Source: a virus. Taken from it: a stretch of DNA of 29,320 nucleotides. How positions within the stretch are numbered: position 1 is the first letter of the stretch; each line of letters begins with the position of its first letter. Where the stretch lies: IMG/VR virus record IMGVR_UViG_3300042288_001613, positions 1 to 29,320 of that record. The stretch is one strand, 5' to 3'. Positions 1 through 29,320 of this stretch are shown here, one piece after another. Made by a program: the position numbers and the translations under genes. Below the pieces are notes generated by a model. That model made no database searches and was not told the origin of the DNA. It was given only the letters and a program-made list of their open reading frames with translations.

Positions 1-2
1 AC

Positions 3-581
3 CTCAAAGGCATGGGCCAGGTGATCGGTGAGGTGGACTTTTTCACCGCCGAGGATGATGTCGCTCCGATGGATGAAGAGGCTAAGGCTGGGGCGGGCCA
101 CCTGGGGGAGCTGCCTATCGTCTCGCCCGTCTACTACCGCTATGCCAATGTCAATGTCACCGAGCTAGCCCGATTGATCGGCGACCCCGAGCTGGCCCAA
201 CAGTTTGCCCGGGGATTCCTGACAGCATTCTGCGCTACCCTGCCCACCGGCTATATCCGCAGCCATGCCCACCTAACCCTGCCTGACTATGTGCAGGTGC
301 GGGTGACAGCGGCTCAGCCTTACACCTTGGCACCGGCATTCCATGTGTCAATCAATAGCTGCACCACCGACGACGACTTCCTAGCCCAGGGTATCCCGCA
401 CCAGGCCGCTGATGCGCTGCGCCAGTACCAGGACCGGCTAAACGTCATCTACGGCGACAAGTCGCTGTACAAAGCTGAAGTGACTACCCAGCCAGGCTGG
501 TTCGGCCAGCCCCTGGACGGGGCCATTGATGGGGCCCTGCAAGTAGCCATGGGTGCTGGCAAGGAGGTGGCCTATGCCTAG
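3..581 (+). CDS. cas7: Cas7 (type I-E Cascade backbone), 5' end outside window
   Basis: C-terminal part of a Cas7e/CasC-like protein, the subunit that forms the crRNA-binding filament of type I-E Cascade. The reading frame is open to the left edge (from base 3), so the true start lies outside. Family features: an FFTAEDD segment near the visible start, then YRYANVNVTELARLIGD, then LPTGYIRSHAHLTLPDYVQV, all in the order seen in CasC proteins. The stop overlaps the start of cas5 by 8 nt, as in normal Cascade operons. Cas8e and Cse2, if present, would lie to the left. Subfamily rests on recognition of conserved segments only. Confidence 0.85.
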   Translation, partial: LKGMGQVIGEVDFFTAEDDVAPMDEEAKAGAGHLGELPIVSPVYYRYANVNVTELARLIGDPELAQQFARGFLTAFCATLPTGYIRSHAHLTLPDYVQVRVTAAQPYTLAPAFHVSINSCTTDDDFLAQGIPHQAADALRQYQDRLNVIYGDKSLYKAEVTTQPGWFGQPLDGAIDGALQVAMGAGKEVAYA

Positions 582-1020
582 GCTAGTCCTGAAGCTAGCA
601 GGCCCCATGGCTGCCTATGGCACCGGGCCACGGCTGCAGCAACGACTGACGGAGGATGCCCCAACTGAGTCGGCGATCCGCGGCATGTTGTGTGCTGCCC
701 TGGGGATACGTCGAGGCCAGTCAGCGCCGGAACTGGACGGGCTGCAGGTGGAGATAGGCGAGACAAGCCATGGCGGAGTGTTGGAGGACTTCCACACCAT
801 CCGCGATGCTATCACCTATGACGGGGCCCCAGGCCGCAATGCCATCACCACCCGGCACTACCTGAGCGACTTCAGTTCCACCGTTACCCTGCGGGGCAGT
901 CTGGAGCAGATCCGCACCATTGCCAAGGCGCTGGCCCGGCCCAAGTTCCAGCTATACCTGGGACGCCGTAACTGTGTTCCGACTGGCCCGATCTGGGCTG
1001 TTGCCAGAGAAGAAGGCTAG
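574..1020 (+). CDS. cas5: short Cas5 (type I-E-like Cascade subunit)
   Basis: 148-residue Cas5 that would cap the 5' handle of a crRNA in Cascade. The N terminus LVLKLAGPMAAYGTG, the TESAIRGMLCAALGIRRG segment (about 31-48) and the late YLGRRNCVPTGP (about 127-138) follow the Cas5e pattern. Cas5e proteins are usually about 220-250 residues; this one ends soon after the GRRNC motif, so the usual C-terminal extension is absent although the frame is intact. The ATG at 574 is preceded by AAGGAGG, so it is preferred over the GTG at 553. No cas6, cas1 or cas2 follows; a hairpin array begins 6 nt after the stop. Confidence 0.82.
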   Translation: MPRLVLKLAGPMAAYGTGPRLQQRLTEDAPTESAIRGMLCAALGIRRGQSAPELDGLQVEIGETSHGGVLEDFHTIRDAITYDGAPGRNAITTRHYLSDFSSTVTLRGSLEQIRTIAKALARPKFQLYLGRRNCVPTGPIWAVAREEG

Positions 1021-1026
1021 GCCGAT

Positions 1027-1275
1027 TCCCACTGCGGTGGGCGTGGATCCGTATTGCTAATGCAGCCCCATTCTGATGGGGGTGAGTCGCCGGGGAAAAA
1101 TATCCCACACTGGTGGGAGTGGATCCAAAATTCACAACGCCTCACGCTGGTGGGGGTGCTTCACTCCACAAAAAAGCCCACTTGGTGGGAGTGGATCAGT
1201 GAATAAATAGGCCCCACCTGGTGGGCGTGGATCCTATGTCAGTATCCCCTACTTCCCACCTGGTGGGAGTGTGCC
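1027..1275 (+). CRISPR. CRISPR-like hairpin-repeat array 0, next to cas5
   Basis: Seven hairpin units start near 1027, 1065, 1103, 1140, 1176, 1212 and 1254, a spacing of 36-42 nt. Each has a stem of type CCCAC / GTGGG around a short variable loop, followed by a tail such as CGTGGATCC or GTGCTTC. The unit at 1065 has CCCCAT paired with ATGGGG, a compensatory change. Only about 14 nt per unit is free as spacer, far below the 32 nt of type I-E. No leader was found; the array is probably co-transcribed with cas7-cas5. Confidence 0.6.
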
Positions 1276-1308
1276 AGTCAGTTGTGCCACTAATATACCC
1301 CTAGCATA

Positions 1309-1345
1309 TTGACAGGCCCGATATACCCCGGCTATATTGATGACA
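1309..1345 (+). promoter_or_regulatory. promoter/operator A of the GGGGTATA family
   Basis: TTGACA at 1309-1314 and TATATT at 1333-1338 with an 18-nt spacer, embedded in repeated ATATACCCC and CATATTGACA blocks. The same arrangement, including a GTGCCACTAAT(A) box beside it, recurs near 5.3, 5.7 and 6.1 kb, and in simpler form near 21.05 kb. It drives the gene at 1377. The repeated ATATACCCC box is a probable site for a common regulator. Confidence 0.7.
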
Positions 1346-1376
1346 TGCCGCACCGCACCCTTTGGAGATAACTCAG

Positions 1377-1679
1377 ATGACCATTGAAAATCTTGGCTTG
1401 TTAGAAGAAGCGGATATAACCGCCATTTACTACTCCATATCGCCGCATCTGCGCCAGTCAGTGCTGCGGTTAATTGACGCAGCGGCGCACCATAGCGTCG
1501 ACCCCAACGATGTACGAGACTACACCGGTCTGAGCAGAGAAGTTTGCGAAGAGGTCGCTGAGACTTCTGCCAAAGCAAACGACTGGCTCATGTCGGGCTT
1601 AGAGGCTGGAAGACTGCTCATTGACAACCAGAGGACCACCGAAATACAGCGCAATTCGTTTACTCCCCCACGGGAGTAA
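1377..1679 (+). CDS. hypothetical small alpha-helical protein
   Basis: 100-residue protein, not recognised. The ATG at 1377 follows GGAG at 1364-1367 and lies about 35 nt downstream of promoter A; the TTG at 1362 lies within this ribosome-binding region and is rejected. The sequence is acidic and predicted helical, with a segment DPNDVRDYTGLSREVCEEVA that could be a small helix-turn-helix, so a regulator of the operator family is possible but unproven. Its position right behind promoter A suggests early or lysogenic expression. Confidence 0.65.
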   Translation: MTIENLGLLEEADITAIYYSISPHLRQSVLRLIDAAAHHSVDPNDVRDYTGLSREVCEEVAETSAKANDWLMSGLEAGRLLIDNQRTTEIQRNSFTPPRE

Positions 1680-1759
1680 AGGTGGTCCGGGCCTAGGCTA
1701 CCGCTGCCACCCCACAGCGCAGCGAGGGGACCAACCACTTACACCGAGAGGATCACGCC

Positions 1760-1990
1760 ATGAACGAGTACCAGCAAAAGCAACGACAATTCTACGTGAC
1801 TGCCACCCGCATGGGCCATGTCCAGACCGCCCTAGACGCCCTCTGGCGGGCTGCTAGCGAGGCCAGCCTGCTGGCTCCCGACGAGGTTAACTACCAGCAC
1901 TTCACCACCGCCCGCATCCTCGCCCTGCTGGATGGGCTTGGCTGGGAGCAGTGTAGAGACGCCTGGCTGGATTCTGGCCTGGGGATCTAG
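1760..1990 (+). CDS. hypothetical small protein
   Basis: 76 residues, not recognised. Its leader CCACTTACACCGAGAGGA before the ATG belongs to the CACTTACAGAGGA-type translation-start motif shared by many genes here, which supports the start. The protein is rich in Ala, Leu, Gln and Trp and looks soluble and helical. A terminator follows the stop. Confidence 0.65.
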   Translation: MNEYQQKQRQFYVTATRMGHVQTALDALWRAASEASLLAPDEVNYQHFTTARILALLDGLGWEQCRDAWLDSGLGI

Positions 1991-2008
1991 CCCCTAGCCT
2001 GCCTGCCA

Positions 2009-2034
2009 CCCCTGGCCCTCGCCGGGGGTTTTGC
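2009..2034 (+). terminator. rho-independent terminator
   Basis: Stem CCCTGGC / GCCGGGG with a CCTC loop followed by GTTTTGCTTT, directly after the gene ending at 1990. It separates that gene from array 1. Confidence 0.6.
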
Positions 2035-2058
2035 TTTGGCTTGCACCATTTGGCTGGT

Positions 2059-2113
2059 TGTGTGCTATAGTGGTGGCAGAAACCTTGACAATTTGGTGGT
2101 AGGTGACGGTGGA
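2059..2113 (+). promoter_or_regulatory. leader and extended -10 promoter of array 1
   Basis: TGCTATAGT (2063-2071) is an extended -10; 13 nt downstream comes CTTGACAATTTG and a GGTGAC..GTGGA block leading into the first repeat. The same order, with near-identical sequence, precedes arrays 2 and 3. No convincing -35 lies upstream of the -10. The TTGACA lies downstream of the expected start, so it is probably a leader element and not a -35 box. Confidence 0.6.
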
Positions 2114-2310
2114 CCCACTTCGGTGGGGGTTTCTCGAACGCCATCGAGAAGGCGTTGGTCGACCCTCGCAAGCACACCCCACTCCGGTGGGGGTTTCTCC
2201 GTGATGGCTGATCGCAATGTCACCAACCGGGCCGTCGCAAACACCTCCCCACCCCGGTGGGCGTTTCTCCAGCCCGTACCTATCCTATACCTCACCCCTG
2301 TGGGAGTTTT
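2114..2310 (+). CRISPR. CRISPR-like hairpin-repeat array 1
   Basis: Four hairpins with stems starting at 2114, 2178, 2248 and 2291 (steps 64, 70, 43). The first is CCCACTTCGGTGGGGGT, the same core as the first repeat of arrays 2 and 3. Copies 2 and 3 carry the long form: left flank CGCAAGCACA or CGCAAACACCT, stem, right flank GTTTCTCC. The intervening sequences are unique. Copy 4 is degenerate (CTCAC / GTGGGAG) and lacks the left flank. Confidence 0.6.
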
Positions 2311-2312
2311 CG

Positions 2313-2341
2313 CCCTGGCCTAGCCGGGCTTTGTGCGTTTT
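2313..2341 (+). terminator. possible terminator of array 1
   Basis: Short stem CCTGGC / GCCGGG with loop CTA, then CTTTGTGCGTTTT. Weaker than the other terminators, but placed at the end of the array and just before the convergent recombinase gene. Confidence 0.35.
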
Positions 2342-2347
2342 AGGCGC

Positions 2348-3235
2348 TTAAATATCCACGTAGTCCGAGCTGAACACCCCATTAAAATGCGCGTAGCGAT
2401 CCATTGTGAAGCTGGGCCGAGCGTGTCCTAATTGCTGTGCAATGCTCCACCAGTCGGATCCATGGGCGGCTGCGGTGACAGCATGGGCATGGCGCAGCCA
2501 GTGGGGGCTAGCCTGGGGCTTGCCGATCCTGGCCATGGCGACTTTCACCCACTGCCACGCGATAGGGTAGGGTACCGGGAATATTTCGTCCTGGTCCAGC
2601 GCATCCTCTGGCCGGGCCTGGATCAACGCGTCGTAGACCGCCTTGGAGCAACCGATCTCGCGGGCCTTGTCGCCCTTGCCGTGGTGGATAGCCAGGAACA
2701 CCCGCTGGCCGCGTAGGTGCAAGTCACACCACCGCACCGCTAGCGCCTCGCTGGCCCGAACGCCAGTAGCAAATAGGAAGCGCAGGAATAGCTGGGCCTC
2801 CAGGCTAGGTTCCTTGGCAATGGCCCGACGCATCTCGCCTTCGGTTAGGATCCGCTCTGCCATGACTGGCCGGGGCTTGCCTAGCCGGTAGACAGCGTGA
2901 GGCACATTAAAGTGTAGGTAACGAATGGAGCTGCCGAACTTCCACAGCGACTTGATAGCCGCCTTGTGCAGGTTGCAGGTAGCATCGCTCCAGCGCTTCG
3001 GGAACGTGGCCTCGTAGTCGATCAGCATGGCCGCTGTGACCATGGCTAGCTGGTGGCAGTCGTGGTAGTCGAGCCAGGCCCGTAGCCGGGTGATCGCTCG
3101 ACGGTAGGCTTTCTGAGTGCCAGCACTTCGGGAACGACTGATCCACATCTCGATCAGGTGGTCGTCGCTACTGGCCTGCTGCAGGGCAAGGCTAGCAGTC
3201 TGGGAGGGCTGGGAAGTGACGGTAATAGTATCCAT
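2348..3235 (-). CDS. tyrosine recombinase (phage integrase)
   Basis: Full-length site-specific recombinase, about 295 residues. An N-terminal SAM-like core-binding domain (about 25-115) precedes the catalytic domain with Arg160 in ATGVRASE, Lys187 in HHGKGDK, His245-x-x-Arg248 in HWLRHA, His271 in LGHA and the nucleophile Tyr281 in DRYAHF, so all catalytic residues are present. The start ATG at 3235 is 4 nt after the stop of the upstream nuclease-like gene; upstream in-frame starts would overlap that gene, and the Shine-Dalgarno is weak for all. Likely integrates or resolves the element. A second, shorter recombinase lies at 19844. Confidence 0.85.
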   Translation of the reverse strand: MDTITVTSQPSQTASLALQQASSDDHLIEMWISRSRSAGTQKAYRRAITRLRAWLDYHDCHQLAMVTAAMLIDYEATFPKRWSDATCNLHKAAIKSLWKFGSSIRYLHFNVPHAVYRLGKPRPVMAERILTEGEMRRAIAKEPSLEAQLFLRFLFATGVRASEALAVRWCDLHLRGQRVFLAIHHGKGDKAREIGCSKAVYDALIQARPEDALDQDEIFPVPYPIAWQWVKVAMARIGKPQASPHWLRHAHAVTAAAHGSDWWSIAQQLGHARPSFTMDRYAHFNGVFSSDYVDI

Positions 3236-3239
3236 GGCT

Positions 3240-3971
3240 TCAGGGTGCCCAGTACCCTTGTTCCCCATGTTCGAAGCGGGCGCTTCTGGCGGCGGTGAAG
3301 GCTTCAATTAAAGGATCGGCAAATGGATTTACGCCGTCTAAAATTTCTATGTCTGAGCCAATAGAGTTCTCCATGTCATACGCTGACGGCCAATCGCTAT
3401 GGCATAGATAAATACGTTCATCATCAGTTATCCTCCCAAATATCCATCCGTTTAAGCTGTAACTCGGGTATTTCTCCTCCATTTCGTGATCAAACCATGG
3501 AGGGGTATGCAAAAATGCACTTATGCTGTACTTTGCGTTGGAAAATTGTTCCGCAAATGAGAATTTAACCAAGTCAAACTCTGGCTTGTTTAGGTCTCCG
3601 CCTGCTTTCTGTAAACTCACCCAGTGATCCTGCCTTTCCCACGGGCACTCAAGATCAGTTGAATCTATCCAAGGCTGTCCTTGAATTAATAAAACTCGCT
3701 TGCCGGAAGAATCTGCCAGCTTATTGCAGAGAATCCATGAAGGATCTCCAGAATGGCGCATTGTGGCCGCTTTTACATTTTCGGGCTTTATTTCTACCCA
3801 TGCCTGCCAATCGTCAATCCAAAAGTCTGGAAGATACCAGTCCCCATCAAGGTTGAACCCTTCGGGCTCATAGGTCCAGTCCAGCCCCAGAGTATCAAAA
3901 AACACAGCCCACCGAGCCTCTAGCCTGGAGCGGAACCGGTAGCCACGGAACTCGGTTGTTATTGCTTGCAT
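3240..3971 (-). CDS. PD-(D/E)XK-like nuclease-fold protein
   Basis: 243 residues. The N terminus has YRFRSRLEARWAVFFDTLG, then YEPEGF, YLPDFW and WVEIKP. Glu18, Asp49 and Glu60-x-Lys62 match the spacing of a PD-(D/E)XK nuclease site as found in Vsr-like and phage endonuclease families; the C-terminal 150 residues are unrecognised. Base composition is visibly more AT-rich than its neighbours, which suggests recent acquisition. It is co-directional with, and 4 nt from, the integrase gene. Enzyme activity is inferred from motifs only. Confidence 0.6.
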   Translation of the reverse strand: MQAITTEFRGYRFRSRLEARWAVFFDTLGLDWTYEPEGFNLDGDWYLPDFWIDDWQAWVEIKPENVKAATMRHSGDPSWILCNKLADSSGKRVLLIQGQPWIDSTDLECPWERQDHWVSLQKAGGDLNKPEFDLVKFSFAEQFSNAKYSISAFLHTPPWFDHEMEEKYPSYSLNGWIFGRITDDERIYLCHSDWPSAYDMENSIGSDIEILDGVNPFADPLIEAFTAARSARFEHGEQGYWAP

Positions 3972-4002
3972 GGGTTCTATCCAACTAATAGCCGGGTGCT
4001 AC

Positions 4003-4053
4003 CATGCTAGCATGACTGGATCCAGCTTGACAGTTTACCCAGTATAGTATAGG
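4003..4053 (+). promoter_or_regulatory. promoter region of the sigma gene with 12-bp palindrome
   Basis: TTGACA at 4027-4032 is followed by AGTATAGTATAGG; TATAGG at 4048 gives a 15-nt spacer and TATAGT at 4043 gives 10, so neither is ideal. CATGCTAGCATG (4003-4014) is a perfect 12-bp palindrome just upstream and may be an operator, between the divergent nuclease-like and sigma genes. Confidence 0.45.
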
Positions 4054-4086
4054 GGAACACTGTCTTTAGCGGCTGGTGGGGGTGGC

Positions 4087-4677
4087 ATGAGCCGGGAAAT
4101 ACGGATCCAAACACAGGAGTTATTTGCGCGGCTTAGAACCCAACTAAAAGCCGCCGACTATAGGCGTACCCGCGACACCCTGATCCTGATCAACCTGGGG
4201 CTGGTGGAAAAGATAGCTGGCCGCTATGCCCAGGACGGCGTAGAGGCCTTTGATGACCTGGTGCAGGTGGGAGTGATCGGCCTGATCAAGGCAGTGGACC
4301 GCTACAACCCAGCTAAGGGCACCGCCTTCAGTAGCTACGCCGTCCCCTATATCCGGGGTGAGATATTGCACCATCGCCGGGACCGGGCGGTGACGCTGAA
4401 AATACCGCGTAGCTGGTCGGACCGGTTCACCCTGCTACGCCAGCTCTATGACGAGCGGGCCAGCCATGCCGCCATGGCCAGCGCTACCCGGATCCCGATA
4501 GACCAGATCCCGCAGGCGCTCAATGCGCTGCTACGGCCAGACTGCCTCAGCCTGGATGCACCGCTAGCGGCTGGCTTAACCGACTGCTGGGAGCTACCCG
4601 ATAGCAGGCCACCGCCAGAGCCAGACTGGGAGCCAGAGCCAGTCTACGAGGTGAGCTGCTGGGGGCTGGCACAATGA
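4087..4677 (+). CDS. phage sigma-70-family factor lacking region 4
   Basis: 196 residues. Region 2 is clear (about 26-100: LVEKIAGRYA, DDLVQVGVIGLIKAVDRYNP, FSSYAVPYIRGEI), and region 3 follows (LKIPRSW ... SLDAPL). Typical group 3 sigma factors (SigF/SigB, about 250 residues) then have region 4, which reads the -35 box; here the protein ends in an acidic, Pro-rich tail of about 30 residues with no helix-turn-helix. It should recruit RNA polymerase to -10-type elements but would need help for -35 contact, like T4 gp55. The RBS is GGGGGTGG before ATG 4087. The stop overlaps the next gene as ATGA, so the two are translationally coupled. Confidence 0.8.
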   Translation: MSREIRIQTQELFARLRTQLKAADYRRTRDTLILINLGLVEKIAGRYAQDGVEAFDDLVQVGVIGLIKAVDRYNPAKGTAFSSYAVPYIRGEILHHRRDRAVTLKIPRSWSDRFTLLRQLYDERASHAAMASATRIPIDQIPQALNALLRPDCLSLDAPLAAGLTDCWELPDSRPPPEPDWEPEPVYEVSCWGLAQ

Positions 4678-5030
4678 TGGACGAGGCTAAATATCTTTTT
4701 GAGCAAGGACAGTCTCTGCTGGCCGCTGCGGCCAGGACAGGCGATATTCTGACGGCCATGCGTGGCCGGGCATTGTGTCACCGGGCTATAGAAATGCGTT
4801 GGTATGACCACACAGAAGGCAACTTGCTGGATCCGCCATGGGTGAAGCGCACCATCGTCAAGGTCGGCGGGATCCACCATCCAGCGCCAGGGCCTAACCT
4901 GGGTGGGAGCGATCCAGGTTATCTGGAGTGGCTAAACCAGGACGCTGACCGCCCTGCCGCTGAACCTCAGCAAGTGCAGCTATCGTTATTCCCAGGCCAG
5001 ACACAGAGGCGGGGGGAGTACGCAGCGTAG
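4674..5030 (+). CDS. protein with sliding-clamp-binding motif, coupled to sigma
   Basis: 118 residues of unknown family. Residues 102-106 are QLSLF (codons 4977-4991), the consensus pentapeptide by which bacterial proteins bind the DnaN clamp, placed in a flexible, Pro/Gln-rich C-terminal tail. The N-terminal half (about 1-45) looks helical. The start ATG overlaps the sigma stop by 4 nt, implying that the two act together. The phage encodes its own clamp at 6938-8074. By analogy with T4 gp33 it could bridge clamp and polymerase for late transcription; this is inference. Other clamp-dependent roles are possible. Confidence 0.65.
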   Translation: MMDEAKYLFEQGQSLLAAAARTGDILTAMRGRALCHRAIEMRWYDHTEGNLLDPPWVKRTIVKVGGIHHPAPGPNLGGSDPGYLEWLNQDADRPAAEPQQVQLSLFPGQTQRRGEYAA

Positions 5031-5172
5031 AGAATCAAGGAATGCGATCTTGGCGTCCACCACATTGACCGCCCCTCCCGTTTGTAGCCGATAGTGTGTA
5101 TCCCCTCTAGGGGGCACCGTCGCTAGGCTCGTTGTACCCTGCCCGGTTGGATCTTTAAGCGGTGTCTGGCTA

Positions 5173-5265
5173 TCAGCGCTGACCGATGTAGATCTCGTTA
5201 CTGCGTATCTCCCCCCGCCGGAAGCTTTGACTAGGGGGTAGCATCCCCTCGGCCCTTTCGGCCAT
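5173..5265 (-). CDS. possible 30-codon ORF behind promoter B
   Basis: The interval 5031-5371 has no larger gene. The only candidate is a 30-residue ORF starting at 5265, 6 nt after the -10 of promoter B, so its message would be leaderless. The peptide is short and unrecognised. Alternatively promoter B makes a small RNA across 5031-5265, antisense to no known gene. Weakly supported. Confidence 0.2.
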   Translation of the reverse strand: MAERAEGMLPPSQSFRRGEIRSNEIYIGQR

Positions 5266-5271
5266 GTCCTT

Positions 5272-5301
5272 AATATACCCCCACCATATTGGGGTTGTCA
5301 A
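5272..5301 (-). promoter_or_regulatory. promoter/operator B
   Basis: On the minus strand, TTGACA (5296-5301) and TATATT (5272-5277), spacer 18, with GGGGTATA at both the -35 and the -10. It matches promoters C and D almost base for base, including the AATTAGTGGCACA block next to it (about 5314-5326). It points to lower coordinates. Confidence 0.65.
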
Positions 5302-5342
5302 TATACCCCGGGCTAATTAGTGGCACAATGACTGTCACAATA

Positions 5343-5371
5343 AAAAACCACCCCGCCGGGTGGCAGGGTGG
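5343..5371 (-). terminator. terminator of the 5372-5593 gene
   Basis: Read on the minus strand: CCACCCTGCCACCC, a short loop and GGGGTGG, then a run of six T. It abuts the stop codon of the 73-residue gene. Confidence 0.75.
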
Positions 5372-5593
5372 TTAGGCGTGGATCCAGATGGTGCGGTTTT
5401 CGCAGTGAGCCCGGTATAGCCAAACTGTCTTGGTGAAAAACCCTTTGGAGTCGGTTTCGTATCTGTAAGGCATAACGGTGTAGCCTTGGCGCTCAAGCTT
5501 TTGAAGCTCTACCGCTTTAGCAAAAGCGTTAAGACCTTTGATGTTTAGTTTGGCTTCACGGGATCCGTTGCTCTTGCGCTCGAACTTAATCAT
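5372..5593 (-). CDS. hypothetical small basic protein
   Basis: 73 residues, not recognised; basic N-terminal part (MIKFERKSNGSREAKLN) and aromatic-rich C-terminal part. AAAGGAGACCACT before the ATG at 5593 is a strong RBS. It sits between promoter C and its own terminator, so it is a single-gene unit controlled by the shared operator family. Confidence 0.65.
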   Translation of the reverse strand: MIKFERKSNGSREAKLNIKGLNAFAKAVELQKLERQGYTVMPYRYETDSKGFFTKTVWLYRAHCENRTIWIHA

Positions 5594-5684
5594 AGTGGTC
5601 TCCTTTTGTGTATTCTCCCTCCCCTACCTGGGCTAGCGTTTCTGGTGTTCCAGCCATCCGGGGTGGGTTGCTTTGTATGTTCTC

Positions 5685-5714
5685 AATATACAGGGGGTAT
5701 ATAGGGCTTGTCAA
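5685..5714 (-). promoter_or_regulatory. promoter/operator C
   Basis: Minus strand TTGACA (5709-5714), 18-nt spacer, TATATT (5685-5690); flanked by CTGGGGTATA and the AATTAGTGGCACA-like block, as in B and D. It drives the 73-residue gene at 5593. Confidence 0.7.
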
Positions 5715-5753
5715 TATACCCCAGGTAAATTAGTGGCACAACCACTGTCACAA

Positions 5754-5778
5754 TAAAAAACCCCTCCGGGGGGAGGGG
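5754..5778 (-). terminator. terminator of the 5802-5984 gene
   Basis: Minus strand stem CCCCTCC / GGAGGGG followed by six T, about 25 nt after the stop of the 60-residue gene. Confidence 0.75.
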
Positions 5779-5801
5779 CGGTGGGGTGGCTTGGTTGTCG
5801 T

Positions 5802-5984
5802 TTAGCCTAGCTGTAGCTGCATGTTGTGGAGTAGGGCGGCAGTCTGGTGGTTGGTCAGGCTGTAGCGGGTCTTGGCCTGGCCAACCCAGTGAGCCGGGTC
5901 TGCTTGCCAGGGCTGGCGGGTGAGCCAGCGGGCGGCGTTCCGAAAGGTGGGGGTAGCGGCAGGGGTGGTGGTGAAGGTGGTCAT
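5802..5984 (-). CDS. hypothetical small protein
   Basis: 60 residues, not recognised; Thr/Ala-rich N terminus, then helical with several Trp. The leader CACTTACACCGAGGG before the ATG belongs to the shared CACTTACAGAGGA start motif, which supports the start. It lies behind promoter D and before its own terminator, so it forms one of three similar cassettes. Confidence 0.6.
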   Translation of the reverse strand: MTTFTTTPAATPTFRNAARWLTRQPWQADPAHWVGQAKTRYSLTNHQTAALLHNMQLQLG

Positions 5985-6090
5985 TGGCTTGCCCTCGGTG
6001 TAAGTGGTGGGTGGGAGGAGGTTGGCTTGTCCTGGCGCTCATCACACTGTCGGTTTCCCGACTCGGCTGTTATCCGCCTCCCATGTCCCT

Positions 6091-6120
6091 AATATACCCC
6101 CACTATATCGGGCTTGTCAA
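6091..6120 (-). promoter_or_regulatory. promoter/operator D
   Basis: Minus strand TTGACA (6115-6120), 18-nt spacer, TATATT (6091-6096), with GGGGTATA boxes over both elements and AATTAGTGGCACA near 6134-6146. It drives the 60-residue gene at 5984. The remainder of 5985-6289 holds only this promoter, the following terminator and a solitary hairpin repeat. Confidence 0.7.
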
Positions 6121-6205
6121 TATACCCCAGGTAAATTAGTGGCACAGTAGCTGGCACAGGCCAAGAATTGATCGGAATGATCAATAACTCAGTCAATAAC
6201 TGGCA

Positions 6206-6230
6206 ATAAAAACCCCAGCTTATGCCGGGG
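6206..6230 (-). terminator. terminator of the clamp-SSB operon
   Basis: Minus strand stem CCCCGGC / GCTGGGG with loop ATAA, then TTTTTATT. It closes the methyltransferase-clamp-SSB operon. Confidence 0.75.
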
Positions 6231-6258
6231 CGTTTAACTCTCAAACGTGCCCGTAGGC

Positions 6259-6277
6259 ACTCCCACGGTGGTGGGAT
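6259..6277 (-). repeat. solitary CRISPR-like hairpin repeat
   Basis: One unit with arms TCCCAC (6261-6266) and GTGGGA (6271-6276), loop 4 nt, and GTGCC tail on the minus strand, the same form as units in the arrays. It lies in the 3' untranslated region of the operon ending at 6290, before the terminator. Confidence 0.5.
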
Positions 6278-6289
6278 CTGTCGTCTCAT

Positions 6290-6484
6290 CTAGAACGGCG
6301 TGCCAAGGCAGTCCAAGTCGGCTGGGTCGTCCAGGTTCAGGCTGATGAGCCCGTCAATATCGGCATTTAGCCGGATCCAGACTGTACTGCCTACCACGGA
6401 TTGTACGGTAGCCGCCATCCATGGCTTATCTTTGGTGACGCGGAACGATACGGAGTAGCCGGGGCGTAAAGATAGTCTGCTCAT
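6290..6484 (-). CDS. hypothetical protein of the replication operon
   Basis: 64 residues, unrecognised, with alternating beta-type pattern (SVSFRVTKDKPW, ATVQSVVGSTVWIRL) that suggests a small beta-barrel. Its start codon overlaps the SSB stop (TAATG), so it is translationally coupled to ssb. A role in DNA metabolism is guessed from context. Confidence 0.65.
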   Translation of the reverse strand: MSRLSLRPGYSVSFRVTKDKPWMAATVQSVVGSTVWIRLNADIDGLISLNLDDPADLDCLGTPF

Positions 6485-6909
6485 TAGAAGGGGATGTCCT
6501 CGTAGGTGGGCTGGCTGGGCTGGGCTGGCTGGTCCTGGGGGCGTTCGGTCGATACTGCTGCAACTGGCGAGCTTCTGACGACTTTGGCCATCTTCCAGGC
6601 CTTGACGATCAGCTTGGAGCGACGCTTGCTGGTCTCCCGGTCTTGCCAGCTTTCTTCGTCGATCTGGCCTTCGGTAATGGCTACCCGGTCACCCTTGAGT
6701 AGGTTGTCGCCAGCCCATTCAGCGGCGCGGCCAAAGCACTTGACGGTGATCCAGGCGGAGCGGGCCTCGCCGGACTGGTCCTTGCCAGCATAGACAGCGA
6801 TCCGCATTTCGCAGATCTTGCCGCCGGTGGTGGTGAACCGTAGTTCGGGGTCGGCCCCAAGGTTGCCGACACATTGGACTGAATTATAGGCGTAGGGTTC
6901 TGCAGGCAT
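6484..6909 (-). CDS. ssb: single-stranded DNA-binding protein
   Basis: 141 residues. An OB-fold SSB domain occupies about 5-112 (SVQCVGNLGADPELRFT, ITVKCFGRAAEWA, LLKGDRVAITEGQIDEESW), followed by a Pro/Gln-rich linker and the acidic tip YEDIPF that recruits partner enzymes. Binds ssDNA during phage replication. The leader CACACTTACAGAGGAGAC carries the common translation-start motif. Cotranscribed with the sliding clamp gene upstream. Confidence 0.93.
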   Translation of the reverse strand: MPAEPYAYNSVQCVGNLGADPELRFTTTGGKICEMRIAVYAGKDQSGEARSAWITVKCFGRAAEWAGDNLLKGDRVAITEGQIDEESWQDRETSKRRSKLIVKAWKMAKVVRSSPVAAVSTERPQDQPAQPSQPTYEDIPF

Positions 6910-6937
6910 GGTCTTGTCTCCTCTGTAAGTGTGCGGT

Positions 6938-8074
6938 CTATGCTGGTTCCCTGATCTGTATTGGCATCACCAAGTACACCTGGCTGCTGCCGGGGGCGGT
7001 GATCGTGGCTGGGCTGGTCGGGGTGTTGGTGTGCAGGATCACCTGCTCGCTGCCGAAGGCCTTGAGGCCATCCAGCAGGTAGTCGCCGTTAAAGGCCATG
7101 GGATTCTTAGCTTTGCCCAGCACGTCCTCACCCTGGCCTTCGCTGGCCTCACAGTCAACCAGCTCCCGCCCGCTAGAGCCTTGTACGTCAGCTTCTAGCA
7201 CTAGCTGTCCCTGGTCATTCCACTGGTGCCTGATGATGCCTTGCTTTTGGCTAGCCACCACCATGATCCGGCTCAGGGCATCGATCCAGGCTTGCCGGTT
7301 GATCAGCGTCTCCACCGCAAAGGCAGTGGGGATCAGTCGGCGATACTCTGGATACTGGCCCTCCAGCAGCCGGGTAGTGAATACCAGATCGCCCAGGTCA
7401 AAGGTGGCGATGGTGTTGTCCAGCGTTACCGTCACCATCCCCTCAGCCTTGCCCAGGTGCCCACTCAGGGCCTTCAGGCCTTTGCTAGGCAGTGTGACAG
7501 GGGTAAATGCTTCAAGGGCCTCCTGGGCCACCGGGAACACGCTGAGGCGATGGCCATCGGTGGAAGCAACTTCCAGGCCATCGGCAACGGGTTGCAGGTG
7601 AACGCCGCAGAGGATCTGCTTGCTCTCGTCATCGCTGACGATGGCTAAGGTGGCTTCCAATGCCTGGGCCAAGGTGCTAGCCTCCAGGGTTAGCTGCTGC
7701 CCCTCTGCCCGCTCGATTAGTGGGTACTCCTCCCCGGGCTGGCCGGATAGGCTGTAGCTGCATCCAGGTGCAGCAATGATGATAGCCTGGCTGGTTTCTG
7801 GATCCCAGTTAAGCGCTAGGTTCCCCTCCATGCGCCCCACCATATCGGTGAGTAGCTTGGCCGGTAGCAAGACTTCGCCTTCTACGGCAATGCTGGCGCT
7901 GGCCTTGGCGGTGATGGTCACCGCTCCCAAGTCAGAGCCTGTCACCGCCAGGGTGTTGTCTTCAGCCTTGAGTAGCAGGTTTGTCAGTACAGGGTTGCTA
8001 GGCCTGCTGGGCACCGCCCGGTTGGGCAGGGCCAGGACGGTGGCTAGGTCTTTGGCATCAATCGTTAGTTCCAT
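6938..8074 (-). CDS. dnaN: DNA polymerase III beta sliding clamp homologue
   Basis: About 378 residues, full length for bacterial DnaN. The N terminus MELTIDAKDLATVLALPNRAV, the VTGSDLGAVTITA strand, LLPAKLLTDMVG, the second-domain ICGVHLQPV...STDGHRLS and the C-terminal VYLVMPIQIRE are typical. The ring protein would tether polymerases and QL(S/D)LF-bearing proteins to DNA. The ATG at 8074 is preceded by GGAG and lies 17 nt inside the end of the methyltransferase gene. A phage-borne DnaN is uncommon and fits either phage replication or clamp-dependent transcription with the QLSLF protein at 4674. Confidence 0.93.
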   Translation of the reverse strand: MELTIDAKDLATVLALPNRAVPSRPSNPVLTNLLLKAEDNTLAVTGSDLGAVTITAKASASIAVEGEVLLPAKLLTDMVGRMEGNLALNWDPETSQAIIIAAPGCSYSLSGQPGEEYPLIERAEGQQLTLEASTLAQALEATLAIVSDDESKQILCGVHLQPVADGLEVASTDGHRLSVFPVAQEALEAFTPVTLPSKGLKALSGHLGKAEGMVTVTLDNTIATFDLGDLVFTTRLLEGQYPEYRRLIPTAFAVETLINRQAWIDALSRIMVVASQKQGIIRHQWNDQGQLVLEADVQGSSGRELVDCEASEGQGEDVLGKAKNPMAFNGDYLLDGLKAFGSEQVILHTNTPTSPATITAPGSSQVYLVMPIQIREPA

Positions 8075-8657
8075 GGTTTCTCCAGTTAGTACAAAATTCA
8101 AGCTCAGTCCCTTGGCTATTGCCGAAGCGGTGCCAGATAAACCATGCGGTTGTCACCGAGTCGGTGCCGCCAGTGTCCGCCCGGAATTGTGGCCGGGGGT
8201 TGAACACGATCAGCTTTGCCGGTGGGTGCTCCGCTAGCCAGCTAGCCCGGTTGGCGCAGGGCTCCAGGTAGCTGAGCCGCAAGAGCATGGCCATGCCCAC
8301 CCGGCAGTTGCCGAAGGCCAGCGGCAGGATGGCTGGGGCCTGGTTGTAGGGTGGGTTCGTGATCACCCAGTCGTAGCGGGCAGAGCGAGCCCAGGCGCCA
8401 GGATCGGTAGCGTCCATGGTGAAGCTGGTGGCACCGATGGCGGTTGCTGGCTTGGTCTTGGCCGGATCAATGTCGGCGGTATCCACCAGGCGGAACAAGC
8501 CAGATTCTTTCAGCACATCGCTGATCGCACCCTCGCCATTGCAGGGCTCCAGCACGGTGGCCTGGTTGCGCCAGGGGACAAAGCGATGGCTATCCAGCAA
8601 GGCCCAGGTGAGCAGGCCGGGGGTGGGATAGAAGTCGAGGGGTTGTCTGGCCAGCAT
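8058..8657 (-). CDS. SAM-dependent methyltransferase, probably DNA N6-adenine
   Basis: 199 residues. DFYPTP (about 8-13), SAM-binding motif I VLEPCNGEGA (35-44), an acidic residue at TADIDP and the catalytic NPPY (101-104) give the layout of N6-adenine methyltransferases. The closest resemblance is to phage and plasmid orphan enzymes, as no restriction gene is adjacent. It is the first gene of the operon with the clamp and SSB, so methylation of newly made phage DNA is plausible. Target sequence unknown. Confidence 0.75.
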   Translation of the reverse strand: MLARQPLDFYPTPGLLTWALLDSHRFVPWRNQATVLEPCNGEGAISDVLKESGLFRLVDTADIDPAKTKPATAIGATSFTMDATDPGAWARSARYDWVITNPPYNQAPAILPLAFGNCRVGMAMLLRLSYLEPCANRASWLAEHPPAKLIVFNPRPQFRADTGGTDSVTTAWFIWHRFGNSQGTELEFCTNWRNHGTND

Positions 8658-8715
8658 GGCGGTTGTCTTTAAGTGTGTGGCTGATGGCTGGTGGCTTATG
8701 GTTGGGTTTCAGGGA

Positions 8716-8803
8716 ACTCCCACTGTAGTGGAGAATCTGTTGTGCGCCTAGTGCCTACAACTTATCGGGTGAAATGTGCGAAACACTCCCACCGCAGTGG
8801 GAA
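8716..8803 (-). repeat. pair of CRISPR-like hairpin repeats
   Basis: Two units about 70 nt apart, minus-strand orientation: TTTCCCACTGCGGTGGGAGT near 8786-8803 and a degenerate CTCCAC / GTGGGAG unit near 8717-8732. The spacing equals the long units of arrays 1-3. They lie in the 5' untranslated region of the methyltransferase operon, in the 203-nt gap between it and the Xre gene. Confidence 0.5.
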
Positions 8804-8860
8804 AGTAGCTTATAATCAGCGGCTTTTAGTTGGGTTCTAATACAACAAAACACCGCCATT

Positions 8861-9064
8861 CTAACCATTGCGCTGGGCTCGCTCGGCGGCCGCCAAAGTG
8901 GTCAGATCAGTTCCCAGGGCTGCTGCTAGCGCTTCCATGGCTGCAGGGCTTAGGTGAGGGAACGATCTGCCAGCGTCCCAATTGCGAACGGTAGACACGG
9001 AAACATCTAGTTTCCGCGCCAATTGCTCCTGAGTGAGGCCGGAGGCCACCCTTAGGGATTTCAT
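8861..9064 (-). CDS. Xre/Cro-family helix-turn-helix regulator
   Basis: 67 residues, one HTH_3 domain: SLRVASGLTQEQLARKLDVS, VSTVRNWDAGRSFP, then MEALAAALGTDL. AGGAGATAACT precedes the ATG at 9064, so this start is preferred over longer forms. It is divergent from the early operon promoter at 9191, with a dyad between them, the classic layout of a phage repressor or Cro switch. Function as a lysogeny regulator is inferred from family and position. Confidence 0.8.
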   Translation of the reverse strand: MKSLRVASGLTQEQLARKLDVSVSTVRNWDAGRSFPHLSPAAMEALAAALGTDLTTLAAAERAQRNG

Positions 9065-9161
9065 AGTTATCTCCTCTTGGCTGGACATTCCCAATTATCG
9101 CGTAGATCTCCCAAAACAGGGTAGCACAATACCTGATGCTTTCCTGGGATACCTATAAGCG

Positions 9162-9183
9162 ATAGCTATTAGAATATTGCTAT
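9162..9183. promoter_or_regulatory. candidate operator for the Xre regulator
   Basis: Inverted repeat ATAGC (9162-9166) / GCTAT (9179-9183) in an AT-rich stretch with further symmetry (TATT..AATATT), ending 7 nt before the -35 of the early promoter. Only one such dyad was found. Confidence 0.4.
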
Positions 9184-9190
9184 TAATGAG

Positions 9191-9220
9191 TTGACAGATA
9201 CCAAGCCCAGGCCCTACTAT
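9191..9220 (+). promoter_or_regulatory. early operon promoter
   Basis: TTGACA (9191-9196), 18-nt spacer, TACTAT (9215-9220). It points into the operon starting at 9346. Confidence 0.65.
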
Positions 9221-9230
9221 AGAGACATCG

Positions 9231-9269
9231 ACAGAAACCCACAGCCGCTAGCTAATAGCCGGGTTCTGT
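9231..9269 (+). promoter_or_regulatory. stable hairpin at the 5' end of the early transcript
   Basis: ACAGAAACCC (9231-9240) pairs with GGGTTCTGT (9261-9269) with one bulged A; inside are AGCCG and CTAGC segments. It would lie at the very 5' end of the mRNA from the 9191 promoter. No T run follows, so it is more likely an mRNA stabiliser or antitermination-type element than a terminator. Confidence 0.4.
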
Positions 9270-9345
9270 TAGTCCCGGAAAAAGGGGTCCGTCGCGCCAA
9301 CGACTCGCCCCTTCGTTCAATCCACTTACAAAGGATCTTCCTACT

Positions 9346-9675
9346 ATGTTACGTCATTTCCCCGCAACTGTCCTAGCCGCTGCTCTGTTCCTGCCCATGC
9401 CTGCCCTGGCCTCTGACACCACTGGCCAGCCTGGCCGGGGTGGCGATGGCCACTGCCCGATCCCTGAACTTGCCACCGATCCCGACTGTGCCCGCGAGGG
9501 TAGCCAGCAACTTAGCAAGTCCAGCCGAGATGAATTCCCTGACTGCATGAATGGGACTTGCACGAATCGCCGCAGCACTGCGGTGGTTGCCGGTCGCCAT
9601 CAGGGTGACCAGTTCCCTGGCAACCGCCAGGGCGGTGGCTCCGGCCCTGCCCTGCCTGCCCCCCGCGCCGTATAG
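9346..9675 (+). CDS. small secreted cysteine-containing protein
   Basis: 109 residues, not recognised. Residues 1-23 form a Sec signal peptide (MLRHF, hydrophobic VLAAALFLP, cleavage after PALA). The mature part is Gly-rich with four Cys (HCPIP, PDCA, DCMNGTC) that may form two disulfides in the periplasm. The start motif CCACTTACAAAGGAT precedes the ATG. First gene of the early operon; a role in envelope change or superinfection exclusion is possible but not shown by the sequence. Confidence 0.6.
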   Translation: MLRHFPATVLAAALFLPMPALASDTTGQPGRGGDGHCPIPELATDPDCAREGSQQLSKSSRDEFPDCMNGTCTNRRSTAVVAGRHQGDQFPGNRQGGGSGPALPAPRAV

Positions 9676-9741
9676 TTCCCTGGGGCTGGCTTCGGCTGGC
9701 CCCAGCCTGTTCCGCCACCACACCACTTACAGAGAACCACC

Positions 9742-10023
9742 ATGTATCCCACTACCATCGAACGCTACGAGCCCACCGTCCTGGACCTAGTCCAAGAGCC
9801 GATCAGCGACGATCCCCGAGTGAAAATTTACGTCGCCCAGGTCATCCACCCTTCCGGGGAATGGTTTAACCTTCATGTCCGGGTCATCCCTGGCCGTGGT
9901 GAAGTGTTCCTAGCCACGCAGCTAGCTGGGATCTTTGTTGATGAACTCCCTGGGGCCAGGGTGGGCGACGTATCGTGTCCTGCCGATGTCCGGGCCGAAG
10001 CGTTTGCTGACGACGAATTCTAA
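9742..10023 (+). CDS. hypothetical protein, early operon
   Basis: 93 residues, not recognised; an alternating pattern (VKIYVAQVIHPSGEWFNLHVRVIPGRGEVFLA) suggests a small beta-sheet domain, with an acidic tail. ACTTACAGAGAACCACC before the ATG is the shared start motif. Confidence 0.65.
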   Translation: MYPTTIERYEPTVLDLVQEPISDDPRVKIYVAQVIHPSGEWFNLHVRVIPGRGEVFLATQLAGIFVDELPGARVGDVSCPADVRAEAFADDEF

Positions 10024-10031
10024 ACCATGCT

Positions 10032-10047
10032 GGGGCCTTCGGGCCCC
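10032..10047 (+). promoter_or_regulatory. UUCG-loop hairpin before the recombination gene
   Basis: GGGGCC, loop TTCG, GGCCCC: a very stable tetraloop hairpin immediately after the upstream stop and just before TTAGGAG. With no T run it may set mRNA stability or expression between the two genes. Confidence 0.45.
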
Positions 10048-10062
10048 TTAGGAGAACCACCC

Positions 10063-10701
10063 ATGACTGACATTATTGCCCAGCCTCAAGCCCAGGCCCA
10101 GACCCTCGAAAAGGTGCTAGTCCACGGGGACTTGGCCGCACTATCGCCAGCAGAGCGAATGAACTATTACAATGCTCTGTGTAGCAGTGTTGGCCTAAAC
10201 CCATTGTCTAGGCCCTTCGAGTATCTGAAACTGTCTGGCCGCCTAACCTTGTACGCACGGAAAGACGCCACCGACCAACTGCGTAGCATCCACGGTATCT
10301 CGGTGGAGCTGGTGGAGCGTACCCGTGTAGATGACTGCTATGTGGTGTTAGCTAGGGCCACCAACGCCTATGGCCGCCGAGATGAGTCTACCGGCGTGGT
10401 GCCCATCAAAGGCCTCTCTGGTGAGGCGTTGGCCAATGCCTTGATGAAGGCAGAGACCAAAGCTAAGCGCCGGGTTACCCTGTCGATCTGCGGGCTAGGG
10501 ATGCTCGACGAAACCGAAGCTGACACTATCCCTGGTGCCGCCCTGGACCAAAACCGACGCATCCAGGACATACGGGAAAGCCTTGGCGTTAGCCGCGAGG
10601 AAGTGATAGCCATGCTGGCTACCTTCGGCGCAACTTCGCCCAACCAGCTTACGCCGGAGCAATGCGACCAGCTAGAGCAAATGATCCGCTCGGCTAAGTA
10701 A
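10063..10701 (+). CDS. putative phage single-strand annealing/recombination protein
   Basis: 212 residues. A long conserved-looking core runs from LSPAERMNYYNALCSS through LNPLSRPFEYLKL, LTLYARKDATDQLR to ALMKAETKAKRRVTLSICGL and GMLDETEAD. The Lys/Arg-rich AETKAKRR..GLG segment resembles the equivalent part of RecT/Bet/Erf-type annealing proteins, and its place in an early operon fits. The C-terminal 50 residues form a short helical domain. ATG 10063 with AGGAG is preferred; the ATG at 10027 would lie across the stable hairpin. Family assignment is tentative. Confidence 0.5.
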   Translation: MTDIIAQPQAQAQTLEKVLVHGDLAALSPAERMNYYNALCSSVGLNPLSRPFEYLKLSGRLTLYARKDATDQLRSIHGISVELVERTRVDDCYVVLARATNAYGRRDESTGVVPIKGLSGEALANALMKAETKAKRRVTLSICGLGMLDETEADTIPGAALDQNRRIQDIRESLGVSREEVIAMLATFGATSPNQLTPEQCDQLEQMIRSAK

Positions 10702-10886
10702 TGGCCGCCACCATTGCCCGGCTGCGCCCCTGCCTGGCCGGGCAGCTATCCATTTTTCTGCACACACGGGCCCAGTACATGCGCCAGATCATTGCTAGGC
10801 ACCCTGAAGACGGGGATGCACAGCAGGAACTAGAGCTAGTGCTAGCCCAGATCCGATACCTACCGTTTTTAGGATTAGACCCATGA
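10701..10886 (+). CDS. hypothetical small protein
   Basis: 61 residues, unrecognised, basic N-terminal half and acidic, helical second half. Its ATG overlaps the previous stop (TAATG) and its stop overlaps the next start (ATGA), so it is an integral part of the operon. Confidence 0.6.
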   Translation: MAATIARLRPCLAGQLSIFLHTRAQYMRQIIARHPEDGDAQQELELVLAQIRYLPFLGLDP

Positions 10887-11089
10887 ACTTACCCACTGAC
10901 CCTACCCGCACCGAGATCTTAGCCTGCCTGCTGGCCTACTTGGCCTACTGGCGGGGTGAACTGGAGTCCGCCATGGATGAGGCTAACGTGATGCACAACA
11001 GTATCAACGCCCTCCAGGGCGACTTAGCCGCTGCCCTGTTTGCTGAAATGGCCAAGGTGAACCAGGCCCGGCTGGAGGAAGAACCATGA
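10883..11089 (+). CDS. hypothetical small helical protein
   Basis: 68 residues, acidic and probably all-helical. ATGA overlap with the gene before and ATGA overlap with the gene after. No recognised family. Confidence 0.6.
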   Translation: MNLPTDPTRTEILACLLAYLAYWRGELESAMDEANVMHNSINALQGDLAAALFAEMAKVNQARLEEEP

Positions 11090-11253
11090 AACGACGCAAG
11101 TCTTTGGCCGATACCCTGGCCGCCGAGCTACGCCGGGAACTACGGCAACAGCAGCAGCAAGGCCAGGAAGCACAGCAAGGCCAGGAAGCACAGCAAGGCC
11201 AGCAACAGGGCTGGCAGGAGGCCCTACAGCAACAACTAGATGAGGTGTATTGA
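11086..11253 (+). CDS. Gln-rich 55-residue protein
   Basis: Starts ATGA on the previous stop and begins MKRRKSLADTLAAELRRELR, followed by about 25 residues of Gln-rich tandem repeats (QGQEAQ units, encoded by an 18-nt DNA repeat) and ends LQQQLDEVY. Probably a helical, low-complexity protein; function unknown. The repeat count may vary between relatives. Confidence 0.55.
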   Translation: MKRRKSLADTLAAELRRELRQQQQQGQEAQQGQEAQQGQQQGWQEALQQQLDEVY

Positions 11254-11254
11254 T

Positions 11255-11461
11255 ATGGCGACTTATGTTTTTAAATGGCAGAAAGCTTACGCAAGCGGGG
11301 TGATGGAGGGCAGTTCGACTGTCCAGATCGCTAGCGGAGATATTCGCATGGCTACTTCTGCCGCTCAGCTGCAAATAGCCCAGATCCACGCCCTATCGCC
11401 TAACCAAGTCGAGATCCGCGACATCCAGCGGATTCAGTTTAACACCCTGGGGGGAGACTAA
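11255..11461 (+). CDS. hypothetical small protein
   Basis: 68 residues, unrecognised. ATG 11255 follows GAGG (11242-11245) at the end of the preceding gene. Two beta-like halves (TYVFKWQKAY, STVQIASG) then a helix and IRDIQRIQF. Confidence 0.6.
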   Translation: MATYVFKWQKAYASGVMEGSSTVQIASGDIRMATSAAQLQIAQIHALSPNQVEIRDIQRIQFNTLGGD

Positions 11462-11502
11462 CCAGGCCACTTACAGAGGACCACAGACTATGAACACCAT
11501 CC

Positions 11503-11619
11503 ATGCCCGCCAGCCAAGGCGTGGCCAGCCCAGTTGATGCAGCACTGTTTTTTGTTACGGGCGCTACGGTGATCGCCATTGCCGCAGCGGAAAACCGGGA
11601 TAAGAAGCGCAAAAAGTAA
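11503..11619 (+). CDS. 38-residue membrane miniprotein
   Basis: One transmembrane helix (AALFFVTGATVIAIAAA) followed by a strongly basic tail (NRDKKRKK), so the C terminus should face the cytoplasm. An upstream ATG at 11490 with the shared start motif CACTTACAGAGGA encodes a 15-residue overlapping peptide that stops inside this gene, which may couple translation. Holin-like or membrane-targeted toxin roles are possible; nothing specific is recognised. Confidence 0.45.
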   Translation: MPASQGVASPVDAALFFVTGATVIAIAAAENRDKKRKK

Positions 11620-11634
11620 ACTTTTTTGTGCCAT

Positions 11635-11667
11635 CCAAACCCCGGCTTATAGCTGGGGTTTGGTTTT
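11635..11667 (+). terminator. terminator of the early operon
   Basis: Stem CCAAACCCCGGC / GCTGGGGTTTGG, loop TTATA, then TTTTGGG. Twelve base pairs including one G-T: the strongest terminator in the window. Confidence 0.85.
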
Positions 11668-11669
11668 GG

Positions 11670-11687
11670 GCACTATTTAGATAGTGC
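11670..11687. promoter_or_regulatory. perfect dyad upstream of the phosphoesterase
   Basis: GCACTAT, loop TTAG, ATAGTGC: 7-bp arms, 14 nt before the ATG at 11701. It begins within GGGCACTATTTA, which is similar to the late-gene motif GGGCAC(A/C)CTA. Operator or promoter overlap is possible. Confidence 0.4.
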
Positions 11688-11700
11688 TGGTTGTAACAAA

Positions 11701-12561
11701 ATGCTAACCACGCGACGACTATCAAGCGAAGTCCTCGAAGTCCGGATGCGCTATACCGGGGAGGAAACCTATCACTTTTTGTTAGCTTCAGACATCCACC
11801 TCGATAACCCAAAATGTGATCGCAAGCTATTTTTTAGTCACCTGGAAAAGATGAAGGCTCTCAACGGCAGGGCCTTATTTTTTGGCGATGTGCTGTGCTT
11901 GATGCAGGGCAAGCGCGACAGGCGCGGCAGCAAGGCCAGCATTCGCCCCGAGCACCAGGGCGCCAACTACTTTGACTTGGTATTCAAAGAGTCCGCCGAT
12001 ATTCTGGCACCCTACGGCCAGGAGATCCTGATGATGGGCAACGGCAACCATGAGACAGCCATCATCAACCACCAGGAGATAGACCCACTGGCTAATGTGG
12101 TACAGCAGCTGCGGGACCGCCATGGGGCCATCACCGAGCACATGGGCTATCAGGGCTGGATCCGTTTTGTGTTCTACAAGGAACGTGGCCAGGGCGTCGA
12201 GGCTGTTCGGCGGTGCAACTTGTTCTTCCACCATGGGGCCTGGGGCGGTATCGTCACCAAGGGCACCATGGGCGGCGGTCGCTATGCCAGCATCGCGCCG
12301 GACGCTGATGTGATCGTCAATGGCCACAACCATGAGCGGAGCATTATTTCTCACCCCTGCTACCGGCTGATCGAAACCGGCAAGGTGCGGGTAACTCCCC
12401 GATACCATGTTCAATGCGGCACCTACAAGGAGGAGTTTCAGGGCGGCAATGGCTGGGCGGTGGAGCGGATCGTCATGCCAAAGTCATTAGGCGGCGTCTG
12501 GCTGAGGCTGACTCCCACTAAGTCCGCTGGCGTTGTGGTTTCACTGGAGCCGGCTAGCTGA
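11701..12561 (+). CDS. calcineurin-like metallophosphoesterase
   Basis: 286 residues. The two-metal site is complete: Asp31-x-His33 (SDIHLDN), Gly62-Asp63, GNGNHE (113-118), HHG (177-179) and GHNH (208-211). Such phage enzymes hydrolyse phosphodiesters of nucleotides or nucleic acids; the substrate cannot be told. A Met at 16 is an alternative start. It stands alone between the early-operon terminator and the array 2 leader. Confidence 0.88.
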   Translation: MLTTRRLSSEVLEVRMRYTGEETYHFLLASDIHLDNPKCDRKLFFSHLEKMKALNGRALFFGDVLCLMQGKRDRRGSKASIRPEHQGANYFDLVFKESADILAPYGQEILMMGNGNHETAIINHQEIDPLANVVQQLRDRHGAITEHMGYQGWIRFVFYKERGQGVEAVRRCNLFFHHGAWGGIVTKGTMGGGRYASIAPDADVIVNGHNHERSIISHPCYRLIETGKVRVTPRYHVQCGTYKEEFQGGNGWAVERIVMPKSLGGVWLRLTPTKSAGVVVSLEPAS

Positions 12562-12573
12562 ATCCGGTTAATG

Positions 12574-12619
12574 TGCTATACTGGGACTAGGACCTTGACA
12601 ATTTGTGGTAACAGTGGAT
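12574..12619 (+). promoter_or_regulatory. leader and extended -10 promoter of array 2
   Basis: TGCTATACT (12574-12582) and then CCTTGACAATTTGTGGTAAC before the first repeat, nearly identical to the leaders of arrays 1 and 3. The -10 starts 13 nt after the phosphoesterase stop. There is no matching -35 upstream. Confidence 0.6.
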
Positions 12620-12965
12620 CCCACTTCGGTGGGGGTTTATCCCACTCAGCCGGTAGCCACTCGCGGCCAGCGCCAAAGCCTACCCCACTCCAGTGGGGGT
12701 TTATCTGGTTTATCTGGGAGTGATTCCGAAGACTGGTAACGATCTGGATGGCCCCACGCTGGTGGGGGTGTGTCGATGACAATACCTAGCCCCATTTTGG
12801 TGGGGGTGGATCCAAACTATAGTTGCATGTTTCCCCACAGTGGTGGGGATGTTTCAGAGTTCTCTCCCTCGCCCCATACTGGTGGGGGTGCTTCTTGACT
12901 CTGGCGAGTCCCCACGCTGGTGGGGGTGCTTCTAAACTTTGGTTTAGCACCACTCTGGTGGGGGT
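12620..12965 (+). CRISPR. CRISPR-like hairpin-repeat array 2
   Basis: Eight hairpins with stems starting at about 12620, 12684, 12753, 12791, 12834, 12873, 12911 and 12949 (steps 64, 69, 38, 43, 39, 38, 38). The first is CCCACTTCGGTGGGGGT. Long units come first and short units last, as in arrays 1 and 3. Tails read GTTTATC in the first two and GTGGATCC, GTGCTTC or ATGTTTC later. The last copy is followed by TTTTTCTTTT and may itself end transcription. Confidence 0.62.
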
Positions 12966-13030
12966 TTTTCTTTTGACACCCAACTATAAGCCAGTCGTGT
13001 TAAATTAGGCTTTGTAGATGCACCACACCA

Positions 13031-13053
13031 CCCCGGCCAGCCCGGGGTTTTTT
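13031..13053 (+). terminator. terminator after array 2
   Basis: CCCCGG and CCGGGG arms around CCAGC-type loop sequence, followed by six T. Together with the leader at 12574 it would bound an RNA of about 460 nt. Confidence 0.75.
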
Positions 13054-13075
13054 GTTGCCTGGGCATTCTGGATCC

Positions 13076-13699
13076 ATGGCAACCAAGAAACCTACACCAA
13101 AGCTACGATCCAAACGTGCGCCCAAGCCAGCCCCTGGTGCTAGGCGAGGCAACCGGCAGGTGGTGAAGACCTCCGGCCAGCCTGCTACGCCAGCCTGCAA
13201 GGAACGGGCATTCGAGCTGTACTGCGACCTAGGGCCCCAATGGGCTGAAATATCCAGGCGACTGAAGGCAGAAGGCTTTGACCGCTGTGGCAATACCACG
13301 ATCAGCGGCTGGGCCAAGGCAGGCGACTGGCACGCCAGGAAGCTGGCTTTGTCGGAGTCACCAGGCGAGGCGGCAAAGGTGCCCCACAAGGCCAAGACAG
13401 CACCACCCCCACCGCCAGCGACAGACCTGGGCAGCTACCGCACCAAGAAAACCAACCTGGAGCATGTGCGCACAGCCATTGAGCAGGTGGTGCAGTCTAT
13501 CTGTGACGCACGGGCCACCAGCGACCTGCGGGCCATTGGTAGCCTAGCGACGGCGTTGGTAAAGCTGATTGAACTTGAGGGGAAATTAAGCCCGGCCACG
13601 GCATCAGAGCTGGCGGCCAGGGCAGTAGATCTGGGCCTGGATCCAGAGCAATTTATGGCCGCATTGGCGGAGCAATGGCGGATCGCCAAGGCTGGCTAG
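13076..13699 (+). CDS. probable terminase small subunit
   Basis: 207 residues. A basic, disordered N terminus (about 1-40) precedes a helix-turn-helix around WAEISRRLKAEGFDR ... TTISGWAKAGDW, the usual DNA-recognition part of TerS, then a Pro-rich linker and a C-terminal helical region. It would recognise the packaging site and recruit the large terminase at 22343, from which it is separated by 8.6 kb, which is unusual. GGATCC precedes the ATG with only a weak RBS. It is flanked by two arrays transcribed towards it. Confidence 0.6.
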   Translation: MATKKPTPKLRSKRAPKPAPGARRGNRQVVKTSGQPATPACKERAFELYCDLGPQWAEISRRLKAEGFDRCGNTTISGWAKAGDWHARKLALSESPGEAAKVPHKAKTAPPPPPATDLGSYRTKKTNLEHVRTAIEQVVQSICDARATSDLRAIGSLATALVKLIELEGKLSPATASELAARAVDLGLDPEQFMAALAEQWRIAKAG

Positions 13700-13701
13700 A
13701 A

Positions 13702-14420
13702 CCCCCACCGTGGTGGGGATAGCCTAGCAAGTGAACAACGCCCACAGGGGTGGGGATGGTTTGACGAGGGAGAGACGCCCACGGGGGTGGGATGCGATGC
13801 AGTTCTAAGAAATACTCCCACGGTCGTGGGGCTGGCTGCTTAGGTTAGAAAGACTCCCACGGGAGTGGGGTGTGCTTTGAGGCCTCAGTCAGAGCGATCA
13901 ACCCCCACCGGAGTGGGGAGGTGTTTGCGAGATACCCTAGCACTCTGCAATGTCATACCCTATTTTGAGAAACCCCCACCGCAGTGGGGAGGTGTTTGCG
14001 AGGTTAGGTTGCCGTAGGTAACGGGCCAGGTCCGCAAGCGAGAAACCCCCACCGGAGTGGGGAGGTGTTTGCGAGGAGACCCCGGTTAAGCGTACCGGTA
14101 GATACCCCATACCGTTTAGATAAACCCCCACCGAAGTGGAGAGGCGTTTGCAAGAGCCAGCCCGGCCAAGGGTGTAAGCCATAGTAGAGAGATAAACTCC
14201 CACCGAAGTGGGGTGTGCTTGCGAGATCAGTTGCGGCGGTGGCAAACTGAGCGAAAGAGAAACCCCCACCGAAGTGGGGAGGTGGTTGCGAGGTACCTGG
14301 TCACCAGCCTGGCTCCGTTGGCGGTGGTGGTGCGAGAAACCCCCACCGGAGTGGGCTGTGTTCCGCAGCGGTGGCGGGGCTCAGTTTGTTTTCCAACGAC
14401 TCACCCCCACCGAAGTGGGA
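13702..14420 (-). CRISPR. CRISPR-like hairpin-repeat array 3 (13 units)
   Basis: Read from the leader at 14.47 kb, hairpins lie near 14404, 14340, 14263, 14197, 14125, 14046, 13973, 13902, 13854, 13815, 13777, 13740 and 13702. The first eight steps are 48-79 nt, the last four 37-39. Long units share a 36-nt repeat: left flank CTCGCAAACACCT, stem CCCCAC, 4-nt loop, GTGGGG, then GTTTCTC. Spacers between long units are unique but 28-43 nt, too variable for standard type I-E acquisition. The first repeat core matches arrays 1 and 2. Confidence 0.65.
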
Positions 14421-14468
14421 TCCACCACTGTCACCACAAGTTGTCAATGTGCTACCCCGAGTATAGCA
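14421..14468 (-). promoter_or_regulatory. leader and extended -10 promoter of array 3
   Basis: Minus strand TGCTATACT (14460-14468), then TTGACA at 14442-14447, CTTGTGGTGAC and GTGGATCC up to the first repeat. Same order and spacing as the other two leaders. It is divergent from the gene at 14519. Confidence 0.6.
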
Positions 14469-14483
14469 CACAACCACCAACCT

Positions 14484-14493
14484 GGGCACCCTA
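14484..14493 (+). promoter_or_regulatory. late-gene motif GGGCACCCTA, copy 1
   Basis: Followed by TAAAAAAT and 25 nt upstream of the ATG at 14519. One of six exact copies of GGGCAC(A/C)CTA before late genes. Confidence 0.5.
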
Positions 14494-14518
14494 TAAAAAA
14501 TTCTCTGAGGGATCCACC

Positions 14519-14776
14519 ATGAGCGAGGACATCAAAGCCCAGGTCCGGGCCATTGCCCATGAAATTGCCCGCCGCGAGGTCTTTGAACACGAGCTCCGCT
14601 TCACTCTGTCCGGTGCCCTGCTGGGCGCTGTAGCGGTGCTGTCCTGGCTGGTAGCCACGGGGCGGTTTGATGGATCTCCAGGCCATGCTGAACGAGCTAG
14701 ACCGGCTAGGGGCGATGCTAGACGAGCTAGCCGGGGATGCGCCAGAGCCAACCGGCTGGCCGCTGGGGGCCGATGA
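14519..14776 (+). CDS. small membrane protein
   Basis: 85 residues. An acidic/basic amphipathic start (MSEDIKAQVRAIAHEIARRE) leads to one transmembrane helix (LSGALLGAVAVLSWLVA), then a basic tail that overlaps the next gene out of frame by 107 nt. GAGGG precedes the ATG. Holin or spanin-like roles are possible; no specific family recognised. Confidence 0.5.
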   Translation: MSEDIKAQVRAIAHEIARREVFEHELRFTLSGALLGAVAVLSWLVATGRFDGSPGHAERARPARGDARRASRGCARANRLAAGGR

Positions 14777-14936
14777 GGTGGACTATGGCCACGATGTTCT
14801 GATCCGCCTGAACCGGGAAGAACCCTGCCGGATATGCCAGCAGTTGGCCAACTGGGGATCGCTGTTATTGGGTGAGTATGTCTGCGGCCAGGGCTGCTAC
14901 GATACCTTGATCTCCCCGTCCTGGGAACCGGCATAG
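14670..14936 (+). CDS. hypothetical protein with two Cys pairs
   Basis: 88 residues. Helical acidic N-terminal part, then CRIC (about 51-54) and CGQGC (about 70-74), a possible zinc site. It overlaps the previous gene by 107 nt in another frame and runs 40 nt into the end of the opposing tail operon. Function unknown. Confidence 0.5.
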   Translation: MDLQAMLNELDRLGAMLDELAGDAPEPTGWPLGADEVDYGHDVLIRLNREEPCRICQQLANWGSLLLGEYVCGQGCYDTLISPSWEPA

Positions 14937-15331
14937 CCTTCCTTGGCTAGCAGGAACCGCCCATCATAGCCATCGCCCACAAATGCCCGCACAGCTTCAT
15001 AGCCCGCTGGCTGAATGTACCAGACATAGGCAAAGTTCTTGGCCTCAGCGGTGCCTAGCAGGGTGCCTAGCTGGGCCGCTGTCACCTGGAACAGGCCAGC
15101 CTGGGAGCTGGCGGTGTTAGTGCTGCGGGTAATGCCAGAGCCTATGCTGAGCGACAACGCTGGCGTGGTGCTGATCGGCTTAAACTTCTTGTCCAACTCA
15201 AAGAACCGCACCGATATACTGGCGTTGGTGTAGTTGGTGGCAGTATCCGCACTAGGGCGGGTGAACCGCCAGGTTAGCCCGGCTAGGCCAGCTCCCACCA
15301 ATACTGTTTTCCCATTGAGTGCATCAGTCAC
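14897..15331 (-). CDS. structural protein, end of tail operon
   Basis: 144 residues with a GTG start at 15331, chosen because GGAGG lies 9 nt upstream; the longer TTG-start form lies inside the preceding gene. Ser/Thr-rich beta-type sequence (LVGAGLAGLTWRF, ISVRFFELDKKF, YVWYIQPAGYEAVRAFVGD). Last gene of the minus-strand tail-fibre operon; probably a tail or baseplate accessory, family unrecognised. Confidence 0.55.
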   Translation of the reverse strand: MTDALNGKTVLVGAGLAGLTWRFTRPSADTATNYTNASISVRFFELDKKFKPISTTPALSLSIGSGITRSTNTASSQAGLFQVTAAQLGTLLGTAEAKNFAYVWYIQPAGYEAVRAFVGDGYDGRFLLAKEGYAGSQDGEIKVS

Positions 15332-15611
15332 AGTCGCAGTCCTCCAGGCTAAGTGTGGGTGCAATGGATCCAATATTCAGCCCTGCGATGATCGCCGCTA
15401 CCGCTAGGGCTGGGGCCAGGGTGGCCAGGTCCAGGCTAGGGATAGCGCTGGCCAGAGATAGGCTAGGGTGCTGGGCTAGCAGGTCCAGGGTTGGGGCAAG
15501 GTTGTCTAGGTGGATGCAGGGGATGCATTTGAGCAGACGTAGCCCCAGGATCAGGTCAGGATGTAGGCCGAGCGGGTAAAGGGTGCCGGTTAGCCCGAGG
15601 GGGTAGAGCAT
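15324..15611 (-). CDS. leucine-rich repetitive protein
   Basis: 95 residues composed almost wholly of LxxLxP / LxLxxL units (LYPLGL twice, TLDLLAQ, SLDLATLAP) and ending in DCDCD. The regular Leu spacing suggests a solenoid or a stacked fibre segment. AAGGTG precedes the ATG. Its stop overlaps the next gene by 8 nt. Function unknown, possibly tail. Confidence 0.5.
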   Translation of the reverse strand: MLYPLGLTGTLYPLGLHPDLILGLRLLKCIPCIHLDNLAPTLDLLAQHPSLSLASAIPSLDLATLAPALAVAAIIAGLNIGSIAPTLSLEDCDCD

Positions 15612-15648
15612 GGCTACACCTTTTTGCTGACGTCAGGAATATGGTTTC

Positions 15649-15987
15649 TCATGGCAACGGCACCCGATCAACGGCAGACTGGGCATCGATGGCAGGGTTG
15701 CCCTGATCGTCTTGTAGGGCAAATACTTTCCGCACGGTGCCATCCGGGTTGTATTGGGTGGCGGTGCTATTGGGGTAGTCGATCTTGAAGCGCCCCAGGG
15801 TGAAGGCTTGGGCCAGGGCCAGGGTGGTAGCTAGGCTAGCGCCCGTGGTGCCAGCGGCAAGATGATCGCTGCTGAGCACATCCCACACCGCCCCAGTGAT
15901 GGCGTTGAGGGTGGCTGGGTTGAGGGTATTTTCACCTGTGCCCAGGAAGAATCCATCAGTAGCCAGGCGCAACGGGTTCAGGGTCAT
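15649..15987 (-). CDS. tail-fibre-associated protein
   Basis: 112 residues. It contains ITGAVWDVLSSDHLAAGTTG, a copy of the AVWDE.LSGH..AGTTG module that occurs twice in the large fibre protein next door, with which it overlaps (ATGA). Probably a split-off C-terminal or partner subunit of the same fibre. Confidence 0.6.
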   Translation of the reverse strand: MTLNPLRLATDGFFLGTGENTLNPATLNAITGAVWDVLSSDHLAAGTTGASLATTLALAQAFTLGRFKIDYPNSTATQYNPDGTVRKVFALQDDQGNPAIDAQSAVDRVPLP

Positions 15988-18164
15988 GGTTGCCTCGCTG
16001 TCGTTACGGTATTACCAGAGTTGGTTTCGGTGTGGGTGATGGTGGTGGCCCCTAAGGTTTCCGTGACGTTGCCGGTGGCTGGGTTAAGGGTGCGTACCAC
16101 AGGTGTAGCTAAATCCAGACCAGCCTTGCGCCATAGTTCGTTAAGCCTGGTGTTCTGCTCGGTGGTTAAGCCAGAGGCCGTGGTAAGAGTTCTAGTCGCA
16201 TATTCCCACACTTGCTGAGCAGTCAAGCCAGCGGGAATATCACCCACCGTTAGGGTACTGGCAAGATTGAGTTTAGCTCCGGTGGTGCCAGCAGTGAGAT
16301 GGCCGGACAGTGGCTCATCCCAAACGGCATCGGCAATAGTGGGAGCCGAAGGAAGAGCACTGATAGCCGTAAGAATGCCTGCATTGTTTGGGGCAACGTA
16401 GTTAGCAGCTGCTAGGCGGGTATTGATTAAGTCTGCCAAGGTGGATTGATCCGCTGGATCGCTAGGCAGGTTGTCTGTCTTAGCCTTGATCGCTGCGATT
16501 CCTGCATTATCAGGAGCGACAGTCGGAATGGCACTTATCAAGGTAGCTAATTCTGACTGGTCAGCTGGATCGCTAGGTAGGTTATCAGTTTTGGCTTTGA
16601 TAGCAGCAATGCCAGCATTGTCTGGAGCTGTGTAATTAGCCGCCAATAGTGGAGTTGTAGGAATGGCATTTACACTAGCCTGACTTGCCTTGGTATTGAT
16701 TAAGTCTGCCAAGGTGGATTGATCAGCCGGGTCTGAAGGTAAGTTATCGGTTTTAGCCTTAATTCCTTGTGCTGTAGCTTCCAGGGCCAGGGCCGAAACA
16801 TTGGCAGTAGTGTAGCTGCCAGATCCATGATCGGCGGTAATCTGGGCGGCAATGAGGCTTACTAGTGTGGCAACAGGAACATCAGCCTGCTGATCAAACA
16901 GGGCTTGCACAGCCGTCTGGATGGCCGCTAGGAGCGCTTGCCCGTCGGCATCATTGAGTAATGCAGCTTCAACCGCAGCAGCGATCTGGTTGGTGGTGGG
17001 TGGCGTGGTGTAGCCAGCCGTAGCTAGCCTGGTGGAAACTGCTACATCCAGCCTAGCCAGCTCAGTGGCTAGCTCAGTTCGTATCTGGGCGGCAGTTAAA
17101 GTAGAACGGCTAGAGATGGTAGCGTCGAGGTTGTTCAGCCTTGCGTCGTTGGTTAGCAGAGGATTGGTAGGAATGTTCGGAATAGCCGCAAGGTTGGTCG
17201 CCTGAGTACCTGTCAACGCCCTAGTGGTGTACTCCCACACCTGCTGAGCGCTCAGCCCTGCGGGGATGTCGCCCACCGTCAAGGTACTGGTGTCGGCCAG
17301 TTTCTTGCCGGTGCTACCAGCGATGGTATGGCCTGATAATGCTTCATCCCAGACCGCATCGGCAATAGCAGGAGCATTAGGTAAGGCATCCACGCTGGCC
17401 TGAGTCGCTAGGCCTGCCTGGATCTCGGTCACTGCACTAGCGGCAATGGCATCGGCGTCAAATGCATCAGTGGCGATTTTTGCGGCAGTGATCGCATCGG
17501 TAGCAATAGCAGCGGCGTCAATAGCACCAGCGGCAAACTTGGCATTAGTGATAGCACCAGAGGCAATAGAGCCAGCAGTGATCACGTTGTTATTCAGAGT
17601 GCCAACAGTTACCGCCCCAGTTACGCTACCTACAGAGCCAGTGACACTACCGACTGATCCGGTAGTACTAAAAGTCTGGGAGCTGGCAAGGTTGAAACTG
17701 TCCTTATCCGTGAGTGCCCTAGTGGCATGGGTCCAGATCTGAGTAGTAGTGGGAATGTCGCTAACGGCTGCGGGGGCTGCTGGCAGGTTCGTGGTCTTGC
17801 TGTTGATTGCCGATAGCTGCGTGTCCACATTGGCGCTAGCCAGCCCCAGGGCGGCGCGGATACCTGCGGCCTGGTCTGCTTGGTTGGGCGCGGGTTCAAT
17901 CGCTACGGCACTGAGGAAGGTGCTTTTCACCCCGGCATTGCTGATATACCACTCCAGCACTCCGCCATCGTCTGGGGCGATGATGCCGGTGGTTGCATAG
18001 AAATAGCCGGTAGAAGCTACTTTAGAGATAGCGCCAGCAGTCCCGGTATTCGAGACAAACGATCCCTCCACCCCCGCAATAGTGCGGATCAGATACCCAA
18101 CAGCATCAGCCGATAAGCTGACCTGGGTGGGGGCGACAAGGGCGGCGGGAAGGACTTGGGTCAT
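15984..18164 (-). CDS. large repetitive tail-fibre-like protein
   Basis: 726 residues, Ala/Thr/Asn-rich. Repeats include KTDNLPSDPADQS three times (about 16.45-16.75 kb), NAGIAAIKAKTDNLP, and the module DAVWDE.LSGH..AG.TG with VGDIPAGL.AQQVWEY twice. A region of SVGSVTG and AIAT..ITAAKIAT heptad-like repeats precedes these. Such composition is typical of trimeric tail fibres. The N terminus PAALVAPTQVSLSAD likely attaches to the virion. Overlaps both neighbours by ATGA, so it is a tight operon. Confidence 0.75.
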   Translation of the reverse strand: MTQVLPAALVAPTQVSLSADAVGYLIRTIAGVEGSFVSNTGTAGAISKVASTGYFYATTGIIAPDDGGVLEWYISNAGVKSTFLSAVAIEPAPNQADQAAGIRAALGLASANVDTQLSAINSKTTNLPAAPAAVSDIPTTTQIWTHATRALTDKDSFNLASSQTFSTTGSVGSVTGSVGSVTGAVTVGTLNNNVITAGSIASGAITNAKFAAGAIDAAAIATDAITAAKIATDAFDADAIAASAVTEIQAGLATQASVDALPNAPAIADAVWDEALSGHTIAGSTGKKLADTSTLTVGDIPAGLSAQQVWEYTTRALTGTQATNLAAIPNIPTNPLLTNDARLNNLDATISSRSTLTAAQIRTELATELARLDVAVSTRLATAGYTTPPTTNQIAAAVEAALLNDADGQALLAAIQTAVQALFDQQADVPVATLVSLIAAQITADHGSGSYTTANVSALALEATAQGIKAKTDNLPSDPADQSTLADLINTKASQASVNAIPTTPLLAANYTAPDNAGIAAIKAKTDNLPSDPADQSELATLISAIPTVAPDNAGIAAIKAKTDNLPSDPADQSTLADLINTRLAAANYVAPNNAGILTAISALPSAPTIADAVWDEPLSGHLTAGTTGAKLNLASTLTVGDIPAGLTAQQVWEYATRTLTTASGLTTEQNTRLNELWRKAGLDLATPVVRTLNPATGNVTETLGATTITHTETNSGNTVTTARQP

Positions 18165-18496
18165 GGCTCACTTTGGGGTGGTGTAGGCATGAATACTGGT
18201 CTAGCGGCTTCTTCGGCTTCCTGGGCTAGCCTAAGCTGCAATAGCAAAGCCGCAATAGTACTAAATGGGGCTATTGCAAAGTTTTCGGCTAGTTCTGTAA
18301 AAGCAGGAAATAAAATAGCTCTTTGATCAGCCTCCTCTAGCGACTGATAACTAGCTCTTAATTTTTGCTCTAGTGGGCCTAAAATAGGCGGATCTTGAGG
18401 GCCTTCCTGGGCTTTTCTCTGCCAAAAACCTTCTATTACAACCTCTCCATTCGGGAGAATATCGGATTGAAATCTAGCTAAGTTGTCAGAAATCAT
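18161..18496 (-). CDS. small helical protein of the tail operon
   Basis: 111 residues from ATG 18496, 6 nt after the previous stop. FQSDILPNGEVVIEGFWQRK, then long helices and a Pro-rich end. Position between two fibre genes suggests a tail-fibre chaperone or connector; no family is recognised. Longer frames would start inside the upstream gene. Confidence 0.55.
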   Translation of the reverse strand: MISDNLARFQSDILPNGEVVIEGFWQRKAQEGPQDPPILGPLEQKLRASYQSLEEADQRAILFPAFTELAENFAIAPFSTIAALLLQLRLAQEAEEAARPVFMPTPPQSEP

Positions 18497-18501
18497 AATT
18501 A

Positions 18502-19365
18502 TTACCAAGTAGAAATAGCGACCCGTTTCCAAGTATTTGTAGCCGTACAAACATAGATATAGTCAGCATCCCAACGGATTTGCCCCGCTGTACCCGTCGC
18601 CGCAGCACTAGCAGGAGTACCAGGCTGCACAGCTCCAAGTCCGTTAATTTGCCCCCCTACATGTAAGGCACCTGCAATACCAGCACCACCTGTTACCGTT
18701 AGTGCTCCTGTAGTTGTAGAAGTGCTTGCAGTATTATTTAGTACGGAAACTGAACCCCGGCCAAACTCGACATTGTTACTGGTTGTGATTCTAATTGCGT
18801 CGGCTTCGAAAGACTGACGAGCATTGCCGGAATTGAATCCGACTTTAGAAGCAATGGTTCCGGTAATGTTACTAAAACTTAGTCCGTTTGAGTCGTAGAA
18901 AAATTGCCCACCATTATTAGACGAATCTTGCATATAGAAGATTCCGCCAAGGATACCTTTGACTCCGATTGCGCCGTAGTTAAACCCAGAAATGTCTGCG
19001 GGATTATATCCCACGTTCACAGGTCCAACATAAAGAACAGCGCCTTCTGTGCTGCTAGTTCCTACTTGAACTTTAGTGGATTTGGAAACTGTCAAGTTTA
19101 TAGGGTTTGTTGTCCCCCCTGGGGTAAACGTTAGCGCCCCAGGCCCGGTAATTGATCCAGTCTGGGTGCCAGTCCCTCCACTGACTACCGGGATAGGCAA
19201 GGCCGGGGCACCACTCAGGTTAGAGTAGGCAACTTGCTCCGCCTGCCACTTCCCTGCCGCCTGATTCCATACCAAGGCTTTGCCATTGTCGCCAGAGCTA
19301 GGGGCCGTGCTTGATACATTGGTCAAGTCTTGCAACTGCGAAGGCGATAAATACGCTGTAGGCAC
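18502..19365 (-). CDS. tail-fibre-like protein with Gly/Thr-rich repeats
   Basis: 287 residues, GTG start overlapping the previous stop (TAGTG). VVSGGTGTQTGSITGPGAL and later TGALTVTGGAGIAGALHVGG are beta-helix/fibre motifs common in phage tail spikes; the C terminus DADYIYVCTATNTWKRVAIS is the widespread fibre-tip segment. The N terminus LSPSQLQDLTNVSS probably docks on the tail. Host receptor binding is the likely role. Confidence 0.7.
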   Translation of the reverse strand: MPTAYLSPSQLQDLTNVSSTAPSSGDNGKALVWNQAAGKWQAEQVAYSNLSGAPALPIPVVSGGTGTQTGSITGPGALTFTPGGTTNPINLTVSKSTKVQVGTSSTEGAVLYVGPVNVGYNPADISGFNYGAIGVKGILGGIFYMQDSSNNGGQFFYDSNGLSFSNITGTIASKVGFNSGNARQSFEADAIRITTSNNVEFGRGSVSVLNNTASTSTTTGALTVTGGAGIAGALHVGGQINGLGAVQPGTPASAAATGTAGQIRWDADYIYVCTATNTWKRVAISTW

Positions 19366-19484
19366 TACTTCAGCCCTCCATTTAGTCCAAATTTAGTCCA
19401 ATCACAACTACCCAAACCCACAAACCCTACTACATAAGGAGTTTGCGGCGTTGAATAGTTGCGGGGAGAGCAGCTAGTACTCAT
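19365..19484 (-). CDS. possible 39-residue leader gene of the tail operon
   Basis: ATG at 19484, stop overlapping the next GTG as TAGTG. MSTSCSPRNYSTPQTPYVVG ends FGLNGGLK. Weak RBS. It may be a genuine small tail protein or merely a coupling ORF. Confidence 0.35.
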   Translation of the reverse strand: MSTSCSPRNYSTPQTPYVVGFVGLGSCDWTKFGLNGGLK

Positions 19485-19524
19485 GTTCTTATCTATGGCT
19501 CTGCCTTCTCGGTTCACTCCCTCA

Positions 19525-19534
19525 TAGTGTGCCC
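19525..19534 (-). promoter_or_regulatory. late-gene motif GGGCACACTA, copy 2
   Basis: Minus strand copy, 41 nt upstream of the ATG at 19484, followed by TGAGGGAG. It would serve the whole tail operon. Confidence 0.5.
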
Positions 19535-19536
19535 AG

Positions 19537-19625
19537 TGTGCCAGTTGCCATGTGCCAGTTACGCGACTAAGCAATTATCCTTAGCCTGTGCCAGTTATGT
19601 GTGCCAATCGGCCTATGTGCCAGTT
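19537..19625 (+). repeat. iteron-like repeats TGTGCCAGTT
   Basis: Exact copies at 19537, 19551, 19587 and 19616 plus TGTGCCAATC at 19600, and a TGTGCCC variant just before. No gene is seen in 19485-19843. Direct repeats beside an integrase gene fit arm-type integrase sites; with the AT-rich stretch at about 19755-19805 they could instead be an iteron origin. Confidence 0.55.
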
Positions 19626-19653
19626 GGGCAAGCCAGGCTAGCCCGGTTTTCGT

Positions 19654-19720
19654 TCTCACCATTCCCAGGGTGAGACAGTCTAACGAGATTTCAAGGGTTT
19701 TGGGCTGTCTCACGGTGTCT
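19654..19720. other. candidate attP core (nested inverted repeats)
   Basis: TCTCACC (19654-19660) / GGTGAGA (19669-19675) with an 8-nt centre, and GTGAGACAG (19670-19678) / CTGTCTCAC (19705-19713); GTGTCTTAC follows. The first dyad has the arm and centre size of a tyrosine-recombinase core site. It lies 125 nt before the integrase at 19844. Confidence 0.4.
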
Positions 19721-19843
19721 TACGGGCTCAAGGCCACTACCAACGGCTAGGATGGCGTAAACTCGTTATTTCTACCTTATAAAATACAAATTAGTTAAGG
19801 TAAGATGGTTTTCAACTGGCACACTTACAGAGGATGATCGCCC

Positions 19844-20386
19844 ATGGCAGGACAAGCCAAAGTATTAACCCAAGACGAGATAGACGCACTCCTATACCAT
19901 TGCTCTAGTCCTCGGGACCGGGCGCTGATCGGGTGCATGTTATTTTGTGGCCTGCGAGTAGCCGAAGCGGTGGCCCTCAGTCCGAGTGATATAAAAGGAG
20001 GGATGCTTGTACTACCCAAGGCAAAGACCAAGGGCAAGCTAGCCAGCCGGTCTATCCCGGTGCATCCTAGCCTAATGCTGTTGCTGCAGCAGTACGGCCC
20101 ACCCCAGGGCGAGTACCTATTCCCTGGCCGCCATGGCCGGGGTCACCTGCACCCTGCTAGCGCCAGTCAGGTAATCCAAGATTGCCTTACCCTAGCAGGC
20201 CTCTCCGGGCTGGGCATCACCACCCACAGCTTTAGGCGCACTGCCTTGACGAAGCTGAGCAATGCTGGCGTTCCCTTGCGCGTGATCCAACAGATCAGCG
20301 GCCATAAGAGCCTGGCTAGCCTGCAGTTGTACCTGCAAGTCACACCAGACCAGGTGGAGTCGGCGGTGCTGGCAGCATTTGGGTAA
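19844..20386 (+). CDS. short tyrosine recombinase (catalytic domain only)
   Basis: 180 residues: only the C-terminal catalytic domain, with Arg38 in CGLRVAEA, Lys in KTKGK (61-65), His128-x-x-Arg131 in HSFRRTA, His154 in GHKS and Tyr163 in LQLYLQ. The N-terminal core-binding domain of normal integrases is missing, yet the frame and RBS (ACTTACAGAGGATGATC) are intact, so it is a natural short form and not a fragment. It lies downstream of the iterons and inverted repeats. Confidence 0.85.
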   Translation: MAGQAKVLTQDEIDALLYHCSSPRDRALIGCMLFCGLRVAEAVALSPSDIKGGMLVLPKAKTKGKLASRSIPVHPSLMLLLQQYGPPQGEYLFPGRHGRGHLHPASASQVIQDCLTLAGLSGLGITTHSFRRTALTKLSNAGVPLRVIQQISGHKSLASLQLYLQVTPDQVESAVLAAFG

Positions 20387-20480
20387 CTCCCACTATTGTG
20401 GAGCCTACACCATCTGGCCGAAGCACTCCCACCATTGTGGGACATGCACCCTCTGGCCGAGCCACCCCCACCGCAGTGGG
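20387..20480 (-). CRISPR. CRISPR-like triple hairpin repeat
   Basis: Three units 39 nt apart (cores near 20388, 20427, 20467). The two intervening sequences are nearly alike (CGGCCAGAnGGTG on the minus strand), so they arose by tandem duplication and not by independent acquisition. The block follows the recombinase stop directly. Confidence 0.5.
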
Positions 20481-20511
20481 CAAGCTAAGGCTAGCATGAG
20501 GGGATTGCATT

Positions 20512-20688
20512 ATGAAAATCGAACTTGACTGGCTCCTATACCCGGCCCTATTCCTAGGCGGTGGCCTCTACGGCGGCTTCTGTGCCTGGCTGTGGCAGCG
20601 CACCCGCATCATTGTCATGGAGCGCCGCTACAACCGAGTCTATCGCACCTACCTACGGCAACGATGGGAACTGCTAAAGCGTCGTTGA
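20512..20688 (+). CDS. 58-residue membrane protein
   Basis: MKIELDWLLYPALFLGGGLY with a transmembrane helix (about 7-27), then a strongly basic cytoplasmic tail (RTRIIVMERRYNRVYR...LKRR). GAGGGGATTGC precedes the ATG. Resembles small phage membrane proteins or DUF-type spanin/holin partners only in layout. Confidence 0.5.
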   Translation: MKIELDWLLYPALFLGGGLYGGFCAWLWQRTRIIVMERRYNRVYRTYLRQRWELLKRR

Positions 20689-20801
20689 TCCGTCGCCAGT
20701 TAGGCGAGGCCATTGCATTGCTAGAGCAGCACTGGCCCGCCATGACGGCACAGCAGGCCCGGGCCTTGCAACTCATTTTGGCGAAGCTGGGCCAGCCTTA
20801 G
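20664..20801 (+). CDS. possible 45-residue helical protein
   Basis: Starts inside the end of the previous gene (25-nt overlap) and reads MGTAKASLIRRQLGEAIALL...LILAKLGQP, a clean amphipathic helical protein. Weak RBS. It overlaps the 3' end of the opposing gene by 29 nt. Confidence 0.35.
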   Translation: MGTAKASLIRRQLGEAIALLEQHWPAMTAQQARALQLILAKLGQP

Positions 20802-20985
20802 GCGCTACCTTGAGCAAGCGTAGCCCGATCTGCTGCACCAGCTCGGAGCGGCTCAGGCCCAGTTCCTTGGCGACAGCATCCAGGCCCTCCCAGGCCTCAT
20901 CAGTCATGCCCAGGCTTCGTTCTTTCTTGCGGTGGCCCCAGAATGCTTTGCGGGGGCGTAGGTTGGGGTAGATGATGTCTGGCAT
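20773..20985 (-). CDS. ribbon-helix-helix-like DNA-binding protein
   Basis: 70 residues. RSLGMTDEAWEGLDAVAKEL followed by GLSRSELVQQIGLRLL fits the strand-helix-helix pattern of CopG/Arc-type regulators, with a basic N terminus. GGAG precedes the ATG. It lies divergent to promoter E at 21045, a member of the repeated operator family, so it is a candidate regulator of those sites. Confidence 0.5.
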   Translation of the reverse strand: MPDIIYPNLRPRKAFWGHRKKERSLGMTDEAWEGLDAVAKELGLSRSELVQQIGLRLLKVAPKAGPASPK

Positions 20986-21044
20986 AGAGGTTCTCCAATT
21001 TACCCCCAGTGTACAGCATGGCCAGCGGAAAGGCTAGGGGTATA

Positions 21045-21073
21045 TTGACAAGCCGATATAGGAGGGGTATAGT
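21045..21073 (+). promoter_or_regulatory. promoter/operator E
   Basis: TTGACA (21045-21050), 17-nt spacer, TATAGT (21068-21073) with GGGGTATA over both boxes, as in A-D. It drives the two AT-rich genes from 21109. Confidence 0.7.
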
Positions 21074-21108
21074 GGAATTGTTGAACCACTTACAGAGAGG
21101 ATTGAGTT

Positions 21109-21438
21109 ATGCCTACAAGACGGGAAGTTTTATCGGACTGGGACTCAAGACGGCAAGCAAGAAAAAGGTTTGAACGCCGAAACGATCTTGAGACGTTCGT
21201 TGCTGATGTAAACAAGTCGTTGCAGCACTTTGCGCCTGCGTGGATGGGCGGCACGTATGAAAGGATCAAATCAGACTATGTTTATCAGAAGGACGATCTG
21301 CAGATTACTTACAACAGCAGATTCGCCGTTGTAAGATGGAAGAAGGGTGAATATGCCGCGCCTGCTATATGGAGCGCTGTTGCTGGATGGTCGAGGGATT
21401 TAAATGTTGTGACCTCTATTTTGAATCGCCATGGATAA
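21109..21438 (+). CDS. hypothetical protein (AT-rich pair, first gene)
   Basis: 109 residues. Basic N terminus (RRQARKRFERRND) then YERIKSDYVYQKDDLQITYN. The shared start motif CCACTTACAGAGAGGAT precedes the ATG. Base use is more AT-rich than in neighbours, suggesting separate acquisition. Not recognised. Confidence 0.6.
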   Translation: MPTRREVLSDWDSRRQARKRFERRNDLETFVADVNKSLQHFAPAWMGGTYERIKSDYVYQKDDLQITYNSRFAVVRWKKGEYAAPAIWSAVAGWSRDLNVVTSILNRHG

Positions 21439-21688
21439 GGCTACGTTCGAGCGCATTGTCCATGATAAGGTTGGTTGCCACTCAGGCGAAGAGATTATGC
21501 CTGACGCCGATGGTTTCAAGTACATCAGGTGGAACCAAAGGCAGACAGACATCAATCTGATCATCAGCTATAGGCCAGAAAGGCCAAAAGTCACATGGTC
21601 TGTTTACGAAGCTTACAGCAGCTCTGACCCTCCCAAAGTTGGTTGGGGTACAACTCTCGGGGCAGCTTTCGCCAAAGCAGAACTATAG
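21431..21688 (+). CDS. hypothetical protein (AT-rich pair, second gene)
   Basis: 85 residues, overlapping the first gene by 8 nt. It has a similar plan (FKYIRWNQRQTDINLIISYR, then VTWSVYEAY) to the first protein, so the two could be a duplicated pair or partners such as toxin and antitoxin. No family recognised. A strong terminator follows. Confidence 0.55.
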   Translation: MDKATFERIVHDKVGCHSGEEIMPDADGFKYIRWNQRQTDINLIISYRPERPKVTWSVYEAYSSSDPPKVGWGTTLGAAFAKAEL

Positions 21689-21704
21689 CCCCACCTCCCC
21701 ACCA

Positions 21705-21730
21705 CCCCGGCCTCACGGCCGGGGTTTTTG
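21705..21730 (+). terminator. strong rho-independent terminator
   Basis: CCCCGGCC, loop TCAC, GGCCGGGG, then TTTTTGTTT: a perfect 8-bp stem closing the operon from promoter E. Confidence 0.85.
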
Positions 21731-21735
21731 TTTGC

Positions 21736-22308
21736 CTACAGCTTCCACACCCACAGCAGCAGGGCTGCTAGCCCGCCACTGGTGACCAGCATGAGCCATT
21801 GCACAAATAACGGTTGCTTGGTCCACCAGGCCCAGACAGCCTCCACCCATTCCGCCCACCATGGCCGGGCACCCCGGGGCGCATCGCCGGTTATTTCAGT
21901 GTGGTGGTCATGGCCATGGTCCTGCTTGGCTGGCTCAGTCATCAGCTTTGTCCCGCTAGTGTCATCATCATCGTGAGAAACCCGGTAGACTAGCCCGCCT
22001 AGCCATAGCACATCATGGGCCATCAGATCTGCCCATAGGCCAGGCTTCAGGGCCCGGCTATTGATATAGGTGCCATTGGTGCTGAAACCGTCCTTCAGTT
22101 CCCACAGCCACACCCGCTCGCCTGACTGGGTAACATCGGTGGCCCGTAGCTCGGCGTGTCGTTTCGAGAGCCGTGAGTCTATAATGTGAATATCGCATTC
22201 CGGATCCCGGCCAATACTCCACAGTCCAGCGGGGGGCGGCCAGGAACCATCCAGCACCCAGTAGGGGTATTGGCCATCGACTGGGTGTAGGCAAAGCTTG
22301 CGGGTCAT
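21736..22308 (-). CDS. FHA-domain protein with C-terminal membrane anchor
   Basis: 190 residues. An FHA domain covers about 25-110, with Gly33-Arg34, Ser48, His51 and the STNGTY loop (76-81), the residues that bind phosphothreonine peptides. A His/Asp-rich linker (DHGHDHHTE) follows, then a Trp-rich segment and one transmembrane helix (about 168-188). The FHA part would face the cytoplasm. A membrane-tethered phosphopeptide reader is rare in phages; it might intercept host Ser/Thr kinase signalling. Isolated gene opposite to its neighbours. Confidence 0.8.
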   Translation of the reverse strand: MTRKLCLHPVDGQYPYWVLDGSWPPPAGLWSIGRDPECDIHIIDSRLSKRHAELRATDVTQSGERVWLWELKDGFSTNGTYINSRALKPGLWADLMAHDVLWLGGLVYRVSHDDDDTSGTKLMTEPAKQDHGHDHHTEITGDAPRGARPWWAEWVEAVWAWWTKQPLFVQWLMLVTSGGLAALLLWVWKL

Positions 22309-22342
22309 GGCTATAGAATGCCCAGCCCACCCAGGCTAGGGA

Positions 22343-23704
22343 ATGCTGAAAATGTTGTCAGTCCCTACCCGGCCTATGCCGGGTTTCCTGCCAATGGCTA
22401 CCCTCGGCGCACTAGAGCTAAGAGCAGAATGGAAGAAATGGTTAGTCGCCAGCTATGCCTCGGTGCCCACCGACTCGGTGGACCTGGACAAGCTAGCCAG
22501 GAACCTGCTGCCCTGGGCCCAGCCATTGCTAAAGCCACGCCGGTACAAGTGCCTATGGGGTGGCCGTGGCTCGGGTAAGTCCACCGCTGCGGCTGATGCG
22601 CTGCTGATCGAAGGGGCCCGGCGTAAGTGTCGGGTGCTATGCGCTAGGGAATTTCAGGTGTCCATCAAGGACTCGGTTCACCATCTGCTAAAGCAGCGCA
22701 TCGAAGACCTGGGGCTTGAGTCCGTGTATTCTGTCCAGGAGGCCCAGATCCTTGGCCCCCGTGGCACTCAGTTTATATTCAAAGGGCTGCGCCACAATAT
22801 CAGCTCCATTAAGTCGATCAGCGGCATCACCCATTGCTGGGTGGAAGAAGCCCAAACGATCAGCCAAAAAAGCTGGAATGATCTAGTGCCATCCATCCGG
22901 GCCCCAGGTTCTGAGATCTGGGTGACCTTCAACCCGTACCAAAAGACAGATCCTATTTACCAAACATTCCTGATCAACCCTGGCCAGCTGGGCGGTGGCA
23001 GCTACATCCAGCGGGTGAACTGGGACTTGAATCCATACTTTCCACCAGAGCTAGATGCCGAACGCCAAGCGATGCAGGCCACCGATCCTGATCTTTACCA
23101 ACACATCTGGGAAGGGGAGTGCCTGGAAAATGCAGACTCCCAGGTGCTATATGGCAAGTGGATTGTGGATGAGTTCAAGCCTGCCGCTGACTGGCAGGGG
23201 CCGTACTTTGGTGCTGACTGGGGCTTTGCTGCAGACCCGACCGCTGCGGTTAAGTGCTGGATCCATGGCAACCGGCTTTATGTGGAGCAAGAAAGCTATG
23301 CCCACCGGCTAGAGCTAGACGAAACAGCTAAGCGCTGGATCCGAGATATTCCAGGCATCGACGGCCATGTAGTGCGGGTGGACAATTCCAGGCCAGAAAG
23401 CATCAGCCATGTTAGCCGCCGGGGCATTCCCAGGCTGACAGCGGTGCGCAAGTGGCCGGGCAGTGTCGAAGACGGCATTGCCTACCTGCGCAACTTTGAG
23501 AAGGTTGTCATCCACCCTCGCTGCTCCAATATGGCAACTGAGGCCCGGCTGTACTCCTACAAGGTGGACAAGCTCAGTGGCGACATTCTGCCCCAGGTGA
23601 TTGACGCCAATAACCACCTGATGGATGCGCTGCGCTATGCGCTGGGGCCCATGATCCAGCAACGGCAGACTGGCATGGCTCAGTCAGTGGCTGTATGGGG
23701 CTAG
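22343..23704 (+). CDS. terL: terminase large subunit (PBSX type)
   Basis: 453 residues. Walker A GGRGSGKST (73-81), Walker B about 164-169 (THCWVEE), and in the C-terminal nuclease half GADWGF with acidic residues and VIDANNHLMDALRYAL. This enzyme cuts and pumps DNA into the prohead. The ATG at 22343 follows TAGGGA. Overlaps or abuts the portal gene. Confidence 0.92.
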   Translation: MLKMLSVPTRPMPGFLPMATLGALELRAEWKKWLVASYASVPTDSVDLDKLARNLLPWAQPLLKPRRYKCLWGGRGSGKSTAAADALLIEGARRKCRVLCAREFQVSIKDSVHHLLKQRIEDLGLESVYSVQEAQILGPRGTQFIFKGLRHNISSIKSISGITHCWVEEAQTISQKSWNDLVPSIRAPGSEIWVTFNPYQKTDPIYQTFLINPGQLGGGSYIQRVNWDLNPYFPPELDAERQAMQATDPDLYQHIWEGECLENADSQVLYGKWIVDEFKPAADWQGPYFGADWGFAADPTAAVKCWIHGNRLYVEQESYAHRLELDETAKRWIRDIPGIDGHVVRVDNSRPESISHVSRRGIPRLTAVRKWPGSVEDGIAYLRNFEKVVIHPRCSNMATEARLYSYKVDKLSGDILPQVIDANNHLMDALRYALGPMIQQRQTGMAQSVAVWG

Positions 23705-23713
23705 GGCACACTA
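23704..23713 (+). promoter_or_regulatory. late-gene motif GGGCACACTA, copy 3
   Basis: Starts at the last base of the terL stop and lies 5 nt before the portal ATG at 23719. Confidence 0.4.
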
Positions 23714-23718
23714 TCAGC

Positions 23719-25215
23719 ATGAATGATCCATCCCTCCCTAACTACCACGACCCTGCGTTAAAAAAGCTGCAGCCAGCGCTAAAGCTATGCTTTGACGTAT
23801 GGAATGGGCTTTATGGGCTCAAGGCTGACTATCTGCCCCAGGCTAGCCGGGAACCCCGGGCCGCCTACGATGATCGGGTGAACCGGGCTGTATTCAACAA
23901 CAAATACCGTGCCCAGGTAGAAAGCATCAGCGGCTTGCTGACAGCCTTCGACGTTGAGGGCTACCCGGCCAGCTTCGAGCAAGCTGAAGCGGATGGCCTA
24001 TACCTGGACGGCAATGGATCCGACTGGACTAGCTTTTTGCGCCAAGCGGATGAACTAGCCCTGCGGGACGGGCTGGTGTATGTGCTGACCAACAATGTGC
24101 AGCTGAGCCCGGAGGATGCTGCTACCCGCACCGCTGCCGACCGTCGCACCTACCCGCAATGGACGCTGGTAGATCGGCGCAATGTGATCAACTGGCGGGG
24201 AGAGTTGCGTAATGGATCCATGGTGCTTACCCAGGTCACTATCGTCATGCACCGGGACCAGACCGTCGGCAGCTATGGATCCATCAGTGAGCCCTATTAC
24301 CATACCTTTCGGCTATTGCCGGGCGATGGTGGTGTTAGCCTGACGGTGGCCCGCATCAGTGACCGTGGGGCGGTGGATATTGTGGACGAACGCACCGCAC
24401 CAGTCCAACGGATCCCGCTCCAGGCCTACCCGGATGTGACCAACCCATTCCCCCATGACGGCGACCTGCAGCTACCGTACCTACTGAAAGCAGCCGAGCT
24501 AAACATTAAGCTATTCCGCCAAGAGTCTAGCCTAGATACAATCCAGTATCGGGTAAATGCGCCCACGGTCTATCGGGTAAGCAGCATGGACTTTACCCAG
24601 CGGCCACCGATCATTTTTGGACCCAACCATGTAATCGAGCTGATGCGGGACAGCAATACCACTGCTGCTGGCGAGGACTCGGTAGGGGTCATCGAGATTA
24701 CTGGCCAGGGCATTGCTGAACTACGGGAAAGCTGCAACGAAACCCGCCGCGCCATCGACGAAGAAGGGGTAGGGTTCATTGGTGGTGGCAGTGTCCAGCG
24801 ATCTGCAACAGAGGCCTACCTAGCCGCCACCCGAGCCAGTGCCAGCCTGAATGGCTATGCTAGGGCCAAGAGCCAGGCTGTCAAAGCGCTGGTAGCCGAC
24901 TGGTGCCTGTTTACTGGCGAAGACCCCAGTGACGTTGAAGTCGAGATGGATCAGTCCGTCCTAGAGATGCCGCTTGATGCCCAGGAGATGGGCGCATTGC
25001 TGGGCCTATGGCAGGCAGGCGCTATCGACCATCAAACCTTGCTGGAGCTATTGCGGATGGGTCGCCAGCTGCCGCCTGGCGTAGACATTGAAGAGATCAT
25101 GCAGCGGGTAGCGGCGGAACGCGATGCCGCCATGCCGACGACGCCGGAGGTAATCAACGGCATCCTCATGCCAGCTAGCCAGCCCGGGCAACCTGAAGCT
25201 GTACCTGAAGACTGA
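23719..25215 (+). CDS. portal protein (DUF4055-like)
   Basis: 498 residues. Two features suggest a portal-like family: an N-terminal clip and wing region with ALKLCFDVWNGL, ASREPRAAYDDRVNRAVF, and a C-terminal part with ARAKSQAVKALVADWC and LLELLRMGRQLPPGV. The portal is the ring through which DNA enters the head. ATG 23719 is preferred to 23695, since the latter would run inside the terL end; neither has a strong RBS. Confidence 0.75.
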   Translation: MNDPSLPNYHDPALKKLQPALKLCFDVWNGLYGLKADYLPQASREPRAAYDDRVNRAVFNNKYRAQVESISGLLTAFDVEGYPASFEQAEADGLYLDGNGSDWTSFLRQADELALRDGLVYVLTNNVQLSPEDAATRTAADRRTYPQWTLVDRRNVINWRGELRNGSMVLTQVTIVMHRDQTVGSYGSISEPYYHTFRLLPGDGGVSLTVARISDRGAVDIVDERTAPVQRIPLQAYPDVTNPFPHDGDLQLPYLLKAAELNIKLFRQESSLDTIQYRVNAPTVYRVSSMDFTQRPPIIFGPNHVIELMRDSNTTAAGEDSVGVIEITGQGIAELRESCNETRRAIDEEGVGFIGGGSVQRSATEAYLAATRASASLNGYARAKSQAVKALVADWCLFTGEDPSDVEVEMDQSVLEMPLDAQEMGALLGLWQAGAIDHQTLLELLRMGRQLPPGVDIEEIMQRVAAERDAAMPTTPEVINGILMPASQPGQPEAVPED

Positions 25216-25220
25216 CAACT

Positions 25221-26456
25221 ATGCACATTCTTGTTTTGGCGGATGCTCCGCCGATGCCAGGCCTGACGACAGGCTTTGGCAGGGTAGCGGCGCACCTATG
25301 CCAGGCTCTGGTAGATGGCGGCCACAGCGTTACCCAAGTGGCGATCAACTACCTGCAGAAGGCCCAGCATTCCTACCCATGGCGGCTACTTACCACCAAG
25401 GCCGCTGATCCCCTTGGCAATGATCAGCTGGTGGGCCTGATCAAGCGGTTCAAGCCCGATGCCGTGGTAGGCTTCAATGACATCTGGGTATGCAATCGGT
25501 GGTTTTCTATTCTATGGGCGACCTGCAAAAACTTGGGCATCACCCAGATCCCATTCTTTGGCTACTTTCCAGTAGACTGTGCAGGCTATGAGCCGGAACT
25601 AGCCCGGCTATTGCCCCACTGGGCTGGGGTGGCCACCTACGCACCCTTTGGCCTGCAAGTGCTGCGGGCCGCTGGCTACCAGGGCGACTGCGCCATCATC
25701 CCCCATGGCATCGAGCCACCCCTCCAGCCTAGCCGTAGCCTATTGCCAGAGCCATTGAAGGACGCCTGGATTGTACTGAGGACAGACATCAACCGCCCCC
25801 GCAAGCGCTATGACTTGACCATTCAAGCCTTCTGTGAATTTGCCCAGGGCAAGCCATTGCCGCCAGAACCGGGTGCCCCCATCCTCTGGCTACACTGCGC
25901 CGACTATGGTGATGACCTGCCTGTACGGGAGTACTATGAACGCACCCTGGCCAGGACCGGCTATGCCTTCGAGCAACGACCATTGTTGCGCAGCCATACT
26001 GCTGGCGATAACCACCATCCCTTCTGCAGTGATGCCGACCTAGCGGCCATCTATGCCAGTGCTAACTGCTACCTGCAGACCAGCGATGCCGAGGGCTGGG
26101 GCCTATGCCCGGTCGAGGCTAGCCAGTACGGCGCAACCGTCATTCTAGGCAACCATTCCGTCCACGCTGACCTATGGCCAGGGCGAGCATTTATGGTGGA
26201 TCCAATTGACTCGCGCTCAGAAACCTTTGGGCTGCTGCAGATTGACAAGGCTGGTCAGGTGCGCCAGGTTAGGACAGCGCTGGACTATCCGGTTGTCTCC
26301 AGCCATGACTACGCCAGGGCCCTAGAGCAGGCCTACAGCAACCCCGATCTATGTCAGCAATATCAGCAACGGGCCCGGGAGCATTGGCAGTCTAGCTCGT
26401 TCCAGTGGCCAGTGATTGAGCAACAATTTAGGGATTGGATCAGCGGGGCACCCTAA
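25221..26456 (+). CDS. GT4-type glycosyltransferase
   Basis: 411 residues with a GT-B fold layout: an N-terminal MHILVLADAPPM...GGHSVTQV half and a C-terminal half with LRTDINRPRKRYDL and the EX7E motif, Glu291 and Glu299 (EGWGLCPVE), which bind the nucleotide sugar. It would transfer a sugar, perhaps to a virion protein or modified DNA. Its location between portal and scaffold, 5 nt after the portal stop, is unusual and implies a virion substrate. Confidence 0.85.
   Translation: MHILVLADAPPMPGLTTGFGRVAAHLCQALVDGGHSVTQVAINYLQKAQHSYPWRLLTTKAADPLGNDQLVGLIKRFKPDAVVGFNDIWVCNRWFSILWATCKNLGITQIPFFGYFPVDCAGYEPELARLLPHWAGVATYAPFGLQVLRAAGYQGDCAIIPHGIEPPLQPSRSLLPEPLKDAWIVLRTDINRPRKRYDLTIQAFCEFAQGKPLPPEPGAPILWLHCADYGDDLPVREYYERTLARTGYAFEQRPLLRSHTAGDNHHPFCSDADLAAIYASANCYLQTSDAEGWGLCPVEASQYGATVILGNHSVHADLWPGRAFMVDPIDSRSETFGLLQIDKAGQVRQVRTALDYPVVSSHDYARALEQAYSNPDLCQQYQQRAREHWQSSSFQWPVIEQQFRDWISGAP
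26446..26455 (+). promoter_or_regulatory. late-gene motif GGGCACCCTA, copy 4
   Basis: Overlaps the glycosyltransferase stop; 23 nt before the ATG at 26479. Confidence 0.45.
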
Positions 26457-26478
26457 AGGCGTCGCATTGTTCACCGCC

Positions 26479-26874
26479 ATGGCCCTCACCGCTGACGACC
26501 TTAACCGCATTGTCAAGTATCGCGCCTTTAGCCTAGGTGACGAAGCTGGAGGGCCGCTAACCTGGCAAAGCGTCATGCAGTTAGTACAAAACCAGATCAA
26601 CTTTGTCAATGCCCAAGATACTAAGTTCGGTACTGACGTTGCTGGCTTGATCCAGGCTGACCTGGACCAGATGGATGCTGACGATGTCGCCCAGACCGCA
26701 GCAGCCGGCCAAGCAGGCCTAAAGCGAGTGGATGTGATTGAGTATTTTCAAAGTGGATCCACCGTTGGCTACAGCGCCAATATTGAACGACTGCGGCTGC
26801 GGGTAGCGGCCATGCTCAGCCAGACCTACTCGCCGATGATGGCCGCTGGCACATCTGAACTAGGCCGGGGGTAG
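26479..26874 (+). CDS. hypothetical virion protein
   Basis: 131 residues, mostly helical (ADDLNRIVKYRAF, LTWQSVMQLVQNQINFVNA, DLDQMDADDVAQ). Between glycosyltransferase and scaffold; perhaps a head-completion or connector protein. Start chosen at MALTADD; the upstream RBS is weak. Confidence 0.55.
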   Translation: MALTADDLNRIVKYRAFSLGDEAGGPLTWQSVMQLVQNQINFVNAQDTKFGTDVAGLIQADLDQMDADDVAQTAAAGQAGLKRVDVIEYFQSGSTVGYSANIERLRLRVAAMLSQTYSPMMAAGTSELGRG

Positions 26875-26878
26875 GGCT

Positions 26879-26888
26879 GGGCACCCTA
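26879..26888 (+). promoter_or_regulatory. late-gene motif GGGCACCCTA, copy 5
   Basis: Followed by TTTTATGACC; 38 nt before the scaffold start at 26927. Confidence 0.5.
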
Positions 26889-26926
26889 TTTTATGACCGG
26901 CGTGAAGCCAATATGCGTGATGCACC

Positions 26927-27661
26927 ATGATTGACGAACAACAACAACCGACCCCTGACGCACCCCAGGCGACTCCCCCTAATCCGCCAGCCAATAGCAG
27001 TCAGGATCCAAACAGCGAGACCGCCTATGCTACTTTGCAAAAGGAGCGGGAGGCCCGCAAGGAACTAGAGAAGAAAGCCAAGCAGCTTGAAACCCAACTG
27101 CAAGCCTTCAGCGGCATCGACCCTGGCAAGTACAAAGAAGCCATGGAGATCGCCGCTAAGCAGGCTGAGTGGGAACAACAACAGGCTGAACTACGGGCCC
27201 AGTTTGAGGCAGATGCCCAGGCCAAGTATGAGCCAGTGCTAGAGCAACAACGCCAGCAACTGGCAGCCGCCCAGCAGTCCTTGCTAGACTTTCAGCGAGA
27301 TACGGCCCTAGAGCAGGCGTTTTATGCCGCCGAAGGATTCCCGGGTGAATTTGAGCCTGCAGCATTAGCGCTGCGGGGCCGAGTGCGGGTGTCGGCCAAT
27401 GGGCTGGAGGTGTTAGAGCCGGACGGCAAGACACCCGCCTATGTGGCCGACAAGGGCCAGAGCAGGCCCAAGACAGTCGCCGAGTTGATCGACGAACTGA
27501 AGGGCACCACATCCTGGTTTGCCCGCCATTTCAAAGGTTCTGACCGGCCAGGCTTTGGTGTACTGGGTAGCCCGGGCCAGGGCCTACCCGCCGAGGCGAC
27601 TGGTAAGGATGTATGGGCTGCGGTGACAGCGCAACGCCAAAAACAATTTGGCGGCAGGTAG
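26927..27661 (+). CDS. capsid scaffold protein
   Basis: 244 residues. A Pro/Gln-rich start precedes a long coiled coil (about 35-125, rich in Lys, Glu, Gln), then EQAFYAAEGFPGEFEPAALA and a Gly-rich C terminus. This plan and the place just before the capsid gene are typical of scaffolds that guide prohead assembly. Confidence 0.8.
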   Translation: MIDEQQQPTPDAPQATPPNPPANSSQDPNSETAYATLQKEREARKELEKKAKQLETQLQAFSGIDPGKYKEAMEIAAKQAEWEQQQAELRAQFEADAQAKYEPVLEQQRQQLAAAQQSLLDFQRDTALEQAFYAAEGFPGEFEPAALALRGRVRVSANGLEVLEPDGKTPAYVADKGQSRPKTVAELIDELKGTTSWFARHFKGSDRPGFGVLGSPGQGLPAEATGKDVWAAVTAQRQKQFGGR

Positions 27662-27664
27662 CCT

Positions 27665-27674
27665 GGGCACACTA
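27665..27674 (+). promoter_or_regulatory. late-gene motif GGGCACACTA, copy 6
   Basis: 73 nt before the capsid ATG, upstream of the GCGTGATGC repeats. Confidence 0.5.
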
Positions 27675-27685
27675 GAACTACCGAG

Positions 27686-27714
27686 GCGTGATGCCTCATT
27701 AGCCTGCGTGATGC
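27686..27714 (+). repeat. GCGTGATGC repeats before the capsid gene
   Basis: GCGTGATGC at 27686 and 27706, and again at 26915 before the scaffold gene. The first sits in GAGGC-GTGAT-GCCTC, a small hairpin. These may tune late mRNA stability or translation. Confidence 0.4.
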
Positions 27715-27747
27715 AGCACCACCACAAAAGCTTTTGAGGCATACCCC

Positions 27748-28689
27748 ATGGCATTAACATTAATCGAAGCAAGCAAGCTGACCCAAGACCCGGTTACCCG
27801 GGCCGTCATCAATGAATTTTCTGCAGGCGAGATCCTTGGATCCATTCCTTTTGAAAATGAGGAAGGTTCTGGGGTTCACTACAACCGGGTGGATCAACTA
27901 CCTGGCGTCGGCTTTCGTGCCCTGAACGAAGCCTTCGACGAGTCCACCGGCGTCATCAACCCGCAGTCTGAAGCATTCCGGTTCTACGGCGGTGACATGG
28001 ACGTTGACCGCGCCCTGGTCAACCTGAAAGGTCAGCAGGCCCGGGTTGCCCATGAGCAACTGAAGATCGAAGCGCTGCGCCTTGGCTGGGAGTACCAGTT
28101 CATCAAGGGTGACTCTGCCGCCGATCCCCGTGGCTTTGATGGGCTGCAAAAGCGGATCACTGGCAGTCAGTTGATCAGCAATGCGGATGGCGGTGCAGCA
28201 CTCAAGCTGACCAAGCTGGATGAACTGCTGAGCCAGGTTAAGTTCACTGGCGGCACCCCGTACCTGATGATGTCTCGCAAGATGAAGGATCTGCTAACCG
28301 CAGCCTCTCGCGATACCACCAAGAGCGGGTTCATCCAGTACGAACAGGATACTTTTGGCCGCAAGCTACCCCAGTATGGCGGTGTGCCTATCCTGACCGA
28401 TGACATCAGCTCCCCCATCCTGCCCTTTACTGAGGCCAGCCCTGATGGCGCTGTATCGACCTGCACCAGCGTCTACTGTGTGGTCTTTGGCCCGCAGATG
28501 ACGACTGGCATCCAGGGGCGCAATGATACGGCTAGCGGGTTCGGCATCAGCGCTCGGGATCTGGGCGAAGTCCAGGACAAGCCAGTATTCCGTACCCGGG
28601 TTGACTGGAACTGCAGCTTTGCCATCTACAACGGCTACAGCGTAGCCCGGCTGTATGGCATCACCAATGCTGCTGTAGTGGCCTCCTAG
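27748..28689 (+). CDS. major capsid protein (HK97-fold type)
   Basis: 313 residues. N-arm IEASKLTQDPVTRAVINEF, then a typical P-domain/A-domain layout (ALRLGWEYQFIKGD, GGTPYLMMSRKMKDLL, GGVPILTDD) and C-terminal FRTRVDWNCSFAIYNGYSVARLYG. Location after the scaffold and length fit the HK97-like capsid protein. Confidence 0.82.
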   Translation: MALTLIEASKLTQDPVTRAVINEFSAGEILGSIPFENEEGSGVHYNRVDQLPGVGFRALNEAFDESTGVINPQSEAFRFYGGDMDVDRALVNLKGQQARVAHEQLKIEALRLGWEYQFIKGDSAADPRGFDGLQKRITGSQLISNADGGAALKLTKLDELLSQVKFTGGTPYLMMSRKMKDLLTAASRDTTKSGFIQYEQDTFGRKLPQYGGVPILTDDISSPILPFTEASPDGAVSTCTSVYCVVFGPQMTTGIQGRNDTASGFGISARDLGEVQDKPVFRTRVDWNCSFAIYNGYSVARLYGITNAAVVAS

Positions 28690-28730
28690 GCTACACCGAT
28701 AGTTACTAACCCTTACTGGACTTAACGACC

Positions 28731-29186
28731 ATGCCTAACCTATCTGGGGCCAACCCCTCCCTGACTACGTCTAACCCCAAAGTTAGACGCCATGACCCAA
28801 TCGACGACAGCCTGAAGCTAGCTGCCTTCTCTGGCATCAGCGCTAGCAATACCGCAGCTACCGGCATCGCCCTTAAGGCTGAAAAGATCGGCCCATACCT
28901 GGCGGTGGTTTGCTACAACGGCCACCAAGCTGATGGATCCAAGTATTGGACTGTCAATGTGACCGGTGCGGATAACTCCAGCTTCACCAATGAAGTGACC
29001 CTGGGCAGTATTAAGTTACTGTCTGGTAGCAGTGCTCGCAAAGAGTACCTAGCGCTTGATGGTGCGGCTGTTGCTAGCTTGATGGAAGCAGCTGGCGAAG
29101 GGGAAGCGGTCTATGTGCGGGCTACCGCCACCAAGACCAGCACCCCCGGCAACCTGACCGGCCAGGTTTACCTGACCTCTGACTAG
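28731..29186 (+). CDS. probable capsid decoration or head protein
   Basis: 151 residues, beta-rich (YLAVVCYNGHQADGSKYWTVNV, VYVRATATKTS), of no recognised family. Immediately after the capsid gene and before a terminator, where decoration proteins commonly lie. Confidence 0.6.
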   Translation: MPNLSGANPSLTTSNPKVRRHDPIDDSLKLAAFSGISASNTAATGIALKAEKIGPYLAVVCYNGHQADGSKYWTVNVTGADNSSFTNEVTLGSIKLLSGSSARKEYLALDGAAVASLMEAAGEGEAVYVRATATKTSTPGNLTGQVYLTSD

Positions 29187-29221
29187 CGTCTGATAAGTTT
29201 CTCCTCTGTGGTTCTCCCTCG

Positions 29222-29246
29222 CCCCCGGCATTGCTGGGGGTTTTTT
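29222..29246 (+). terminator. terminator of the head operon
   Basis: CCCCCGGC, loop ATT, GCTGGGGG, then TTTTTT. Ends the head-gene transcript. Confidence 0.85.
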
Positions 29247-29247
29247 C

Positions 29248-29320
29248 TTACCGCTTGAACCGTACTTCTAGCACTTCATTGCCTTGAATGATCACCCGCT
29301 CCACCAGTTCAGCATAGAGC
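29248..29320 (-). CDS. C-terminal end of an unseen minus-strand gene
   Basis: The frame reads from the right edge to a TAA at 29248; the visible end is VERVIIQGNEVLEVRFKR. Large serine recombinases often end in a similar short beta pattern, but 23 residues are too few to identify it. Confidence 0.35.
   Translation of the reverse strand, partial: LYAELVERVIIQGNEVLEVRFKR

Follow-up and report, generated by a model that had tools for sequence, protein, structure and literature searches.

CRISPR arrays carried by phages have been described before. Those of ICP1, of huge phages and of SPV1/2 hold spacers against related viruses and usually lack adaptation genes (PMC11656645, PMC7162821, PMC6858448), and the array of cyanophage CL131 combines 36-nt repeats with spacers of 26-45 nt (PMC6293099). 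Adaptation-less phage CRISPR, mini-arrays directed at related viruses and arrays of 36-nt repeats with variable spacers are already known. The locus described here was found in a window of 29,320 bases, the whole of the stretch analysed from an IMG/VR virus record (position 1 is its first letter). It differs from ICP1, the huge phages and SPV1/2 in that it has its own Cas6e, Cas7e and Cas5e, its arrays reach 15 units and these units are divided into long and short. The 36-nt repeats and variable spacers are shared with the CL131 array; however, the repeats of that array are near-identical, its neighbour is TnpB/V-U-like, and it has neither Cascade genes nor a short phase.

Type I-E systems (E. 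coli/Thermus/Chloroflexota) resemble the phage locus in their Cas6e, Cas7e and Cas5e families, in the hairpin with an 8-nt tag and in the leader at one end of the array. Unlike these systems, the phage set has no detected Cas1, Cas2, Cas3 HD domain or Cas11, its Cas8e-like protein is only about 270 aa long and its Cas5e is shortened; its units come in two lengths, with diverse repeats, and are spread over several arrays, some of them leaderless. The four missing components and the unit length therefore make it a variant of type I-E and not a plain member. The I-E derivatives I-E2, I-E3 and I-E5 likewise have altered nuclease parts, with a PD-(D/E)xK nuclease fused to Cas11 in I-E3 and an HNH nuclease fused to Cas5 in I-E2 (PMC12669027), whereas the phages have a separate nuclease-like gene before cas6e, and Cas11 and the Cas3 HD domain went undetected.

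Two groups of CRISPR-derived RNAs are also relevant. CreTA/CreA and crRNA-like regulatory RNAs (PMC9458426, PMC10989794) resemble the phage units in their degenerate repeats and shortened guide, and they have a cleavage-free function, which would also apply here; CreTA/CreA, however, consists of one or two repeats by a toxin gene, whereas the phages have dozens of units and no toxin was seen. Racr RNAs are, like the phage units, repeat-like hairpins in intergenic regions of phages, but they are solitary, whereas the hairpins described here form arrays with a conserved Cas5-side tag, often conserved spacers, and Cas genes (PMC10651486). No literature report was found of an I-E-derived set with two ordered unit lengths in a 73-78 kb phage, and no such set was found in named phages, the unannotated MT835722 being left aside.

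Arrays and leaders in the window

Hairpins of the form CCCAC-N4-GTGGG occur 26 times in the window, against 0.08 expected. Judged from sequence, the rows that they form are CRISPR arrays of a phage-borne system derived from type I-E. Array A0 (1028-1280, + strand) comprises seven short units of 36-42 nt directly 3' of cas5e, and array D (20389-20480, - strand) comprises three; both consist of short units exclusively and have no leader. Array A1 (2114-2304, +) has steps of 64 and 70 nt (long) and 43 nt (short), then its last hairpin. The long units of array B (12620-12752, +) have steps of 64 and 69 nt and are followed by short units (12753-12962, +) with steps of 38, 43, 39, 38 and 38 nt and a last hairpin. 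Array C runs on the - strand, with long units at the leader side (13918-14419; steps 64, 77, 66, 72, 79, 73 and 71 nt), most of which have the 36-nt repeat CTCGCAAACACCTCCCCACTYCGGTGGGGGTTTCTC, and distal short units (13704-13917; steps 48, 39, 39, 37 and 37 nt, and a last hairpin). Hairpin spacing thus declines in all three leader arrays of the window (A1, B and C), from 64-79 nt by the leader to 37-48 nt at the distal end. The earlier note had put the distal spacing at 37-43 nt, which holds for most units, the exception being the 48-nt intermediate in C; its 36-nt repeat likewise fits most long units, although both long units of array B are without most of the CGCAAACACCT flank.

The leader of A1 (2060-2113, +) contains the extended -10-like box TGTGCTATAGT and was delimited by an alignment of 16 leaders. 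That of B (12572-12619, +) has an inverted copy at 14425-14470 (85%), and the leader of C (14420-14470, -) was recognised by this inverted match and by the leader alignment. The consensus of the 16 aligned leaders, from six phages, is TGTGCTATA(G/C)T..ACCTTGACAAyTTGG..GGTGGA, and the extended -10-like box is present in the aligned leaders (n=16). Arrays B and C have separate leaders and converge across the gene at 13076-13699. Lone hairpins of the array type were also seen outside the arrays, at 6262, 8719 and 8788 of the window, and a similar pair lies at 11441-11505 in the related phage G001.

Related phages

Three related phages (G001-G003) carry Cas7e proteins that are 84-96% identical. 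All three genomes (73-78 kb) are complete or almost complete, as judged from terminal direct repeats of 127 nt in G003 and from the circularly permuted order of both G001 and G003 relative to G002. No DNA match was found to named phages or plasmids. Comparison of Cas7e with named phages gave three matches below 30% identity: a bacterial contig, a fragment of 1.5 kb, and MT835722, an unannotated fecal 'Bacteriophage sp.' of 20.7 kb (29% identity, E 8e-34). In the scanned bacterial genomes the nearest Cas7e proteins belong to systems of Planctomycetes and Chloroflexi and are 30-32% identical.

The cas genes

The left window edge cuts cas7e, leaving its 3' part (12-581, +; PF09344, E 9.6e-32; PADLOC Cas7e). 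It is followed by cas5e (553-1020, +; PF09704, E 1.1e-28; PADLOC), the product of which is C-terminally short, at about 150 aa compared with about 240 in the alignment with bacterial I-E proteins. The G001 Cas6e, Cas7e and Cas5e proteins exceed the NCBIfam cut-offs of TIGR01907, TIGR01869 and TIGR01868, and Cas6e retains the LHR histidine and the glycine-rich end. In the relatives the operon reads nuclease-like gene, cas6e, short array Y, cas7e, cas5e, short array A0 and a divergent gene.

The 272-aa protein of the divergent gene is Cas8e-like and is missing the C-terminal half. Compared profile against profile with a purpose-built Cas8e model, it took ranks 1 and 2 of 116 phage proteins (E 1.5e-4 to 2e-4; about 197 collinear columns at the N terminus), and it came fourth, non-significantly, in an hmmsearch with that same model; plain HMM (Pfam) searches, with controls positive, and PDB sequence searches found nothing for Cas8e (Cse1). 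The nuclease-like gene is separate, encodes 214 aa and overlaps the start of cas6e (L006 7919-8560; L007 4182-4820); its product has a D..EVK motif and a weak match to the SfsA RE domain (E 0.0038). Structure models of the Cas8e-like and nuclease-like proteins had pLDDT values of 33 and 35.

HMM searches with positive controls found no Cas1 (PF01867), Cas2 (PF09707) or Cas3 HD domain (PF18019), and Cas11/Cse2 (PF09485) was absent from G000-G003 and present in the control G006. Lacking both a Cas3 HD domain and Cas11, the phage proteins are unlikely to destroy a target by themselves, barring an involvement of the nuclease-like protein or of host proteins. The phage system would work like a reduced I-E system, and so small an effector set (Cas6e, Cas7e, a short Cas5e and a short Cas8e-like protein) offers a probe of which Cascade parts are indispensable.

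Anatomy of the long and short units

A census of four phages yielded 114 distinct units, in arrays of 3-15 units in the window and relatives. The units fall into a long class of 62-87 nt (n=50) and a short class of 31-53 nt (n=64). Common to both are the hairpin and, at the position of the 8-nt I-E crRNA handle, a tag of equal length, xGTxxxTC. The tag is present in nearly all long units; among the short units, 62-63 of 64 retain positions 2, 3, 7 and 8, and positions 1, 4, 5 and 6 vary. In long units the hairpin is preceded by the flank CTCGCAAACACCT. The bacterial I-E control arrays (L024, L026 and L028) have units of 61 +/- 1 nt, a CCCCAC-N4-GTGGGG hairpin and the handle GTGAACCG or ATGAACCG where the phage tag lies, and the phage units fail the I-E norm of a 28-29-nt repeat and a unit of about 61 nt.

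Where the flank is complete, the spacers of long units range from 27 to 43 nt (n=35, mean 34.5, sd 3.8), which bears out the earlier range of 28-43 nt. These lengths had been thought too variable for Cas1-Cas2. They rule out the canonical I-E integrase, but not a host Cas1-Cas2 of another type (cf. PMC6293099).

Short-unit spacers cluster at 14-17, 21-22 and 26-27 nt, with just one below 14 nt. Within the 18-22 range, 11 of 13 units sit at 21-22, leaving a valley at 18-20 (p about 0.0013); the 6-nt length steps depend on about 16 units outside the main peak. In Cascade, each Cas7 accounts for about 6 nt of guide. Two units with a partial flank lie between the classes: one of 48 nt, ending in AAAGCACAC, in array C of the window and of G001, and one of 40 nt in L041, ending in AAAACACCTC.

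Order of the units and turnover between phages

The order of long before short units recurs in the relatives. Across 15 leader arrays of four phages there are 9 inversions of a possible 202, all confined to array Z of two relatives, and none of 20,000 permutations reached so few. The two-phase design that had been reported for three arrays of the window is therefore confirmed, and it sets these arrays apart from ordinary type I-E arrays such as the controls with their uniform units.

The two classes also differ in how often they are shared. In shared leader arrays, a counterpart in another phage was found for 8 of 53 long units and for 43 of 63 short units (Fisher p 7.5e-9, which overstates the significance because counterparts were counted in each phage). 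Long units are seldom shared and short units mostly are, which implies that the leader end turns over and that the distal end is old. The A1 arrays of L039 and L041 consist mainly of long units and have their own spacers by the leader. The comparison across related phages that the earlier note had proposed thus fits growth at the leader together with shortening.

The reading that we prefer, at a probability of roughly 0.6, is of a phage-borne, I-E-derived CRISPR system in which guides at the leader are full-length, older guides are shortened and retained, and the short guides bind without destroying their targets. Transcription of the arrays would begin in the leader, phage Cas6e would cut the transcripts at each hairpin to give RNAs with an 8-nt 5' tag, and Cas5e would load on the tag. 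Comparison of the arrays shows that full-length units are gained or swapped often at the leader end and that some hold spacers against related phages; with no Cas1-Cas2 of the phage's own, new long units may come from a host integrase or from recombination between phages. Ageing units would shed the CGCAAACACCT flank of 13 nt along with some of the spacer, and the short units keep, under selection, the hairpin, the tag and about 14-16 nt of spacer (less often 21-22 or 26-27 nt). The retention is seen in the comparison between phages; the shortening is deduced from the long-to-short gradient and the intermediates.

A short RNA would most likely assemble with Cas5e, Cas6e and only a small number of Cas7e subunits, and would bind a target without destroying it. 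Shortened I-B guides are known to give repression without cleavage or priming (PMC10989794). If the short guides of the phage do bind without destruction, the long guides would serve competition between phages and the short ones repression. A bolder form of this proposal, which we hold only tentatively, makes guide length a switch: long guides would attack relatives, and guides shortened with age, in one-Cas7 steps of about 6 nt, would form mini-Cascades that regulate phage or host genes, all without Cas1, Cas2, Cas3 or Cas11 of the phage's own. Hand-shortened guides switch type I systems from destruction to repression, and ordered two-length arrays would be a natural case. Such arrays would also form a datable series from new guide to fixed guide, and their arrangement may keep the attack on rivals apart from a second use of CRISPR guides.

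It is also possible, though in our judgement doubtful, that the classes have separate origins, the long units forming an array supplied through recombination or by a host integrase, and the short ones being a distinct duplicating hairpin element that was never longer and lies downstream by chance. Leaderless arrays of short units exclusively are found at four to five other loci, so short units may multiply by a route of their own, and no clear case was found among the compared phages of a long unit in one that is a shortened unit at the same place in another. One short unit is moreover found at different loci in G001 (28550-28640) and G003 (62536), with a near-identical spacer (CTGCTGAAGCGCTTTAATTGC / CTGCTGAAGGGCGTTAACTGC), from which it follows that units are able to move or be copied. 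However, separate origins would leave the identical hairpin and tag of the two classes, the 48-nt and 40-nt intermediates with their partial flanks, and the strict long-then-short order behind the leader to be accounted for. In L039, two units of one array (at 652 and 989) have a nearly identical 33-nt spacer, pointing to repeated capture or to duplication within the array.

Spacer targets and conservation of the short units

Seven of 65 long spacers reached 30 bits against genes of the phages themselves, compared with 0-1 in shuffled sets. Four match genes of related phages at the DNA or protein level, and most spacers are without a match. Two long spacers in array B of G002 encode RSIVSHPCYRL and HPCYRMIET of a metallophosphatase-like protein. 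A spacer in array C of the window (LENKLSPAT, 26/30 nt) and a long spacer in A1 of L039 (TIYAWAKAGDW) match the 207-aa protein encoded at 13076-13699. The four spacers are all sense-oriented, and they match the two genes flanking array B or homologues of these genes: the metallophosphatase-like (SbcD-type exonuclease) gene (11701-12561, +; PHROG 7339, E 3.8e-16) and the gene of the 207-aa protein (13076-13699, +), which lies between B and C and is positioned like a small terminase. The latter protein has no Pfam, PHROG or NCBIfam match, and the homologues of its gene were those in the three relatives only. Mismatches at synonymous positions suggest that the targets are in diverged relatives. 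Exact protospacers were sought in viral contigs for two spacers, and none was found bar the array itself. Matches of spacers to mobile elements had been expected to speak against an unusual mechanism, and they were found in part, in these four long spacers.

No targets of short spacers above chance were found in the phage's own genome. Self-matches anchored at the 5' end of short spacers were not enriched, and those below 10 nt are indistinguishable from chance. With no target found for the short spacers, a decoy role and separate origins keep some probability; the short guides probably either bind without destroying their targets or act as decoys.

Between phages, the differences per site in orthologous short units are 0.02-0.03 in the stem and 0.01-0.02 at the fixed tag positions, compared with 0.12-0.24 at four-fold degenerate sites; loops differ at 0.35-0.39 and the free tag positions at 0.31 per site. 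The stem and the fixed tag positions of the short units are thus maintained, and the short units are retained guide-like elements rather than debris. Compensatory changes in the stem were too rare to be informative, as the stem scarcely varies. The spacers of orthologous short units are letter-identical in 25 of 65 pairs. An apparent constraint on short spacers (0.068 per site) came from a set picked for similarity; a looser rule gave about 0.18, near the four-fold sites, and so does not prove a constraint. Repeats diverge faster than spacers, which is the opposite of an ordinary array and could be useful for finding the indispensable parts of a repeat. In CreTA, degenerate repeats shield units from recombination (PMC9458426).

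We regard it as unlikely that the short units are RNA decoys, which would mimic host I-E repeats, soak up the host's Cas6e, Cas7e and Cas5e and thereby serve as RNA anti-CRISPRs, the spacer sequence being irrelevant; the phage Cas proteins would then act jointly with these RNAs as dominant-negative partners. The conserved hairpin and tag next to seemingly targetless spacers, and the many copies scattered between genes, would suit such a role, and the truncated Cas8e and missing Cas3 and Cas11 would leave complexes inert. RNA anti-CRISPRs of like logic are known; however, RacrIF1 acts through a subcomplex that lacks Cas5 (PMC10651486), whereas in the phages the tag that would contact Cas5 is one of the most strongly conserved elements. 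Decoys would also not call for letter-identical spacers in orthologous units, and long units targeting related phages would be superfluous. Nor was a host I-E system with a phage-like repeat (CTCGCAAACACCTCCCCAC..GTGGGGGTTTCTC) seen in a genome scan that reached distant I-E systems only.

Decay of repeats at the distal end is common in CRISPR arrays, and the distal part might accordingly be a decaying array in which mutation and deletion erode useless old units. The far-end repeats are more diverse and deletions shorten units, as decay would predict, but the low divergence of stem and fixed tag relative to four-fold sites, the tight spacer length with its single case below 14 nt, and the fact that the distal units are those shared between phages all run against it. 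This conservation pattern largely refutes decay, which we consider very improbable. As to the earlier suggestion of a growth or decay mechanism, the comparison fits growth at the leader with shortening; plain distal decay is insufficient, as the hairpin and 8-nt tag are nearly perfect in short units and therefore maintained. Least credible of all are non-CRISPR DNA or mRNA elements (terminators, iterons, packaging or mRNA-stability elements), for although the stems are stable (fold z-scores -2.8 and -4.3) and some lie 3' of genes, the hairpins adjoin a Cas6e-Cas7e-Cas5e operon, have an I-E-like hairpin and tag position, and show common leaders, spacer turnover and spacers matching genes of other phages. 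Terminator, iteron and Rfam identities were dismissed, and there was no Rfam match.

Host and neighbouring genes

Homologues of the terminase and the clamp hint at a cyanobacterial host. The sliding-clamp-like gene (6938-8101), which has clamp homologues in other phages, lies near genes for a sigma-70 region 2 protein (Pfam; 4087-4677) and an SSB-like protein (6484-6909). A full tyrosine recombinase (Pfam) is encoded at 2348-3307 (-), and a shorter recombinase-like gene (19844-20386, +) adjoins the short array D. A promoter-like intergenic element (TTGTCAATATACCCC and its neighbours) is present in both orientations, in copies that are 73-86% alike, at 1281-1347, 5262-5339, 5675-5752, 6081-6158 and 21037-21067 of the window. 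In G001-G003 the palindromes ACGCGT, CACGTG and GCGCGC are almost missing and GCTAGC, TGGCCA, GGATCC, TGATCA and CCATGG are 3-5x over-represented, a bias that is possibly a restriction or host signature.
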